From contig PHEU01000002.1 of assembly GCA_002841295.1 (NCBI GenBank), positions 62,001 through 126,000 of the forward strand: a DNA stretch of 64,000 bases, in the 5' to 3' direction. The position numbers and the translations under genes were made by a program. Of the stretch, positions 1 to 64,000 are shown piece after piece. Below the pieces are notes generated by a model. That model worked only from the letters and a program-made list of their open reading frames with translations, was not told where the DNA came from and made no database searches. The stretch is from Actinobacteria bacterium HGW-Actinobacteria-6. GTDB lineage: Bacteria; Actinomycetota; Coriobacteriia; Anaerosomatales; Anaerosomataceae. Position 1 is the first letter of the stretch. Each line of letters begins with the position of its first letter.

Positions 1-90
1 CCACAGCCCTTTGAGGAACTGCAACCTGGCCGCGTCGCTGCCTCCAGCAGTCTCGAGATACGCGCTGGTTACTTTGTTGACGAGATCCAT
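1..90 (-). CDS. Formate dehydrogenase accessory protein (FdhE/TorD-like), N-terminal fragment
   Basis: Only the first 30 codons lie in the window; the gene runs off the left edge. It begins MDLVNKVTSAYLET and is a continuous open frame to base 1. It is the fourth gene of the formate dehydrogenase operon, about 100 bases after fdnI on the same strand, where FdhE- or TorD-type maturation chaperones for Tat-exported molybdoenzymes usually sit. An AAGGAG stretch lies 15 bases before the ATG, so an in-frame TTG at 96 with better spacing could be the true start. The functional name is an inference from position; 30 residues are too few to prove the family. Confidence 0.45.
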   Translation of the reverse strand, partial: MDLVNKVTSAYLETAGGSDAARLQFLKGLW

Positions 91-192
91 GTTCAAAATG
101 ACTCACTCCTTCTCGCGGCGACGGGGTCGGACCCGATGGTCCGACCCCCCGCACGCGGAATGCGTATCTAGCGTAGTGAAACGGTCGAGCAA

Positions 193-864
193 TTACTCCT
201 CGATTACGTTCTTGCCACTCGCCAGCTCTACCTCGGCCCAGTGACCCCAGTGATAGCGGGCCTCCTCTACGGTCACGCGACCGTTGCCGAGCATGAGCCG
301 AGCCAACCCGCGATACGGCTGCCAAACACCCGCACCGAGGTAGACGTGCACAACCATGATGCACGCAATCAGGAAGAAGGCGACATCATGCAAGAAGAGC
401 GCAATGCGGAAGACATCCGCCGACACAAACGCGCCGGCCCACAAGACAACACCCGTAACGGCAATGAGAACCGCCGCGAAGATCAGCAGAGCGTCCGCAA
501 GACGCTGTCCTGACTTGACCTCATGCTGTTTGGGCATGTGTGTGGTCTTTGGCGTGAACAGGTACTTCGCAAACAGCACCATGAACCGCTTGTCGTCCGC
601 GTCCCAGGGGGCGAACAGGTTCTTCACGATGTGCACGAATCCCTTGGGGGCCGCAATCAGGCCGTACAGGGGAGCGACGATGAACACCACGGCGAACACC
701 CTGTGAGAGATCCTGAACATCTGTACAACCTCGGGTCCGACGGCGCGGCCAAGCGCAGGAATGAACACTACCGCTCCGCTCACGAGGAGAATGAGAGTCG
801 CGACCATGTGAACGCCGTGAATCACTCGCTTGAACAGACTATGGCGCTGAATGTAGACAGTCAC
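193..864 (-). CDS. fdnI: Formate dehydrogenase cytochrome b subunit (gamma, FdnI-like)
   Basis: Membrane diheme cytochrome b subunit that takes electrons from the iron-sulfur subunit and passes them to quinone. The 223 residues hold four hydrophobic segments (roughly 15-35, 53-72, 125-150, 160-182). Histidines suited to heme ligation lie in or beside them, including H17 and H20 near the first helix, H54 in the SHRVF motif, and a late FLHD...VVHVYLG helix. Length and helix count fit the FdnI/FdoI family (about 210-220 residues). It starts with GTG at 864, three bases after the stop of fdnH, so translation is probably coupled. A long charged loop (about residues 80-110) faces one side of the membrane. 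Confidence 0.88.
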   Translation of the reverse strand: MTVYIQRHSLFKRVIHGVHMVATLILLVSGAVVFIPALGRAVGPEVVQMFRISHRVFAVVFIVAPLYGLIAAPKGFVHIVKNLFAPWDADDKRFMVLFAKYLFTPKTTHMPKQHEVKSGQRLADALLIFAAVLIAVTGVVLWAGAFVSADVFRIALFLHDVAFFLIACIMVVHVYLGAGVWQPYRGLARLMLGNGRVTVEEARYHWGHWAEVELASGKNVIEE

Positions 865-866
865 GG

Positions 867-1694
867 TTACTTCGCCTCCTTCGCGGCATCGTCCTTCGGC
901 TTGCTCTTGACGTTCATGCCTTCACGCTCGTAGCCCATGCTCGCCAGGAAGGAAACGCCGAGACCACCGATCATGGCTGCGACGCCCAGGCCCGTAAGCG
1001 GCTTGAGCAGCGACATCAGGCCACTGACATCCGACGCCTTCGGGTCACGAATGAGACCGTGCGCCTCGTAGCCGTACTTGGCGACGAACAGCGAGTGCAT
1101 GCCGCCCATCTCGGTCACTCCGTAAAGCTCAGCCTTGTCGAAACCGGCCGCCTTGAGCTCGGCAACGCGCGCCTCGCCCTCGGAAACCATCTCGTCACGT
1201 GAGCCGAACGTCATCGCACCGGCGGGACACGTCTGCACGCAGGCGGGTTCGCGGCCCTGCTCGACGCGGTCGTCGCACATGGTGCACTTGTTGGTGACGC
1301 TGAAGTTCTCACGGTACTTCGGAACATCAAACGGGCACGCAACGGTGCAGTACTTGCAGCCGACACACTTGGAGCTGTCAAGCTTGACGGTGCCATTCTC
1401 AAGCTTGCTGATGGCGCCAACGGGGCAGACCTCGAGGCAGGCAGGCTCCGCACAGTGGTAGCAGGCTCGCCGAGAGAATGCCCACTCGATGCCTTCAGGC
1501 GCGTCCTCCTCGCGAAACTCCATGAGAAGGCGTGTGTCGCCGTTCAGATCGGACATGCTCTGGTAAGAACCCGTGAACTCGTAGTCATCCTTGGTCAGGC
1601 TCGAAGGGAGCATGTTCCACTGCTTGCACTGGACCTGGCAGCCCTTGCAGGCGCTGCATTTCGACGAGTCGTACAGAATCGCTGATTCAGTCAT
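867..1694 (-). CDS. fdnH: Formate dehydrogenase iron-sulfur subunit (beta, FdnH-like)
   Basis: Electron-transfer subunit with four [4Fe-4S] clusters linking the FdnG active site to the membrane cytochrome. Cysteine groups are visible in order: CSACKGCQVQC (about residue 15), a CYHCAEPACLEVCP block (about 80), CVGCKYCTVACP (about 110) and CTMCDDRVEQG...CVQTCP (about 138-157). A single C-terminal transmembrane segment around residues 230-252 would anchor it to the membrane as in E. coli FdnH, followed by a charged tail. The 275 residues are close to the family norm (about 290). It starts 14 bases after the fdnG stop with a GGAGGGAATGACTG-type ribosome site and abuts fdnI. Confidence 0.92.
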   Translation of the reverse strand: MTESAILYDSSKCSACKGCQVQCKQWNMLPSSLTKDDYEFTGSYQSMSDLNGDTRLLMEFREEDAPEGIEWAFSRRACYHCAEPACLEVCPVGAISKLENGTVKLDSSKCVGCKYCTVACPFDVPKYRENFSVTNKCTMCDDRVEQGREPACVQTCPAGAMTFGSRDEMVSEGEARVAELKAAGFDKAELYGVTEMGGMHSLFVAKYGYEAHGLIRDPKASDVSGLMSLLKPLTGLGVAAMIGGLGVSFLASMGYEREGMNVKSKPKDDAAKEAK

Positions 1695-1708
1695 CAGTCA
1701 TTCCCTCC

Positions 1709-4700
1709 TTAAGCCTTCTCGATGTTGACGAGGTACGCCTTGAACTCAGGGATCGATGTGTTTGCATCCCCGACGTTAGGCGTGAGGTCGTTGGCGATAG
1801 CACCGGTTGCCTGGCCGGAGGCGTAGCCCCAGTGCCAGGGCATGCCCACCTGATGAACGGTCTTGCCGTCGATCGTGAAAGGCTTGAAGCGCGGCGTGAC
1901 CATGGCAAGCATCTCGACTGAGGCGCGGTTGTTGTACACCTTGACCATATCGCCGTTCGCTACGCCCTTCTCCTCGGCAAGCTCCACCGACATCTCGACG
2001 AACATCTTCGGCATTGCCTCGGCAAGCCACGGGATGTTCCGAGTCATGCCACCGGTCTGCCAGTGCTCGGTCATGCGATAGGTGGTGCAGACGATCGGGA
2101 AGTCCTTCGGGTCACCGGGCTTCACTGACTCGGCCTTGCCAAAGGTGAGGTTCGGAGTCGACTGTCCACCGTTGATACGGTTGATCGCCGGGCTCTCAAA
2201 GGGCTCGTAGTGCTCCGGGAAGGGACCGTCCTTCATGCCAGCCGCGAAGAGCCGTGCGCCGCCCTCGGCGTTCATGATGAATGCCTTGTTGTTCGGCGGG
2301 GTCGGCGTGATGGTTCCATCCGCAGCGACCACCTGGAAGCCGAAGTCCGGCACGTCGCTGTGATTCCACTTGGTGCCGTCCCACTCGACGAGCATCCGGT
2401 CTGCGTTCCACGGCTTGCCAGCGACGTCGGCCGATGCGCGGTTGTACACGACACGGCGGTTCACAGGCCAGGAGAACGCCCACTCCGGGAAGAGCCCAAG
2501 TCCGCTCGGATCGTCCTTGCCACGCGAGCCGGTCGGCTGCTTGGTCGGGTCCGAAGGAGCATCGTTGTTGTTGTAGTAGCCGGAGTAGATCCACACGCCG
2601 CATGCCGTCGAACCGTCGGCGGCCAGCTTCGTGAAGTTCTTGACCAGGACACCGTCTGCGACGGTGTAGCCGTTCATGCCCTGAGCGACCTTTGTGATGT
2701 CTGGCTTGCCGTCGGTCTCATAGGGCCAGTGCAGCTTCGTGAGCTGCTCCGGGTTAGCGCCACCTTCGGCCTCATAGAGCTCTTTCAGCTTATGGAAGAG
2801 CTCATCAAGGATCTCGAAGTCGTCTCTGGCTTCTCCGGGAGGATCGATGGCCTTGTAGCGCCACTGGATCCAGCGACCCGAGTTCGCAACCGTGCCCTGC
2901 TTCTCAAAGTGAGCCGCAGCAGGGAGCAAGAAGACCTCCGTCTGGATGTCTCCAGAGTTGATTCCTGGTGCCTTCCAGAAGCCCGCAGTCTCGGTCTCCC
3001 ACAGGTCGACCGCAACGAGCCAGTCGAGCTTGCCAAGCATTGAACGCTCAAACGATGCGTTCGGTCCACCGACGGCCGGGTTCTGACCCCAGCACATCAT
3101 GCCCTTGACGATGCCGTCATTGATCGACTCGAAAATGCCGATGTGCGAGTGGTTGATGGCGTTCAGCTTCGGAAGCATGTCGTACGCGTAGTCGTTTTCG
3201 GCAGTGGCGTACGGTCCGTAAATCTCCTTGAGCTGGCTCACGAAGAACTTCGGCTTGTTCGCCCAGTAGCCGGCAGCCACAGTCTCCGTCTCGATCCACG
3301 CCTTAAGACTCGGATGCTTCGACGCGACAGGGACGGCCATGTACCCGGGCATGATGTGGAACAGAACGCCCATATCGGTAGAACCCTGGACGTTCGCCTC
3401 TCCACGCAGTGCGTTGATGCCACCACCGGCAATGCCGATGTTGCCGAGAAGAAGCTGCACAACAGCCATGGCGCGCACGTTCTGCGAGCCGTAGGTGTGC
3501 TGCGTCTGGCCCATCGCGTACAAGATGGTGCCCGACTTAGCGGCAGCGCCCGTTGCGGCGAAGGCTTCGTACACCTCGAGGAGCTTGTCCTGAGGACAGC
3601 CGGTAACGCTGGTCACCAGTTCAGGTGTGTAGCGCGCGTAGTGCTTCTTCATCAACTGCCATACGCAGTTGGGATCCTGCATTGTCATATCTTTCTTTGC
3701 GACCTTGTTCACGAGCGGCGTGAACCCAGGCACTCCAGGCGCCTTTGCCCATGCGTAGGGTCCGGCAGCGGAGGTATCCCAAGGCTCTTCAGCTTCGACC
3801 TGGTACTTCCAGGTATCGCCGGCACCATAGGAATTGGTCGCCTCGTCCCAACCAGAGAACAGACCATCGGCCTCTGTGAAGGCGAAGTCGGGATTCACCA
3901 GGAACGTAGCGTTCGTGTAGTTGGTGACGTACTCCTTCTGCCACAGGTCGTTATCGATGATGTACTTCATCAGACCGCCATAGAAGGCCATGTCTGAACC
4001 TGATCGCAAAGGAGCGTAGATGTCCGCCAAAGCAGCGGAGCGAGTGAACCGAGGGTCGACGACGATGTACTTGCCGCCCTTGGCACGCGCTTCCTGTACC
4101 CAAGCCATGGTGACAGGGTGATTCTCGGCATTGTTGGAGCCGATGGCCATGATGACATCAGAGTTCTTGAAGTCGCAGAAGTGGTTCGTCATCGCTCCGC
4201 GACCAAATGAGGCGCCCAGTCCGGACACCGTGGAGCTGTGTCAAATACGAGCCTGATGCTCGATGTACGTCAGACCCAGCCCGCGAGCCAACTTCTGGGC
4301 GATGTAGCCCTCTTCGTTGTCGAGAGCTGCCGCACCAAAGTGTGCGATTGCCTCACAGCGGTTGACAGTGACTCCGTCGGCCTCGGTCTCGTAGTTCTCG
4401 TCGCGGGTCTTCTTGATGCGCGCCGAGATCTCTCCGATCGCTTGCTCCCAAGAGAGCTCTTCCCACTCCGACTGGCCTGCCCGGCGAACCTTAGGCATGG
4501 TGAGTCGGTTCGGGTTGATGATGCGCTCGCCGTTCTTGTCGTCGTAAACGGAGTTCACGCCAAACTGCGACGAACCCTTCGAACAGAGGCCACCCCGGTT
4601 GATGGGGTGATCCGGGTCGCCCTCGATATTGACGAGCTTCCCGTCGCGTACCGAGACGATCGTGCCACACCCGCCAGAGCAGTAGCAGCAAATGGTCGAC

Positions 4701-4840
4701 GTCTCTTTGACGTCAACGAGCTTCCACCCCTGAACAGGTCCTAGTGCCAGTGCGGTTGACTGTCCAGCGAACTCGTACATGACACTCGAGAAGAGTGCAG
4801 CACCCGTCAGCTGGAAGAAGCCACGCCGTGTGATACTCAT
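1709..4840 (-). CDS. fdnG: Formate dehydrogenase catalytic subunit, selenocysteine-containing, Tat-exported
   Basis: Molybdopterin enzyme oxidising formate to CO2 outside the cytoplasmic membrane. The N-terminus carries a Tat motif (TRRGFFQ) and hydrophobic core. A [4Fe-4S] site follows at C51/C52/C54/C58 (TICCYCSGGCG) with GGLCSKG further on. An in-frame TGA at 4243-4241 (codon 200) sits in NQAR-type context (EHQARI-Sec-HSSTV, then SFGRGAMTNH), exactly where E. coli FdnG has its selenocysteine (Sec196). Reading through it joins a 199-residue front part to an 839-residue back part in the same frame, giving about 1043 residues, the family length. The downstream hairpin is annotated separately. 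First gene of fdnGHI. An automatic caller would wrongly split it in two. The cofactor would be bis-MGD with Mo or W. Confidence 0.95.
4211..4229 (-). promoter_or_regulatory. SECIS element, apical stem-loop, in fdnG
   Basis: Eleven bases after the TGA codon the mRNA can form a seven-base-pair stem (GGUGUCC with GGGCGCC, two G-U pairs) closed by a five-base loop GGACU. Bacterial SECIS elements recognised by SelB have this geometry: the E. coli fdhF loop is GGUCU at nearly the same distance from the UGA. Seen directly: the pairing and spacing. Inferred: SelB recognition, since selB and selC are outside the window. Confidence 0.8.
4241..4243 (-). other. Selenocysteine codon (UGA) of fdnG
   Basis: The TGA interrupts an otherwise continuous formate dehydrogenase frame at the position of the catalytic selenocysteine of FdnG/FdhF. 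Both sides are conserved family sequence in one frame and a SECIS-type hairpin follows, so recoding is far more likely than a nonsense mutation. Confidence 0.94.
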
Positions 4841-4963
4841 CCGTGCTCCCTTCGTGCGTACAGTTCGAATCTGTGTTACGCCGGTCGTGCACCACGAAAC
4901 CCTTAGCCCTCTCCCTGAATCCCACCCACTCTCTGACTAGCAGCGACTCCTGCATCCGGGCAT

Positions 4964-5014
4964 AAAAATGGCCGTTACATCGCAAGCCCGCGGTGGGCTG
5001 CCCTGCTTCGGCCA
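4964..5014 (-). terminator. Terminator-like hairpin in fdnG leader (possible riboswitch expression platform)
   Basis: On the minus strand UGGCCG (from 5014) can pair with CGGCCA (to 4969), enclosing a GC-rich inner hairpin, and the outer stem is followed directly by UUUUU (4968-4964). It lies between the aptamer at 5036-5130 and the fdnG start, so premature termination is a plausible control step. Termination itself is inferred. Confidence 0.5.
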
Positions 5015-5035
5015 GAAGAACCATGTACGAATCCC

Positions 5036-5130
5036 CTGCCGGGAACATCGCGAAGTAGGCAGCTCCGGCGTCTGCCGGGCTACATGATCGCGACCTCCTT
5101 TCCGGTGGGAGGCGCCACTGTTTCCCGTGA
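5036..5130 (-). ncRNA. Probable molybdenum cofactor (Moco) riboswitch aptamer
   Basis: The leader of the fdnG transcript folds into nested stems. CGGGAAACA (5127-5119) pairs with UGUUCCCG (5047-5040), closing the structure. A hairpin is formed by CCUCC and GGAGG. UCGCGA pairs with a second UCGCGA, and on top of that GUAG/CUAC and CCGGC/GCCGG form an apical arm. The layout and the GGAGCUGCCUAC segment resemble the Moco RNA family as I remember it, which controls molybdenum enzyme and cofactor genes. The position ahead of a molybdoenzyme operon fits. A Rfam RF01055 search would decide. Confidence 0.7.
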
Positions 5131-5277
5131 CACCCTATCGGTTCAACGTCCATAGCGCGTGCCGGCGCGACAGGCTCGAAGAACTCGGAGATTCATATGA
5201 ATGACATGTCAAAGTAGCGCTCAAGGTCGAGCGTTTGTCTCATGGGCAGAGCCCACGGCTACAAGGGGGTGAAGTTT

Positions 5278-5306
5278 ACATTACGCTTAACAAACAGTTC
5301 AGTCAA
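5278..5306 (-). promoter_or_regulatory. Sigma-70-type promoter of the fdn operon
   Basis: Minus-strand TTGACT (5306-5301) and TAATGT (5283-5278) are separated by exactly 17 bases. Transcription from here would include the putative Moco aptamer and end in fdnG. A ten-base palindrome TGACATGTCA lies downstream at 5202-5211. Between this promoter and 5394 nothing else is evident. Confidence 0.6.
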
Positions 5307-5393
5307 ACAGGTTTAGACAGCCGGGTGACGAACGAGTGGCGGCGGTAAGCTGTCACACGCAACAGTGCGCTGCATAACAGCAACCTCAAGCCG

Positions 5394-6401
5394 CTAAAGC
5401 GTGAGCTCGCCAGCGAGATCCTGCTGCATCATCCGGCGGACGGTCAAGGCATCAAGGCCCTGCCCGAGCAAGACGGCAAGCTTCGTGAGCGCCGCTTCGG
5501 AGGTCATGTCGAAGCCCGGAACCGCACCGGCGCGCATCAGCGCCGAACCAGTCGCATACGCACCGGGCTTCACCGAGCCTCGGACGCACTGCGTCACGAC
5601 AACGACCGCGATGCCATCGGCCACTGCTCTCTCGATGGCTGCCAGGAACTCGCGGTCATCTGACGGACCATTGCCAGCACCGTACGCCTCGACTACGAGC
5701 CCACGCAGCGGCGGCCTGCAGATGTTCGCTAGAATCGATGCCGAGAACCCGGGGAACAGACGCACCGCCGCAACATTCCCGAGACGAGCAGCCATCAGCC
5801 CGGGTTCCCCTGCGGATGCCCTCACCAGCGAGCGGTTGACCACGATGTCGGCACCAAGCTTGGCGAGCGGGGCGCATCTCGGCGATTCGAACGCGTCCAG
5901 CCCGAAAGCGTCCACCTTCATCGCACGGTTGCCCCTCAGCAGAAACTCCCCAAAGAGCAGACTCACTTCCGGAACATCGGGGCGCGCTGCCACCTGGAGT
6001 GCACCGATCAGGTTCTGCCGACCGTCGCTTCGCGCCCTGGCGATTGGAATCTGTGAGCCGGTGACCACCACGGGCTTGCCGAAGTCGGGCAGCAAGAATG
6101 AGAGTGCCGAGGAGGTGTACACCATCGTGTCGGTCCCGTGCAGTACCACGAATCCGGCATGATCCTCTCGGCGGTCGTACAGGATTCGGGCGATCGTACA
6201 CCAGGTATCCGGCGTCGCGTTCGACGAGTCGATCAGAGGGTCCAGCTCCATGAAGGAAATCGGTGGGAGCTCGCCCTGAGAGTTGGCGACGATGTCTTCA
6301 AGATACGGAGCCAATGCGGCCGGTGCCGGCGCGCTCCCGTCAGGAGTGTCCACCATCCCGATCGTGCCGCCGGTGTGGAGAACAAGCACGCTGTCACTCA
6401 T
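5394..6401 (-). CDS. ansA: L-asparaginase, type I (cytoplasmic-like)
   Basis: Hydrolyses asparagine to aspartate and ammonia. The 335 residues carry both family signatures: the first catalytic threonine in LHTGGTIGM near the N-terminus and the second in LHGTDTMVYTSSAL around residue 105. The serine/threonine amidohydrolase fold continues with the GSQIP and VVEAYGAGNGP motifs. There is no signal peptide, so the enzyme is cytoplasmic. It starts 30 bases after the last permease gene of an amino-acid ABC operon and is surely cotranscribed, suggesting the transporter brings in asparagine, aspartate or related substrates. A truncated copy of this gene's N-terminus lies at 13244-13390. Confidence 0.93.
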   Translation of the reverse strand: MSDSVLVLHTGGTIGMVDTPDGSAPAPAALAPYLEDIVANSQGELPPISFMELDPLIDSSNATPDTWCTIARILYDRREDHAGFVVLHGTDTMVYTSSALSFLLPDFGKPVVVTGSQIPIARARSDGRQNLIGALQVAARPDVPEVSLLFGEFLLRGNRAMKVDAFGLDAFESPRCAPLAKLGADIVVNRSLVRASAGEPGLMAARLGNVAAVRLFPGFSASILANICRPPLRGLVVEAYGAGNGPSDDREFLAAIERAVADGIAVVVVTQCVRGSVKPGAYATGSALMRAGAVPGFDMTSEAALTKLAVLLGQGLDALTVRRMMQQDLAGELTL

Positions 6402-6430
6402 GTTGGCTCCGCCTCCGCATGGGTCTGGCG

Positions 6431-7117
6431 CTAGGAACCGATCGTACCGCGGCCTGCAGACAGCTTGGTCTGTAGTCGCCGGGCGATGGTAGAGATGATG
6501 AAGTTGATAGTGAAGTAGACGAGCGAGATTATCACGTAGATAGTGATGATCTGTGCCGGCTTCCAGTACTTCGCCGCGAGGATCGTGCCTTTGAACATCA
6601 GTTCATAGGCGCCGATCGCCATCGCGAACGATGAGTCCTTGATGACCGTGACGAACTGAGAGACGATCGCCGGAATCATCTTGACCACTGCGGGCGGCAA
6701 TATGATGTGGCGCATCGACTGTAGGAACGAGAATCCCTGCGACCGCGCCGCCTCCCATTGCCCCTGAGGCACCGAGTTGAGACCACCCCGGATGATCTCG
6801 GCAATGATCGCCGACGTGTAGATGGTAAGACCGATCGTTGCAGCCCACATAGCGGGCAACCCGAGCACAAAGTAGCTCACAAGAATCAACAGAAGCGCAG
6901 GCAGGTTGCGGATGAACTCGATGTACGTGGTTGCGACCTGGCTGATCACCGGCAACCCCGAGTACCGCATCGAGCCCAGAACCGTGCCGAAAACGAAGCT
7001 CAGCACGATAGAAAGCGCGGATATCTCAAGCGTCAGTATCAAGCCGTAGCCGAGACCCAGATAGAGCACCGGATCGCTGAGCATCTGCATGACGGGGGTG
7101 TTCATGAAGGCTTCCAT
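6431..7117 (-). CDS. Polar amino-acid ABC transporter permease (second)
   Basis: Inner-membrane permease of the HisM/GltK class, 228 residues with about five transmembrane segments. The EAA loop signature that contacts the ATPase is clear: QWEAARSQGFSFLQSMRHIILPPA around residues 125-147 (only its core is quoted here as EAARSQGFS). Its ATG shares a base with the stop of the preceding permease gene, so translation is coupled. The pair forms the heterodimeric channel of a glutamate/aspartate/glutamine-type importer. Confidence 0.9.
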   Translation of the reverse strand: MEAFMNTPVMQMLSDPVLYLGLGYGLILTLEISALSIVLSFVFGTVLGSMRYSGLPVISQVATTYIEFIRNLPALLLILVSYFVLGLPAMWAATIGLTIYTSAIIAEIIRGGLNSVPQGQWEAARSQGFSFLQSMRHIILPPAVVKMIPAIVSQFVTVIKDSSFAMAIGAYELMFKGTILAAKYWKPAQIITIYVIISLVYFTINFIISTIARRLQTKLSAGRGTIGS

Positions 7118-7824
7118 TATGCTGCCCTCGTTTGGTCTTCAAGACGCCGCGTGAGCCGGGCGAGCGGGAAGCACAGCAGGAAGTACAGGAGTCCGACGAC
7201 AACGTACGTCGGGCCGTAGTGACCGTACCTGCCAGCGAACGAGTCACCGGCGTACATCAGGTCTCCGCCGGCGATGATGGCGATGACCGAAGTGTTCTTG
7301 ATCAGGTTGACCGCCTGGTTGGTGAGCGGCGGCAAGACGATCCGCATCGCCTGCGGGATGATGATGTACCGCATCGTGCCTACGTAGCTGAATCCCTGCG
7401 ACAGCGCGGCCTCGAGCTGACCCCTGCCGATGGACTGGATGCCCGCGCGGACCACTTCGCCGATATAAGCACCGTGATACATGCCCACGCCGAATATGCC
7501 GATCACGACGACAGGAATAAAGAGTCCGGGATACATGAGTGGAATCGCGTTGTAGAGCATGAAGACCTGAATGAGCAGCGGTGTGTTCTGGAAGAACTCG
7601 ACGTACACGCGCGCGACGGCGCGCGCAATCCGCCAATGCGACGTGGACATAACGCCGATGACGGTCCCCAGGGCTAGCGCGAGCACCAGCCCCAGGGACG
7701 CCACCAACAGCGTAACCAGCAAGCCTTGCCAGATCACGTCGATGTTCGAGAACAGCGCTTCCCACCGGGGGATCGCGAACGGCCCCTCCTGCAGGAATCG
7801 TATGTTCTGGATGAGCTCAGACAT
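7117..7824 (-). CDS. Polar amino-acid ABC transporter permease (first)
   Basis: HisQ/GltJ-class permease of 235 residues with about five transmembrane helices. The EAA loop is visible as LEAALSQGFSYVGTMRYI, followed by PQAMRIVLPPL. It lies between the substrate-binding protein gene (27 bases upstream) and the second permease (one-base overlap). It partners that second permease. The N-terminal stretch of about 30 residues before the first helix is hydrophilic, as usual for this subfamily. Confidence 0.9.
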   Translation of the reverse strand: MSELIQNIRFLQEGPFAIPRWEALFSNIDVIWQGLLVTLLVASLGLVLALALGTVIGVMSTSHWRIARAVARVYVEFFQNTPLLIQVFMLYNAIPLMYPGLFIPVVVIGIFGVGMYHGAYIGEVVRAGIQSIGRGQLEAALSQGFSYVGTMRYIIIPQAMRIVLPPLTNQAVNLIKNTSVIAIIAGGDLMYAGDSFAGRYGHYGPTYVVVGLLYFLLCFPLARLTRRLEDQTRAA

Positions 7825-7851
7825 GTCTGGTTATGAACTGATCCCTCGGGA

Positions 7852-8679
7852 TCAGTTCAGCGACCACTTCTCGAGCAGAGCCTGCATCTCGCCGTTCGAC
7901 TCCATCTCAACAAGCATCTCGTTGATGAAAGTCGTGAGATCGTCGGTGCCCTTCTTGCTAGCGATGCCGTAATCCTGGGGCGAGAAGCCGTCAGGAAGGA
8001 TGACCGAATCGGAGGTCAGATATCCCGAGAGAATCGACTTGTCGACCGAGAAGGCGTCGACGCGGCCGGACTCAAGGGCGGCGTTGATTTCAGGATATGA
8101 GGCGAACTCAAGGAAGGTGACCTTGATACCGGCCTTGTCGGCCTCCGCCTGCACCGCATCGCGGGTAGTTGCGCCCTGCGCGACACCGATGGTCTTGCCG
8201 TCGAGACCGGCGAGACCGGTGATCCCGGAGGAGTTCTTCACGAGCAGACCGACTTCGTCCTGGTAGTACGGGGCGGTGAAGTTCCACTGCTCAAGACGCT
8301 CGGGCTTGATCGTGAACGTTGCAATGACGAGGTCGAGCTGACCGTTGTCCAGGAGCGGACCACGCGTCTTCGCGGTGACGGCCTCGAACTTGATCTTGTC
8401 CTCGGCAATGCCGATACGCTTCGCAATCGCCTTCGCGAGGTCGATCTCCATGCCCTGGAACTCGCCAGTGGCGGCATCCAACAGGCCGAAGTTCGGAACG
8501 TCAGCCTTGACGCCCACGCGAAGCGTTCCTGCGTCCTTGACGGCCTGAACACCGGCGGGCAGCGATCCAGTCGACTCGCCGTCGTTCTCAGCGGGCGTAT
8601 CGGAACCGCATCCCGACAGAGCGAATGCCCCGAAGACCAAGGTAAGTGCGAGCAGCACCAGCAATACTGACCTCTTCAT
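7852..8679 (-). CDS. Amino-acid ABC transporter substrate-binding lipoprotein
   Basis: Extracytoplasmic binding protein of SBP family 3. The signal peptide ends in lipobox LSGC, so the mature protein is lipid-anchored at Cys24. Family landmarks are LRVGVKADVPNFG near residue 53, GMEIDLAKAIAKRIG around 75 and the late DLVIATFTIKPERLEQ. The glutamate/aspartate/glutamine class is likely but the exact ligand cannot be read from sequence. It lies between the ATPase gene and the permease pair in the same operon. An aggregate GGAGGAAGC lies just before the ATG. Confidence 0.92.
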   Translation of the reverse strand: MKRSVLLVLLALTLVFGAFALSGCGSDTPAENDGESTGSLPAGVQAVKDAGTLRVGVKADVPNFGLLDAATGEFQGMEIDLAKAIAKRIGIAEDKIKFEAVTAKTRGPLLDNGQLDLVIATFTIKPERLEQWNFTAPYYQDEVGLLVKNSSGITGLAGLDGKTIGVAQGATTRDAVQAEADKAGIKVTFLEFASYPEINAALESGRVDAFSVDKSILSGYLTSDSVILPDGFSPQDYGIASKKGTDDLTTFINEMLVEMESNGEMQALLEKWSLN

Positions 8680-8780
8680 GCTTCCTCCTTCTCCCGGACC
8701 TCGTCCGGGATATCTGATAACGCAGACAGTGCGGAGTACTAGAGGCCTCCACGGCCTCGACCAACCCGGTGATTCGCGCG

Positions 8781-9509
8781 CTAGCGCAGTATCTTGCTGA
8801 GGAACAGCTTGGTCCGATCGTGCTGCGGATTTTCGAAGAAGTGCTCGGGCGTGCCGTCCTCGATGATGTGACCTTCATCGACGAAGATCACGCGATCGGC
8901 CGCCTCCTTGGCAAAGCCCATCTCATGTGTGACGACCAACATGGTGATACCGCTGTCTGCCAGGCCGATAATGACTTCGAGCACCTCTTGGATCATCTCG
9001 GGATCGAGTGCCGAGGTCGGTTCGTCGAACAGCATGATCTTCGGGTGCATGTTGAGGGCGCGGGCGATTGCGACTCTCTGCTGCTGGCCACCGGAGAGTT
9101 GCGCCGGGTACTGATCTGCTTTCGCGCTCAGACCCACTCGCTCGAGGTACTTGAGCGCCGACTCAGTCGCTTGCTCCTTCGACACGCCACTCACGACGAT
9201 AGGGGCCAAAGAGACGTTCTCAAGCACGGTCTTGTGGGGATACAGGTTGAACTGCTGGAAGACCATCGCCACTTCTTGCCTGACCTTGGCGATAGGTGCC
9301 CGGTGCGCCGTCAGATCGACATCGTCGATGATCACCTGACCGGAACTCGGCTTCTCGAGCATGTTGATGCATCGGATGAGCGTCGATTTGCCCGAGCCCG
9401 ACGGGCCTATGATGACAAGCTTCTGCCCGGTCGGGACCTCAAGGTTGATGTCCTTCAGGGCGTAGTGCAATCCAAAGTGTTTGCTGACGTCGACAAGCTT
9501 GATCAACAT
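8781..9509 (-). CDS. Amino-acid ABC transporter ATP-binding protein (GlnQ/GltL class)
   Basis: Energises the importer. Walker A is GPSGSGKST, the Q-loop lies in [11 protein letters not shown], the signature is LSGGQQQR and Walker B is [13 protein letters not shown], with VTHEMGF as H-loop. A longer open frame extends upstream, but [12 protein letters not shown] is the usual N-terminus and AGAGGAG lies just before this ATG (spacing is short; a TTG one codon later would be better spaced). First gene of ATPase-SBP-permease-permease-ansA. The length of 242 residues is typical. Confidence 0.92.
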
Positions 9510-9713
9510 TGCTCCTCTGCCGCAGCAGCCTTGATGTGCGCTGAGTGGTACGCGAAACAGCGATGACGATAGTCCTGAGAACGCCGCCGCGGAAACCGTT
9601 TGCTTCACGTGGGAGTCAGTGTATCAGTATGTGGTCGCTCGACATATCAGCGGCGCGGTCGGACCTGGTACCCGGCGACCCGAACGTGCCGGACTCGATG
9701 TGCATCACCACGC

Positions 9714-9750
9714 AAAACGGGCCCCGGTCGGCAGTGACCGGGGCCCGTTT
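9714..9750. terminator. Bidirectional terminator hairpin
   Basis: AACGGGCCCCGGTC and GACCGGGGCCCGTT form a near-perfect 14-base stem around a six-base loop, with A runs on one side and T runs on the other. It separates the amino-acid transporter operon (promoter side) from the end of the secreted hydrolase gene at 9792, whose transcript it most likely ends. The remaining gap 9510-9713 holds no gene I can see. Confidence 0.75.
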
Positions 9751-9791
9751 GTGACAGTTAGGCCACGCACAGGGCTCGAGGAGCCTTCACC

Positions 9792-11888
9792 TTATTTGGG
9801 TGCTTTGAAGACGGTCGTCATGACAGTCGCTATGTATCTGGGCGATCCTTCAGTATTGAGACTGCCCCACACGACCGATCCGATGTCCCCGGTCTGGCCC
9901 CCCAAGGCCGTCGCGAACGCGGCCTTATCGAAGCGGATACCGCGGTCTGCGATATCGTCACCATTGTGATCGCCGACACCGCTCAGGTTCGTTCCTGGAA
10001 GCACAGCGGTAGCGCCGCCCACCGGCGGCGTCAGAAGAAGGTCGACATGGCCAAGCACACTGAGGCGCTGAGTGGCCGGATCAAGAGCGCCAACGTCGTA
10101 CGGGGCGGGGAACTGGACGTCGACGTACATTCCGCCACCGCTGGTCTTGTCGTTGAGCTTGATAGGCTTCGATGACGCAGTCGCATCGATCCACACCTCG
10201 AACTCGTACGTAGCGTAGGCCATGTTGCCAGCCACATCGTAGGCATAGACCTCAAGGGTATGCCTCCCGGCCTCAAGCGCGAGGTCGACGAGTTCGCCGT
10301 TCCCAACGAGCACGCCGTCGAGGTAGGCCACGGTACTATCGACGCCGGAGAGCGCGTCGGTCGCCTCCCAGCTCGCGAGCAGATCCTGGCTGGTGAGGTA
10401 GTTCGGCCGCATATCCGGGAAACTGACCTCGGGCGGCGTTAGATCAAGGGCGATCTCGATGTCGTTTCGTTCCACATTGCCGAACATGTCGGTCGACAAG
10501 CAAGCGAGTGTATGAATGCCCTCGGTCGAGATGCCCCAGGACGGATCGCTTTCGTTTGTCGGAGTCTGACCGTCAAGCTCGCCCCACGCCTTCCACACCC
10601 CGGAGGCCCTTCCGAACGTTTCGTCGTCCTCGGCACCGGTTATGTGCGCGGTCACAGGCGAGTTGTTCCACTCGGCTATCGGCTTGCCGTCAGTCCGCGT
10701 CAACTCGACGGTCGAAGATGGGGGTCGGCTGTCGAGGGTGCGACGCCACGCGTTGATGGCGCCCGGGACGGCGCGAAACGCAGTCCCATACGCAGTCTGG
10801 TAGATGCTCCAGAGCTGGTCGTCGGCGTTGCACTGGTCGCCCTTGCAGGTCGAATGGTCGCGCCCGTCGTCCAAGTCGCATCCGGCATCGTTGTCGGAGA
10901 GGTCGTAATCCTTGAGCGCAGGGTCAAGCTGCGTGAAGTCCACCCAGCCCAGATAGTCGAGATCGTCCCCGGGGAAGCCATCCGACGCACAGAAATCGGC
11001 TGTCTGATTGACGTACGACATCAGGTAGAAGAGTGGCTGGACTCGATGGCCCCCGTAGAAGTTCGTGAGCTCATCATAGAACGCGCCGTTGGGGCAGTCG
11101 TCATGCGAGAACGAGGTCGCATCATCCTGCCAGATGTCGGGACACGCATTGATGTCCGCAAGGACATCGCTCGCAGGTGGATCCCAGATGACGGGGCCGG
11201 GGTTGATCGTATCCGGCCGATACCAGCTGAATTTCTCGGCGTCGGACTTGCCCGACCACTCTTCGAGAGAGTCGTCGTCGGGCCAGTGCAGGTCTCCGTG
11301 CGGGTGCGCAGGTTGGCCTTGGTCAACGAGCAGGTGGATCACTTTGCCCAAGTAGAAATAGGCCTTGCCGTCATTGCCCGCTCTCCACTCATCGATGGAG
11401 TGAGCCCACATCTCTTCCGCCTTCATCCAGGCGTTGTAGTAGGCAGATCCAGGCTGATGCAGGACGCCGTGGTCGAGATCCCAGAAGTGGGAGACGGTCC
11501 TCTGAAAGACCTCCGCGTAGCTGTACTCACTGTCGTAGTCATCCTCGCGCTTGGAACCCCAGTAGATCCAGTAGCGATTGGATGAGGAAACGACCGCAAC
11601 ATCGTTGCCCTCGTCGTCCTCACCGCTCTCCCAGCCGTATTCCCAGAACGTCGACTCGCTCTCAAGGGCGGGGAATAGCGGGTACGCCGGCGCTCGAGTG
11701 ATAAGCGGCTCACCCGGAGAGACCTCATCGCGCATGAACGGCGTGAACAGCGCCGTACCCTCCCATGCAGCGTGTTTGTGCGATTCGCCGCCGTAGGCGA
11801 AAGCGACAGCTGGTGCGAGTGGCACGAGCGTTCCCGCGAGGAGCAGACACAGCCAGCAGCGCAGCGCACGTGAAACGGTCGGTAACAT
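9792..11888 (-). CDS. Secreted zinc-dependent phospholipase C/nuclease-fold protein with Ig-like C-terminus
   Basis: The 698-residue protein has a signal peptide (about residues 1-30, cleaved near AFAYGG). The front half shows the metal-ligand pattern of the phospholipase C/P1 nuclease fold: an early HKHAAWEG, SHFWDLDHG near 135, and an H-x3-D-x5-H block in IHLLVDQGQPAHPHGD around residue 190. These are the known trinuclear zinc ligands of that fold. A central part follows with aspartate-rich stretches. Residues about 500-590 look like a bacterial Ig-like domain (TPPEVSF...GVDSTVAYLDG...AYDVAGNMA). The likely role is hydrolysis of extracellular phospholipid or nucleic acid. The substrate is not determinable. 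Its ribosome site lies inside a structured leader (11890-11993). Confidence 0.78.
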   Translation of the reverse strand: MLPTVSRALRCWLCLLLAGTLVPLAPAVAFAYGGESHKHAAWEGTALFTPFMRDEVSPGEPLITRAPAYPLFPALESESTFWEYGWESGEDDEGNDVAVVSSSNRYWIYWGSKREDDYDSEYSYAEVFQRTVSHFWDLDHGVLHQPGSAYYNAWMKAEEMWAHSIDEWRAGNDGKAYFYLGKVIHLLVDQGQPAHPHGDLHWPDDDSLEEWSGKSDAEKFSWYRPDTINPGPVIWDPPASDVLADINACPDIWQDDATSFSHDDCPNGAFYDELTNFYGGHRVQPLFYLMSYVNQTADFCASDGFPGDDLDYLGWVDFTQLDPALKDYDLSDNDAGCDLDDGRDHSTCKGDQCNADDQLWSIYQTAYGTAFRAVPGAINAWRRTLDSRPPSSTVELTRTDGKPIAEWNNSPVTAHITGAEDDETFGRASGVWKAWGELDGQTPTNESDPSWGISTEGIHTLACLSTDMFGNVERNDIEIALDLTPPEVSFPDMRPNYLTSQDLLASWEATDALSGVDSTVAYLDGVLVGNGELVDLALEAGRHTLEVYAYDVAGNMAYATYEFEVWIDATASSKPIKLNDKTSGGGMYVDVQFPAPYDVGALDPATQRLSVLGHVDLLLTPPVGGATAVLPGTNLSGVGDHNGDDIADRGIRFDKAAFATALGGQTGDIGSVVWGSLNTEGSPRYIATVMTTVFKAPK

Positions 11889-11889
11889 T

Positions 11890-11993
11890 ACGCATCACCC
11901 CAATTGGTTGGCACGAACCAGGCACGCCCCAAACCGCCCCTGCCTCGACGGTAGGTACGCTAAGCGGCGTGCGTGGCGAGCAGGGTGATGCGT
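11890..11993 (-). promoter_or_regulatory. Structured mRNA leader sequestering the ribosome site of the 9792-11888 gene
   Basis: An 11-base perfect stem (ACGCATCACCC at 11993-11983 with GGGTGATGCGT at 11900-11890, minus strand) closes a three-way junction. Inside are GCACGCC/GGCGTGC (11972-11966 with 11928-11922) and a short hairpin TGGTT/AACCA. The closing stem ends one base before the ATG and contains the only Shine-Dalgarno-like stretch (GGGGTGA). I do not recognise a known riboswitch class. The rest of 11994-12209 shows no gene, only the inverted repeat listed next. Confidence 0.5.
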
Positions 11994-12100
11994 GCTGGCG
12001 TTTCGTGCGAGGGGCCCCGTAACGCGGCGCGCGCCGCCCAAACGTCTGACGGAGCGCTTAGAGTGCTATATACCGCGAATTCGGATATCAAACGCGACGG

Positions 12101-12143
12101 CCGCTTGCGAGGGTGGAACGCGCCGAGACACTCTCGCAAGCGG
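12101..12143. repeat. Inverted repeat, 11-15 base stem
   Basis: CCGCTTGCGAG (12101-12111) and CTCGCAAGCGG (12133-12143) are perfect inverted copies, extendable by four pairs inward. It lies 67 bases beyond the stop of the peptidase gene, so a weak terminator for that gene is likely, although no strong T-run follows. Confidence 0.5.
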
Positions 12144-12209
12144 CATGAACAGCGAAGTTGGCTGCGCAGATACGAGACGGATGACGCAAACGACCGGCAA
12201 GGCATTCGC

Positions 12210-13166
12210 CTAGGGAGTCAGGTCCCGCAAGAACACCCAGACAAGCGTGGTGTAGGCCGAGAGATGTTCCATGGGACGACCGGGCAGCTTTGATTCGATG
12301 ATGGCGAGGTCATCGTTGGCGGTGTGCCAGAACGAACCGTACTCCTCGGTCTGCTCGTATCCGTCCAGATTGCCGATCTCCCAGTTGGTGGCCTCAAACG
12401 CCACAATAGGGATTCCGGCCTTGTTGAACGCGGTGTAGTCGCTGAACTCGTTGGGAGTCAGCCCGGCAGGGTACTTGGGGCTACCATGCGTGATGATGGG
12501 CAGACCATACTCCTCAGCGATCCCCAGCATCTCGTCTCGCGCCCACGTCTTCTCGTTCAGTCCGGCGTGGATGTAGCAGAAATCGCCGACGATGAGCGAG
12601 TCGAAGTTGATCATCGCTATCGTCCGCGCCTTGTCCTCATCGCTCATCTTGCCTACGTAGTATTTGGAGCCCTTGAGCCCTGCTTCCTCGGCACCGAATG
12701 CTATGAACACGATGTCATAGGGCAGCTCCTGGGATTTCAGGCGCGCTGCGACCTCCAGCATCGCCGCCACACCTGACGCATTATCGTCGGCTCCCTTTCC
12801 TACCGCCACCGAGTCGTAGTGTGCTCCCACGACAACGAGGGGCGTCCCGGCTACGGTGTTGACGGCCGGCTTGCGCACGATGACGTTCTGAGAATGGTAC
12901 TGGCCACGCTGACCGAACACGAACTTCTGGAACTCAGGCTCGTACCCCGCTGCCGTGAACCAGTCCGCGACTTTGTGCGCTGCGTTCAGCTCCGCGCCCG
13001 TACCCGCCACTCGAGGCTCGACGGCGAGCTCCGCAGTGTAGGAGTACGCGGGGGCTCCCATATCGGTCGGCAGCACCACCTGAGCTGCAAGCGTGCCTGG
13101 AACAGTCAGTGCAAGCAGCAGCAGAACTGTCATGCAACACGCGGTTAACTTCTGTAGACGACTCAT
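12210..13166 (-). CDS. Secreted M28-family aminopeptidase
   Basis: Zinc aminopeptidase exported by a signal peptide (MSRLQKLTACCMTVLLL..., cleavage near TLAAQ). The co-catalytic zinc ligands of family M28 are visible in order: VVGAHYDSV (His), GADDNASG (Asp), FGAEEAG (catalytic Glu and ligand Glu), INFDSL (Asp) and SFWHTANDD (His). A PA-type insert is absent, so this is the compact form. The chosen start at 13166 has GAAGGAG eight bases upstream; an in-frame extension to 13247 lacks a site. It may supply amino acids to the two neighbouring amino-acid importers. 318 residues. Confidence 0.87.
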   Translation of the reverse strand: MSRLQKLTACCMTVLLLLALTVPGTLAAQVVLPTDMGAPAYSYTAELAVEPRVAGTGAELNAAHKVADWFTAAGYEPEFQKFVFGQRGQYHSQNVIVRKPAVNTVAGTPLVVVGAHYDSVAVGKGADDNASGVAAMLEVAARLKSQELPYDIVFIAFGAEEAGLKGSKYYVGKMSDEDKARTIAMINFDSLIVGDFCYIHAGLNEKTWARDEMLGIAEEYGLPIITHGSPKYPAGLTPNEFSDYTAFNKAGIPIVAFEATNWEIGNLDGYEQTEEYGSFWHTANDDLAIIESKLPGRPMEHLSAYTTLVWVFLRDLTP

Positions 13167-13243
13167 AGACTCACGCTCCTTCGATGATCCAGCCGGAACT
13201 CCAGTCCGCACACACCCCCCTCTTCTGTATAAACGGCCGACCT

Positions 13244-13390
13244 TCATCGGCGGGTACGGGGTGCGATGAAAGGGTCGAGATCAATGAAGGCGATAGGTGG
13301 GAGATCGCCCTGAGAGCCCGCCACGATCTCATCGATATACGGAGCCAGCGCGGCAGGCGCCGGTGCGCTCCCGCCAGTCACAGCATGCAT
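13244..13390 (-). pseudogene. Remnant of an asparaginase gene (N-terminal piece)
   Basis: A 48-codon minus-strand frame contains GSAPAPAALAPYIDEIVAG and then SQGDLPPIAFIDLDPFI. This matches residues about 22-58 of the AnsA at 5394-6401 nearly residue for residue (GSAPAPAALAPYLEDIVAN; SQGELPPISFMELDPLI). Both the catalytic threonine loop upstream and everything downstream are gone. It is a decayed paralogous fragment, not a gene. The flanking 13167-13243 and 13391-13428 hold nothing else recognised. Confidence 0.8.
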
Positions 13391-13428
13391 ACTATACTCA
13401 TCGATTTGCATAGAATCTGACGCATCAT

Positions 13429-13457
13429 TTGTGACTTCTCCTTGAATACGGTATACT
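13429..13457 (+). promoter_or_regulatory. Promoter of the second amino-acid ABC operon
   Basis: TTGTGA (13429-13434) and TATACT (13452-13457) are spaced by 17 bases, giving a roughly 110-base leader to the binding-protein gene. The leader holds a GGGCGACG/CGTC-AT-GCCC hairpin followed by CTTTTT around 13490-13535, a possible attenuator. Confidence 0.6.
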
Positions 13458-13582
13458 CATAGGCATCTTGGTACTGTTTCCGCCGCAGGGCGACGGTCTT
13501 TTCGTCATGCCCAGGCTGCCTTTTTGCGCCGCCGTCGGAACGGTTCCGAGCGACCGAACGCCGAACTATGGAGGCTAACTAT

Positions 13583-14359
13583 ATGAAGAAGATTTGGATG
13601 ATTCTGCTCGCAGTGGCAATGCTCGGATCTGTCGCCACGGCAACAGGCTGCAGCACAGACACGGCCGCAGAATCCCAGGAAACGTTCGTGTTCGCTAACT
13701 CCGGGGCGTACAAGCCCTTCAGCTTCGATGAGAGTGGCCAGATCGTTGGCTTCGATGTGGACATCGCGAATGAGATCGCAAAGCGCCTCGACCGCGAGCC
13801 CGTCATGAATTCGCCCGTCCCATTTGATGCACTCATCCAGGGTCTGAAAGCTGGGAAGTACAACGCGCTCGTGGCGTCGCACGGAATCACAGAGGAACGC
13901 GCCCTGGTCGTCGACTTCAGCCGCCCTTACTATCGCTCGGGTGCACAGATTTTCGTTGGTGAGGGCACAACGGACATCAGCGGTCCGGCCGATCTCGCGG
14001 GCAAGAAGATCGGCGTTGTAAAGGCCTCCACCTACCTGGACCTCGCGGAGTCGCTCACTGACCCGGACAAGGTCACCACGTACGACAGCGATGTAATCGC
14101 ACTGCAGGACCTCACTACAGGCCGCCTCGACGCGGTCATCACCGACAAGCTTGTCGGTCTCATGGCTCGCAACGAAGCGGGACTCAAGATCAACGCTATC
14201 AGTGACCCCCTGCAGCAAGACGAGATGGGGATCGTCGTGCAGAAGGGCGACACCGAGCTGTTGGCCGAGATCGACAAGGCGCTCAACGACATGATCGCCG
14301 ACGGCACATACGAAGAGATCAGCATGCGCTGGTTCGGTGAGAACATTCTCGGCGAATAA
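13583..14359 (+). CDS. Amino-acid ABC transporter substrate-binding lipoprotein (second system)
   Basis: SBP family 3 lipoprotein of 258 residues. The signal peptide MKKIWMILLAVAMLG leads to lipobox TATGC. Landmarks are YKPFSFDESGQIVGFDVDIA (about residues 45-65), FDALIQGLKAGKYNALVASHG and a late MRWFGENILG. The start at 13583 is chosen because TGGAGG lies nine bases upstream; an earlier in-frame ATG at 13568 overlaps that site. First gene of an SBP-permease-ATPase operon paralogous in role to 6431-9509, but with one permease only. Substrate class polar amino acids or cystine; specificity unknown. Confidence 0.91.
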   Translation: MKKIWMILLAVAMLGSVATATGCSTDTAAESQETFVFANSGAYKPFSFDESGQIVGFDVDIANEIAKRLDREPVMNSPVPFDALIQGLKAGKYNALVASHGITEERALVVDFSRPYYRSGAQIFVGEGTTDISGPADLAGKKIGVVKASTYLDLAESLTDPDKVTTYDSDVIALQDLTTGRLDAVITDKLVGLMARNEAGLKINAISDPLQQDEMGIVVQKGDTELLAEIDKALNDMIADGTYEEISMRWFGENILGE

Positions 14360-14413
14360 GCCGCAGCCAAGCCATCGGCGTGACAGAACGCCCATGAGCA
14401 AGAAGTGATATAC

Positions 14414-14440
14414 GGGGGTCGGCTAACAGGGCCGGCCCCC
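14414..14440 (+). promoter_or_regulatory. Intercistronic GC hairpin
   Basis: GGGGGTCGGC and GCCGGCCCCC form a ten-pair stem (with one G-U-type pair) between the binding-protein and permease genes. Such hairpins often stabilise the upstream message or partly terminate, giving more binding protein than permease. No strong T-run follows. Confidence 0.6.
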
Positions 14441-14461
14441 GCTTAACGCAAGGAGACCAAT

Positions 14462-15127
14462 GTGACGCTCATAAACGTCGTACAGGAATACTTCTGGGGC
14501 TTCCTGGTAGCAACCGGCATGACTTTGCGACTGACCGCCGTGTCGCTCGTGCTCGCTGTCGTGATCGGCCTACTATTCGCGTTCCTGAAGATATCGAGAT
14601 ACCGTGTCGCGAACATCATCGCCGACGCTTACATCGGAATCACTCGCGGCATGCCGCTGATCGTACAGCTGATGTTCCTGTACTTCGGCATCAGCTCCAT
14701 CGTCGCGCTCAGCGCGTTTTGGGCGGGCTCGCTCGCCCTGGCGCTCCACGCAGGCGGCTACGTCGCGGAGTTGTTGCGCGGCGCGATCCAGAACGTGGAC
14801 CGGGGACAGACGGAGGCCGCACGGTCTCTCGGCATGTCTAGCAGTAAGTCGATGCGGCTGATAGTGCTTCCGCAGGCGTTTCGCCGAGCGATACCGTCGC
14901 TCGGCAACCAATTCATCATCGGTCTGAAAGACAGCACGCTGGTCGCCTATCTCGGCGTGCCTGAGCTCTTCAGCAAGGCGATGACCGCCGCAGCCGCCAA
15001 CTACTCGCCATTCAACACGTACCTTGTTGCGGGCACGTATTACCTCGTGCTGGTCGTCATCTTCACGTGGATGGTCCGCAAGCTTGAGACCAGACTCACG
15101 CCGTATCGTCAGGAGGCAACCCGATGA
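14462..15127 (+). CDS. Amino-acid ABC transporter permease (second system)
   Basis: Single permease of 221 residues, presumably a homodimer, with about five transmembrane helices. The EAA loop reads [19 protein letters not shown] near residue 120, followed by [19 protein letters not shown] start at 14462 is preceded by AAGGAGACCAAT. The stop overlaps the ATPase start in ATGA, indicating translational coupling. Confidence 0.92.
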
Positions 15128-15852
15128 GCGTCATCGACATCAAGGGACTGCACAAGAGCTTCGATGACCTTGAGGTGCTCAAGGGCATCGACCTCACGAT
15201 CGAGACCGGAGAGGTCGTCGTGATCATCGGGCCGTCGGGATCTGGTAAGAGCACGCTCCTGCGCTGCCTCAACTTCCTGGAGTACCCGACTGAGGGTGAG
15301 ATTCGCGTCAACGGAGAGCTTATCGACCCCAAGAAGAGCGACCTCGACAAGGTCCGCCAGCATATGGGCATGGTGTTCCAACACTTCCAGCTCTTCCCGC
15401 ATAAGAACGTGCTTCATAACGTCACGATCGCGCCCATCAACGTGAAGGGCATCTCCCACAAGAAGGCAAACGTCGTTGCGCGCGACCTGCTCGGCAAGGT
15501 CGGCCTTCCCGACAAAGAGAAGGCGTGGCCCTCGCAGCTCTCGGGCGGACAGAAGCAACGCGTGGCTATCGCCAGAGCGCTCGCGATGGACCCGGACATC
15601 ATGCTATTCGACGAGGTCACCTCGGCGCTCGACCCGGAACTCGTCAGTGAGGTCCTACAGGTCATGCAGGATCTGGCGGCCGGTGGGATGACAATGGTAG
15701 TCGTCACGCATGAGATGGGTTTCGCCCGTGAGATGGCCAGCAGGGTGATCATGATGGACGACGGAAACATCATCGAACAGGGCACGCCGGAGCAGATATT
15801 CGGCGACCCTCAAGAGGAGCGTACCCAGGCATTCCTCAGCCAGGTGCTCTAG
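15124..15852 (+). CDS. Amino-acid ABC transporter ATP-binding protein (second system)
   Basis: ATPase of 242 residues with Walker [11 protein letters not shown]-loop [11 protein letters not shown], signature LSGGQKQR, Walker [14 protein letters not shown] and VTHEMGF. Note Val in place of the usual Pro in the Walker B/D-loop stretch (DEVTS rather than DEPTS), which is seen in many members of this subfamily. Closely similar to the ATPase at 8781-9509 in length and layout. Last gene of its operon, followed by a clear terminator. Confidence 0.93.
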
Positions 15853-15897
15853 CAGTAATCAGGCGCAGGCTGCTTCGTCGGTTTCGCAGTAAGCACA

Positions 15898-15927
15898 AGA
15901 AAGGCCGCCATCGCTGGCGGCCTTTCT
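15898..15927. terminator. Bidirectional terminator
   Basis: AGAAAGGCCGCCA, loop TCGC, TGGCGGCCTTTCT: a perfect 13-base stem with A and T flanks, between convergent genes ending at 15852 (plus) and 15952 (minus). It can serve both. Confidence 0.88.
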
Positions 15928-15951
15928 CTATCGGTTCGGATTTCTCCCGTG

Positions 15952-18900
15952 CTAGGCCTTCCTCGCCCACTTGAGCCCGGCGAACTGCCCGGAGACCTTC
16001 TCCATGAAGTCCGGCAGGCCACCTGTGTACTTAAGCTCCCGGAGTCGCGCGTCTGCTTCGGCAGGAGTGAGTTTGCCGGTCTGCACGTCCTTGATCGCCT
16101 GCATACCGGCGTCGATCTTGGGCGGCAGCTGCTTGATCCCGTAGTGCTGAACTGCGTAGCCCTCGCGCACGCACTCCAAGGAGTGCACCGCCTTGTCGGC
16201 CTGTGCGTACGCGTCGAGATGGTTGCCCTCGTGATAGGCCTCGGCCACTTTTGACTCGTACGTCTTGCCGTAGCCCTCGGGATCGATCAGCGTCGATTCT
16301 CCCCGCTTGACGAGGTCGGCGTTCGGCGTGAGCTGGGTCCTCTCCCACTTGCCGGTCCGCTCGTTGTAGATGGTCCCCTGATCCGCCATGTCCACGCTCG
16401 CCTCGGCATGGTACTGATCGGTGGCGAGCTGCTGGTGGTCTTTCGCCCACTTGGCAGCGCCCTTGGGATCGGTGGGCCCGCCGGTCTCCTTAGCGAAGAT
16501 CCGCTGAGACTCGCCCGCCCATGACTCCTTCTTGAACTCGATGAATCGCTGCGTCCCGTCGGGGCCTGTGGTCACGTAGCCGGCACGGTAGTCGCGATCG
16601 ACGCCGTCTATGGTGCCGACGCTCCGGATCTCGACCCGGCGGCCCTCGGCATCGGGCACGTTCTTCTCGATCCACTCCTTCAGATCGGCGTCGTGTCCCT
16701 TGTAGACCTCTGCACGCGTCTCGTTGATCTTTGCCCACGCCTCAGGGTTGGTGTTCTTCAGTTCACGCATAGCATCGGGGTCGACCATGATCCGCTCGAC
16801 GGTTGCCCGGTCAAGCGGCTTGCCGTCGGCTGTCTTGGCTGCGATGTCATCGGCGATCGCCGCAGCGCGCTCTTGTGGCGAGCCCTTGGGCTTCTTGGGC
16901 GCCGACTTCTCCGGCGCATCCGGTTGCTTCTCGGGCGCGTCGGGCTTCTTCTCGGGCGCGTCGGGCTTCTTCTCCGGTGCGTCTGGCTGCTTGCGCGCAT
17001 CAGGGCTATCGGGCGTGCCGGACTTCTTCGCGGTCCCAGCATCGATCCCCGGTCCGCGTACGGACTTCATGTTCGCGATGTGCCGAAGGAACATGATGAG
17101 TCCCTCATCACGCAGCTGCTTCCCCACGTTCTTCATCGCATTGGTGACCGACAGGTTCGGATCGTTGTAGAGCTCTTTGGCGAAGTAGTACGCGATGAAC
17201 AGCGCCCAGGCAATCGCTTTCTTATCGGCGGTAAGCTTGGAGAGCACGTCCGGGTCAGTGAGGAGCCCCTCGGCCGTTCCGGTGAGCATGGACGTCTGTG
17301 CGGCAAGCCAGTCGTCAAGCGACCCACCGGCGAGCCAGACCTCCATCGCCGAGACGAGCATCGGCTTGAGCATGCCGATCGCCACCGCGCCGACAACCCC
17401 CAGGTAAGTGCCGCTTGCGACGCCGAAGGCGATGTCGCCGCACCACGAGACCCAGTCGAGCGTGTCCTCGATCTGCTGGATCCACCAGCCCATGTCCATG
17501 TACTCGTGCGCCTCTTTGGTGAGCTGGTCATGCGCGAAGCTCCATAGCTGCATGCGCATCTTGTACAAGCCCTCGGCGCCCATCGTGAGCGAGCGCTCGT
17601 TCACGAGCGCGTGCAGGCGCTCCTGGTACTCGTGGGGCACATAGAACTGGATGACGTCGCGGCACCCATCGAGTTCGGTCTGCCATGCCGCCGAGAATGG
17701 ATCGGTGTTCACGCCTAGCAGACGCAGCGGCACGAGCGTGCTGTAGGGGCCCTCGTCGTGTCCGGGCACGCTGGCGCGCAGGGTGGCAGGGAGCGCCTCG
17801 CCGCCGGTGGGCAGCTGCCGCTCAATGCCGAGGCGGAACGTGGCGCTCGGCACGTTGCCCGGACGCACACCGGCAGGCGCAACCAGCAGGCCGCCCGACT
17901 TCAGGCCGGCGCGGCCCGGAGTCCCCTCTTCGCCAGCGATCTCAAGCTGCACCCGCTGCGCGAGTGCGATGTCGGGCGCGATCGTGTTGGTGGCAGGGTC
18001 GCGGACGAAGACCCGCACGTCGATATCAACAGGCGTAGCGCTGCCGTCAGCCTTCAGGTGGAACGCACCGGTGGAGGGGTCGACGTTCGTGCGGTCGATG
18101 AAGATGCCTTCCTGGGTGACGATGACCTCGATCTCGCGCTTGAGCGGCTCGAAACCCTCGGCGCGCGCAAGCACCACGAGCGTTGCGGCCGTCTGCGGAC
18201 GTGCGGGGTCGAGCCTGTCGCCCGCACTCTCGGTGAGCGTGAGCGTGGCCGTCGACGCGCCCGTCGAGGTGATGTCGGGCGTCGCTATCAGCCGGGCTCC
18301 CTCGCGCCACTCGGTATCGAACTGCCACTGCACGCCGCTGCCACTCTCGACCCACACGCGTATCTCGGCAGACTCGCCCGAATCGGCGGCGAGCGATATC
18401 TGGTCGGGCTGCGCTTCGAGCTGAGGCAGGCGTGCCAGCGTGATGGTCACTATCGCTGTCAGCGGTCGCTCTCCCACCATCGCGGTCACCCGCACCGCGG
18501 CGCTCTCGGGCGGCTGCACAAAGCTCGTCGAATCCGGCCGAGACGCCCTCACCGTGATCGCGCGGCCATCCTCGTAGTCGGCGGGGGCCGATATCTCGAG
18601 CCACTCGGAGTCCTCGGCGAAGGCGATAGATGCGCGGACAGTAGCCGGGTCGATTGCGGGATCCATCGCATCGGCCCCGATGAGCTCTACTGCTGCAACG
18701 AGCGTGACTGAGTCCTCGCCCTCACAGCGGAGCTCGAGCTTGCCCGCAGGCTCGAAGCGCGTGGCTATGCGGCTCGCTCCTGCGGCTGCAACGCGCACCA
18801 TGGCCTGCGTGGTCCCGGAAGGTGCTGTCGCCTGGATCGCGATTCCCGCGCCCATTGCGACAGGTCCGGTCTGCCACACGGCCGCAGACAGCGTGCCGTA

Positions 18901-19863
18901 CGCGCTTGAGGGCTCCACGCTCACGCCGCTTGAGGGCGTGACGGCTATACCCGCCTCGGGAGCCGGCTGATATTGCCCGCTCGGTAACACCCGGAATGCC
19001 TGGATGGTAAGGGTGGCCGAGTGAGCCTCGCTCACCGTGAGACGTGCCGCCGAAAGCTGGAGCACGTAACCCACGGGCTTGTCCGGCTCTGGCTCAGGCT
19101 CCCCTTTCTTCGCACGCGCACTCGCGGCCGCTCCGGCCATCGCAATCGCTGCAGCGGCCACAGCGGCGATGCCGCCCGTGACAGTGCGCCACGGCGAGGA
19201 GCCTTCACCGTCGCCGGGTACAGCGGGTCCCGCGCTCCCGCCGGAAGCGTTGAATCGAAGCGACGTTAGGACCGACTCGACGTCGTTGGTCATCGCATTG
19301 AAGTTGGCCTCGGTCTCGTCGCCCGCTATATACCCTCCTCCAGACACGTAGATGCCGCCGTCATCGGTGGGGATCCAGTACTGGTACTCGGTCTGGAACC
19401 AGTTGTAGTCGTCGTATCCCTTGTACACGCCGACGTTTGACCAGGCTTCAAGCCCGCCGAGGGTCGTCTCCTTGGCTCCTGCCCACACGTAGTCGATCTG
19501 CTCGGCCACCTGATCTGCGCTCGTGTAGAGCGTCACTGACCCGCCCGAACGCGCGGCGAAGTCCTCAAAGGATGTGAAGTAGTTCTCCTCGGGCAGGCCT
19601 GTGTAGGGGTTCTCGGGAGTCAAGGCCTTAACAAGGACGTCCGCCGTCCCGCCCCAGCCATCGATGTCGCCGTACTCTCCGTTGGCCGAGAAGTAGCCCT
19701 CGTCATTGCTGCCCAGCATCCAGAAGCCCGGCAGGTCGTAGTCAGTCACCAGATTGCCAGCGGCCAAAGCCAGGGCCGGCAGCACGAAGATCACCGCGAG
19801 GGAGATGAGCGTGCAGATAGCGATTGCGCGGCGGAGCCGGGTACGTCGATGTGCGCGTATCAT
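15952..19863 (-). CDS. Giant secreted/anchored multidomain protein, possible polymorphic-toxin-like effector
   Basis: 1303 residues, function unknown. Order: a short Arg-rich start and signal-anchor helix (about 13-35), an aromatic-rich extracellular-type domain (37-205), a second Ala-rich transmembrane helix (about 228-248), a charged EPEPEP linker, several Ig-like beta domains (about 265-700), a helical region with Trp/Gly-rich membrane-like segments (about 740-900), a Pro/Lys linker with four copies of PEKKPDA-like heptads (about 957-985), and a globular C-terminal part (about 1000-1303). That part contains DRDYRAGYVTTGPDG, FIEFKKESW and HQQLATDQYHAEAS. The layout of beta repeats, linker and variable C-terminal domain recalls polymorphic toxins, but I recognise no catalytic family and see no immunity gene downstream. 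The start at 19863 overlaps the stop of the zinc-ribbon gene (ATGA). Confidence 0.75.
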   Translation of the reverse strand: MIRAHRRTRLRRAIAICTLISLAVIFVLPALALAAGNLVTDYDLPGFWMLGSNDEGYFSANGEYGDIDGWGGTADVLVKALTPENPYTGLPEENYFTSFEDFAARSGGSVTLYTSADQVAEQIDYVWAGAKETTLGGLEAWSNVGVYKGYDDYNWFQTEYQYWIPTDDGGIYVSGGGYIAGDETEANFNAMTNDVESVLTSLRFNASGGSAGPAVPGDGEGSSPWRTVTGGIAAVAAAAIAMAGAAASARAKKGEPEPEPDKPVGYVLQLSAARLTVSEAHSATLTIQAFRVLPSGQYQPAPEAGIAVTPSSGVSVEPSSAYGTLSAAVWQTGPVAMGAGIAIQATAPSGTTQAMVRVAAAGASRIATRFEPAGKLELRCEGEDSVTLVAAVELIGADAMDPAIDPATVRASIAFAEDSEWLEISAPADYEDGRAITVRASRPDSTSFVQPPESAAVRVTAMVGERPLTAIVTITLARLPQLEAQPDQISLAADSGESAEIRVWVESGSGVQWQFDTEWREGARLIATPDITSTGASTATLTLTESAGDRLDPARPQTAATLVVLARAEGFEPLKREIEVIVTQEGIFIDRTNVDPSTGAFHLKADGSATPVDIDVRVFVRDPATNTIAPDIALAQRVQLEIAGEEGTPGRAGLKSGGLLVAPAGVRPGNVPSATFRLGIERQLPTGGEALPATLRASVPGHDEGPYSTLVPLRLLGVNTDPFSAAWQTELDGCRDVIQFYVPHEYQERLHALVNERSLTMGAEGLYKMRMQLWSFAHDQLTKEAHEYMDMGWWIQQIEDTLDWVSWCGDIAFGVASGTYLGVVGAVAIGMLKPMLVSAMEVWLAGGSLDDWLAAQTSMLTGTAEGLLTDPDVLSKLTADKKAIAWALFIAYYFAKELYNDPNLSVTNAMKNVGKQLRDEGLIMFLRHIANMKSVRGPGIDAGTAKKSGTPDSPDARKQPDAPEKKPDAPEKKPDAPEKQPDAPEKSAPKKPKGSPQERAAAIADDIAAKTADGKPLDRATVERIMVDPDAMRELKNTNPEAWAKINETRAEVYKGHDADLKEWIEKNVPDAEGRRVEIRSVGTIDGVDRDYRAGYVTTGPDGTQRFIEFKKESWAGESQRIFAKETGGPTDPKGAAKWAKDHQQLATDQYHAEASVDMADQGTIYNERTGKWERTQLTPNADLVKRGESTLIDPEGYGKTYESKVAEAYHEGNHLDAYAQADKAVHSLECVREGYAVQHYGIKQLPPKIDAGMQAIKDVQTGKLTPAEADARLRELKYTGGLPDFMEKVSGQFAGLKWARKA
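16908..16991 (-). repeat. Tandem 21-bp coding repeat (four units)
   Basis: Four successive 21-base units encode PDAPEKK/PDAPEKQ heptads, a flexible Pro/Lys linker in the giant protein. The copies differ by only a few bases, so copy number may vary by slippage. Confidence 0.85.
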
Positions 19864-20501
19864 GACCGCCTCCTCAGTGCCACCGAGGCTGTCTTGAGCG
19901 CCATCACGAGCGCCGAGGCGGTCGCTACCGCCATGGGCACCAGCGTGAGCAGCGGCGTTCCGTTTGCCAGCCCCGCGAGAAGCGTCCCGCCGAGCGAAAC
20001 GATCTGAACGACAGCCGTCACCAGCGAGACCACGCCCGTGAGGCCGCGTAGCGCGCCGCCTTTGGAGCCGGTGATCAAAGAGAGCAGCGACGTCAGGCCT
20101 CCGCCAAGTGCACGAGGGATAGCCGCCGCTAGTGCTGCCGGTCCCCCGGAGACACCCGCCACGAACAGGTCGAGCGCCACCGTGGCGGCCATCGAAAGAC
20201 CGGGTCGCCTCAAAGAGCGCTGCACGACGGTCCGAGCGGCCGGCATGGCTGCAGCCGACAGCATCGCGCGAAGATCCGGTGTCTGGCCGGCTACGATCGT
20301 CTGCCAGGGAAGACCGGCGACCATGGATGCCGCCCCGGATGCAGTCGCAACGACACCCGCAACGGAAGTGGGCCGCGGCGCGGGTATTGGCCGACCCGCT
20401 GCCGGGAGAGTTCGAGGACTCCCACATCCGGTACAGAACGGGTCAGAACCGACGAATCGTCTCCCACATCGAGTGCAGAATGGCGCGGACCCGTCACTCA
20501 T
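19860..20501 (-). CDS. Zinc-ribbon membrane-associated protein
   Basis: 213 residues. The N-terminus holds a double zinc ribbon (FCTRCGRRF and FCTGCGSPR, residues 8-30), followed by a Pro-rich linker and a mainly Ala/Gly/Val-rich hydrophobic body with several candidate membrane segments (about 60-80, 110-135, 155-205). It is translationally coupled to the giant protein gene (stop and start overlap in ATGA), so the two products very likely act together, perhaps as a membrane partner or assembly factor. No enzymatic motif is seen. Function unknown. Confidence 0.8.
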   Translation of the reverse strand: MSDGSAPFCTRCGRRFVGSDPFCTGCGSPRTLPAAGRPIPAPRPTSVAGVVATASGAASMVAGLPWQTIVAGQTPDLRAMLSAAAMPAARTVVQRSLRRPGLSMAATVALDLFVAGVSGGPAALAAAIPRALGGGLTSLLSLITGSKGGALRGLTGVVSLVTAVVQIVSLGGTLLAGLANGTPLLTLVPMAVATASALVMALKTASVALRRRS

Positions 20502-20613
20502 GGAGCCCCCCTAGGCTCGTGTTGCATCCGAAGTGACTATAACGGAGCCGGCGCAGTACGAGCCACCTTCGCACGTCATTGCTATGATGAGCCCAGACTA
20601 CGATGCAGGATGG

Positions 20614-21225
20614 ATGGGGGTTCTCGTGCCTAAGATGCCAGACACTGCGACCACACCTGATCCGATCGAGTGGACCTACGACATCCCGCTGCTTACCAGC
20701 CGCTTCATGGTGTGGGACTTCGTGCGCGTGATCTTGCTCTCTGTTGTGGCGATGTATGTGATCGTCGCCCTGGGCGGTCTGATCATCGAACAAGAACTGA
20801 TCATCTTGCCGCCGATGGTGTTCGTCCTCACGACCGGCATCATGGCGAGCCTGTTCGTCCTCACGAGCCTCCTACTGGGCAACCGCCAGGGCGCGCGTTT
20901 CACCGTTGGTGCACGCGGCGTCGAGTACCGTGCCGAGAAGCGCGAGCGCTCCATGAACAAGCTAGTCGTACTAGTGGGCCTGCTCGCGCTCAATCCCACC
21001 ACGGCCGGCGCAGGAACGCTTGCTATGACACGCGAACGAATGCTTGTCCCCTGGGAGAGCATTCATCGCGTCGTCGTCTACCCCCGCGCTCGCGTCATCG
21101 CACTACGCAACTCATGGCGCACGGTCCTCCGCCTCCACTGCCCGGCAGAGCTGTTCGATGACGTCGTCGGCGCGGTCGAGACGCACCACCGCGCTGCAAT
21201 CGAGAGCGCCTCGCCCAGAGACTAG
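20614..21225 (+). CDS. Membrane protein of unknown function
   Basis: About 203 residues. Two strong transmembrane helices (about residues 38-60 and 68-90 of this model), then a soluble part resembling a PH-like domain: RFTVGARGVEYRA, PWESIHRVVVYP, RVIALRN. Such two-helix plus PH-like layouts occur in YdbT/YcxB-type membrane proteins. The frame is open back to a GTG at 20533, and a GTG at 20626 with GGGGG ahead is also possible; ATG at 20614 is a compromise. A TATGAT at 20583-20588 may be the -10 box. It is divergent from the zinc-ribbon/giant protein pair and may belong to the same function. Confidence 0.65.
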   Translation: MGVLVPKMPDTATTPDPIEWTYDIPLLTSRFMVWDFVRVILLSVVAMYVIVALGGLIIEQELIILPPMVFVLTTGIMASLFVLTSLLLGNRQGARFTVGARGVEYRAEKRERSMNKLVVLVGLLALNPTTAGAGTLAMTRERMLVPWESIHRVVVYPRARVIALRNSWRTVLRLHCPAELFDDVVGAVETHHRAAIESASPRD

Positions 21226-21258
21226 AACGCCCGCCCCTCGTCACGAGGAACGGGCGTT
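21226..21258 (+). terminator. Terminator hairpin, duplicated copy
   Basis: AACGCCCG...CGGGCGTT with inner CCTCGT/ACGAGG. It directly follows the membrane-protein stop and is nearly identical to the hairpin at 22013-22044 beside tRNA-Ser(CGA), because both belong to a duplicated block. Confidence 0.75.
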
Positions 21259-21268
21259 GGTATCTATC

Positions 21269-21326
21269 TGGCAGAGAGGGAGGGGTTGAACCCTCGTGGC
21301 GAGGGGATGCCCCCTGAACAACCTAG
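21269..21326 (-). pseudogene. Degenerate 3' fragment of tRNA-Ser (displaced copy)
   Basis: Plus-strand TGGCAGAGAGGGAGGGG, then TTGAACCCTCGTGGCG, matches the 3' half (CCA end, acceptor strand, T arm, variable arm) of the intact tRNA-Ser(CGA) at 22056-22148, in the same orientation but with substitutions and one missing base in the T loop. The anticodon arm is absent. Together with the duplicated terminator next to it, it looks like the far end of a tRNA-targeted insertion. Confidence 0.75.
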
Positions 21327-21378
21327 CCGTGTCGCGGAAGGGCTGCACTCGTCGTCAGGCCGCACGCACACCAAACAG

Positions 21379-21720
21379 TCACTCGACGACCAGCACACCC
21401 ATCACCATGTCGCTCTGACAGATCAGCGAGTACTGTCCCGGATCAAGTGCAGGCAGTTCAACCGTGCCGCCACCGTCGGTGAGGTCCTCATAAATGCCGA
21501 ACTGATCGAACTTGACTGCGGCGGTGCACCCCCCGCCTGGGCCGAACTCGAGACGAATCGGCTGGCCAGCCTTTGCGGCGACAGCTGGCTCGAATGTGCC
21601 TTGCGACGACACCTCGATCACCTGTCGGCCATCCGCCGACTCTTCGGCACTCTGTGCACACCCGGTGACAGACAGAGCGACCAGCACCGACACGACCAGA
21701 ACGAGTAGACGACTCCGCAT
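21379..21720 (-). CDS. Cupredoxin-like lipoprotein
   Basis: 113 residues. Signal peptide with lipobox VTGC (Cys21). The mature part is a small beta-sandwich with the copper-protein C-terminal pattern YSLICQSDMVMGVLVVE, where C...M are placed as in plastocyanin-like cupredoxin domains (usual form C-G-M-x-M-x-G). The expected first histidine ligand is not clear: the segment GTFEPAVAAKAGQP has the fold signature but no His, so copper binding is uncertain. The start is fixed by AAAGGAG five bases before the ATG; the frame upstream of it belongs to the remnant next door. It lies inside the tRNA-Ser-bracketed islet. Confidence 0.75.
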   Translation of the reverse strand: MRSRLLVLVVSVLVALSVTGCAQSAEESADGRQVIEVSSQGTFEPAVAAKAGQPIRLEFGPGGGCTAAVKFDQFGIYEDLTDGGGTVELPALDPGQYSLICQSDMVMGVLVVE

Positions 21721-21804
21721 GCGCACTCCTTTGACGTTGACTCTCAGTACGCACCTTTTGCAACAAGCGTGCCGGACTCCCTTCGAGTGCTCTCCCGACG
21801 GAAC

Positions 21805-21975
21805 AGTCAGGCGCTTCACCGCGCGGATCCAGCCTGATGGCTTCTCGTCTGCGAACGGTGAGCCCAGCACACACTCATACAGAACGCCCTCGTGCTCCGG
21901 GTCTGCGAATGCCGCAAAGCCGAAGCGACCGTACCACCGGGGGTCACCGACCAGCCGCATGCGTCGATGCACCAG
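21805..21975 (-). pseudogene. Remnant of a GNAT-type acetyltransferase (C-terminal piece)
   Basis: Codons read HRRMRLVGDPRWYGRFGFA, the VGDPxYYGRFGF motif at the end of the acetyl-CoA-binding core in YhbS-like acetyltransferases, then about 40 more residues to KRLTV. There is no start codon with a ribosome site and no N-terminal half; upstream the frame runs into tRNA-Ser. So it is a truncated leftover. The rest of 21721-22012 shows no gene. Confidence 0.6.
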
Positions 21976-22012
21976 CGTTTGAGTCCCGGCAGCGGCTACA
22001 CCGCGAAAAGCG

Positions 22013-22044
22013 AACGCCCGCCCCTCTTCACGAGGAACGGGCGT
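22013..22044 (-). terminator. Terminator of tRNA-Ser(CGA)
   Basis: ACGCCCG...CGGGCGT stem with inner CCTC/GAGG, just past the tRNA 3' end, followed on the minus strand by a TTCGCTTTT run. Nearly identical to 21226-21258. Confidence 0.75.
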
Positions 22045-22055
22045 CGATATCTTTG

Positions 22056-22148
22056 TGGCGGAGAGGGAGGGATTCGAACCCTCGTAGCGGGGGATACCCG
22101 CTAAACAGTTTTCGAGACTGCCGCATTCAACCACTCTGCCACCTCTCC
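22056..22148 (-). tRNA. tRNA-Ser (anticodon CGA)
   Basis: Acceptor GGAGAGG pairs with CCTCTCC, the long class II variable arm is present, the T loop is TTCGAAT, and CCA is encoded. The anticodon loop CTCGAAA reads codon UCG. This is the intact parent of the fragment at 21269. Confidence 0.95.
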
Positions 22149-22223
22149 AGGTGGCGCTCGCCGCACACAGCGGCTCCAGGCGCAACGGCTAGTATAGCCA
22201 GCGAACGCGTTCCAGGCAAAGTC

Positions 22224-22253
22224 TTGTATCGGCAATACCCCTAGGGGTATACT
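22224..22253 (+). promoter_or_regulatory. Promoter with CsoR-type operator
   Basis: TTGTAT (22224-22229) and TATACT (22248-22253) are 18 bases apart. A perfect 16-base palindrome ATACCCCTAGGGGTAT (22235-22250) fills the spacer and overlaps the -10 box. G/C-tract palindromes of this kind are operators of CsoR/RcnR/CstR-family repressors (copper, nickel or sulfane sulfur). Binding there would block transcription of the twin permeases. No csoR gene is in the window. Confidence 0.75.
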
Positions 22254-22287
22254 CGCACACTGCCCTACCCCGGCACGAAGGAGATTC

Positions 22288-22770
22288 GTGGATCCTACAG
22301 GCATCATCTACCTCATCGGCGTGGCTCTCGCCTACGCATTCTTCTGGCGCCGGTCACCCGGGCGTGCGAGCAAGGCCCTGGCGGGTGGCTCCAAGTCATT
22401 CACCGGGATGCTCCCCACGTTCATCGCCGTGTTCGGTCTCGTCGGGCTCTTCGAGACCTTCATCCCCCCGGCGCTCATCGAGCGCCTTATGGGCTCGTCA
22501 TCCGGCGCCCTGTCGCTGCTGGTCGGGACTGCGCTCGGCACGGTTGCCACCGGCCCGCCCGCTGGCGCATACCCCATCGCCGCGACGCTGCTCAAAGGCG
22601 GCGCATGGGCCCCGGCGGTCGCCGCGTTCATCGTGTCCTGGATACTCGTCGGGTTCGTTTCGCTCCCCATGGAGTCGCGCGTCTTCGGCGTGAAGTTCGC
22701 CGTGCTGCGCAACGGGATCTCCATCCTGGCGTCCATGGTCATCGGCGTATTGATGGGAGTGGTGCTCTGA
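22288..22770 (+). CDS. Half-length COG0701-type permease (N-terminal unit)
   Basis: 160-residue membrane protein with about five hydrophobic segments. It carries family-like motifs: TGMLPTFIAVFGLVGLFE, a GALSLLVGTALGT stretch and TGPPAGAYPIA, all seen in the predicted permease family COG0701/ArsP (PF03773). Canonical members are about 300-350 residues with two repeated halves; here each half is a separate gene and this is the first. GTG start with GAAGGAG upstream. Its stop overlaps the next start (TGATG). The transported solute is unknown; the CsoR-type operator hints at metal or sulfur-species stress. Confidence 0.75.
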   Translation: MDPTGIIYLIGVALAYAFFWRRSPGRASKALAGGSKSFTGMLPTFIAVFGLVGLFETFIPPALIERLMGSSSGALSLLVGTALGTVATGPPAGAYPIAATLLKGGAWAPAVAAFIVSWILVGFVSLPMESRVFGVKFAVLRNGISILASMVIGVLMGVVL

Positions 22771-23309
22771 TGGTCGGTCCTTCTGCCGAGAAGCCCTCGT
22801 TCTCCAAGGCGCTTGCCCCGTACCGGGTGGTAGCGCTTGTCGGCGCCGTCTACGCGGTGGCAGCCCTCATCTCCCCTGAGCGCGCCGGACACGCCGCACT
22901 AGTCGCCGCGAAGTCGTTCCTCGGCGTCGCCCCGATCATCGTCGCAGTGTTCGCTGCGCTCGGCTTGGTCCAGGTCTTCGTGGACAAGCAGGCGCTGGCG
23001 CGACACCTCGGCGATCGCGCGGGACTCCCCGCCCTCCTTACCGCAGCTGCGGCCGGCACTATCCTGGTGGGTCCGGTCTTCGTCATCTTCCCGCTCATGA
23101 AGACCCTGCGAGATCACGGCACCAGCTGGGCGGTAATCACCACCACACTGACGGCCTGGGCGGTCAAGCTGCCGATGCTCCCGCTAGAAGCTGGTTTCCT
23201 CGGCTGGAAGTTCGCTGTGGCACGTACGGTGCTCACACTTATGACCGCAGTCGCGATGGGCGCTATCATGGGACGCCTGATGCGAGACTCGGAGCAGACG
23301 AAGAGATAG
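22770..23309 (+). CDS. Half-length COG0701-type permease (C-terminal unit)
   Basis: 179 residues, about five transmembrane helices. Motifs mirror the preceding gene: SFLGVAPIIVAVFAALGLVQVF, AGTILVGPVFVIFPL and LPLEAGFLGWKF, consistent with an internal duplication. It is coupled to the first gene by a one-base overlap, and the two products likely form a heterodimer equal to one full ArsP-like permease. A longer frame back to 22605 is only read-through. RBS GGGAG lies inside the preceding gene. Confidence 0.75.
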   Translation: MVGPSAEKPSFSKALAPYRVVALVGAVYAVAALISPERAGHAALVAAKSFLGVAPIIVAVFAALGLVQVFVDKQALARHLGDRAGLPALLTAAAAGTILVGPVFVIFPLMKTLRDHGTSWAVITTTLTAWAVKLPMLPLEAGFLGWKFAVARTVLTLMTAVAMGAIMGRLMRDSEQTKR

Positions 23310-23316
23310 GAAGCCG

Positions 23317-23700
23317 GTGGGCAGATATGTTCTCCTGTCGCTGGGATGGATCTTCCTGGGGATAGGCGTCATCGGGATGGTCCTGCCCGTCCTCCCAACA
23401 ACGCCCTTCGTTCTGCTTGCCGCGGCTTGCTTCATGCGAAGCTCGGAGCGCATCCACTCCTGGCTGGTCACGCATCCCATCTTCGGCAAGCAGATCGCGG
23501 ACTACCTTGCGGGGAAGGGTCTGCGCCTGAGGACTAAGATCGTGGCGATTGGCACTTTATGGGCAAGCATCATCGCCTCCGCAATCTGGGTGGTCCCGTA
23601 CCTGATCGCCGACGCAGTCATGGTCGCGATCGCGGCCTGGGTGACGGCGTACATACTCCGGTTGCCGACAGCTTCCCCGCTCTACGCCTCGACAGAGTGA
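23317..23700 (+). CDS. YbaN/DUF454 family inner-membrane protein
   Basis: 127 residues with three hydrophobic segments. The family hallmark is present: LGWIFLGIGVIGMVLPVLPTTPF near the N-terminus, then an acidic/aromatic stretch FMRSSERIHSWLVTHPIFG. Function of DUF454 is unknown. GTG start seven bases after the permease stop, so probably the third gene of that operon. A strong terminator follows. Confidence 0.85.
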   Translation: MGRYVLLSLGWIFLGIGVIGMVLPVLPTTPFVLLAAACFMRSSERIHSWLVTHPIFGKQIADYLAGKGLRLRTKIVAIGTLWASIIASAIWVVPYLIADAVMVAIAAWVTAYILRLPTASPLYASTE

Positions 23701-23730
23701 GAACATGCCCGCAACACAGCCGTAAACGCC

Positions 23731-23760
23731 AACGACCCCGATCATCGTGATCGGGGTCGT
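23731..23760. terminator. Bidirectional terminator
   Basis: ACGACCCCGATCA, loop TCG, TGATCGGGGTCGT, a perfect 13-base stem, between the DUF454 gene and the 3' end of tRNA-Ser(GGA). It may end both transcripts. Confidence 0.85.
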
Positions 23761-23772
23761 GTGTGTTCAATC

Positions 23773-23865
23773 TGGCGGAGAGTCAGGGATTCGAACCCTG
23801 GATACGGTTTAACGCCGCATACACGATTTCCAGTCGTGCTCCTTAAACCACTCGGACAACTCTCC
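23773..23865 (-). tRNA. tRNA-Ser (anticodon GGA)
   Basis: Acceptor GGAGAGT/ACTCTCC, long variable arm, T loop TTCGAAT, encoded CCA. The anticodon loop is CTGGAAA, reading UCC and UCU. Confidence 0.95.
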
Positions 23866-23981
23866 GCGCGCGCGTCCTGGATATGGTGCGGAGCGCAAAC
23901 GCGAGTATAGCGAGTGAACCCTGGTCGGGCAAACGCTCCGAGGTTACAGTGGTAGCAGGTCACCGAATGGGGAGGTTCGAG

Positions 23982-24611
23982 ATGACGTCTGAGAACGCAG
24001 GATTCTGCGCCAAGTGCGGGGCGGCGCTTACCACCGGGAATAGCTTCTGCACAGGCTGCGGCGCGCCGATTCCCACGCCGACAGAACCGGCCCCACCTTC
24101 AGCGCAAACCGTCGCGGCGCCTGTCTATGCACCGCCATCGTCTTCCGAGCAGATCCTGTCCATCCTCGGCGGGATTACGATTGCGAGCGGCTTCATGGGT
24201 CTGAAGCGCACGTCGTACACGATGATCATGACGAGCACGCGTGTGATTCTGGCCGAGCTCACCCAAGACATGCTCAAGTCCGCAATCGAAGACGCGCGCT
24301 CAGATACCAAGGCCGAAGGCGGCGGTTTCTTCAAGCAATGGGGCGCACAGCTGGCCGCCTCCTTCTCGTACGCAGAGCGCTACTGGGAGATGGCCCCCGA
24401 TGCCGCGCTTGCCGAGACACCGGGGAACTTCGCCTGGGACAGAAACGCGATCGAGAAGATCAAGCTGCGGGCCGGGATGACGCGCGACGAGGCCGCAGAT
24501 GATCCTGACTACATCACCGTCAAAACGGGCGGCAACAAGTTCAAACTGCTGATGGGCGCGGGTTCGTTCGCACACGCGAAGAAGGCTCTCCTCGCGGCAG
24601 GGCTGATCTAG
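23982..24611 (+). CDS. Zinc-ribbon protein with PH-like C-terminal domain
   Basis: 209 residues. A double zinc ribbon (FCAKCGAAL and FCTGCGAPI, residues 7-30), then a Pro-rich linker and a soluble domain without clear membrane helices, with a stretch RTSYTMIMTSTRVILAEL that resembles a PH-like fold and a late KIKLRAG...GGNKFKLLMG segment. The start at 23982 has GGGGAGG seven bases upstream. The N-terminal ribbon is arranged like that of the protein at 19860-20501. Function unknown. Confidence 0.82.
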   Translation: MTSENAGFCAKCGAALTTGNSFCTGCGAPIPTPTEPAPPSAQTVAAPVYAPPSSSEQILSILGGITIASGFMGLKRTSYTMIMTSTRVILAELTQDMLKSAIEDARSDTKAEGGGFFKQWGAQLAASFSYAERYWEMAPDAALAETPGNFAWDRNAIEKIKLRAGMTRDEAADDPDYITVKTGGNKFKLLMGAGSFAHAKKALLAAGLI

Positions 24612-24614
24612 AAA

Positions 24615-26663
24615 CTAGACCTTCGCCTCTGGATGCCGCACGGGCAGCTGGAATGTGAACGTTGAACCCTTGCCGAGAACAGACTCGGCACTCAGCGAGC
24701 CACCCAGCAGGGCTGCGAGCCTGCGCGAGATCGACAGGCCGAGTCCCGCACCGTCCTCGACCCTGCGAACCAGACCTCGCACGGTGGCGAACCTGTCGAA
24801 GAGCCCGTCCATGTCTTCCGGAGCTATGCCGCATCCGGTATCGGAGACCGATACGGTTGCCGAAATGCCGTCCCAGGTACCTGCGACAAGAATCTTCACA
24901 GAACCCTCGGCGGTGTATTTGATCGCATTTGAGAGCAGGTTCAAAATGACCTGCCCGACCTTCTCACGATCGGTCCACATGGGGATAACAGGCTCTGCCG
25001 CATCGACCGAAATGCCAAGACCTTTCGAGGCCACCATCGGTTGAACCGTATCGACCATGGTGGTCACGAGTGCGACCAAATCGAATTCCTCGGGAATGAT
25101 ATCGAACTTTCCGGATTCGATACGACTCAGGTCAAGGACGTCGTTGACGAGACCGAGCAATCGCTCCCCCGAGTCCCGGATGATCGCAATCTGCTTGTGC
25201 TGCTCGCCATTGAGGGGACCAGCGAGCCCCTGTGCAAGGATGCCAGAGAACCCAATGATGGAGTTCAGTGGCGTCCTGAGCTCATGGCTCATGCTCGCGA
25301 GGAAGTCGTCCTTCACGCGATTAGCCTCCCCGAGCTGCACAAGCAGCGCCTCAAGTTCGGCAGTGCGCTCGCTAACGAGAGACTCAAGGGCCTTCTCGGA
25401 CTCTTTGTGCATAGTGATGTCTCGGAAGACGGTCGCAAAACGATCGCCGACTCCCGCACGAAAAGTCGTAACCCGGAGCCATTTCTGGATTGGCGAAGAC
25501 CAGACCTCATAGGTGGAGCTGCCCCCGCTGCTGACCGCAGCGGAACACGCTGTTCGTCAATTCATCCCGAGCGGATTGCCCGGAAGCCACACTTCGTCAA
25601 TAAGCTTGCCGAGAACATCGTCGTGCGAGAGCCCGAAGAGCACCTCGAACGCCGGGTTCACCTCGGCAAACCGGTAATCAGTGATAACACCGGCTTCGTC
25701 TCGCACTGCAACATGCTGGGCGACCGCATCGATCATGTTCTCGAAGAGTGCGCGGTACTCGGCGCGACCCTGCAGCACGTCGTCCTCAACCCGCTTGCGC
25801 TCTGTCACATCTGAGAGCGCTATGGTAATCCCCCGGAACGTGCCAGAAACATCCTGCATGCGTTTGAGCCGGACGATATAGAACCGGGGACCGGATGTCG
25901 TTTGCAGAGAGCGCTCGAGCTCGCGCGCTTCAGCCGTGTCGTCCAAGAACGCGGCAATCTCCGCGTCAAGCGGGGCGAAAGGAACTCCAACATCCACGTG
26001 CGAGTAATACGCCGAGCCGCTAACGGACCCCATACCGAAGGCCTCGGCAGCAGCCTCATTGATGTTTTCGATCAATCCATTCTCGTCGAGAAGGATCACG
26101 GGGACGTTCAGACTCTCGAAGATCGTCAGATAGCGGACCTTCTCGTCAGTCGCGCTGCGGTTTCGCTCCTGGAGTTCTACCACAGCGGCGCTTGCGCCCA
26201 ACCCCGCCCATTCTTTCGAGAAGCCGATCTTGAGGCGGTCGAAGTACTTCTGTACGACAAGCGAGTATGACTTCGCCTCAGTGGCGTCTTCGACCGTTTC
26301 GCACAAGTCGAGAAACGCGCGCTCGTAGTAGTTCATGAGAGCCAGGAACATCTCAAATGGAACACCCCGGGTGCGGTGCTGCCGCGCCTCGTGGACGCCG
26401 AATTCCACGGCCGGGTCTTCGGAGATATCCTCCTCGCAGCGGATGTCGAGGTCGCAGTCGCTCTTGCGAGCAGCTGCAAGGAGCGAGTCAACCAAGCCGT
26501 GCACTGAGAGTCGCCATGGCTCTTCAAGTGCCGAGGTGTACCGCGTGTAGCCGAATTCCTGCGCATAGCCCAGGATGCGTTGCATAAGCCACTGTTCACC
26601 TGCTCTGAACAGCTGTTCAAGCTTCTCAACCTGCGGTCGGCTTGATGGTGTGAGCTGCGACAA
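24615..26663 (-). CDS. PAS-domain sensor histidine kinase interrupted by an in-frame TGA
   Basis: About 682 codons. An N-terminal helical sensor-like domain (about 1-150) is followed by PAS (about 180-300), a second PAS (about 310-430), HisKA with MSHELRTPLNSI (phospho-acceptor His) and a HATPase with NLLSNAIKY, DTGCGI and GAGLGLSIS. Codon 369 (25559-25557) is TGA, within the second PAS: LPGNPLGMN-stop-RTACS. Frame and homology continue unbroken on both sides (STYEVWSSP...ATVFRDIT), so there is no frameshift. Aligned by eye to related PAS domains the position is usually Trp. Either this is a nonsense-inactivated gene, or the TGA is decoded; a SECIS-like hairpin follows. The TTG start at 26663 has GGAGG six bases ahead; the frame is open to a GTG at 26705. 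Confidence 0.7.
25525..25559 (-). other. In-frame TGA with SECIS-like hairpin
   Basis: After the TGA (25559-25557) come 13 bases, then CCGCTGC (25543-25537), loop GGTCA, and GCAGCGG (25531-25525): a perfect seven-pair stem with a five-base loop. In fdnG of this same window the gap is 11 bases, the stem is seven pairs and the loop is GGACT; the E. coli loop is GGTCT. The resemblance is direct; that it works in recoding is a hypothesis. Confidence 0.4.
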
Positions 26664-26734
26664 GTGACCCTCCAAGTGGGCCAAAGGTGCCTGGTCAGGC
26701 GACACAACGATAGCACACGGCAGTTGGTCGGAAG

Positions 26735-26971
26735 CTACGCCAACTCTCGGACGCGCTGCGCTGCCGCGCTGGCAAGATCCGGCCCGACAACCAACTTCAG
26801 TTGCTGTGAGAGATTGTCCGCGATCACCGGAAGGTCGACTCGTGTGACTGACTCAGAGTCCTTGCCGATGCGCTTCGTTTCCAGGTCCACGGACACAGCG
26901 GCCAGCACCGTGCCAACGATCGGCCGGAGCACTTCCTCGATGCGCTCTGCGAGGATGTTAGACACCTTCAC
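26735..26971 (-). CDS. Small hypothetical protein
   Basis: About 78 residues, soluble, mixed alpha/beta, with no cysteines: a helix RIEEVLRPIVG, two strand-like segments (VLAAVSVDL, VTRVDLPVIA) and a C-terminal helix. I do not recognise the family. GTG codons at 26971 and 26965 are possible starts; both overlap the end of the upstream membrane-protein gene, suggesting coupling. The downstream neighbour is the PAS kinase, so a role in the same signalling unit is possible. Confidence 0.6.
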   Translation of the reverse strand: MKVSNILAERIEEVLRPIVGTVLAAVSVDLETKRIGKDSESVTRVDLPVIADNLSQQLKLVVGPDLASAAAQRVRELA

Positions 26972-27437
26972 CGTCCTCGTTCCCGGGAAGCTCCGCATCG
27001 GGCTCCAGCACCGAAATGAGATTCTGCTCCTGGCCGGTGAGTCGCCCGAGGAACTTGGACATCGCTCTGCGTACTCGGAAGAAATAGATACCTAGGAACA
27101 CCATCGCCACGATCGCGAGCAGATCAGCATCAAGTCGCGCCTGCTCGGCTGTGAATCCGACAGAAACGACCTCTGAGACCCACCCGACGAGCACCGACGT
27201 GGCGAGGCATATCACGCCGAGAATCGCGTAGGTGATGTTGTCAGCGATTGCTGAGCCCTCCGCCAGCCTGCGAAGCGAGAGCATCACGACGAGCAGCGCA
27301 GCCGCAACGACCAGCGTGCCGATTCCGGCACCGGTCGACACAATCGAGTAGACCCCGGACGCGTCCCGCGCAACGGCCACTGAAGGTAGCGCGAACAGAA
27401 GGACGAGTGTCATCGGAGCGAGCTTACTGGGGCGCAT
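26958..27437 (-). CDS. Membrane protein, three helices, unknown function
   Basis: 159 residues. Signal-like first helix (MRPSKLAPMTLVLLFAL), then helices at about residues 35-55, 68-90 and 103-120, and an acidic cytoplasmic tail ending ELPGNEDGEG. The start at 27437 is chosen because GGGAGG lies seven bases ahead; the frame is open much further. First of three minus-strand genes (this, a small soluble protein, a sensor kinase). A sensory membrane partner is conceivable but unproven. Confidence 0.7.
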   Translation of the reverse strand: MRPSKLAPMTLVLLFALPSVAVARDASGVYSIVSTGAGIGTLVVAAALLVVMLSLRRLAEGSAIADNITYAILGVICLATSVLVGWVSEVVSVGFTAEQARLDADLLAIVAMVFLGIYFFRVRRAMSKFLGRLTGQEQNLISVLEPDAELPGNEDGEGV

Positions 27438-27531
27438 CCATTGCCTCCCAAGGACGTGCGCTGGTATGTCTGGCGTAATGCCTCTAACACTACTGTATCG
27501 ACCACGTAGGCCACATGGCGTGTGGTCGACG

Positions 27532-28020
27532 TCACACCGTGCCGACAGGCGGACGACCATTACCCTTCTTCGTCCGCAGTTCCCCAAAGAACTGTCTCAA
27601 TATGGCTGAGCTTTCCTCGGCAAGAATACCCGAAGTCACAGCGAAGCGGTGGTTCAGACGCTCGTCATTTGAAAGGTCGTAGAGCGTGCCGACGGCACCG
27701 GCCTTCGGATCGGGCGCACCGTAGACCAGCCGCTCCACACGAGCCTGGTGCATCACGCCCGCACACATCGGACACGGCTCAAGCGTCACATACACGGTGC
27801 AGTCCGAGAGTCGCCACCGACCGAGTCGCTGCGATGCCTCGCGAATCGCAAGCAGTTCCGCATGCGCGGTCGGGTCATGGTCGATCTCCCGCAGGTTGTG
27901 CGCACGCGACACGACGGCACCATCACAAACGACGACCGCGCCGATCGGGACCTCGCCCTTCTCGGCAGCTAATCGCGCTTCTTCCAGAGCCATGCGCATG
28001 TAGGTAGTGTCTGCGTCCAT
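27532..28020 (-). CDS. tadA: tRNA-specific adenosine deaminase
   Basis: Converts A34 to inosine in the wobble position of tRNA-Arg(ACG). Zinc-dependent deaminase motifs are intact: PTAHAELLAI (ligand His and catalytic Glu, about residue 50) and EPCPMCAGVM (two ligand Cys, about 81-90). 162 residues, family length. Its substrate tRNA-Arg(ACG) is at 32867-32942. An eight-base inverted repeat (27498-27505 with 27522-27529) just past the stop may end the transcript. Confidence 0.94.
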   Translation of the reverse strand: MDADTTYMRMALEEARLAAEKGEVPIGAVVVCDGAVVSRAHNLREIDHDPTAHAELLAIREASQRLGRWRLSDCTVYVTLEPCPMCAGVMHQARVERLVYGAPDPKAGAVGTLYDLSNDERLNHRFAVTSGILAEESSAILRQFFGELRTKKGNGRPPVGTV

Positions 28021-28077
28021 ACTCTGATGCTACACTAACGCCGCCGAGGAGCGCTTCGCGCACCGGCAGTCACCTGT

Positions 28078-28167
28078 GGAGGGGTGGCAGAGTGGTTGAA
28101 TGCGACAGTCTTGAAAACTGTTGGGCCTGCAAGGGTCTCGTGGGTTCGAATCCCACCCCCTCCGCCA
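28078..28167 (+). tRNA. tRNA-Ser (anticodon TGA)
   Basis: Acceptor GGAGGGG/CCCCTCC, long variable arm, T loop TTCGAAT, encoded CCA. The anticodon loop is CTTGAAA, reading UCA and, with a modified wobble base, other UCN codons. Confidence 0.95.
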
Positions 28168-28192
28168 CAAGACACCCACGCCAGTGCGAGGG

Positions 28193-28804
28193 CTAGTCTC
28201 CCGCTCCAGCGCCTGAGTCTTCAGCCCCGTGGCACTCATCGCACGTGTCCAGTGCAAAGTCCTTATGACTCTCAGGCAAGGTGCTCTGCAGCTCGGTGTG
28301 ATGGCAGTAGTCGCAATCCTCAAAGACGCCATCCAGGACATGCGGGGTTACGTTCGCCGGGCTCTTGGACAGGCCAGCAGGCTCGGGCTCTTTATCGTAG
28401 TTGTCGGCCGAGACGGGGTGGCAGAGAAGACACTCCTCCGTCTTGTATTGCAGATGGCCGGCGGGCATACCGAAATCGCGGGCAGGCTCTCCATGACACA
28501 GCGGACAGCGCGAATCGCCCATGGCGACCGAGTGAGGAACGCGCACGGCCTCAATCGTCTGATGGCAAGACTCGCAGGTCTTAAGGCTGAAGTTGCGGTG
28601 AGTAGCCGGGATCGTACCCAGCTCGGCGCTGTGACACTCCATGCAGGACTCGGTCCGGCGCGCGGGTGGATGCGGGTTGCCCGGAGCGGCAGCGGCACCA
28701 GTGAGGGGTGCCGTCGCAGACGCGGTCCAGGTGAAGGCAGCTGCAGCGACTGCGAACAGTGCCACGATGACCACGACCAGGGTCGACACGATGCGATGGT
28801 TCAC
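28193..28804 (-). CDS. Hexaheme c-type cytochrome, membrane-anchored or exported
   Basis: 203 residues. An N-terminal helix (about 6-28) exports or anchors the protein, then six CxxCH heme sites: CMECH, CESCH, CPLCH, CLLCH, CDYCH and CDECH, spaced through residues about 55-195, with extra His residues as distal ligands. The pattern resembles class III/NrfH-NapC-like small multiheme cytochromes but lacks a clear quinone-oxidase signature. The GTG start at 28804 follows the ferric-reductase-like gene by ten bases, with GGGGG as ribosome site. The two likely form one electron-transfer unit: cytoplasmic NAD(P)H to membrane hemes to extracytoplasmic cytochrome. Confidence 0.88.
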   Translation of the reverse strand: MNHRIVSTLVVVIVALFAVAAAAFTWTASATAPLTGAAAAPGNPHPPARRTESCMECHSAELGTIPATHRNFSLKTCESCHQTIEAVRVPHSVAMGDSRCPLCHGEPARDFGMPAGHLQYKTEECLLCHPVSADNYDKEPEPAGLSKSPANVTPHVLDGVFEDCDYCHHTELQSTLPESHKDFALDTCDECHGAEDSGAGAGD

Positions 28805-28814
28805 TTCTGCCCCC

Positions 28815-30155
28815 TTACACCATGTCGAAACGCTCGGTGTGGACACGGTCCGCCGGCACGCCGATAGACGGCAGCACCTCTTCCATCGCATCCATCAGGG
28901 GTGTTGGCCCACAGATGAAGTACTGGAAATGTCGGTAGAGCGATGATGGAAGGTAGCGCGTGAGGATCTCGGCGTTCACAAAACCGCGTTCTCCATCCCA
29001 TGAATCCTCGGCGCGCACAAGAACCGTCACGAGCGTCAGCGAAGGCATACGCGCGGCCGTGGCCGCGAGCTCCTCTCGGAATGTCAGATCATCGAAGTCA
29101 TTGGCCGCATGGAACATGAACACCGGTCGAGAGTCAGTGCGTGTCTCAAGGGCCTGCAGCATCGAGTAGAGCGGCGTGATTCCCACACCCCCGCCGATGA
29201 GGACGAAACCGGCGCCCTCCTCGCGATCGATCGTGAACACGCCGTGCGGCCCGTCGACCCAGGCCCTGGCGCCCACTTTGGCGTTTGGCACGATGCCGCC
29301 GGACCAATCCCCGAGCTCCTTGATCGTGAAGGCGATGGCGCCGTCGTGATTTGGTATGTCTCCGTTGGAAGAGAAGGAGATCGGATGCTTGTCCGTGCTG
29401 AGCGGACTCCGTCCGAATCCGATCCATGCGAACTGACCGGGCTCAAAGCGGAAGCCTTCATGACCAACCGGACGCAGCACGAGCGTGTGCGACTGGCCGT
29501 GCTCTAGACGGTTCTCCACGACCTCCCACGGTCGACTCATGAGCGAGATCGGACGCAGGAGCCGGTAGCGCAGAAACATACCAACGAAGAACACCAGGTA
29601 GATGATGAGAAGCGTTCGCATGATCGGGATGGCGGCGAACCGGCCGAGGCCCAAGATGTGCGCTGCGCCTACCCCGATCAGAGCGACGGAAAGAATCCCG
29701 TGCGTCGTGTGCCAGACCTCGTAGGACATGCGCAAGAGGCGTCGATAGACCGACAGTCCAACCACCAGCGCCGCCAGAATGAACGTTGCGAAGCCGAGCG
29801 TCACCGGCCAAGGCGTCGCAGCCTCCGGCACGAGCAGCTTCATGGTGTACGCGCGATCGGCGACGAGCAAGACCGGATGCGCCGCCGCAAGCGCCATCGA
29901 AGCGATGCCGATCTGCCGGTGGAACTGCAGCAGCGAGTCGATGCCGAACGCGCCAGCGACACCTTGCAGGCGCGAAACCAGCGCGAGCTCGGTCGCCATG
30001 AGCGCCAGCGCAATGTAGCCGACGGCATCCGAGAGATAGACAAGCGGACCAACCGCCTGCCTCGGGTCAAAGAAAATCACACCCAAGATGAGCGGAAACA
30101 AGATGATCGTGAGGTAGAGACCGAACCAAAATACTCCCCGGAGAATCAAACGCAT
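28815..30155 (-). CDS. Ferric-reductase/NADPH-oxidase-like membrane flavocytochrome
   Basis: 446 residues. Residues 1-205 hold about six transmembrane helices with His pairs spaced for two b hemes (QFHRQIG and AAHPVLL; EVWHTTHGI and GAAHILG), the ferric-reductase-like domain. Residues about 215-446 form a ferredoxin-NADP-reductase-type module: FAD motif HPISFSS, NAD(P) motif GGGVGITPLYSML and C-terminal ICGPTPLMDAM. It would move electrons from NAD(P)H across the membrane. Coupled to the hexaheme cytochrome gene. The final acceptor (metal, oxygen or other) is unknown. Confidence 0.88.
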   Translation of the reverse strand: MRLILRGVFWFGLYLTIILFPLILGVIFFDPRQAVGPLVYLSDAVGYIALALMATELALVSRLQGVAGAFGIDSLLQFHRQIGIASMALAAAHPVLLVADRAYTMKLLVPEAATPWPVTLGFATFILAALVVGLSVYRRLLRMSYEVWHTTHGILSVALIGVGAAHILGLGRFAAIPIMRTLLIIYLVFFVGMFLRYRLLRPISLMSRPWEVVENRLEHGQSHTLVLRPVGHEGFRFEPGQFAWIGFGRSPLSTDKHPISFSSNGDIPNHDGAIAFTIKELGDWSGGIVPNAKVGARAWVDGPHGVFTIDREEGAGFVLIGGGVGITPLYSMLQALETRTDSRPVFMFHAANDFDDLTFREELAATAARMPSLTLVTVLVRAEDSWDGERGFVNAEILTRYLPSSLYRHFQYFICGPTPLMDAMEEVLPSIGVPADRVHTERFDMV

Positions 30156-30212
30156 GCGTATCTACCTCGCGATGCCAGGTGCCAGTAGACTGTGTTATCC
30201 CCTCAGTTGCCG

Positions 30213-31613
30213 CTACTTTCGATCCCCGAGCGGCACGTACTCCTGCAGCGGAGACACGCTCTTGTACGCCGGACGGATGATCTTGCCGCCGTTGGCGAGT
30301 TCCTCAAGCCGGTGCGCGCTCCAACCCACAACGCGTGAGATCGCGAACAGCGGCGTGTACAACTCGGGCGGTATATCGAGCATGCGATAGACGAAGCCCG
30401 AGTAGAAGTCGACGTTGGCGCTAACGCCCTTGTACATTCTGCGCTGTGCCGAGACGATTAGCGGCGCGATTCGCTCGACGCGGGTGTGGAGTGCGAACTC
30501 TTCGGAGAAGCCCTTCGCCGCAGCAAGCTTCTCGGCATAGCTGCGCAGGATCATCGCGCGAGGATCAGAGACCGAATAGACGGGGTGACCCATTCCGTAC
30601 ACGAGACCGGAGCAGTCAAATGCCTTCTTCTCAAGCAGCAGGTGCAGGTAGTCTGCGATCTGCTCATCGTCCTCCCAGTCCGTCACTTTCTCGCTCAGGT
30701 CATCGAGCATGCCGACGACCTTGAGGTTCGCGCCGCCATGACGGGGGCCCTTGAGCGAGCCGAGTGAAGCGGCGATCGAGGAGTACGTGTCGGTGCCGGT
30801 CGACGACACGACGTGCGTTGTGAATGAAGAGTTGTTGCCTCCGCCGTGCTCCGCATGCAGCACGAGCGTCATGTCGAGCACGAGGGCCTCAAGCTCAGTG
30901 AACTCACTGTCGGGGCGCAACATGTGCAAGAAGTTCTCGGCGGTCGAGTAGCTCGGCTCAGGACGATGGATAACGAGGCTCTTGCCGTGGAACTGGTCGA
31001 GGTACGCCTGGTACGCGTACACCGCGAGCATCGGCAGCTTCGCGATCAGGTGCAGACTCTGGCGCAGGACGTTGCGCGTGGAGGTGTCATCGGCATTCGG
31101 ATCGAGTGTGTAGAGGCCGAGAACCCCACGCATCATGGCGTTCATGATGTCCTTGCTCGGCATGCGGAGGATCCCGTCGTGGATGAACGACCGCGGCATC
31201 CGGCGCATACCCGAGAGGTACACCGCGAACTCGTCGAGCTGTTCTTTGTTGGGGAGCGCGCCAAAGAGGAGCAGGTACGCCGTCTCCTCGAAACCAGGCT
31301 GGTGCTCGGCCACAAACCCATTGACGAGATCCGTGATCTCGATTCCGCGATACATCAGCTTGCCGGGAGCGGGAACCAGCTGGTCGCCCTCGGTCACGGT
31401 GCCGACGACGTCACCAATCCGGGTAAGTCCTGCGAGCACACCTCGGCCGGTCTGGTCGCGGAGACCGCGCTTAACGTCGTACTCGACGTAGAGCCCCGGA
31501 TCAACCGGGCTACGTTCCTCGGCGATTGCAGTCCAGTTGTCCAGTGCCGCGTCCCGACCGTTCGGGAGCTTCGAGGTTGGCTGCGATTCAGTGGCGCAAT
31601 CGTTCTTCGCCAT
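30213..31613 (-). CDS. gltA: Citrate synthase (citrate/2-methylcitrate synthase family)
   Basis: 466 residues, condensing oxaloacetate with acetyl-CoA. Active-site histidines lie in LHAEHGGGNNSS (about residue 255) and GMGHPVY (about 355), with the catalytic Asp in NVDFYSGF (about 410) and the CoA-site block GPRHGGANLKV. The N-terminal extension of about 60 residues is longer than in E. coli GltA. The start at 31613 has AAAGGAAACCC before the ATG; a longer frame reaches 31682. Single gene on the minus strand. Confidence 0.92.
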   Translation of the reverse strand: MAKNDCATESQPTSKLPNGRDAALDNWTAIAEERSPVDPGLYVEYDVKRGLRDQTGRGVLAGLTRIGDVVGTVTEGDQLVPAPGKLMYRGIEITDLVNGFVAEHQPGFEETAYLLLFGALPNKEQLDEFAVYLSGMRRMPRSFIHDGILRMPSKDIMNAMMRGVLGLYTLDPNADDTSTRNVLRQSLHLIAKLPMLAVYAYQAYLDQFHGKSLVIHRPEPSYSTAENFLHMLRPDSEFTELEALVLDMTLVLHAEHGGGNNSSFTTHVVSSTGTDTYSSIAASLGSLKGPRHGGANLKVVGMLDDLSEKVTDWEDDEQIADYLHLLLEKKAFDCSGLVYGMGHPVYSVSDPRAMILRSYAEKLAAAKGFSEEFALHTRVERIAPLIVSAQRRMYKGVSANVDFYSGFVYRMLDIPPELYTPLFAISRVVGWSAHRLEELANGGKIIRPAYKSVSPLQEYVPLGDRK

Positions 31614-31731
31614 GGGTTTCCTTTCGTCTACGAAGTCCAGACCCGATGGGTAATCGGCGGACATTGTCGCGCTTGTGTACACATAGAATACCTGAAATCG
31701 CCAAGAAGCATCTCGGCGGCTTCCGAACGGA

Positions 31732-31762
31732 TGAGGGCGGCACCCTTCCGGCCACCGCCCTC
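31732..31762 (-). terminator. Hairpin downstream of the slipin gene
   Basis: TGAGGGCGG (31732-31740) and CCGCCCTCA (31755-31763) form a nine-pair stem just past the slipin stop at 31790. There is no clear T-run, so it is a weak terminator call. Confidence 0.5.
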
Positions 31763-31789
31763 AGAAGCGCTTCGCTCGGTTCGCTCGCG

Positions 31790-32578
31790 CTATTTCTCTT
31801 TCGGCGTTTGTTGCGAGAACTTCTCTGCGAGGCTGCCGGCCATTGAGACGAATTCGCTCGGCATCATGACAATCGTGGTGGTGTTCTGCTCGGCACCGAC
31901 CTCGGTGATCATCTGCATCCGGCGAAGCTCAAGCGAGAACGGGTTGGCCGCCATGACCGCAGACGCCTCGGCAAGCTTCTTGGACGCCTCGAACTCGGCG
32001 TCGGCCTTGATGAGGCGCGCGCGCTTCTCGCGAGCTGCCTGCGCCTCTTGCGCCATCGCACGCTGCATGCCCTCGGGCAGCTCAACGTCTTTCATCTCTA
32101 CCATCTCGACTTTGATGCCCCACGGGTCGGTCGCCTTGTCCACGACCTCCTGGAGGATCTTCGAGATCTGGTCGCGCTCACGCAGAATCTCATCTAGCTG
32201 ATGCTGCCCGATGATGTTGCGCATACTTGTAAGCGCGATCTGGTACGTGGCCGCGTAGTAGTTGGCGACGTCCACGACCGCCTTCACCGGATCCATGATC
32301 TTGAACCACAAGACAGCATTCACCTTGATGGTCACGGAGTCTTTTGTGATGGTCTCCTGGCGCTCAACGTCAACCGTATTGGTTCGCAGGTCGACCTTGC
32401 GCTGGGTCTCGATTCCGAGCGGGATGAGCCAATACAACCCCGGACCCTTGAGCCCCCGGAGGCGACCGAGGCGAAACACTACTGCTCGCTCATACTCATT
32501 AGCGATGCGAAGTCCGGAAATCGCTATTGCCGCAAGCAGCAACACCCCGATGAAGACGATGCCGAGACACGTGTCCAA
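31790..32578 (-). CDS. Slipin / stomatin-like SPFH membrane protein
   Basis: 262 residues. One N-terminal membrane helix (about 6-26), then the SPFH domain with YERAVVFRLGRLRGLKGPGL, VDLRTNTVDV and the coiled C-terminal EAQAAREKRARLIKADAEFEASK region typical of slipin 1/YbbK/QmcA-type proteins. They form large oligomeric rings in membranes. The TTG start at 32578 has GGGGAGG seven bases ahead; the open frame upstream runs through tRNA-Ser(GCT) and is not coding. No NfeD partner gene is adjacent. Confidence 0.9.
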   Translation of the reverse strand: MDTCLGIVFIGVLLLAAIAISGLRIANEYERAVVFRLGRLRGLKGPGLYWLIPLGIETQRKVDLRTNTVDVERQETITKDSVTIKVNAVLWFKIMDPVKAVVDVANYYAATYQIALTSMRNIIGQHQLDEILRERDQISKILQEVVDKATDPWGIKVEMVEMKDVELPEGMQRAMAQEAQAAREKRARLIKADAEFEASKKLAEASAVMAANPFSLELRRMQMITEVGAEQNTTTIVMMPSEFVSMAGSLAEKFSQQTPKEK

Positions 32579-32691
32579 TGTAGCCCTCCCCGGTAACAGC
32601 GAACCCTCTGTCCGCACAAAACGGAGCGTACCACGAACCGCTGTCGCGAAAACGCTTGCGCCGTGTATAATCACTTGCGCGTCATTGGCGC

Positions 32692-32785
32692 GGAGAGTTG
32701 GCCGAGTTGGTTGAAGGCGCTCGCCTGCTAAGCGAGTAAAGGGCTTGAAGCCCTTTCGAGGGTTCGAATCCCTCACTCTCCGCCA
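32692..32785 (+). tRNA. tRNA-Ser (anticodon GCT)
   Basis: Acceptor GGAGAGT/ACTCTCC, extended variable arm (AAAGGGCTTGAAGCCCTTT), T loop TTCGAAT, CCA encoded. The anticodon loop CTGCTAA reads AGC and AGU. Confidence 0.95.
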
Positions 32786-32866
32786 CTTGATATCTCGCCT
32801 GCACTCGAAGCCGTGATTGACACAAGCGGTCATTCGGTGGCAGGATACGTGAGCCTTTAAGGCTGC

Positions 32867-32942
32867 GCGCCCTTAGCTCAGTGGATAGAGCGTCCGGCTA
32901 CGAACCGGGAGGTCGCAGGTTCGAATCCTGCAGGGCGCACCA
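32867..32942 (+). tRNA. tRNA-Arg (anticodon ACG)
   Basis: Acceptor GCGCCCT/AGGGCGC, D arm AGCTCAGTGGATAGAGC, anticodon stem CCGG/CCGG with loop CTACGAA, encoded CCA. A34 is the target of TadA (27532-28020), allowing CGU, CGC and CGA decoding. Confidence 0.96.
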
Positions 32943-32953
32943 TTGCACTTGCG

Positions 32954-32978
32954 AGACCCCGCCAACATGGCGGGGTCT
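32954..32978 (+). terminator. Terminator after tRNA-Arg
   Basis: AGACCCCGCC, loop AACAT, GGCGGGGTCT, then TTCGTTT. A perfect ten-pair stem 12 bases past the tRNA end. Confidence 0.85.
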
Positions 32979-33075
32979 TTCGTTTCCCCAGGAACTTCCA
33001 CCTTCCCTCGCGCGTCATACTCTCAAGACAAACAGTGGCGGCTGCTTGCGGTCGTCCTTTGGAGGGAGGCTCACG

Positions 33076-33807
33076 ATGCGCATCAAGATATGGCTCGTAC
33101 TCGCGATTGCACTGGTCGCAGGCGCTCTGGTACTCGGCGGGTGTACGACAAAGGTCGTGTCGGCACCGTCCGGAAGCGTCCTGAACACCGTGACAGCTGC
33201 CGGCGAAGGCAAGGCGATTGCCGCACCAGATCAAGCCGAGATGAGCTTTGGCGTGACCACGCAGGGCACCGAGGCGAAGAAGACGCTCGATGACGCCGCG
33301 AAGCAAGCCGACAAGATCATCGCCGCACTCAAGAAGGCCGGAGTCGCCGCGGAGGACTTGCAGACGAGCGGCGTGAGCCTGTATCCGCAGCAGGATTACA
33401 GCAACAACCGCGCGCCGCGCATCACCGGCTATCAGGCCACGGTCGAGGTCCGCGTGACGATGAAGGACATCTCAAAGGTCGGGGACATCATCGAGGCGGG
33501 GGCTGGCGCTGGTGCGAACCAGATCTCCGGCCCGACGTTCACGCTCTCCGAGAAGTCAGCTTCTCGCGAAGAGGCGATCAAGGCCGCTGTAGCTGACGCG
33601 AAAGCGCGCGCCGAGGTCATGGCGAAGGCTGCCGGCAAGTCCGTCGGCGACGTGATCAGCATCAGCGAGACCGGCGTGAGCGCTCCGCCGATCTACTACG
33701 GTGGCGGTGCCGAGAGAAGCGCTCTCGACTCGACCTATGCCGCAGCTATCGAGCCCGGAACGCTCGACGTGACGGCGAACGTGACCATCGTCTTCGAACT
33801 GAAGTAG
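33076..33807 (+). CDS. SIMPL-domain (DUF541) lipoprotein
   Basis: 243 residues. Signal peptide with lipobox LGGC (Cys22). The SIMPL domain fills the rest: TVTAAGEGKAIAAPDQAEMS, ...LQTSGVSLYPQ..., YQATVEVRVTMKDISKVG and the C-terminal ANVTIVFELK. Family members form ring-like oligomers in the periplasm or cell wall zone and are linked to oxidative or envelope stress, but the function is poorly known. The start is fixed by GGAGGGAGG before the ATG. Followed by a terminator. Confidence 0.9.
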   Translation: MRIKIWLVLAIALVAGALVLGGCTTKVVSAPSGSVLNTVTAAGEGKAIAAPDQAEMSFGVTTQGTEAKKTLDDAAKQADKIIAALKKAGVAAEDLQTSGVSLYPQQDYSNNRAPRITGYQATVEVRVTMKDISKVGDIIEAGAGAGANQISGPTFTLSEKSASREEAIKAAVADAKARAEVMAKAAGKSVGDVISISETGVSAPPIYYGGGAERSALDSTYAAAIEPGTLDVTANVTIVFELK

Positions 33808-33831
33808 CCACTCGCCCGCATGAATCTCCCA

Positions 33832-33859
33832 CAGGGGAGCCGGAACATCGGCTCCCCTG
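33832..33859 (+). terminator. Terminator after the SIMPL gene
   Basis: CAGGGGAGCCG, loop GAACAT, CGGCTCCCCTG, then CCGTTT. Perfect 11-pair stem 25 bases past the stop. Confidence 0.85.
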
Positions 33860-33903
33860 CCGTTTACGCCCAGGGTGCGCTACCATCGACCCGGAGGTGC
33901 GAC

Positions 33904-34389
33904 ATGCGCAGAATCGTTGGGGTCATGGGTTCAGGACGCCCGCTCTTGCCTGCAGCGGCTGCCACGGCACGACGTCTCGGTTCGCTTATTGCGGCTGAGG
34001 AGTGGGTGCTGCTCACGGGCGGCAGAGCAAGCGGCGTCATGGATGCCTGTTCTCGCGGAGCGAAGGATGCCGGTGGACTGGTCGTGGGAATCCTCCCTGA
34101 TACCGACACGGCGCGTGCTTCCTCGGCCATAGATATCGCGATCCGGACCGGCATGGGCGACGCGCGCAACGTGGTGAACGTGCTCTCCAGCAACGTGGTC
34201 ATCGCACTTCCGGGCGGCGCGGGTACGCTCTCCGAGGTGGCGCTCGCTCTCTCGGCGGGCAAGCCTGTCATCGCGCTCGGATGGGATCCCGGCGCGGCAC
34301 TTCGCGGCGCCGGGCGCATCATCGACGCCGAAACGCCTGAGGCCGCAGTCGCAAGCGCCAAGGAGCTCTTCGCCAGGGGTAGCGTGTGA
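33904..34389 (+). CDS. LOG/TIGR00725-like nucleotide-binding Rossmann protein
   Basis: 161 residues. Glycine-rich motifs of the LOG (lysine-decarboxylase-like, cytokinin phosphoribohydrolase-type) superfamily are clear: VMGSGRP, LLTGGRASGVMDA and PGGAGTLSEVALAL. Similar short proteins (TIGR00725) are usually annotated as acyl-CoA- or nucleotide-binding without proven activity. Start ATG at 33904 with CGGAGGTGCGAC ahead. The stop overlaps the GTG start of the following dehydrogenase gene. Confidence 0.82.
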   Translation: MRRIVGVMGSGRPLLPAAAATARRLGSLIAAEEWVLLTGGRASGVMDACSRGAKDAGGLVVGILPDTDTARASSAIDIAIRTGMGDARNVVNVLSSNVVIALPGGAGTLSEVALALSAGKPVIALGWDPGAALRGAGRIIDAETPEAAVASAKELFARGSV

Positions 34390-35207
34390 GCGCGCTCACC
34401 GGCAAGATCGTCGTCGTCACCGGGTCAACGCGCGGCATCGGCCGCTCGATTGCAGAGGCGTGCGCAGCATCTGGCGCGACTCTCGTGCTGTCATCGCGCT
34501 CGGCTGACGCCGTTGCCGAGGCAGTCGATGCTTTCGAGGCGTGCGGTTGGCGCTGCTCGGGCATCGCGGCCGACGTGGCAAACCCCAACGATGTCGAAGC
34601 GCTCTTCAAGCACGCACTTGAGTCTCACGGTCGCATAGACGCGTGGGTCAACAACGCGGGCATCTCCGAGGGGTATCGCCCGCTCGATGAGCTGTCTGTG
34701 GCGGAGCTCGACGACATCGTGCGGATCAACCTGCTCGGCCACCTCTACGCCCTCAGGCTCACGGTTCCGTACTTCCGCGAGCACGGCGGCCACATCCTCA
34801 ACCTGACCGGCCGCGGCTACAAAGGCGAAGCCACGCCGTACACCGCCGCCTACGCCTCCACCAAGACCGCGATCGCGAGCATCACCAAGAGCGTTGCCGA
34901 GGAAAACCACGACTGCCCGAACATGTCGGTGAACGCGCTCGTGCCGGGCATGGTGGCGACGGACTTTTACGTGGACATCAAGAGCAGCCCTCGTCTTGAG
35001 GCGACGAAGGACAACTGGCGCTATGCGCTCGATGCGTTCGGCGTGCCGCTGGACGTGGTTGGCCGAGAGGCCGCGGCGGTTCTCGGCAAGGAACCCGGGC
35101 GAGAGACCGGTCGCATCTACAACCTGCTGCGAGGGTCGAGACTGGCGCGCGGCATCGCACTCATCTCATGGTATGGGATGACGGGCAAACTGAAGGGGCG
35201 TCACTAG
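34386..35207 (+). CDS. Short-chain dehydrogenase/reductase
   Basis: 273 residues, classical SDR. Nucleotide motif TGSTRGIGRS (residues 12-21), NNAGI around 90, active-site YAAST-type YASTK around 157-161 (Tyr and Lys), and LVPGMVATDF. The serine of the catalytic triad is less obvious (LTGRGYKG in its place, with Thr and Gly). Coupled by GTGA overlap to the LOG-like gene. Substrate unknown. Confidence 0.88.
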   Translation: MSALTGKIVVVTGSTRGIGRSIAEACAASGATLVLSSRSADAVAEAVDAFEACGWRCSGIAADVANPNDVEALFKHALESHGRIDAWVNNAGISEGYRPLDELSVAELDDIVRINLLGHLYALRLTVPYFREHGGHILNLTGRGYKGEATPYTAAYASTKTAIASITKSVAEENHDCPNMSVNALVPGMVATDFYVDIKSSPRLEATKDNWRYALDAFGVPLDVVGREAAAVLGKEPGRETGRIYNLLRGSRLARGIALISWYGMTGKLKGRH

Positions 35208-35220
35208 GAGCGGAGGGGTT

Positions 35221-36945
35221 TTGAGCGACTACGGAAGCCTGCACGATCCGTCGTCTCGCTCGCGATCATCGCGGGCACGCCGCGGGACGCCGCGCTCCCG
35301 GCGCGAATCGAAGATCATGTCCACCACCTCCGGAATCTTCTCGCAACCCAGCAGCCACGGGCGCGGCGGACATCGGACCGCACCCCACGCGCGCCATCGC
35401 GAGAAGGCGATCTTCGCCGGACGCCGCCGCCGCAATGCTGCTTCGCTGCGCTCCATCGCAATCGTCCTCGGCGTGTTGGCCCTTATCGTCGGCGTGACGG
35501 CGTTCGTGCTCACGCGGCCTGCATCGGTAGCAATCGCAGTCACACCGGCCGACGCGAGCATTACCTTCGACGGCTCACTCAGCGCCATCGGAACCCTCAG
35601 CGCCGAGGAACTTGAACCCGGTCCGCACACGGTCGAGGTGAGCCGCAAGGGTTTCGAGCCCGTCTCGGCCGAAGTCGAGCTCAAGCGGTGGCGGAAGACG
35701 AAGCTCACGTACGACCTCACGCCGCAGCCGTTCGGGGTCGCAGTGGTCACACACCCCACAGGCGCGACATGCACACTGACGACTGCTTCGGGCGATGAGA
35801 TCTCAGGCGCAGCGCCCTTCTCGGAGGAGACAGCAGCCGGGAAGTGCACGCTCACGGTCGCGATGGCGGGCTACAACACACTCACGAGAAGCGTCTTCCT
35901 CGACGAGCCGCTTTCGCTCGACCTCTTCTTGGATCCCGAGGGGCAGATTCTCCATGGACTCGGCACGATCACGACCATGGGTGCGCCGAAGGGCGTCTCG
36001 GTCACGCCTGACGGCGGAGAAGCGTGGACGAGCATTCTGAACGGGCCGCCATCGATCGAGATCTTCAACCCGCGCACCGGCAAGAAGATCGGTGAAGTCG
36101 ATATCGGCGAGTACGGCGCGGTCGAAGTCATCTTCAACAAGGCCGGCACGCTCGCGTACACGTCACAGATGGAGACCGCTGAGTGCTTCGAGATCGACGT
36201 GAAGACCCGGAAAGTGCTGCGGGAGTTCAAGAGCGGCAGCGCGTGGACCAAATGGGTGCAGCTCTCACCCGACGAAAAGACCCTCTATGCCAGTAACTGG
36301 TCGGGCGACGACGTCTCGATCATCGACCTGACCACGGGGAAGCTCGTGAAGCGCATCGGCGTCTCGAACACGCCACGCGGCATGTACGCGACCGCCGACG
36401 GCACGTCGCTCTACGTTGCAGGCTTCGACTCCGGGTTTCTCGACAAGATCGATCTGGCCTCAGGCAAGATGACGACCATCTTCAAGAGCGGCGGCGCGCT
36501 GCGGCACATCGTGGCCGATGAGAATACGGGCAGACTGTTCATCTCGGACATGTCCAAGGACAAGATCTGGGTCCACGACATGAAGACGGGGGCGACGACC
36601 AAGTTCGTCGATACGGACGAGAAGCCGAACACGATCGACCTCTCGCCCGACAAGAAGATGCTGTTCGTGAGTTGTCGGGGCGAGAACAACGCGAAGTCGT
36701 ACTACGTACCCGGCCCTGAATGGGGCTCGATCCTGGTCTTCGACGCAGGGAACGGCAAGCCGCTTGATGCAGTCATCGGCGGCAACCAGTGCACCGCGCT
36801 CGACGTGAGCGATGACGGGAAGATCCTCATCTTCAGCGACTTCCTCGACAACCGCCTTCGCGTGTACGAGGTGCCGTCGTATGAGACGTTCCTCAAAGGC
36901 AACGGCGGCCGGTACCAGGCGCACTTCGCCGAGATCAAGAAGTAG
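35221..36945 (+). CDS. PEGA-domain protein with C-terminal beta-propeller
   Basis: 574 residues. A basic, low-complexity cytoplasmic N-terminus (about 1-75), a transmembrane helix (about 78-98), two PEGA-like repeats (about 105-175 and 180-235: SVAIAVTPADASITFDG, LEPGPHTVEVSRKGFEP) and a YVTN/YncE-type beta-propeller (about 240-570: VTPDGGEAW, LSPDEKTLYASNW, LSPDKKMLFVSC). PEGA domains are thought to bind cell-surface polymers; the propeller likely mediates protein contacts. TTG start at 35221 with GGAGGGG ahead; an ATG 32 codons later is the alternative. Confidence 0.85.
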   Translation: MSDYGSLHDPSSRSRSSRARRGTPRSRRESKIMSTTSGIFSQPSSHGRGGHRTAPHARHREKAIFAGRRRRNAASLRSIAIVLGVLALIVGVTAFVLTRPASVAIAVTPADASITFDGSLSAIGTLSAEELEPGPHTVEVSRKGFEPVSAEVELKRWRKTKLTYDLTPQPFGVAVVTHPTGATCTLTTASGDEISGAAPFSEETAAGKCTLTVAMAGYNTLTRSVFLDEPLSLDLFLDPEGQILHGLGTITTMGAPKGVSVTPDGGEAWTSILNGPPSIEIFNPRTGKKIGEVDIGEYGAVEVIFNKAGTLAYTSQMETAECFEIDVKTRKVLREFKSGSAWTKWVQLSPDEKTLYASNWSGDDVSIIDLTTGKLVKRIGVSNTPRGMYATADGTSLYVAGFDSGFLDKIDLASGKMTTIFKSGGALRHIVADENTGRLFISDMSKDKIWVHDMKTGATTKFVDTDEKPNTIDLSPDKKMLFVSCRGENNAKSYYVPGPEWGSILVFDAGNGKPLDAVIGGNQCTALDVSDDGKILIFSDFLDNRLRVYEVPSYETFLKGNGGRYQAHFAEIKK

Positions 36946-36951
36946 CTGCTG

Positions 36952-39312
36952 CTACATCGCGTGCCCGCCGAACTGATTCCTCAGCGCCGAGAGCACCTGC
37001 CCTGCATACGATGGTGACTTCTCGGACTCTTTGCGCACCTCAAGCGCGTCGCGAATCACGCGCGCATCCACCCCGAGCGCATGTGCTGCGCGCACCGTCC
37101 ACTCGCCCTCGCCGGTGTGTCCGACTGTGCCCGAGACGCCCTCAAGGTCCTCGCCATACTCGCGATATGCAGACTCGAGCCAGCCGATGAGCCGCGACTC
37201 GATGACACTCCCCCGGTTGTAAATCTCGGCGGCGGCATCCAAGTCGATACCAAGATCGGATGCCCGCATGAGCGCGAATCCCTCGGCTATGGCCTCCATC
37301 ATTCCGTACTCGATGCCGTTGTGGACCATCTTCACGAAATGGCCGGAGCCGTGGCCCTCAAAGAACCGATAGCCGTCACGCACGGAGATATCGCGCCACA
37401 GGTGCTCAAGCCGATCGAAGTCATCCCGGTCGCCGCCAACCATGAGGCACGCTCCGTTGCGCGCTCCCCCGGGACCTCCGGACGTCCCCGCGTCCATAAA
37501 GTGAAATCCCGCCGAGAGAACCCTCGGCGCTCGCTCGATCGTCTGCAGGAAGTGCGAGTTGCCGCCGTCGATGATGAGGTCGCCGGGCGACAGCAGCTCG
37601 GCCAGACCTCCGGCGCCGAAGATGACGTCATCAACGGGCGCTCCCGCCGGCACCATCAGCCACACCGTGCGCGGCTGCTTCAGGCTGCCCACGAGGTCGG
37701 CAAGCGTGGCTGCCGGCTCAAGACCCTCGGACTCCATCTCCTCGGCCACAGAAGCGGTGCGATTCCATCCAACCACGCGCCAGCGATGATCGATGAGGTT
37801 GCGCGCAAGGTTGGCTCCCATCTTGCCGAGGCCAACGATGCCGATCTCAAGACGCGCAATATGCGACTCGTCGACTTTCGCGCGAGCGCGCTCAACCACT
37901 TCGGAGCTATCGGGCTTATACGACTCGAGCGGCACGGCGTCGCTTCCCCACACGCGCACGAACGGGTCGATGAACGCCCACATCGCGCGGACCTCATCGG
38001 TGGCCACAAAGAGCGTCTGGTCACCGGCAATCGCATCAAGCAGGAGCTTCGCGTACTCCTCAACGTATTGGACTTTCTCCTCCTTCTCATACAAGAAGAA
38101 GGTGAACTCTCGCATCTCGAGCTCGCGCTCAAAGCCCGGCTTCTTCGCCCAGAACTCGATCTTGATCGACTCCTCGGGCTCCAGCTGGAACGTCACGCGA
38201 TTCTCGTACGGACCCGGCATGTCGACCTCGCACAGGCACTCCTCGGGCGCGCGGAACGTGACCGAGATCTGCTTGAGCGCCTCGCCCATCCGCTTCCCCG
38301 ACTCCATCGTCACCGGGACGCCGCCCCAGCGGCTCCCGTGGAGCGCGAACCGCAGTCGGAAGTACGTCTCGGTCAGCGACTCAGGCGACACGCCCACTAT
38401 GTCGCGGAACCCGTCGTACTGCGCGCGGAACGAATGCGCGGTGATGTCATCAGGCGATGGCGACCGCAGCTCCTCGAGGAACCGCGTGCGCTGCCCCCGG
38501 ATGCTATCCGCCGAGAGATCTGCCGGCTGGTCCATGAGCACGAGCGCGAGCATCTGCAGTAGGTGGTTCTGCCCGACATCGCGCAGCGCTCCAACGCCGT
38601 CGTAGAATGCGCCTCGCTTCTCGGCACCGATCGATTCCAGCAACGTGATATCGATGTGGTCGATCGACCCCGCATCCCAGGCCGGTTCAAAGAGCGAGTT
38701 GCTGAAGCGGAACGACATGATGCCCTGGAGCATCTCTTTCGCCAGATAGTGATCGATCCGGTACACCTGCTCCTCGGCAAAGAGGCTGCCGAGCAGCTCG
38801 TCGAGCTCGCGAGCCGACTCGCTGTCCTTCCCGAACGGCTTCTCCACCAGCACCCTCGTGAAGCCGGAGCCGTCGCGGCACGCCTCGGCAAGACCGCTTT
38901 CAGAGAGCCGGTTGAAGATCACGCGGTAGTTCTCCGGCGGCACGGCGAGGTAGTAAAGCTTGCTCGCACACACATCCCAGTCGCGGTCGATCGCTGCCAC
39001 GCTCTCGGCAAGCTCTGCGTAAGCCAGAGCGTCATCGAACGTCCCGCGCTGGTATGTGAACATGCCGAGGAACTCATCGCGTTGAGACGCTTCGGGAGCA
39101 AGCCCTTCGTACGCATCCAAGATGGAGCGCACGTGGTCCCGGATGTCGTCATCGCTCCAGTCGCGACGGGAGAAGCCGATCACGCGGAACTGTTCCGGTA
39201 GGCGACCTTTTGCTTTGAGGTATGCAAGCGACGGGACGATCTTGCGCGCCATGAGATCCCCGGTAGCGCCGAACACGACGAGAACGGTCGGGGTATTCGA
39301 GTATTCACTCAT
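36952..39312 (-). CDS. Fused glucose-6-phosphate dehydrogenase / 6-phosphogluconate dehydrogenase
   Basis: 786 residues carrying two oxidative pentose-phosphate enzymes in one chain. Residues about 1-480 are Zwf: GATGDLMARK nucleotide motif, substrate-site RIDHYLAKEM, VLVEKPFGKD and the C-terminal ESYKPDSSE tail. Residues about 486-786 are a short 6-phosphogluconate dehydrogenase (YqeC/GndA-like, about 300 residues): IGIVGLGKMGANLARN, DGGNSHF, a GTSGGPGGA loop and KMVHNGIEYGMM (catalytic Lys). No linker longer than a few charged residues is seen. No 6-phosphogluconolactonase lies nearby. Start at M23 of a longer frame (39312), where MSEYSNTP begins. Confidence 0.93.
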   Translation of the reverse strand: MSEYSNTPTVLVVFGATGDLMARKIVPSLAYLKAKGRLPEQFRVIGFSRRDWSDDDIRDHVRSILDAYEGLAPEASQRDEFLGMFTYQRGTFDDALAYAELAESVAAIDRDWDVCASKLYYLAVPPENYRVIFNRLSESGLAEACRDGSGFTRVLVEKPFGKDSESARELDELLGSLFAEEQVYRIDHYLAKEMLQGIMSFRFSNSLFEPAWDAGSIDHIDITLLESIGAEKRGAFYDGVGALRDVGQNHLLQMLALVLMDQPADLSADSIRGQRTRFLEELRSPSPDDITAHSFRAQYDGFRDIVGVSPESLTETYFRLRFALHGSRWGGVPVTMESGKRMGEALKQISVTFRAPEECLCEVDMPGPYENRVTFQLEPEESIKIEFWAKKPGFERELEMREFTFFLYEKEEKVQYVEEYAKLLLDAIAGDQTLFVATDEVRAMWAFIDPFVRVWGSDAVPLESYKPDSSEVVERARAKVDESHIARLEIGIVGLGKMGANLARNLIDHRWRVVGWNRTASVAEEMESEGLEPAATLADLVGSLKQPRTVWLMVPAGAPVDDVIFGAGGLAELLSPGDLIIDGGNSHFLQTIERAPRVLSAGFHFMDAGTSGGPGGARNGACLMVGGDRDDFDRLEHLWRDISVRDGYRFFEGHGSGHFVKMVHNGIEYGMMEAIAEGFALMRASDLGIDLDAAAEIYNRGSVIESRLIGWLESAYREYGEDLEGVSGTVGHTGEGEWTVRAAHALGVDARVIRDALEVRKESEKSPSYAGQVLSALRNQFGGHAM

Positions 39313-39430
39313 AGGGAGGCGGCCTCCGGGTTCGTGGTTGCGGTCACAGTAGGTCTGTTCCCTTAATGACGTCCCCACGCTCCGGCCCTGGCCTGCTCGC
39401 CCCAGATATTCATACGTCCGAGCGAACCAA

Positions 39431-40711
39431 CTAGGCCGGTTTGATGACTTCCTGGCCGCCCATGTACGGGCGCAGCACCTCGGGAATCACGATACTGCCG
39501 TCGGCCTGCTGATAGTTCTCAAGCACAGCAACCAGGCAGCGTCCCACAGCGAGTCCCGATCCGTTGAGCGTGTGCACCAGGCGGCTGCCTTTGAAGGAGC
39601 CCTGGTCGCGATACTTGATGCTTGCGCGGCGTGCCTGGAAGTCCCAGCAGTTGCTGCAGCTTGAGATTTCCTTGTAGTTGTCGTAGCTCGGCAGCCAGAC
39701 CTCGAGGTCGTACGTCTTGGCGGCGCCAAAGCCCATGTCGCCGGTGCAGAGCACGATCACGCGGTACGGAAGGCCGAGCAGCTGCAAGATATTCTCGGCA
39801 TCGGCGGTCATCGCCTCGAGCTCATCCATCGACGTCTCAGGCGTGGCGAACTTCACCATCTCGACCTTGTCGAACTGGTGCACGCGGATCATGCCGCGGG
39901 TGTCTCGGCCAGCGCTGCCCGCCTCTTCGCGGAAGCACGGCGTGTACGCGCAATAGCGGCGCGGGAGCGTCTCGGCCTCAAGGACCTCATCACGGTGGAG
40001 GTTCGTGAGCTGCACCTCGGCGGTCGGGATGAGGTAGAGGCCCTCGCCCGTCTTGAAGAGGTCGTCCTCGAACTTGGGTAGCTGACCGGTGCCGGTAAGC
40101 GTGTCGACGTTTGCGAGCGCAGGCACCGCCCACTCGGTAAAGCCGCGTGATCCGTGCGTATCGAGCATGAAGTTGATGAGCGCACGATTGAGCCGGGCGC
40201 CGTCACGGCCGAGCACCACGAAGCGGCTTCCGGCAAGCTTCACGCCGGCTTCGAAATCGATGAGCCCGGCCTCGGGCCCGAGGTCCCAGTGCGGCTTGGC
40301 CTCAAAGTCGAACTCGCGCGGCGTGCCCCAACGGCGCACTTCCACGTTCTCGCTCTCGTCGGCGCCGACCGGCGCGCTCTCGTGCGGAATGTTCGGGATG
40401 GTCATGAGCAGCTCGCGGACCTCGGCATCGACCTTGCCGAGAAGCTCCTCATCAGCTGTGATCTCATCGTTGATGACGCGCACTTCTTCCTTGCGCGCCT
40501 CGGCGGCATCGCGCTCGCCCGCCTTCATGAGCCCGCCGATCTCCTTGGAGGCCTCGTTGCGACGCGCCTGACGTGACTCGACCTCGCCGATGAGGCGGCG
40601 GCGCTCTTCATCGAGTGCTGTGAAGCGATCGAAGTCCCAGCTGCTGCGGCGATTCTCGACGGCAGCGCGGACAAGATCGATGTTCTCTCGGACGAAGCGT
40701 GCGTCGAGCAT
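39431..40711 (-). CDS. serS: Seryl-tRNA synthetase
   Basis: Class II synthetase of 426 residues that charges tRNA-Ser and tRNA-Sec. An N-terminal coiled-coil arm (about 28-105) is followed by the catalytic core with motif 2 CFREEAGSAGRDTRGMIR (about 262-279) and motif 3 NGSGLAVGRCLVAVLENYQ near the end. No T-box or other leader is evident in the 120-base gap upstream. All four serine tRNAs are at 22.1-32.8 kb. Confidence 0.96.
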   Translation of the reverse strand: MLDARFVRENIDLVRAAVENRRSSWDFDRFTALDEERRRLIGEVESRQARRNEASKEIGGLMKAGERDAAEARKEEVRVINDEITADEELLGKVDAEVRELLMTIPNIPHESAPVGADESENVEVRRWGTPREFDFEAKPHWDLGPEAGLIDFEAGVKLAGSRFVVLGRDGARLNRALINFMLDTHGSRGFTEWAVPALANVDTLTGTGQLPKFEDDLFKTGEGLYLIPTAEVQLTNLHRDEVLEAETLPRRYCAYTPCFREEAGSAGRDTRGMIRVHQFDKVEMVKFATPETSMDELEAMTADAENILQLLGLPYRVIVLCTGDMGFGAAKTYDLEVWLPSYDNYKEISSCSNCWDFQARRASIKYRDQGSFKGSRLVHTLNGSGLAVGRCLVAVLENYQQADGSIVIPEVLRPYMGGQEVIKPA

Positions 40712-40851
40712 GGTAAGCCTCCGGTCGGAGATCGTTCAGGTACGAGTAGTTGCTAGCCAGGATTATAGCCGACAAGCCGACCGCGTCCGCGGGTTCAGCC
40801 GCGTGATATTCGTCACCGTTTTCTGTCACCACGATGCGTTACTCTTTCCTT

Positions 40852-41394
40852 ATGAACTCTAAGGAGATTCGCACCCACAACGGAATCATTCGAATCATCC
40901 GCGGCGACATCACTGTTGAGCATGCTGACGCGATCGTGAACGCCAGCAACTCCAGTCTTCGTCCCGGCGGCGGCGTCTGCGGTGTCATTCACAACGCCGC
41001 TGGCCCAACGGTTGCCGAAGACTGCCGTCGGGTGATGGCTGGCCGAGACCCGCTCGAACCGGGCGAGGCCGTTGCGACCGTTGCGGGCGACCTCAACGCC
41101 CGCTACGTCATCCACGCGCTCGGCCCTGTCTGGCACGGGGGCGACATGGGTGAGCCCAAAGCGCTTGCCTCGGCATATCGTACGAGCATCGAGATCGCCG
41201 ATCAGCTCGGCTTGAACTCGATTGCATTCCCGAGCATATCCACCGGCATCTATGGCTACCCGATGATGGCAGCCGCGCACGTCGGGCTGGACGCCATCAA
41301 AAAGGCAATGGAGCACACTCGCTCGGTGCGCGAGGTACGCATCGTGCTCTACGATCCCTACGCCTTCGACGTGTGGATCTTGGCCGCGCGCTAA
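40852..41394 (+). CDS. Macrodomain protein (ADP-ribose/O-acetyl-ADP-ribose hydrolase-like)
   Basis: 180 residues, one macrodomain. Motifs: GDITVEHADAIVNASNSSL, the GGGVCGVIHNAAG ligand loop and FPSISTGIYGYP. Close to the MacroD/YmdB class that deacetylates O-acetyl-ADP-ribose or removes ADP-ribose from proteins or DNA. Neither of the two in-frame ATGs (40834, 40852) has a Shine-Dalgarno site, so a leaderless message is possible. The gene neighbours a glycosylase, giving a mild DNA-repair context. Confidence 0.9.
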   Translation: MNSKEIRTHNGIIRIIRGDITVEHADAIVNASNSSLRPGGGVCGVIHNAAGPTVAEDCRRVMAGRDPLEPGEAVATVAGDLNARYVIHALGPVWHGGDMGEPKALASAYRTSIEIADQLGLNSIAFPSISTGIYGYPMMAAAHVGLDAIKKAMEHTRSVREVRIVLYDPYAFDVWILAAR

Positions 41395-41416
41395 CCCACG
41401 GCGCTACAATCGGTGC

Positions 41417-42058
41417 ATGGACACCCGCATCGAACTCACTCCAACATCGCCCGAGGTCATGCACCTCTCGGCAACTGATCCCGTGCTCGGCGAGCTGATC
41501 GCGCGTGTCGGCGACATCTCACAGCGCCTCGAGCGCGACGGCTTCAACTCGCTGGCAAGCGCAATCGTGAGCCAGCAGCTCTCGGGCGCGGCCGCGACCA
41601 CCATCTGGAAGCGCGTAGAAGCGGCTCTCGGCGGCGTTACGCCCGAAGCCATCATGGGTGCCGAGGATGACACCCTGCGCGGCGCAGGCCTCTCCCGGAG
41701 CAAGGTCTCGTTCCTGCGCGACTTGGCCGAGCGCACGCTCGACGGCCGCCTCGACATCGCGCACCTCAGCTCGCTCTCTGATGACGACATCGTCGCCGAG
41801 CTCATCTCGGTCAAAGGCATCGGACGCTGGACCGCCGAGATGTACTTGATCTTCTCGCTCGGCCGACCGGACGTCCTGGCGCTGGACGACGGCGCCATCC
41901 GCGCCACCATCGGCTGGCTGTACGACCTCGGTGGTGCTGCGGAGCGCTCGGATGCGGAGCGCATCGGCGAGGCGTGGCGGCCGTACCGCACGACCGCGTC
42001 GCTCTACCTGTGGCGAGGCCTCGCACTCAGACGCGCCGAGGAGAAAGCCGCGCGCTAG
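41417..42058 (+). CDS. DNA-3-methyladenine glycosylase II-like (HhH-GPD)
   Basis: 213 residues. Helix-hairpin-helix plus GPD: SVKGIGRWTAEMYLIF (HhH, about 131-146) and then the catalytic Asp in VLALDDGAIRATIGW. It lacks the N-terminal AlkA TBP-like domain, as in the compact Mag/AlkA forms of about 200-230 residues. Substrates are likely alkylated purines. Starts 22 bases after the macrodomain gene. Confidence 0.9.
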   Translation: MDTRIELTPTSPEVMHLSATDPVLGELIARVGDISQRLERDGFNSLASAIVSQQLSGAAATTIWKRVEAALGGVTPEAIMGAEDDTLRGAGLSRSKVSFLRDLAERTLDGRLDIAHLSSLSDDDIVAELISVKGIGRWTAEMYLIFSLGRPDVLALDDGAIRATIGWLYDLGGAAERSDAERIGEAWRPYRTTASLYLWRGLALRRAEEKAAR

Positions 42059-42235
42059 GCGCCAGATTGGTCCACAGTAATTGTGCCGCCAGTGGCGTCA
42101 CAATCTCGAGTTCCAGGGACAGCTCCGCGTACTGAATCATCCGGGACAGGTTCCGCCTGCCGAGCGCCGCTTCATTCCTACCCGAAGCCACCGGCCGGTA
42201 CAATGAGATGCGTTGCCGAGAGGAGACCAGACAAT

Positions 42236-42589
42236 ATGAGCCGAGAACCGCAGATGCCAGCAGCCATGATGGCCGCGTTCGCGGGCATGCAGAGCGGCGG
42301 AGCCGGCGTGGCCAGCGCGTTCGCTGTGGCGCTCGTGATGCACACGCTCGCACCATGGCGGGAGCCGACCGGCAAAGACCTGGAGCGCGCCCTTCGCACC
42401 GCCGAACGCTTCAAGCTGACCGAGGATCTCGCGATCTTCCTGCCGCCCGAGCCAGGCAGGTTCGCCGGCCGAGCGAAGAAGGACGCGTACAAGGGCGTCG
42501 TGATCGCGCTCAAGCGCGTCGACGAGCTAGCGGGCGACGAGCGTGCCGAGGCGATCTCACAAGTGCGGGGGCTGCTGGGGGCTGGGTGA
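42236..42589 (+). CDS. Hypothetical protein
   Basis: 117 residues. An Ala/Gly-rich front half with one hydrophobic stretch (about 18-38, AGVASAFAVALVMHTLAPW), then a soluble alpha-helical back half (LERALRTAERFKL, YKGVVIALKRVDELAGDER). I recognise no family. Start supported by GAGGAGACC nine bases ahead. Its stop nearly touches the stop of the convergent restriction-endonuclease gene. Confidence 0.7.
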   Translation: MSREPQMPAAMMAAFAGMQSGGAGVASAFAVALVMHTLAPWREPTGKDLERALRTAERFKLTEDLAIFLPPEPGRFAGRAKKDAYKGVVIALKRVDELAGDERAEAISQVRGLLGAG

Positions 42590-42593
42590 AGGA

Positions 42594-43889
42594 CTAGGCG
42601 AGCAAGACTTCTTCTGGTCTTCGATGCGCAACCAAAGCTCCGTGTGACGTGATTGAGTGCCGAATCACGTCCTCCACGTTCCCTCCATAGCTCTCGTAGG
42701 CCATAAGCCGAACCTCTCGCGCAAGCCGCAAGCCGTGCACCAGCACGATGGGATAATCGTCTTCAATCATCTCAAGTTGCGCCGCACGACTGTACGTTCC
42801 TGTGGTCACGTACGCGCCTATCCACCCTCGCTTCAGGCGAGCAACCACTCGCGACAACTGCTCGGCGGAGACACTGCTCTTCGGAACAATGCACTTGGCC
42901 TGGCCGAGAACGACAAGGTGCGCTGTGGCTTCCTCGCTGCCCGCGTCGAGTCTTCCGACAAAGTCGATTCCCCGATCACTCGACGGTTGAGTTAGCCATC
43001 CGGTGTGGTAACGGCCAGACCCCGCATCGATGACGCGACCAGCAACCGTCGACGCCAGTGCCTCGAACATCGCTTTCTTGCCATCAAAGCTCCGGTACAC
43101 CGTTTGCAGGACTTTGTGCTCAGGCGATCCAGGAACAGGAAGTTGCTCCGCCGTACTCATCAGTCGACTTCTCGCAACCTGTCGTCGGATTCGATTCAGA
43201 GCCGAATGGCCCTCGCGCACCCACGTTTGCCAGCTTCGCGGCGCTAGACGTAGTGATGCAGAGTCTGTTTGCGTGGGGTCTCGGCGAGTGTTTATCCAGG
43301 TCCAGTCGAAGGCTTCGTCTTCTCCGCCGAGATCCAAAACTGCTATATCGAAGACATAGTTCGGATACGACCGCTGCTCTCGTTCGTCCCATTGAACGAT
43401 GAGCTGTGCCTGCTCAATCACTCCTAGCCCGCAGAACTCCAGGTAGCCTTGGTGCGCGCCTTCCACTGAAGCTGTGCGGAAGATCACGAGCGGGGTCGCC
43501 TTCATCCTGTCAGTCACGGCGGCACTCTGATGAAGCTGAACCTCGCCATATAGCGCTGCGTTTCCACGAGTGGTGCCAAGCCGCACCTGTGTGGTCGCTT
43601 TGTGATCACCAAAGTAGCGAATGTGTCCGTGATCAAGATCGAAGACATCATGCCATGGGGTGGTCGCGCTTCCCGCCTTGCGCGGGCTCGACCGAATCAG
43701 GAGGGCGGGACATCTCGTTCGCTCACCAACACTGATCCCGGCTATCGGATTAATTCCGGCGTCAAGGCTAATGAAGCGATCTCCACCATGAGTAACTGCC
43801 AGGACGTTTCTGTAGTCCCCGAAAAACAGCTTGGCTTTGTCAGTTCCAGGATACCGAAGTATCTCGTGCATTCTGAGTCGCGTATCCAC
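42594..43889 (-). CDS. Modification-dependent restriction endonuclease (AspBHI-like, type IV)
   Basis: 431 residues. The N-terminal half resembles the AspBHI-type recognition domain (SRA-like): PWHDVFDLDHGHIRYFGDHK, then RTASVEGAHQGYLEFCG. The C-terminal part is an Mrr-like PD-(D/E)xK nuclease: a helix RSFDGKKAMFEALA, then GIDFVGRLD...LVVLGQAKC, where D, Q and K form the metal site (Gln replaces Glu, as in Mrr). AspBHI-family enzymes cut DNA containing 5-methyl- or 5-hydroxymethylcytosine. No methyltransferase is near, consistent with type IV. The GTG start at 43889 has GGAGGGG ahead; the frame is open further through the G-rich tract. Confidence 0.85.
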   Translation of the reverse strand: MDTRLRMHEILRYPGTDKAKLFFGDYRNVLAVTHGGDRFISLDAGINPIAGISVGERTRCPALLIRSSPRKAGSATTPWHDVFDLDHGHIRYFGDHKATTQVRLGTTRGNAALYGEVQLHQSAAVTDRMKATPLVIFRTASVEGAHQGYLEFCGLGVIEQAQLIVQWDEREQRSYPNYVFDIAVLDLGGEDEAFDWTWINTRRDPTQTDSASLRLAPRSWQTWVREGHSALNRIRRQVARSRLMSTAEQLPVPGSPEHKVLQTVYRSFDGKKAMFEALASTVAGRVIDAGSGRYHTGWLTQPSSDRGIDFVGRLDAGSEEATAHLVVLGQAKCIVPKSSVSAEQLSRVVARLKRGWIGAYVTTGTYSRAAQLEMIEDDYPIVLVHGLRLAREVRLMAYESYGGNVEDVIRHSITSHGALVAHRRPEEVLLA

Positions 43890-43953
43890 TACCCCTCCGT
43901 CTACCACTTTGGAATCTCCTGGAAAGCACCTCCAAGCAGATCCTACACCACCT

Positions 43954-43976
43954 CCCCCCCCCACCCCGCCCCCTTG
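43954..43976 (-). repeat. Homopolymeric G tract, quadruplex-prone
   Basis: On the minus strand this reads GGGGGC, GGGGT, then nine G's. It can be split into four runs of four G's with loops of one or two bases, an ideal G-quadruplex. It lies 65-87 bases upstream of the restriction-endonuclease start, in its leader or promoter, between divergent genes. The nine-base run is also slippage-prone. Confidence 0.7.
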
Positions 43977-44003
43977 GGTACAACCTATCTGGGGGTGGTT
44001 CAC

Positions 44004-44510
44004 ATGCAGAAGCTTGCAACGGTTCTACTCGCGCTCATCGTCGTGTTCGCCATGGTCGGTTGTTCGAGCTCGGAACCTGACGCCGACACTGGGGAGCAGC
44101 CCGGAATCACGGAGCCAATCTCGCCGGAAGCCGAGATGCCGGTCCTCACCGGCGCGTGGGAGGTAACGACTGTCCTCACGGACATCGACATCCCTGCGAT
44201 GACGCCGGCGGCAGACCAGCCCGGCGCGCAATGGACGTGCACGGTGGACGGCGGCTCCATGACGCTCGTGACCGACCAGCACACGTACACGGGCAGTTTC
44301 GAGTCCAATGACTCCGGCGGCACATGGGTCTACGATGCCGCATCGACCTACACCGACGCCGACGGCACGGCCTGGACCAGCACCATTCTCGTGCGCGCAA
44401 CTCAGGACAACGCCGACGCATTCACCGGCACCATGGAAGGCGAGATCTCATCCGACGCGGACGGGCATCTCTACTCGGCAGTCTGGGATATCACTGGCGC
44501 GAGACAGTAG
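44004..44510 (+). CDS. Lipoprotein, unknown function
   Basis: 168 residues. Signal peptide with lipobox MVGC (Cys20), an acidic Pro-rich linker, and then a beta-rich domain (GAWEVTTVLTDIDIP...YTGSFESNDSGGTWVYD) rich in Thr, Asp and Ser, as in secreted beta-sandwich or lipocalin-like proteins. I do not recognise the family. GGGGGTGGTTCAC precedes the ATG. The AlbA_2 gene follows after a large inverted repeat. Confidence 0.8.
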   Translation: MQKLATVLLALIVVFAMVGCSSSEPDADTGEQPGITEPISPEAEMPVLTGAWEVTTVLTDIDIPAMTPAADQPGAQWTCTVDGGSMTLVTDQHTYTGSFESNDSGGTWVYDAASTYTDADGTAWTSTILVRATQDNADAFTGTMEGEISSDADGHLYSAVWDITGARQ

Positions 44511-44522
44511 AGTCGGTCTCGG

Positions 44523-44579
44523 CTCGGAAGATTACTCGGAAGTCTTTCAGCCTTCATACCTTCCGAGTATTCTTCCGAG
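44523..44579 (+). promoter_or_regulatory. Long inverted repeat abutting the AlbA_2 gene start
   Basis: CTCGGAAG occurs at 44523 and 44535, and its complement CTTCCGAG at 44560 and 44572. The two 20-base arms (44523-44542 and 44560-44579) are inverted copies with a single mismatch, around a 17-base loop, and the second arm ends one base before the ATG at 44581. No Shine-Dalgarno site remains. It may be a four-half-site operator for autoregulation or an RNA hairpin blocking translation. Confidence 0.75.
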
Positions 44580-44580
44580 T

Positions 44581-45957
44581 ATGGAACTTGAAGCTCTCAT
44601 TCGCCGCGCTGAGGGCAAGACGCTTGAGTTCAAGCGTGATGCTTCTTCGTCCGGCCCCATCCTCAAGACCGTGTGCGCCTTCGCCAACGCGGCGGGCGGC
44701 ACACTGCTCATCGGAATCGAGGATCGCAGCGGCACCGTGCTCGGCGTGAGCGATCCGCTCGACACCGAGGAGCGTCTGGCGAGCATCATCGCCGATGGAA
44801 TCTCGCCCCGCCTGGTCCCCAGCATCGAGCTCCTCCCTTGGCGTGAGACCCGGGTGCTGGCGGTCAACGTGTACCCGGGGCCGTCTCGGCCATATTCGGT
44901 CACGTCCGGTTCGGGAACGGCGGCTGCATACGTGCGCGTCGGCTCCACCAACCGCATCGCCGACGATGCGCTCATGGCCGAGATGGGTCGCAGCGCTCGC
45001 AACATCAGCTACGACGAATCGCCGCTACCCGAACTCGCCGAGTCCGACATCGACCTTGCGGCGCTGGGCGAAGCGCTCGGCGGGATGAGACGTATCGGCG
45101 CAGCCGACCTACGCACGCTGCGCCTCACAGTCGACGACCAAGGCCGTCGGGTACCGACAGTGGGCGCCATTCTGCTGTTCGGTCGACGCAGACTGGAGAC
45201 CTTCCCGGACGCCTGGATACAGGCCGGACGGTTCAAGGGGACCGACAAGCGCACCGTTATCGACTCGGCAGACTTCCGAGACTATCCGATTGCAGCAGTG
45301 GAGCAGGTGCTGGCGTTCATCACGCGCAACACCTCGATGAGCTACGAGATCCATGGTCCGCGTCGACTCGACGTTCCGGAGTATCCATCCGTCGCGGTAC
45401 GCGAGGCCGTGATCAACGCCGTCGCGCACGCCGACTATTCGCAGCAGGGCGCGCCGATCCGCGTTGCCATCTTCGATGACAGGCTGGAGATCACCAGCCC
45501 CGGGCTTCTTGTTGCGGGACTGACGATCGCAGACGTGCTCTCGGGCGTCTCCAAGCTCAGAAATCGCGTCATCGGACGCGTCTTGCGCGAAGCGAACCTG
45601 ATCGAGCAATGGGGCAGCGGTATCCAGCGGATGCGCGCGGCCTGCGAAGCTGCTGGTCTGCCTGAGCCGCTTCTCGAGGAGATCGGAACCAGCTTCAGGG
45701 TCACGATGTTCTCGGCGCGAGAGCGAGAGGCACACCCCACGAACCCGCTGGATGAGCGGACGCTCGACGCGCTGCGGAGTGCTGACGGCCTCGGAACCAG
45801 CGACGTTGCAGAAGCTATAGGACGCACGGCGCGCGCCACTCGCACCAGACTGCAGCGTCTTGTGGAGGCCGGCCTGGTGGTTGAGATCGGAAGCGGACCG
45901 AACGACCCGCAGCGACGCTACTACATCGCAGAGGATCCAGGGCGGTACGGCAACTAG
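44581..45957 (+). CDS. AlbA_2/Schlafen-domain ATP-binding transcriptional regulator
   Basis: 458 residues. N-terminal AlbA_2 (Schlafen-type) domain: EGKTLEFKRDASS, CAFANAAGGTLLIGIEDR, YVRVGSTNRIA. The middle has a GHKL-like ATP-binding segment (HATPase_c_4): REAVINAVAHADYS, DDRLEITSPG, GSGIQRMRAACEAAGLPEP. The C-terminus is a winged helix (TSDVAEAIGRTARATRTRLQRLVEAG). Such proteins are found near defence and stress genes and are presumed DNA- or RNA-binding regulators. The start abuts the inverted repeat above, pointing to autoregulation. Confidence 0.88.
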   Translation: MELEALIRRAEGKTLEFKRDASSSGPILKTVCAFANAAGGTLLIGIEDRSGTVLGVSDPLDTEERLASIIADGISPRLVPSIELLPWRETRVLAVNVYPGPSRPYSVTSGSGTAAAYVRVGSTNRIADDALMAEMGRSARNISYDESPLPELAESDIDLAALGEALGGMRRIGAADLRTLRLTVDDQGRRVPTVGAILLFGRRRLETFPDAWIQAGRFKGTDKRTVIDSADFRDYPIAAVEQVLAFITRNTSMSYEIHGPRRLDVPEYPSVAVREAVINAVAHADYSQQGAPIRVAIFDDRLEITSPGLLVAGLTIADVLSGVSKLRNRVIGRVLREANLIEQWGSGIQRMRAACEAAGLPEPLLEEIGTSFRVTMFSAREREAHPTNPLDERTLDALRSADGLGTSDVAEAIGRTARATRTRLQRLVEAGLVVEIGSGPNDPQRRYYIAEDPGRYGN

Positions 45958-45961
45958 CGCC

Positions 45962-46402
45962 CTACCCTACCTCGCTTGTGCACGCGGGGCACCGGGTCGC
46001 TGCAAGCGCGATCTCACTCTTGCAGTACGGGCACTCCTTGGTGGTGATCTCCTTGGCAACGGGCTTGCGCAGCCTGTTGATGCCTTTCACCATCATGAAG
46101 ATGGCAAGCGCGACGATCACGAAGTTGATGAGCGTGTTTATGAACACTCCGTAGTTGAGTGTGACCGCGCCCGCATCAACTGCCGCCTGCACGCTCGGAT
46201 ACGGACCCGCCACCACGCCCTGCTTGAGCACCCAGAACAGCTGCGAGAAATCCGCACCGCCGAGCAGCGCACCAATCGGCGGCATGATGACATCATTGAC
46301 GAGCGAGGCCACCACCGCGCCGAACGCGGCGCCGATAATCACACCGACCGCCAGGTCGACGGCATTGCCCTTGATCGCGAACTCCTTGAACTCCTTGAAC
46401 AT
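45962..46402 (-). CDS. mscL: Large-conductance mechanosensitive channel with zinc-ribbon tail
   Basis: 146 residues. MscL signature [20 protein letters not shown] at the N-terminus, two transmembrane helices (about 15-45 and 88-110) and the periplasmic loop between. The C-terminus carries an added zinc ribbon CPYCKSE...CPACTS in place of the usual coiled tail, a variant seen in some actinobacterial and other MscLs. It releases osmolytes under hypo-osmotic shock. RBS GGGGGAACCG lies before the ATG. Confidence 0.94.
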
Positions 46403-46419
46403 CTCGGTTCCCCCTTGGT

Positions 46420-47040
46420 CTAGCTGATCGAGGCCACGCCGCCGTCAGGGTTGACCTCAAGCTGGAGGACGGATTCGGCAGCCTTCAGGTAGTTGAAGCG
46501 GTACCCCAGAATCTTGATGTCGAACTCTTCGCCAGGAAGGGCCGTGCTGAGAACAGCCTTCACAGCGGCGGCCGCTGCCTTCTCGGCATCGCTGGCCGGC
46601 TCGGCAAGAATCGCGCCGGAGTTGAGCGAAGCGTCCTGCTTCATGATGGTGGTGCTATCGGCGGGCTTGGTTGGGTTGTAGAGCGAATGCGCAACGCCGT
46701 CGGCGTGCACCTCGAAAAGCACCAGCGTGTTGCCGCTGACCGCCGAGACGAGGTACGCCGTGAACGTCGGATCGATTCCCGCGATGTCTGGCTCGGGCTG
46801 CCCGACGCGCATCTCAAGACCTGCCTTGAGCGCGCTCGGAACCGCCGCAACGGCAGCCTTCTCGTTTGCGCCGCTCACCGGAATCGCCGTGTACCCCTCG
46901 GGTACCGCAGCTGCCGACTCGGCATCTTTGACGCCGTGCGTCGATTGGCCGGGCGCCGTGCTGGTCGAGGTGCCGGAACATCCAGCGCCAGCCAGGCAAA
47001 CGACGAGTCCCACCGTGACTAACCATGCTGAGCGACGCAT
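46420..47040 (-). CDS. Lipoprotein, unknown function
   Basis: 206 residues. Signal peptide with lipobox AGAGC (Cys21), a Ser/Thr-rich linker, and then a domain with [33 protein letters not shown] and a C-terminal [10 protein letters not shown]. No family is recognised. It lies directly upstream of mscL on the same strand, 18 bases apart, so it may be cotranscribed with it. Confidence 0.8.
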
Positions 47041-47142
47041 TGCGACCTCCCGTATGCCGCGGCCCCCTTCGGGCCTCCTCGGCTCAGTCTATGCCGAGAA
47101 GCGCCCACCGGTCACGCCCTGTAAGCGCTTGGAACGGGTTTA

Positions 47143-47514
47143 GTGACCGACAAGCGTCACCCGCTACGCTTGCAGGGCGCCGAAGCGCTAGCGGCGCCCG
47201 ACCTCCTGTACGCGGAGTGTGCAAACGCGATCTGGAAGCGAGCACGTCGAGGCTTACTCCCGCAGTCCGACGCAGACGACCTGGTTGTTCGCCTGCGCGC
47301 GTATCCGCTCCAAGCCATCCCGCTCGGCGACCTCACGGCCGATGCGCTGCGCATCTCGCTCGCCTTCGACCACCCGATCTACGACTGCTACTACGTGGCT
47401 GCCACGATCCAGAGTGGCCACACGCTCGTGACTGCTGACCGGGTGCTGGCGAAGCTCGCCCGCGATGTCGGGCTGGACGAACGCGTGATGCTTCTCGGCG
47501 AGGATCGCGGCTAG
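47143..47514 (+). pseudogene. Truncated VapC/PIN-domain toxin
   Basis: 123 codons. PIN-domain middle and end are present: APDLLYAECANAIWKRA (second acidic residue), FDHPIYDCYYVAATI (Asp) and LVTADRVLA (Asp). The first about 20 residues of a VapC, with the invariant first Asp (VVDASV-type), are missing: the frame starts at a GTG in the middle of helix 1 and no upstream frame supplies them. No VapB antitoxin gene lies ahead. It is therefore likely inactive. A convergent overlap of four bases with the activase gene is present. Confidence 0.7.
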
Positions 47515-48254
47515 CGCTCGAAGCTCAACGCGGCGCCGTACGCGCCAACGATCTGCGCCTCGGCCGGCACGAGCACCTCGCCCGCAAAGCCCTCCGAGAT
47601 GAGCGCGACCATGGCGGGGTTCTTTGCGACCCCGCCCGCGAACACGAGCGGACCCTGCGCCCTCACGCGCTTGAGCGAGCCGAGCGTGCGCTTCGCGATC
47701 GACTCGTGCAGTCCACGTGCGATGCGCGAACGGTCCTCGCCGCGGTGTACGAGGCCGGTCACTTCGCTCTCGGCGAACACCGTGCACATCGACGAGATGC
47801 TCACGCCTGTGGATGCGGCGATACCCTGCTCGGCCATCTCCTCAAGCGTGAAGCCGAGGGCGCGGGCCATGACCTCAAGGAACTTGCCTGTCCCCGCTGC
47901 GCACTTGTCGTTCATCTCGAAGTCCGTGACCTTGCCGCCGGGCCCGAGCGAGATCACCTTGGTGTCCTGCCCCCCGATATCGAGCACCGACGACGCGTGC
48001 GGAAACAGCCGGGCCGCTCCCACGCCGTACGCGGTGATCTCGGTGACGGCGGTCCCGCCGAAACGCTCCCGGGCGCCATGGCGTCCATAGCCGGTCGAGA
48101 CTATCGCGTCGTGCGCCCCGCGGTCGACGAAGACGGCTGCGGCCGACCCGGGATCGAATCCCGAGTCGGCCACCGCCCAATCCACTATGCGCCCATCCTC
48201 GACCCAGACGGCGTCAACGCTTCGCGAGCCGATATCGAGGCCGAGTACGCGCAT
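47511..48254 (-). CDS. 2-hydroxyacyl-CoA dehydratase-type activase (ATPase, [4Fe-4S])
   Basis: 247 residues of the ASKHA-fold activase family (HgdC/CompA/BadF-like). Motifs: LGLDIGSRSVDAV (phosphate 1), SVLDIGGQDTKVIS (phosphate 2), FEMNDKCAAGTGKFLEVMA (cluster Cys), SSMCTVFAESEV (second cluster Cys) and FAGGVAKN. Two subunits share one [4Fe-4S] cluster and use ATP to push an electron at very low potential into a partner reductase, which is the gene just upstream. It starts four bases after that gene's stop. Confidence 0.93.
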   Translation of the reverse strand: MRVLGLDIGSRSVDAVWVEDGRIVDWAVADSGFDPGSAAAVFVDRGAHDAIVSTGYGRHGARERFGGTAVTEITAYGVGAARLFPHASSVLDIGGQDTKVISLGPGGKVTDFEMNDKCAAGTGKFLEVMARALGFTLEEMAEQGIAASTGVSISSMCTVFAESEVTGLVHRGEDRSRIARGLHESIAKRTLGSLKRVRAQGPLVFAGGVAKNPAMVALISEGFAGEVLVPAEAQIVGAYGAALSFER

Positions 48255-48257
48255 GGT

Positions 48258-49538
48258 TTACAACATCTCCAAGAACGCTTCGATGCGGGTCGCGAGCTGG
48301 CCCACGTCTTCAGCAGAGTAGTCGGTGGTGATCTTGAGCACAGGCAGATCCGCCTCACGTACCGCCGCGTCTACCGAGGTCGACTCGATCTCGTAGAGAC
48401 CACAGAACTGCAGCGAGTAGTCGATAACGCCATCAGCGCCGAGCTCCTTCGCCATCCGGATGACATCGTCGATGCGGCCCTCGTTTGGCGTGAAGCACGC
48501 GCAGTTGATGTCGAGGTACTTGGCGGCGATGCCGTCGAGCATCTCGTCGATCGTCGTGGCATCTTCATCGACGAGCTTCTCGTAGTAGCGAGACCCGGTG
48601 CACATCTCCTCGCCGACGACGACACCGCCGGCCTTCTCGACAAGCTCGTGCAACTTCCAGTTCGGAAGCGCCATCGGCGTGCCGGTGATGAGAACGCGCT
48701 TAGCACCCTTGGCTGCAGCGCCCACCCCATCGGCCGCCCGCTTCTCGAGCTCGTCGGCCAGAGCGTTCATCATCTGAGTGAACCGCGGAACGTCGTCGTA
48801 GAAGGCAACCTGGACCGCGAGCAGCGAATCGAGCCCCGAGATCGGCGCGGGGTCGGCGGCGCGAGCTGCGTTCACACGCTGGAGCGCCCGGCGCTTGTCG
48901 TTGACTTCCTTTATGGCTACTTTGAGCGACTCAGCCGTGACCTTCTTGCCGGTGAGCTCCTCGAGCGTTGCGACAAGATCGACGAGCTCGGAGCGCCAGA
49001 ACGCGAGATCCTTCTCGCGCTTCATCTGCGGCAGCTCGAGCACGTGCAGGTTCTGCAGCTTGCCAAGTTCCTCGTACGCCTTCTTCTTACCGTCGCACGT
49101 GGTCTCGCCGATAAGCAGGTCGGCTTCCTCGAGGTACGGGCACACCTTGCCAAGCTTGAATCCCACCATCGATTTGATGAGCGCACATGTGTTGCGCGGC
49201 AGAATCTGCTCCACCTCGTCGTAGGCCCACTCGGCGCCTGCGCAGATGCCAACGCTCCATGCGCCAGCCGCGCGGATGAGCTCCTCGGGCACGTACAGGC
49301 AATACGTGCCCACGACCTTGCCGCCAGCCTTCCGGAAGTCGTGCAGCTCCTTGATGCGAAGGCCGTGGACCTCACTCATCACGAAATCGAGGTAGCCCAT
49401 GCCCTCCGGGCGGTTCGTCTGGGACATGAACGTAGCGCCGTACATGCCGCCGACCGCTTCAAGCAGCGCGTCGTGCATAGGCAGGTCGAGACCAAGCTCG
49501 GCCCACATCGGATGGTAGTCGACAGGCTGATCGCTCAT
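48258..49538 (-). CDS. 2-hydroxyacyl-CoA dehydratase-family reductase (double-cubane cluster type)
   Basis: 426 residues. HgdB-like fold with CLYVPEELIRAAGA, ICAGAEWAYDEVEQ, LPRNTCALIKSM and LLIGETTCDGKKKAYEEL, then IDYSLQFCGLYEIES near the end. As in double-cubane cluster proteins a single polypeptide carries the cysteines, without the alpha/beta dehydratase pair. Members reduce small substrates such as acetylene or azide in vitro; the natural substrate is unknown. A true 2-hydroxyacyl-CoA dehydratase would need a second subunit, which is absent. With its activase it forms an ATP-driven low-potential reductase. 49539-49644 upstream shows no other gene. Confidence 0.9.
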   Translation of the reverse strand: MSDQPVDYHPMWAELGLDLPMHDALLEAVGGMYGATFMSQTNRPEGMGYLDFVMSEVHGLRIKELHDFRKAGGKVVGTYCLYVPEELIRAAGAWSVGICAGAEWAYDEVEQILPRNTCALIKSMVGFKLGKVCPYLEEADLLIGETTCDGKKKAYEELGKLQNLHVLELPQMKREKDLAFWRSELVDLVATLEELTGKKVTAESLKVAIKEVNDKRRALQRVNAARAADPAPISGLDSLLAVQVAFYDDVPRFTQMMNALADELEKRAADGVGAAAKGAKRVLITGTPMALPNWKLHELVEKAGGVVVGEEMCTGSRYYEKLVDEDATTIDEMLDGIAAKYLDINCACFTPNEGRIDDVIRMAKELGADGVIDYSLQFCGLYEIESTSVDAAVREADLPVLKITTDYSAEDVGQLATRIEAFLEML

Positions 49539-49644
49539 CGTGCGCTCCTAACCGAGGTGTTCATTACGTTTAATACTATCTATCGCTTCTTCTTATACAA
49601 GAGGGCACAAGGGTTGTCTACACAGGCAGACGGGATTTCGGGAC

Positions 49645-50466
49645 CTAGCGCGCCTTCGGGTAGCTGCCGAGGATCTTCACTTCGCGCAGCTTCAGGCGCA
49701 GACAGTCGAGCGCAAGCCGCACGTGCGGATCCTCGATGTGGCCCTCGCAGTCGATGAAGAACATGTAGTCGCCAAGCTGACGCTTGGTCGGCCGGCTCTG
49801 GATCTTCGTGAGGTTGATCTCGCCGTATGCAAACTCCGAGAGAATCATGAGCAGCGCGCCCGGCTTGTCCTTCTTCATGAACAGAGCGAGCGACGTCTTG
49901 TCGTGTCCGGTACGCTCACGGATGCCGCGCCCCACCACCACAAAACGCGTCTGGTTGCCGGCGTAGTCCTCGACGTTCGCGTGCAGGACCTGCGCGCCAT
50001 ACAGCTCGGCCGCAAGTGCCGTGCCGAGCGCCGCAGCTCCTGGCGTGGCTACGGCGGTCTGGACCGCCTCGGCGTTCGAGTTCGCGGCCACGATCGCCCG
50101 TCCGGGAAGGTTGCGCTCCAGCCACCGGCGACACTGCCCGCTTGCCTGCGGGTGCGCTATGACCGAGGTGACCTCGGCCATCTTCGTTCCAGGCGCGACC
50201 AAGAGCGAGAAGTGGATGTCCAGCACCAGCTCGTCCTGGATCTCCAGCTGCGTGTCGAACACCAGCCCGTCGAGTGTTGCGGGAACCGAACCTTCGATCG
50301 AGTTCTCGATCGGCGCTACGCCAAGGTCGGCTCGGCCACGGTCGACGGCCTCGAAGACCTCACCGATGGTCGTGCACGACACGGGCTCCACGTCTGGCAT
50401 GTCCAGCGAAAGCAGCGCCTCTTCCGAGAACGTACCTGCCGGACCGAGGAATGCGACCTTCGTCAT
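49645..50466 (-). CDS. pheA: Prephenate dehydratase
   Basis: 273 residues, making phenylpyruvate for phenylalanine. Catalytic part: VAFLGPAGTFSEEA, APIENSIEGSV, IAHPQASGQCRRWL, NQTRFVVVG. The C-terminal ACT domain (TSLALFMKKDKPGALLMIL, YMFFIDCEGH) should bind phenylalanine for feedback control. No chorismate mutase domain. Its start overlaps the stop of the upstream diguanylate cyclase gene by four bases, an unusual pairing. Confidence 0.95.
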   Translation of the reverse strand: MTKVAFLGPAGTFSEEALLSLDMPDVEPVSCTTIGEVFEAVDRGRADLGVAPIENSIEGSVPATLDGLVFDTQLEIQDELVLDIHFSLLVAPGTKMAEVTSVIAHPQASGQCRRWLERNLPGRAIVAANSNAEAVQTAVATPGAAALGTALAAELYGAQVLHANVEDYAGNQTRFVVVGRGIRERTGHDKTSLALFMKKDKPGALLMILSEFAYGEINLTKIQSRPTKRQLGDYMFFIDCEGHIEDPHVRLALDCLRLKLREVKILGSYPKAR

Positions 50467-52043
50467 TGATCTGACTCTCCTTCGGGCGGTGCCGGAACAG
50501 CCGTCGGGCGTCCCAGTCGGGTCATTCGCAATTGAGGAGCACGGACGCGGTCCTTGCCCATCGTCTTGGCCTGATACACCGCGTCGTCAGCGGCCTTCAG
50601 TAGCGATTCTTTGTCCTCGGCATGCACGGGGAAGTTCGCCAGACCGATGCTGACCGAGGCGCGAACGGTTCGGTCGCCGTCTTCGTCCGGGAACCGATGC
50701 AAGGCAACTGCTTCCCGAATCTTCTCCGCGACGATAAAGGCGCCCGCCGCGTCAGTCTCGGGGAGCAGCACCGAGAACTCCTCGCCACCGTAGCGAGCCA
50801 CCATGTCGACTTCACGAACGGCCGTCTTGAGGACCTGGCCAAGTTCGGCCAGAACGACGTCGCCCACGAGGTGACCGTGGCGATCGTTGACGGCCTTGAA
50901 GTCGTCCACGTCGAGCATCAGGAATGACAGCGTCTTGCTGTAGCGCCTTGCTCGGCCGATTTCATCGTCCAAGCGCTGCTGCAGGTATCGGTAGTTGTAC
51001 AAATCGGTGAGTTCATCGGTGATAGAGAGTCGCTTGGTGAGCTTGTACAGGCGCGAGTTCTCGACTGCCACAACCAGTTCCGAGGCCACCGCCGAGAGCA
51101 CCATTCGATCATCGGCCTCAAGCGCTTCAATATGCACCGAGTCCGCACAGAAGACGACGAGCATCTCGTTGTGGTCGAGCAGTTCAAGACATGCGAAGTG
51201 ATCGTCATGGTCAAGCCCGGCCTCGGCGATCAGACCGGGGCCTGTGTAGGAGTATGTGCCTTCACTTCGCAGGCCCTTGCTCGCACTGAACAGCGTCTGC
51301 TGCTTCGCCTTGTCGATGACGAAGATGCAGGCGGCAGGGATGTCGATGACCTTCTGAAGGATATCGATGACGACCGGCCCGACGCTATCGAAGTCGAGCG
51401 TGGAGTGGATGACCTCGGAGATCTCGGAGATCGCCTGGAGTTCCGCCACGCTACGCTCAAGCTGACGGTTGAGATCGACGACCTCCCGGCTACGCCCTTC
51501 GAGCGACATCTGCCGCGCAGACTGCTGCTCCATCACAAGCCCGACCGACCAGCCGAGAAGGACTATCGTAGCTGCCTTCATCACGACGAACGCGTAACCG
51601 CCGGGAGCGAGCATCTCCGGAAACATGACGAGGTGTGCTGAGAGGTACGAAACAACGAACAACCCCGAGTACACCCATGCGCGTGATCGCTTGAATGCCG
51701 TCGCATAGACTGCGGCTAACCCAACGTAGAAGGCGTAGAACGGATCCTCGTACTGCCAGGTCGAAACCACGAAGAAAGCCAGGGCCACCAGATCGAAAGG
51801 CAGGCTGATGAACAACAGTCGCTTCGCGCTCCGGTTATTGCCGCCCATGCTCGATACAACGGTTATGACGGTGGCTGTCAGCCAAAGTGCGACTCCCACG
51901 AAATACAACCGGCTGTCGCCCACACCAAGTGCCGGGCGAAGCCACACCAGATACATGCCGAAGACAAAGAGGGCGCTCACAATCCTCGCGATGAGATACG
52001 TCTCATCGTCGGCGTCCAGCCTGACATGTAAGCCAGTCTTCAA
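50463..52043 (-). CDS. Membrane diguanylate cyclase (TM sensor, GAF, GGDEF)
   Basis: 526 residues. Six or more N-terminal membrane helices (about 15-180) form a MASE-like sensor, then a coiled segment, a GAF domain (about 205-340: SEVIHSTLDFDSVGPVV) and a GGDEF domain with active-site YGGEEFSVLLPE. The RxxD inhibitory site (REVD) lies five residues before GGEEF, so c-di-GMP product inhibition is expected. LSFLMLDVDDFKAVND marks the metal site. TTG start at 52043 with GGGGG ahead. Overlaps pheA at its end. Confidence 0.92.
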   Translation of the reverse strand: MKTGLHVRLDADDETYLIARIVSALFVFGMYLVWLRPALGVGDSRLYFVGVALWLTATVITVVSSMGGNNRSAKRLLFISLPFDLVALAFFVVSTWQYEDPFYAFYVGLAAVYATAFKRSRAWVYSGLFVVSYLSAHLVMFPEMLAPGGYAFVVMKAATIVLLGWSVGLVMEQQSARQMSLEGRSREVVDLNRQLERSVAELQAISEISEVIHSTLDFDSVGPVVIDILQKVIDIPAACIFVIDKAKQQTLFSASKGLRSEGTYSYTGPGLIAEAGLDHDDHFACLELLDHNEMLVVFCADSVHIEALEADDRMVLSAVASELVVAVENSRLYKLTKRLSITDELTDLYNYRYLQQRLDDEIGRARRYSKTLSFLMLDVDDFKAVNDRHGHLVGDVVLAELGQVLKTAVREVDMVARYGGEEFSVLLPETDAAGAFIVAEKIREAVALHRFPDEDGDRTVRASVSIGLANFPVHAEDKESLLKAADDAVYQAKTMGKDRVRAPQLRMTRLGRPTAVPAPPEGESDQ

Positions 52044-52149
52044 GAAACGTCCCCCTAATGGCGGCTGACCTTGGGAAAGAGTATAACCTCTAGGATGGTC
52101 GCCCATGCGGCCTCCCTCTCAGTATCGGCAACTTGCACCTGGAGCTTTC

Positions 52150-52914
52150 ATGGACCAAAACACACTGCGCGCACTCCTCGACGCCGTTGCTGCCGGGACG
52201 ACCTCGGCAGACGATGCGCTTTCCCGGCTCGGGACGTCACCGTTCTCCGACCTCGGCCATGCCAAAGTCGACCATCATCGTGAGATTCGTTGCGGCTTCC
52301 CGGAAGTCGTGTACTGCGAAGGCAAGACGCCGTCGCAGGTCCGCGCAATCGCCCGCGAACTCCTGGAGCACGGCGAGGTCTTCCTCGGCACGCGGGCAAG
52401 TGCCTCTCACTATCAGTCGGTCGGGCAAGTCGCCCTCGACGCTCGCTACTTCGAGGACTCGCACCTCATCGTGGTCGACCGCCGTGATCCGCGGCCCGAG
52501 CGCGGTCACATCGTCGTGGCGACCGGAGGCACTGCCGACCACGCAGTGGCCGAGGAAGCAGCCATCACCGCTGAGACCATGGGCAACCGCGTGACGCGCC
52601 TCTACGACGTCGGCGTTGCCGGAATCCACCGTCTGCTCGCGCACCAAGAACTTCTCCGAGAGGCAAACGTGATCATCGCCGTCGCTGGCATGGAGGGCGC
52701 GCTGCCATCGGTCGTTGCAGGGCTCGTTGCATGTCCGGTGGTCGCGGTTCCAACATCCGTTGGCTACGGGGCGAGCTTCGGCGGCGTTGCGGCGTTGCTC
52801 ACGATGCTCAACTCGTGCGCATCCGGCATCGGAGTCGTGAATATCGACAACGGCTTTGGCGCCGCCGCTCTCGCAAGCCGCATCAACCACGCCGCCGCGG
52901 GGGCCGCCGAATGA
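52150..52914 (+). CDS. larB: Nickel-pincer cofactor biosynthesis protein LarB
   Basis: 254 residues. LarB carboxylates and hydrolyses nicotinic acid adenine dinucleotide in making the pincer cofactor. Motifs: the N-terminal helix LLDAVAAGTTSADDAL, EVVYCEGKTPSQV, and the PurE-like C-terminal part VATGGTADHAVAEEAAIT, VGVAGIHRLLAH, CPVVAVPTSVGYGASF. ATG at 52150 with GGAG ahead. Coupled to larC by an ATGA overlap. LarE and LarA are not in the window. Confidence 0.93.
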   Translation: MDQNTLRALLDAVAAGTTSADDALSRLGTSPFSDLGHAKVDHHREIRCGFPEVVYCEGKTPSQVRAIARELLEHGEVFLGTRASASHYQSVGQVALDARYFEDSHLIVVDRRDPRPERGHIVVATGGTADHAVAEEAAITAETMGNRVTRLYDVGVAGIHRLLAHQELLREANVIIAVAGMEGALPSVVAGLVACPVVAVPTSVGYGASFGGVAALLTMLNSCASGIGVVNIDNGFGAAALASRINHAAAGAAE

Positions 52915-54092
52915 TCGGCTACCTCGACTGCTCAACCGGCATCTCCGGAGACAAGTTCCTCGGTGCGCTGCTGAGCGCCGGTTTCACGACCGAGGCGCTA
53001 CGCAAGGCGCTCGCGCCTATCGGACTCGCGGACACGTTCGAGGCGCGCGAGGTCCGCTCGGCGGGAATCGCGGCTACCGGTGTGTTCGTGGAGCAGGCCG
53101 AGGATGCCCGTTGGCGCCACTGGTCCGAGATCCGCGAGATGCTCGAGGACGCCAAGCTCTCGTACCCGGTGCGGGTCGGCGCGCTGCATGCGTTCACCCT
53201 GCTTGCCGAGGCAGAAGCCGGCGTTCACGGCGTGCCTGTGGAGAAGGTGCACTTCCACGAGGTCGGCGCAGCTGACACGCTCGTCGACATCGTCGGCGTT
53301 GCAGCCGGCATCGCCGCACTCGGCATCGAGCACATCATCGCATCGCCGGTGGCGGTCGGCAGCGGAACGATCGTGTGCTCGCACGGGACGCTCCCGGTTC
53401 CCGCGCCCGCAACCGCCGCGCTGCTTGAAGGCGTCACGATCGTGCCCGGCGACGTGCCCGGAGAACTCACGACACCAACGGGCGCCGCGCTCCTGCGCGC
53501 GTTCGTGAGCAGCTACGGGTCCATGCCCGCAATGACACTCTCTGCATGCGGCACCGGTGCCGGAACGCGTGAGCTCGGCATACCCAACGTGGCGCGCCTG
53601 ATGATCGGCGAGCCGACCACGCCCACAGTGCTCGAGCCCGGTGCCGAGGCGGTCGTCGTGCTTGAAAGCAACGTCGATCACCTCTCGGCAGAGCATCTCG
53701 CATATGCGGCGGAGCGGCTGCTCGCGGCCGGCGCCCTCGACGTGTGGCAGACACCCATCGTCATGAAGAAGGGCCGAGCGGCCGTGACCCTGAGCGTGCT
53801 TGCCACGCCGCGTGACGCCTCTGCGCTCTCGGCCAGGATGATCGCTGAGACCGGTACGCTCGGCGTACGCATCGACCCCACCACCCGCTTCGTGGCGGTA
53901 CGTGAGGTCGTTGAAGTCGACACGTCCCTGGGGCGCATCCACGCTAAGGTCTGGCAGCTTGGTCAACGTCGCGGCGTACGCCCCGAGTTCGAAGATGTGG
54001 CGCGCATCGCGCGTGCTGCCGAGCGGCCCGTGGCGGAAGTGGCTGGCCAGCTGAGTGCCGAAGTCCGGGAGGCGCTCGGCATACCGGAATAG
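52911..54092 (+). CDS. larC: Nickel-insertion protein LarC (single continuous chain)
   Basis: 393 residues. Inserts nickel into the pincer cofactor with CTP. N-terminal LDCSTGISGDKFLGALL, KVHFHEVGAADTLVDIVG (metal-type His), SHGTLPVPAPATAALL, and a C-terminal ferredoxin-like part VVVLESNVDHLSAEHLAYAAERL, with MKKGRAAVTLSVL. In Lactobacillus plantarum the two parts are joined by programmed frameshifting; here they lie in one frame. Overlaps larB. Confidence 0.93.
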   Translation: MIGYLDCSTGISGDKFLGALLSAGFTTEALRKALAPIGLADTFEAREVRSAGIAATGVFVEQAEDARWRHWSEIREMLEDAKLSYPVRVGALHAFTLLAEAEAGVHGVPVEKVHFHEVGAADTLVDIVGVAAGIAALGIEHIIASPVAVGSGTIVCSHGTLPVPAPATAALLEGVTIVPGDVPGELTTPTGAALLRAFVSSYGSMPAMTLSACGTGAGTRELGIPNVARLMIGEPTTPTVLEPGAEAVVVLESNVDHLSAEHLAYAAERLLAAGALDVWQTPIVMKKGRAAVTLSVLATPRDASALSARMIAETGTLGVRIDPTTRFVAVREVVEVDTSLGRIHAKVWQLGQRRGVRPEFEDVARIARAAERPVAEVAGQLSAEVREALGIPE

Positions 54093-54306
54093 CGGCCCGC
54101 AAAAACTGAGGACCTGCAGGAGGGGCATCCAGCAGATCCTCACCGTCATCGTCAGATTATTTCCAGCGCCCGCGACGACGGCCCTCGGCGCTAGCGTCCC
54201 GTGAGGAACGCCATTTTGGAACCTACGGTATTCATCGGAGTTTCGTGCCTCGAAGTTGACCACGATTCGACAAGCGGATGCGCCTGTTAATCCGTCACAT
54301 TCGCGC

Positions 54307-55116
54307 TCACGCGATCCGGTAGACGCCCCCCTCTGCCGAGAGAAAGCCTTCGGCGGTGAGGGCCCTGAGCGCCTCGGAGACCCGCTCGGGTTCAAAGCCG
54401 ATCGCTGCTGCTGCTGACGCAGCGTCCTGCCCCGGTCGCTCGGTGAGCTCGCGGAGCAGCGCCCCGCGAATCTGGCGCATCGAGCCTTCAAACTTCGATT
54501 GCCTCACGTGGTGCGCACTGCGCCGAGACGGGTTAGGGAGCATCGACTTCAAATACGTGCCGTAATCCATGAGCGCGTAGTACCAGCTCCGAGGATCATC
54601 GCAATCGAGCGTCTCCTCAACCAGGAGCAGAATCGCGCTGTCGGGCACATCGTCGGCACCATCGAAGAACTCATGGATGTACACCGAGCGGATGTTCGTT
54701 TCGATGAATGCCACCGGCACATCGAATGCGAACGCGAGGATTTGCGCGGCGGTCGCGTGGCCGATGCCCGGCAGAGCGACGAGCCCTTCAAGGGTGTCGG
54801 GCACCCGCCCGCCACCTGCAACGATGATCTCGGCAGCCTGTTTGAGCGACTTCGCGCGTCGGTTATAGCCGAGCCCCGACCACAGCGCCAGCACGTCAAC
54901 AAGCGGTGCGGCCGCAAGCGTCTGCACGTCCGGAAAGGCCTCGAGAAAAGCACGGTACTTGGGGATGACGCGCGGCACCTGCGTCTGCTGAAGCATCACC
55001 TCCGAGACGAAGATCGCGTACGGATCGCGCGTACGGCGCCAGGGCAAGTCGCGCTCATGCTCCTCGAAGTAGCCGAGGACCGTTGCTCTGAATGCCGTTT
55101 TGTCTCTGCTGTCCAC
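54307..55116 (-). CDS. mutY: A/G-specific adenine glycosylase-like (short MutY, no FeS cluster)
   Basis: 269 residues. HhH-GPD glycosylase: SEVMLQQTQVPRVI (catalytic Glu), GLGYNRRAKSLKQAA, LPGIGHATAAQILAFA (HhH) and FIETNIRSV, where Glu-Thr-Asn replaces the usual Asp-x-Asn. The four C-terminal cysteines of the [4Fe-4S] cluster and the NUDIX-like domain of E. coli MutY are absent; instead there is a winged-helix-like tail. Cluster-free short forms exist in other bacteria. GTG start at 55116 with GGAGG ahead. 54093-54306 holds only a weak inverted repeat (54108-54141). Confidence 0.82.
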   Translation of the reverse strand: MDSRDKTAFRATVLGYFEEHERDLPWRRTRDPYAIFVSEVMLQQTQVPRVIPKYRAFLEAFPDVQTLAAAPLVDVLALWSGLGYNRRAKSLKQAAEIIVAGGGRVPDTLEGLVALPGIGHATAAQILAFAFDVPVAFIETNIRSVYIHEFFDGADDVPDSAILLLVEETLDCDDPRSWYYALMDYGTYLKSMLPNPSRRSAHHVRQSKFEGSMRQIRGALLRELTERPGQDAASAAAAIGFEPERVSEALRALTAEGFLSAEGGVYRIA

Positions 55117-55232
55117 ACGCACCTCCAGCGCAATCGTACCCGACGTGAGTGGCGCTCCGCGCCCATGTTGGGTAGATTGCTCGGGGAGGCTTTGCCTCAA
55201 TAGACCAATCCCGGAACGGAGAGAGGTGTCGC

Positions 55233-55997
55233 ATGTCCGCTGCAAGCACTTCGCCGCTCCTTCAGGTTGAGGATCTTCACGTGAGCGTCGGCGACCGCGA
55301 GATACTCCGCGGCGTCGATCTCATTATCGCCGAAGGCGAAACGCACGTACTCCTCGGCCCGAACGGTGGCGGCAAGACCACGCTCCTTAACACCATCGTC
55401 GGGCTGCCCGGATATCGAGTCACCGGGGGGCGCATCCTCTTCAAGGGCACCGACCTCGCCGGACTTGAGATCGATGAGCGGGCCCGACTCGGCATCGGTG
55501 TCGCGTTCCAACGCCCACCGGCAGTCCGTGGCATCAAGCTCAAGCAACTCATCGAGGTCGCCGGCGGAGACGATTTCAGCGAGAGTGACATGGCTGATCT
55601 TGTCGGCGAACTCTCACTTGAGAAGATGATAGATCGCGACGTGAACATGGGCTTCTCAGGCGGCGAGATGAAGCGTTCCGAGATGGCACAGCTACTCGCT
55701 CAGGCACCAGACCTCACGCTCTTCGATGAGCCGGAATCGGGCGTGGACCTCGACAACATCGCGGTCGTCGGCGGAGCGATGAAGCGCCTGCTCAAGGCCG
55801 AGCGTGTTGGCAAGGGCACCCGCTCCGGCCTCATCGTCACGCACACCGGTCACATCCTCGAATACGTGAATGCCGACATCGGCCATGTCCTCTACGGCGG
55901 AAAGCTTGCCTGCAAAGGCAACCCACTCGACCTCATCGGCGAGATCGGCAAACACGGCTACGACAAATGTGTGGAGTGTGCAGTATGCCAGCGATAG
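55233..55997 (+). CDS. sufC: Fe-S cluster assembly ATPase SufC
   Basis: 254 residues. Walker A GPNGGGKTT, signature FSGGEMKRSEMAQ, Walker B LTLFDEPESGVDLD and a SufC-like VTHTGHIL. The C-terminus ends CVECAVCQR, a cysteine tail not found in E. coli SufC. With the following gene it forms a two-gene SufC-SufB system (minimal, SmsCB-type) without SufA, SufD, SufS or SufE nearby. The stop lies inside the start of sufB, overlapping by 13 bases. Confidence 0.92.
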   Translation: MSAASTSPLLQVEDLHVSVGDREILRGVDLIIAEGETHVLLGPNGGGKTTLLNTIVGLPGYRVTGGRILFKGTDLAGLEIDERARLGIGVAFQRPPAVRGIKLKQLIEVAGGDDFSESDMADLVGELSLEKMIDRDVNMGFSGGEMKRSEMAQLLAQAPDLTLFDEPESGVDLDNIAVVGGAMKRLLKAERVGKGTRSGLIVTHTGHILEYVNADIGHVLYGGKLACKGNPLDLIGEIGKHGYDKCVECAVCQR

Positions 55998-57256
55998 AGA
56001 AGCCATTTGACGTGCAGGCCCGGATCGCCGAGATCCGCACCCTTGCTGAAAGCGCGATCGCAAAGCCGGCCACCTTCGGCCCGGACCTTGATCTCATGGG
56101 ATTCGACGTTGCGGCAGACGCAAAATCGGTTGAGTCGCTCGAGTCGCTCACCAAGCAGACGAAAGAGGCCGCTCTCAACATCGGATTCGATACCACCGAG
56201 GCTGGCCGCTCGGGAAGCTACTTCCAGATGGACCGCTCCCCCATCTATCGCAAGGTGGAGGAGATGTTCGACAACAAGCTCGAGATCATGAGCACGGAAG
56301 AAGCGCTCGCGATGTACCCAGAGCTCATGTACGAGAAGTACTACTGGCGCAATGTCGCGCCCGATAAGGACAAGTACACAGCGCAGGTCGCCATGACCCG
56401 CACCGAGGGGTACTTCATCCGCGTGAAGGCCGGCCAGAAGATCGATAAGCCGATCCAGGCATGCCTGTTCGTCTCGGAGAACAATATCTCCCAGAACGTG
56501 CACAGCGTCATCATCTTAGAAGAGGGCGCCGAGGCAAGCGTGCTCACCGGCTGCACCATCCACCCGAAGGTGCGTAACGGGCTGCATGCAGGCATCTCGG
56601 AGTTCTACGTGGGCAAGGGCGCCAAGCTCACCTTCACGATGATCCACAACTGGTCCGAGGACTTCCACGTGCGCCCCCGCACGGGAGTCACGGTTGAAGA
56701 GGACGGCGTGTACATCAACAACTACGTGATGCTCAAGCCTGTTCAGTCAATCCAGAGCTTCCCGGTCGCCCGGCTCATCGGCGACCGCTCGCGTGCGGTC
56801 TTCAACTCGATCATCCACGGCCTTGAAGACAGCTACATAGACATCGGTTCGGAGACATCGCTTGAGGGAGCGGGAACGCGCTCCGAGGCGATTGCGCGCA
56901 CCGTGTCGAGTGACCGCTCGACGATCTACAGCCGCGGACGCCTTATCGGCAAGAACAACGACTGCAAGGCGCACCTCGACTGCCGCGGCATCGTGCAGTC
57001 CGAAGAATCGACGCAATGGGCCATCCCGGACCTGGCGAGCGTGGGCGCACCGGGGGCCGAGCTCTCCCATGAGGCCGCCATCTCGCCGATCGCCGCCGAG
57101 GAGATCTACTACCTCATGTCTCGCGGCGTCCCGAAGGACGAAGCAGTCTCGATGATCACACGCGGGTTCCTGGATATCGAGATTCCGGGTCTGCCGCCGG
57201 CGCTTCGCCGTCAGATCGACAAGGCGCTCGAGGACACTGCCAAAGAGTCTCTGTAA
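55985..57256 (+). CDS. sufB: Fe-S cluster scaffold SufB/SufD family
   Basis: 423 residues. Beta-helix scaffold with the core FIRVKAGQKIDKPIQACLF, VHSVIILEEGAEASVLTGC, GAKLTFTMIHNW and the C-terminal SuFBD part TIYSRGRLIGKN, AHLDCRGIVQSE and LSHEAAISPIAAEEIYYLMSRG. Cys and His residues for cluster assembly are present (CTIHP, SHEA). The ATG at 55985 lies within the end of sufC. In the minimal SUF system one such protein acts as both SufB and SufD. Confidence 0.92.
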   Translation: MPAIEKPFDVQARIAEIRTLAESAIAKPATFGPDLDLMGFDVAADAKSVESLESLTKQTKEAALNIGFDTTEAGRSGSYFQMDRSPIYRKVEEMFDNKLEIMSTEEALAMYPELMYEKYYWRNVAPDKDKYTAQVAMTRTEGYFIRVKAGQKIDKPIQACLFVSENNISQNVHSVIILEEGAEASVLTGCTIHPKVRNGLHAGISEFYVGKGAKLTFTMIHNWSEDFHVRPRTGVTVEEDGVYINNYVMLKPVQSIQSFPVARLIGDRSRAVFNSIIHGLEDSYIDIGSETSLEGAGTRSEAIARTVSSDRSTIYSRGRLIGKNNDCKAHLDCRGIVQSEESTQWAIPDLASVGAPGAELSHEAAISPIAAEEIYYLMSRGVPKDEAVSMITRGFLDIEIPGLPPALRRQIDKALEDTAKESL

Positions 57257-57274
57257 GAACACTGAGCGAACAAC

Positions 57275-57309
57275 TGAGGGTCCGAGAGTTGAAATACTCT
57301 CGGACCCTC
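57275..57309. repeat. Perfect 15-bp inverted repeat after sufB, overlapping a promoter
   Basis: TGAGGGTCCGAGAGT, loop TGAAAT, ACTCTCGGACCCTCA. Nineteen bases past the sufB stop, so a terminator is possible, but the T-run is weak, and the -35 box of the next promoter lies in the loop and right arm. It could equally be an operator. Confidence 0.7.
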
Positions 57310-57318
57310 AACTATACT
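57289..57318 (+). promoter_or_regulatory. Promoter of the small zinc-finger gene
   Basis: TTGAAA (57289-57294), 18-base spacer, TATACT (57313-57318). The start would fall about 50 bases ahead of the ATG at 57376. Confidence 0.55.
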
Positions 57319-57375
57319 TAGCTGGCATGAACGTTGCTTAAGACTATCTCGAAGGCGTCTCCCAGGAGGTGCGGG

Positions 57376-57513
57376 ATGGTTAAGAAAGAGACCTGCCCGG
57401 TCTGCAAGGGCAACAAGGTGGTACAGGTCACAGTGACCGCTGGTGCCGCGAAGCATCGACCTTGTCCGGGATGCAACGGCATCGGATATCAAGTGAAGAT
57501 GAGCTCGTACTAA
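57376..57513 (+). CDS. Tiny DnaJ-type zinc-finger protein
   Basis: 45 residues. Two CxxCxG motifs (CPVCKGNK and CPGCNGIG) form one DnaJ-like zinc site, flanked by a Lys-rich start and a short tail ending KMSSY. AGGAGG lies eight bases before the ATG, and the gene has its own promoter and a strong terminator. Such mini zinc fingers are common but of unknown role; protein or RNA binding is likely. Confidence 0.8.
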   Translation: MVKKETCPVCKGNKVVQVTVTAGAAKHRPCPGCNGIGYQVKMSSY

Positions 57514-57578
57514 CACGGACTGCGGATTCGTCTGGCAGTGCACGATCGGCACTCGCAAAGGACACAGTCAGACTACCG

Positions 57579-57610
57579 ACAGCGGCCCCGGGGTTTCCCG
57601 GGGCCGCTGT
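57579..57610 (+). terminator. Strong terminator after the small zinc-finger gene
   Basis: ACAGCGGCCCCGGG, loop TTTC-type, CCCGGGGCCGCTGT, then TTATTTCT. Perfect stem of about 14 pairs. Confidence 0.88.
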
Positions 57611-57636
57611 TTATTTCTACATACACATCACACAGG

Positions 57637-57849
57637 CTAGCCCGACTTGATGTAGTAACGGCAACTGCGCCGATTCGGGCAGTCGGAGGGTATCTCTTTC
57701 ATCTTCATACTCCACATGTCGCCCTCAACGAAGCACGTACATGTAACGCGCTTGTCCTCTTTCTTGACCGACATGTCATAAGCGTCATCCAAGTTCGCCT
57801 GCTGGCGCCAGTACATGCACTTCCCTCTGATTGGCGAGAAGGCGTCCAA
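57637..57849 (-). CDS. Small cysteine-containing hypothetical protein
   Basis: 70 residues with five cysteines (KCMYW, TCTCF, DCPNRRSC), enough for a zinc or iron-sulfur site, and charged stretches between. No family is recognised. TTG start at 57849 with AGGGAGAAACGAC ahead. Starts 18 bases after the next gene's stop, so both are likely cotranscribed. Confidence 0.6.
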   Translation of the reverse strand: MDAFSPIRGKCMYWRQQANLDDAYDMSVKKEDKRVTCTCFVEGDMWSMKMKEIPSDCPNRRSCRYYIKSG

Positions 57850-57866
57850 GTCGTTTCTCCCTGCAG

Positions 57867-58235
57867 TTAGCGACGGTCTCTGTACGGAACCGCATCCGGA
57901 ATCGCAAACCTGTTGTGTTCCTTCAGCTCAGCGAGGCTGAAGACGCCGTTCATGAAGAGGATTCCCTGAACCATGCCTATCCATCGATAGACCTTGGCAA
58001 ATCGTCCGGCTCTCAGAAACTCGCGAGTCCTGTCGCACATCCACATCGCATGACATAGCGTCTCGAATTTCGGCGTATCGAACTTCTTGCCACCAAGCCG
58101 CGTTTCAATCTCCGGGTACGCGTGTGATGTGTAGCCGCGGGACTCAAGCGTCTTACAGTAGAAGTCGAGCATTCTCAAAGCGTGCTCTGTTGAGAAGTCC
58201 TCACTGAATCCGAGTGGCTCTTCGATTTCGAGCAT
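57867..58235 (-). CDS. Hypothetical protein
   Basis: 122 residues, mainly alpha-helical and soluble, with HALRMLDFYCKTLESRGY and CHAMWMCDRTREFLRAG. No clear motif or membrane helix. First gene of a probable two-gene unit with 57637-57849. Confidence 0.65.
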   Translation of the reverse strand: MLEIEEPLGFSEDFSTEHALRMLDFYCKTLESRGYTSHAYPEIETRLGGKKFDTPKFETLCHAMWMCDRTREFLRAGRFAKVYRWIGMVQGILFMNGVFSLAELKEHNRFAIPDAVPYRDRR

Positions 58236-58324
58236 ACGCGCCGTCCCCTCGCGAGCAGCAACTACCTACATCGCGATAATACGCCCAACGCACAAGCGTG
58301 TGTTGCGGCCGCGCTGAACGGCCG

Positions 58325-59224
58325 CTAGAGTACGGCTCCAAATACGAGGCACAGAAACGCCCCGAGCATGTACACCGAAGCCGACTTGAAGAGCATCCAG
58401 TTCACTTTCTCGGAGGGACGAAGCATCCCAAGCACGGCAAGCGTACAGATCGCCACACCCAACACCCCGAGCAACCCAAGCGCGAGCGGCGCGATTCCCT
58501 CAAGCACTCCAGCGAGCATCAGCGCGACTGCGGCCAAGAAGGTGGCAGCAGCGATCGTTCGCCGTGTGATGTCAGCCCCGTAGACGCGTGGCCAGACCGG
58601 CACGCCCGCCTCACCATACTCACCTTCATACCGCATCGCGAGGGTCAGGATGTGCGACGGGATCCACAGGACCACCCCGGCGGCGAGCAGCAGTCCAACC
58701 GCGTCGACTCGGCCAAGCGCGAGAACGCGCCCCGCAAGCGCTGGCATGCCGCCAGAAATGCCCCCAAAGAGAATCGAAAGCGGTGTGCGTCGCTTTAGCC
58801 ACATCGTATAGATGACCAAATCAAAGAAGAAGCCGCACCCGATCACAGCCCAGAACAGCGGTGAAATCATCGCGGCAACAGCAACGCCGGACACAGATAT
58901 GACCATGCCGAGCACCGTCGCCACACGTACATTGATATCGCCCGCGGGTAGCGGACGATTCGAAGTCCGCCCCATCATCGCGTCGATATCGCGGTCGAGC
59001 ACCATGTTGAGAACCGTACATCCTGACACTGAGAGTCCGAGTGCGATAACGCCAAGAGTCAAACGAGTCCAGTCAACGCTCGGTGCCGCAGTGAGAATGT
59101 AGGCCCCCGCGCCAGTGGCGAGCAGCAGCGCGGTTTGTTTCGGCTTCATGAGCGCGATATACGATGACAGCGCGCTGACGCGCCGAACCTGAGCAGCCGC
59201 TGTTGATGCTGTGCTGTCGCTCAT
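58325..59224 (-). CDS. UbiA-family prenyltransferase, heme O synthase-like
   Basis: 299 residues, about eight transmembrane helices. Motif 1 NMVLDRDIDAMMGRTSNRPL and motif 2 FFFDLVIYTMWLKRRTPLSI match the allyl-diphosphate sites of the CtaB/UbiA class; IPSHILTLAMRYEGEYG corresponds to the CtaB HFW region but without the Phe-Trp. The closest role is farnesylation of heme B to heme O; a different aromatic acceptor cannot be excluded. Neighbouring HemN-like gene supports tetrapyrrole work. Confidence 0.85.
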   Translation of the reverse strand: MSDSTASTAAAQVRRVSALSSYIALMKPKQTALLLATGAGAYILTAAPSVDWTRLTLGVIALGLSVSGCTVLNMVLDRDIDAMMGRTSNRPLPAGDINVRVATVLGMVISVSGVAVAAMISPLFWAVIGCGFFFDLVIYTMWLKRRTPLSILFGGISGGMPALAGRVLALGRVDAVGLLLAAGVVLWIPSHILTLAMRYEGEYGEAGVPVWPRVYGADITRRTIAAATFLAAVALMLAGVLEGIAPLALGLLGVLGVAICTLAVLGMLRPSEKVNWMLFKSASVYMLGAFLCLVFGAVL

Positions 59225-59270
59225 CGGTTTCCGTCCCACATGGAGTTGCCGGCCCTCATCAGTCGCAATC

Positions 59271-60605
59271 CTAGCTTGCCGCGAGGCACTCCTCGGCGGA
59301 ACGCGCTGTCACGCCCGGCCTGTCATCGAACAGCAGTGCTTTCTCATCAGCAGGCAGGAGCGTACGCTCGTGATCACGGATGTCATTTGAGGATGCAAGC
59401 GTCTCGCGCATCATCACGAGAAGCAGGTAACGCCCCTTGTCAGTGAGCGTCAGCGTATGTCCGTCGTCGGATGCGATACCGCCAGCCAGATGCATGAATG
59501 CCATCTCGGCGGGAAGTCCAAGCTCGACCGAGACGCCGAAGTCCTTGCGGAAGCGGTCTTTGTCGAGCCGGAGCCCGAACAAGTCGGTCACGAACCTGTA
59601 GCGCATGAGAGCGATGCGCCCATACGGCTTCCCCGCTTTGGATACGGCCATGCGGTCTTCGCTGATACGACGTTCGTAGTCCTGCAACGAGAACGTGTTG
59701 TGATAGACACGCCCGTCCAGGAAGGAGAGCGCGCCGGTCCCAACGCCCAGATACTCCTCGTGATCAACAATGTACTCGTCGATCATCGAACCCTTGTCCT
59801 GCGAGAAGGTCCATGCCGAGGAACTCTCGAACTCTGGAGCGAGCCCGTCGCAGATCGCACGGTAGAACTCCACCTCGCGGGGATAATCGATCTGACCGAT
59901 GGTGCGGGCGAGCTCACAGCGCATCTTCGGAGACGCCATGAGCGGATAGAACGTGGTCTGGTTGGCGCCGGTGGCGCGAACGAGCTCGATGTCACGTTCA
60001 AGCATCTTCCGGGTCTGGCTCGGGAAGTTGAAGATCATGTCCACGTTCAGCGAGTGGAAGTCGCCAGCGGCAGCGCTCACCGTCTCAAAGACGTCCTGGC
60101 CGCATCCATACTTGTCGTAGCGAGCCATCTGCTGCAGCAGCATGTCATCGAAGGACTGCACACCGACTGAGAGCCGCTGCACGCGATGCTTGAGCGCAGC
60201 AATCGTTGTCTCAGTGAGATGGTTCGGGCTTGTCTCGGCCGAGACTTCCCCGATACCGGGGAAGAGGGACCGCGCAAGATCAATCGTCTCGCAGAGCTCG
60301 TCGACGAGAATCGTCGGCGTACCGCCGCCGATGTACAGCGAGGCGAAGTCGTAGCCAAGATCTGCAACCATGCGCATCTCTGAGCGAAGGTTGACGAAGT
60401 ACGACCGCGCCCGGTCCTCCTGATAGAGGAAGCGATTGAACGAGCAATACGGACACAGTCGCTCACAGAACGGCACATGTGCGTACAGCGTGTAACCGTG
60501 TCCTTCTCGCGGCCGCGGCAAGCGCTTGAGATCGACGTCCGCTGTGCTCAAGTAGCTCTTATTGAGAAGCCGCAAAGCGGCGGTGATAGTTCTTTCGGAA
60601 AGCAT
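59271..60605 (-). CDS. HemN/HemW-like radical SAM enzyme (coproporphyrinogen oxidase family)
   Basis: 444 residues. Radical SAM motif PFCERLCPYCSFNRF (C-x3-C-x2-C) near residue 58, the GGGTPT motif (about 110) and SVGVQSFDD, all as in the HemN/HemW family. The C-terminal winged-helix part (GIASDDGHTLTLTDKGRYL) is present. Family members include coproporphyrinogen III dehydrogenase and heme chaperones; which one applies is unclear. ATG at 60605 with GGAGG ahead. Adjacent to the heme O synthase-like gene, 47 bases apart. Confidence 0.82.
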   Translation of the reverse strand: MLSERTITAALRLLNKSYLSTADVDLKRLPRPREGHGYTLYAHVPFCERLCPYCSFNRFLYQEDRARSYFVNLRSEMRMVADLGYDFASLYIGGGTPTILVDELCETIDLARSLFPGIGEVSAETSPNHLTETTIAALKHRVQRLSVGVQSFDDMLLQQMARYDKYGCGQDVFETVSAAAGDFHSLNVDMIFNFPSQTRKMLERDIELVRATGANQTTFYPLMASPKMRCELARTIGQIDYPREVEFYRAICDGLAPEFESSSAWTFSQDKGSMIDEYIVDHEEYLGVGTGALSFLDGRVYHNTFSLQDYERRISEDRMAVSKAGKPYGRIALMRYRFVTDLFGLRLDKDRFRKDFGVSVELGLPAEMAFMHLAGGIASDDGHTLTLTDKGRYLLLVMMRETLASSNDIRDHERTLLPADEKALLFDDRPGVTARSAEECLAAS

Positions 60606-60801
60606 ACGGGGTCCTCCACGTGGGCTGTGCAACTTCTTGCGGGTGCTCTCGGCGAGTTCTCAACCCATGCTTCGACGCGCGGCGCGTTTTCCCTGCCTCA
60701 GGAGAACGATAGGATGCAACGTCCGCACAGTCTGGCACGCCGGCCCGGCCTCTGCGTGGCGACCATGATACCTCAGCGAACGCACTGGCGCGCCAAAGAG
60801 T

Positions 60802-60831
60802 CGAGAGGCCCCGCAAGCGCGGGGCCTCTCG
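60802..60831 (-). terminator. Terminator after the large SPFH gene
   Basis: CGAGAGGCCCCGC, loop AAG, GCGGGGCCTCTCG. A perfect 13-pair stem just past the stop at 60854 of the minus-strand gene. Confidence 0.8.
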
Positions 60832-60853
60832 GAAACACTACTCGCAGCGAACG

Positions 60854-63082
60854 CTAGACCTCGGCGTCCGGGACCCGCTTCGCAGCTGGCTTGTCCTCAG
60901 CGGCGGCTGCAGCAGCCTGATCACGCAGCTGCTGCTTCATGCTGGCGACCATCTCGGCCTGCGCCGGGTCCGCGATGCGCTCGGCCGCGGCAGTGAAGTC
61001 CCCGAGCTTGTCGGTGGCCATGAGCGACATGAGCAGCCCGAACGCGTTCATGTTCGCGCCGTCGCCACTGCCGCCCTCGCTCGCGCCCATGTTGACGACC
61101 GTGCTCGGGACGATCGGCACCTTAGAGGTCTCGATCGCCGTAGCGAGCTTCGTCATGACGTCCTGCATGAGCTGAAGCTGTGGGCCGCCGTACGCCTTGA
61201 CCTGCTCGTCGATGGCGATGGCCTTGCCGATACCGACCTTGGCTTCCTTCTCTGCGTCGGCCGCAGCAATGAGCTTGACGCGGAGTGCGTCGGCCTCACC
61301 GATCTTCTTCACGCGCGTCGCGTCAGCCTGAGCCATCAGCTCGACCTTCTGGGCGTCGGCGCCGGCCATGAGCTTGACCTTCTCGGCGTCACCGGCCGCA
61401 AGCGTCTTGACCCGATCGGCATCGGCCTTGGCAAGCGTCCGCACGCGCTCGGCGTCCTGCACGGCGCGCTGCAGATCGGCGCGGGCCTGGTTCTCCTGCA
61501 CCTGGATGTTGATCTGCGACTGCGTGAGCGCGGTCTGCTGCTCGGCCACCGACTGCGCCTCTTTGAGCTCGCGTTCTTTGTCGGCGGCGATGCGCTGCTT
61601 CTCGAACGTCTCAAGCTTCTCGTACGCGATCTGGCGGTCACGAAGCTGCATGAGGATCGTCTCGATTTTGTCGTCACCGGGCATCGAGTGCGGCGTACCG
61701 ATGAGGACCTCTTCGAGTTCCAGGTTGTAGTGACCGAACTTCTCCTGCATCTCGACCGAGGAGTTCTTCTGGATCTCGGAGCGCTGCTGGATGAGCTCGA
61801 TGATGGTCTTGGTCTGGCCGATGTTCTTGAAGTACGCCGAGACCATCGGGTCGAGCGTCTGGTTAACGAGCATCTTGATGTCGCCGAACCGCTGTATGAC
61901 GAGTGGCGCCTTCTTATAGTCGATGTGGATGACCACCGAAAGCGGCAAGAGCGGCTCGAACGCGTCCTTCGTGATGAGGTTCACCTCGGCCAGGTTTTCG
62001 TCATAGTGGTGCTCTCCGACTTCGCCGCGCACCCACTTCAGGATGATGTTGGTCGTCGGAACCATGACGATCGCGCCGGCGTACGTGTTGAAGGCATACT
62101 TGCCCGGCAGAAGTGCCTCGTTCCAGACACCGCGGTTCCCGGGAGCGACGAGCTCGCCGTGGCGATATTCCTCGCCCGACGTGTCGGTGCCCTTGGGGCC
62201 GATATAGCTCACGACGACACCCGCGAAGCCCACCGCGACCGTGACCTTCGGAATTACCTCAACCGTACCGAAGAGCCGGTTGATGAAGTACGTACCTTCC
62301 GTCAGCACCTGATACTGGCGACCGCGGTAGCCCCCGGCGGCGAGGAACTTCTCGGGATTCTGGAAGTTGTTGTGGTAGTTCGGATCGTCTGACTTATCTC
62401 CCACGGCCGGTGCGATGATATCGCCCATTTGCAGCGACGGACCGTCATGGATCGTGACGATGCCGGTACGGTCATCCGCGCCGCGGATGATGACCGGGTC
62501 GAACCCGCCGAGGCTATGGAGGTAGGTGGCCATCGACTCGATGGTCATGTCCTCTTCCTTGCTGCCCATCGGTAGGTAGAACGTGCGGGTCTCCGTGATC
62601 ACGACGAACTGCGCCAGGTTGAACGCGTAGGTACCTTCTCGCAGGATGGCGCGCTGCGGACCACGCTGACCGCCGTTAGCGAAGAACGCCATGACGTCCT
62701 GGTAGTAATTGCAATCGACGAGTCGCGCGAGGGTCTGCTCGGGCTCAAGCGGCTCTCCGTCACGCGAGAACACGTAGCCGATCTTGCCCTGCGGGATCGT
62801 GATGAGCGGCATCACGTGCACGCGGTACATGAGCGGCGTGCGGAAGTGGATACCGCCTCGCAGTACCTGAGGCTGATACCCTGCCTCACCCTTGAGCGCA
62901 ATGATGTTGTCCTTGAGCGAACCCTTGGGCGACCACCATTTCTCCATGATCCCCACGCGGTCGGATCGTATGATCCGAACACCAAACAAGAACCAGAGCA
63001 CCCAGAACAGCACGAACAGTCCAAAAATCACTGCTCCAGCTGCCCCGATGGTACCGACGACTGTTTCCACAAGCCCCCCCAT
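60854..63082 (-). CDS. Large flotillin-like SPFH protein
   Basis: 742 residues. One N-terminal membrane helix (about 12-36), a long beta-rich region (about 45-330), the SPFH core (about 350-470), and a C-terminal coiled-coil of 12-13-residue repeats (ADADRVKTLAAGDAEKV-like, at least six copies, about 540-620) followed by a Gly/Ala-rich tail. This size is well above the usual flotillin (about 450-500). Presumed membrane scaffold; function unknown. Confidence 0.85.
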   Translation of the reverse strand: MGGLVETVVGTIGAAGAVIFGLFVLFWVLWFLFGVRIIRSDRVGIMEKWWSPKGSLKDNIIALKGEAGYQPQVLRGGIHFRTPLMYRVHVMPLITIPQGKIGYVFSRDGEPLEPEQTLARLVDCNYYQDVMAFFANGGQRGPQRAILREGTYAFNLAQFVVITETRTFYLPMGSKEEDMTIESMATYLHSLGGFDPVIIRGADDRTGIVTIHDGPSLQMGDIIAPAVGDKSDDPNYHNNFQNPEKFLAAGGYRGRQYQVLTEGTYFINRLFGTVEVIPKVTVAVGFAGVVVSYIGPKGTDTSGEEYRHGELVAPGNRGVWNEALLPGKYAFNTYAGAIVMVPTTNIILKWVRGEVGEHHYDENLAEVNLITKDAFEPLLPLSVVIHIDYKKAPLVIQRFGDIKMLVNQTLDPMVSAYFKNIGQTKTIIELIQQRSEIQKNSSVEMQEKFGHYNLELEEVLIGTPHSMPGDDKIETILMQLRDRQIAYEKLETFEKQRIAADKERELKEAQSVAEQQTALTQSQINIQVQENQARADLQRAVQDAERVRTLAKADADRVKTLAAGDAEKVKLMAGADAQKVELMAQADATRVKKIGEADALRVKLIAAADAEKEAKVGIGKAIAIDEQVKAYGGPQLQLMQDVMTKLATAIETSKVPIVPSTVVNMGASEGGSGDGANMNAFGLLMSLMATDKLGDFTAAAERIADPAQAEMVASMKQQLRDQAAAAAAEDKPAAKRVPDAEV

Positions 63083-63199
63083 TCATCTTGTGCGCGTCAT
63101 GCGACGAACACGAGTCTACACGCAATCTATGACTTCTTGGCTCGCGAAATCTGCGCCGCTGGCAGGCGCACCTCCGCTGACAGAGCTATGCGGTCGGCT

Positions 63200-63607
63200 T
63201 CACCCCAGCCAACGTGCGACGAAGTACCCGGCGGTCGACACGACTGCAGTCAGAGTCGTGCCCCAAACCATGTCGACAACCGCGACCACAGTAGGCCAAC
63301 CCACGAGGGTCGACAGGTTAGTAATGTCGTACGTCCCGTACGCGACCAGTCCGAGCAGTGCTCCCCCGAGGACTGCTTGGATAAGCGAGCCCTTCTCGGC
63401 AGCAGGAAGGACAACCAACACAAGCGCGCCCACCACATAGACGAGATAGAAGAGCAGTGCCACGCCAAGGTCGGGCGACGGACGCATCATGTCGCCGAGC
63501 TGCTTGCGATAGAAGCGGTCGCCCATCGTCGACAGCCACACGAAATCGATGCCGAGAAAGACAACCACCGTGATGACGTAGAGGCCGATCATTTTGAGCG
63601 GTGACAT
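63200..63607 (-). CDS. DUF2177-family membrane protein
   Basis: 135 residues, four transmembrane helices (about 7-27, 47-67, 74-94, 104-128). Hallmarks: FLGIDFVWLSTMGDRFYR and GLVAYGTYDITNLSTL, in the family's conserved loops. Function unknown. AAAGGACCGTTC precedes the ATG. Confidence 0.9.
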   Translation of the reverse strand: MSPLKMIGLYVITVVVFLGIDFVWLSTMGDRFYRKQLGDMMRPSPDLGVALLFYLVYVVGALVLVVLPAAEKGSLIQAVLGGALLGLVAYGTYDITNLSTLVGWPTVVAVVDMVWGTTLTAVVSTAGYFVARWLG

Positions 63608-63689
63608 GAACGGTCCTTTCTAAGACGGCACATTGAACTGATATACCCGCAAAGGAGCCAACCGTTCACTAGAAAATGGTACCGCTCGC

Positions 63690-63703
63690 GTACCTGCAGG
63701 TAC
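63690..63703. promoter_or_regulatory. 14-base palindrome in a divergent promoter region
   Basis: GTACCTGCAGGTAC is a perfect palindrome with an extra GGTACC 11 bases to the left. It lies between divergent genes starting at 63607 and 63794, where an operator would be expected. Confidence 0.4.
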
Positions 63704-63760
63704 CTTTCGCCGTCTGGTCAAATAAACAGCTTGCAGTTTACGACCGTTAATCTCACATTG

Positions 63761-63774
63761 GTGACGTACATCAC
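63761..63774 (+). promoter_or_regulatory. CRP/FNR-family-like binding site
   Basis: GTGA-CGTACA-TCAC is a perfect inverted pair with the six-base spacing of CRP-class sites (GTGA-N6-TCAC), 20 bases before the ATG of the last gene. So close to the start it would repress rather than activate, unless the promoter lies further downstream. Confidence 0.45.
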
Positions 63775-63793
63775 ACAAATGAGGGGGTTGCCC

Positions 63794-64000
63794 ATGAAGT
63801 CGTCGTCCGCAAGTAGACATCCTCGAGCCGCGCGAGGTCTGGCAACGCTGCTCGTCGCAACGGTGTTCTTCGTGTATGCGACCGCCGCCTTTGCAGCCGT
63901 CAGCGTCCCACTGAAATCCGCCCACGTCGGTGCAACCAGCCAGACGTTCACCCGAAGCTCCGATGATGGTGGCCTCTCCTCGGCTGTCGCCTGGCACTTC
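63794..64000 (+). CDS. Secreted protein, N-terminal part (runs off the window)
   Basis: The first 69 codons are open to the edge. A signal peptide is clear: basic start SSSASRHPRAARG, a hydrophobic core LATLLVATVFFVYATAAF and likely cleavage after AFAA. The mature part begins VSVPLKSAHVGATS. AGGGGG lies seven bases before the ATG. Too little is visible for a family call. Confidence 0.7.
   Translation, partial: MKSSSASRHPRAARGLATLLVATVFFVYATAAFAAVSVPLKSAHVGATSQTFTRSSDDGGLSSAVAWHF

Follow-up and report, generated by a model that had tools for sequence, protein, structure and literature searches.

The window, by which we mean the whole analysed stretch of 64,000 nucleotides, encodes on its minus strand a sensor histidine kinase whose reading frame, from 26705 to 24615, contains only one internal stop, a TGA (Table 1). 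This TGA is codon 369 when counted from TTG 26663, or codon 383 from GTG 26705. The encoded protein matches HisKA (1.3e-21), HATPase_c (8.9e-26) and PAS (4.8e-13), and has the phospho-acceptor His motif SHELRTPL, which together identify it as a PAS sensor histidine kinase. The alignment to family orthologues passes through the TGA column without a gap, with PAS homology on both sides, and the predicted fold of the segment is a complete PAS domain, in which the TGA codon lies in a helix at segment residues 78-93. An earlier note on this DNA had described a kinase that reads in one frame across TGA codon 369 with unbroken PAS homology; both the frame and the alignment confirm this description. 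The same strand also contains an open reading frame of 1491 residues with PDAPEKK repeats and no Pfam match (15952-20427).

Table 1. Positions of the kinase gene, its recoding-related elements and the formate dehydrogenase gene in the window
Feature	Position	Strand	Remarks
Sensor histidine kinase gene	24615..26705	minus	N-terminal region, PAS1, PAS2, coiled coil, HisKA, HATPase_c; from domain matches and gene order
Kinase start candidates	TTG 26663 (likely) or GTG 26705; stop at 24615	minus	GGAGGG just upstream of TTG 26663
In-frame TGA, proposed selenocysteine (Sec) codon	25559-25557	minus	PAS2 F-alpha helix; same column in G001 and G004
SECIS-like hairpin	25523..25545	minus	9 pairs, loop GGTCA, apical loop 20 nt past the TGA
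Upstream frame	25560..26705	minus	Truncated PAS-PAS product of at most 382 residues if UGA stops translation
TGA to first in-frame start, ATG 25412	25413..25556	minus	Protein-type selection; reinitiation cannot reach these codons in G000
fdnG, formate dehydrogenase-N alpha subunit	1709..4840	minus	Sec TGA at 4243-4241, followed by a SECIS hairpin; serves as internal positive control that the host uses Sec

Conservation of the TGA codon and of the hairpin behind it

We compared the genome of the window (G000) with four other genomes of the same genus (G001, G002, G003 and G004) and, for the kinase, with three more distant relatives (G009, G010 and G018). All assemblies in the comparison of kinase orthologues are drafts, and that of G002 is an 86% complete one. 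Orthologues of the kinase are present in three of the four other genomes of the genus (G001, G002 and G004), where they share with the window the gene order tadA - small membrane protein - kinase; no orthologue was found in G003. In the G004 gene (G004:C26 around 9655), a run of G nucleotides some 140 codons before the TGA contains a frameshift, which is either a sequencing error or real. A wider hunt over genome contigs gave no true orthologue of the kinase, and no further copy with the TGA was found among 69 genomes of the order and 398 of the class. Two other kinases with a TGA were rejected as examples: in G023 the TGA is the terminal stop, and in G035 (contig C112), a genome from another family of the order, the in-frame TGA lies inside the HATPase domain of a different kinase.

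The TGA occupies the same column in G000, G001 and G004 (GMN*RTAC, CLN*NESY and SLN*LDSY, respectively); the G001 and G004 proteins show 61-71% identity, or 61-76% when regions are taken separately. The G002 gene has TTG (Leu) at this column, and the kinases of G009, G010 and G018 have TGG (Trp). Between the TGA copies, dS in the flanks is about 1-1.8, so that synonymous sites are near saturation (in the short 51-codon segment after the TGA, dS is saturated in some pairs), and dN takes values of about 0.16-0.29 both before and after the TGA. Over the next 51 codons, G000 and G004 differ by 10, 12 and 30 changes at codon positions 1, 2 and 3. Furthermore, the first in-frame ATG, GTG or TTG after the TGA in G000 is ATG 25412, about 48 codons on, and this start is not kept in G001, which has Thr instead of Met. 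The conserved UGA, the protein-type selection beyond it and the lack of a start soon after it thus argue that translation passes through the UGA. Both the continuation of the coding frame beyond the UGA and the UGA at the same column in orthologues are properties of bacterial selenoproteins. In a tree of the kinases, the TTG copy of G002 groups with the TGA copy of G004 (91/95), and the deeper split is not resolved; given this grouping, the simplest history is therefore one gain of the TGA in the genus followed by one loss.

Thirteen bases after the TGA lies a perfect hairpin core, CCGCTGC-GGTCA-GCAGCGG (25543-25525), whose seven Watson-Crick pairs and loop are as the earlier note had read them, and which can be extended to nine pairs by two G-U pairs (25545-25523). 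Among the 640 codon positions of the G000 kinase gene, just one is followed by a structure this stable. We also applied published rules for bacterial SECIS (bSECIS) elements, namely a loop of 3-9 nt, a stem of 4-16 bp, a G in the first two loop positions, a spacing of 16-37 nt and a minimum free energy (MFE) of at most -7.5 kcal/mol (PMC13188914). All three TGA copies pass these rules, and none of the four sense-codon copies does. The hairpins of G000, G001 and G004 have MFEs of -14.8, -9.2 and -9.1 kcal/mol and spacings of 20, 17 and 17, respectively. The rules are permissive, in that 5%, 11% and 9% of the codon positions in the three TGA genes pass them; three passes by chance would have a probability of about 5 in 10,000 if independent, and their independence is only partial. 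Compared with recodings that leave the peptide unchanged, the hairpin scores of the TGA copies have P = 0.022, 0.025 and 0.011, and that of G002 has 0.23. In raw folding energy, the G000 hairpin alone stands out, and those of G001 and G004 are modest (P about 0.22).

The 5′ arm of the hairpin has nearly the same start in all three TGA copies, and in G000 the stem is longer than in G001 and G004 and its 3′ arm is displaced downstream by three bases. The structure thus appears to have been kept without strict conservation of its sequence. The earlier note had suggested that further strains be compared for both the TGA and the stem, and both are kept in three species, the stem in this looser sense. 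Its alternative of a fresh nonsense mutation does not hold, with the TGA fixed at one column in three diverged species. The pattern that it had named as arguing against recoding, with sister strains carrying TGG and a hairpin that is not conserved, is seen only in more distant genera and not within the genus.

Selenocysteine decoding in the host genus

The genes selA, selB, selC and selD were found in G000, G001, G003 and G004, and thus in all genomes with the TGA. None of the four was found in G002, but that assembly also has no match to a 20-kb probe of the locus and no prfB. The absence of sel genes from G002 is thus probably a gap in the draft and was not counted as evidence, and for the same reason we rejected the loss of Sec decoding in G002 as the cause of its change from TGA to Leu. 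The only tRNA-Sec gene found in G000 (G000:C63:47926-48015) is three bases short in its T loop, which reads TTC---T, as opposed to TTCGATT in all relatives, and ARAGORN makes no call for it. Either the assembly is wrong at this point or decay of Sec decoding has begun in that one species; the tRNA-Sec genes of G001 and G004, which are intact, are not affected.

Other genes of the genus use Sec. In the window itself, fdnG carries the TGA and the SECIS hairpin with loop GGACT to which the earlier note had pointed. Sec TGAs are also found in SelD of four genomes of the genus, and the hairpins behind the TGAs of fdnG and SelD resemble that of the kinase in geometry. The fdnG operon is directly preceded, on its own strand, by a molybdenum/tungsten cofactor riboswitch (RF01055, 5079-5202, minus strand, 57.5 bits). 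A second FdnG-related molybdopterin oxidoreductase is encoded at G000:C18:35068-37185 with a TGA in the matched stretch, and is possibly another Sec enzyme.

Elsewhere, TGA is an ordinary stop codon, including in ATGA overlaps, and release factor RF2 is encoded in all genomes with the TGA. Since RF2 is present and TGA terminates ordinary genes, genome-wide reassignment of TGA was rejected, and the recoding would therefore be local. The commonest stop of long open reading frames in the window and in loci L060-L063 is TAG, despite a G+C content of 63-68% and the presence of RF2; Sec decoding could explain such a mild tendency to avoid TGA as a stop.

Among 44 related PAS segments, the residue at the TGA column is Trp in 28, Leu in 6 and Sec in 3, with the rest mixed, which agrees with the previous remark that Trp is usual here. 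None of the 44 has Cys, whose presence is the usual, though not strictly defining, criterion for discovering selenoproteins. The comparison of homologues that had been proposed as a check thus gave a divided answer: the TGA recurs in orthologues, which supports recoding, yet other homologues have Trp or Leu and never Cys, which speaks against it and sets the kinase apart from the usual Sec/Cys pairs. No conserved partner Cys for the Sec was found, and a UxxC or CxxU partnership was rejected, as CxxU occurs in G001 only. Since homologues carry Trp and none carries Cys, the Sec seems to have taken the place of a Trp, possibly by a change from TGG to TGA, with the hairpin formed in the same lineage (the outgroups are without it).

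Decoding of the UGA and the place of the kinase among known proteins

The kinase resembles the bSECIS-dependent selenoproteins FdnG/FdhF and SelD in its in-frame UGA, a loop 16-37 nt downstream, a G at the start of this loop and a host that encodes selA, selB, selC and selD. It differs from them in that it is not a known redox enzyme, has no Cys homologue and has an ancestrally Trp column, and in that the residue belongs to a helix of a sensory PAS domain and not to a catalytic motif like UxxC or CxxU. With PAS/LOV sensor histidine kinases it shares the PAS-coiled coil-HisKA-HATPase arrangement, and the fold predicted for PAS2 matches LOV/PAS structures. The flavin-binding Cys of LOV domains lies in E-alpha, in the flavin-adduct motif GxNCRFLQ. 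In our kinase the UGA sits in the F-alpha helix, and the flavin-binding Cys is not conserved; the motif is absent from the kinase alignment, where the aligned positions read GKLIDE, GRAVSE and GKCVSE, so that the protein does not qualify as a LOV photoreceptor. The LOV Cys was thus rejected, on grounds of position, as the identity of the TGA residue.

The UGA is probably decoded as Sec within PAS2, which would give a full-length, Sec-containing PAS histidine kinase. The sequence evidence for such a selenoprotein kinase, which the earlier note had raised as a possibility, consists of the conserved TGA, the association of the hairpin with it, the sel genes and selection across the codon. The hairpin would bind SelB carrying Sec-tRNA(Sec) during translation, Sec would be inserted at codon 369 or 383, and the ribosome would continue to complete the PAS-PAS-HisKA-HATPase kinase. 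Pairings of SelB with SECIS elements can be specific to a lineage.

Readthrough without Sec, for example with Trp inserted by near-cognate tRNA-Trp, would instead yield little full-length kinase, and the hairpin would be incidental or an aid to readthrough. Most related PAS domains have Trp (TGG) here, which is probably also the ancestral residue, and TGA is one change away; moreover, Sec without Cys homologues is unusual. However, hairpins with SECIS geometry occur in all TGA copies and in none of the sense copies, the genus possesses a Sec system as well as known genes with the same hairpin geometry, RF2 is encoded, and G002 has replaced the TGA by Leu rather than Trp. We thus regard this explanation as unlikely.

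It is very unlikely that the UGA is a true stop that splits the gene into a PAS-PAS fragment and a separately started kinase. Although a HisKA-HATPase protein of 265 residues could begin at the internal ATG 25412, and an in-frame ATG occurs at the matching place in G004 and G002, the segment between the TGA and this ATG has no start codon in G000, evolves as protein and completes the PAS2 fold. In addition, the internal Met is replaced in G001, and four orthologues are continuous. A pseudogene or an assembly error, to which the frameshift in the G004 copy and the draft state of all assemblies might point, is strongly disfavoured and highly improbable: three genes that were assembled separately and are 61-71% identical share the codon at this column, there are no other stops, and dN/dS is low on both sides of the TGA.

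If Sec is inserted, its role is a matter of speculation. Lying in the PAS2 F-alpha helix, upstream of the coiled coil to HisKA, it may serve in redox or ligand sensing. Alternatively, the need for Sec-tRNA may gate synthesis of active kinase by selenium supply, in which case selenium shortage would leave a PAS-PAS fragment of 368-382 residues. We tentatively suggest that two-component signalling here uses encoded Sec, with a formerly Trp residue of a PAS domain sensing redox state or tying kinase synthesis to selenium.

The earlier note had known of no Sec-containing PAS kinase, a statement that needs qualifying in view of one prediction. In the part of that publication available to us, a histidine kinase of the metagenome-assembled genome Deltaproteobacteria-bbl-31 is given as a novel putative selenoprotein found by bSECISearch and needing verification (PMC8318568). 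It is likewise a predicted Sec histidine kinase, known from one such genome with no conservation shown, and is compared here by its description only. A 2026 catalogue comprises 119 prokaryotic selenoprotein families, mostly redox enzymes or thiol-type proteins; searched in full, its text uses ‘kinase’ for PSTK only and ‘sensor’ nowhere, and names no histidine kinase (PMC13188914). As far as could be checked, a UGA and hairpin conserved across species are thus new for histidine kinases. If a conserved Sec in a sensor kinase is true, Sec would enter signal transduction, being almost unknown in signalling kinases, and selenium or redox state may have a direct input to gene regulation. The kinase would also be a case in which Sec arose from a residue other than Cys, and which is therefore invisible to discovery pipelines based on Sec/Cys pairs.
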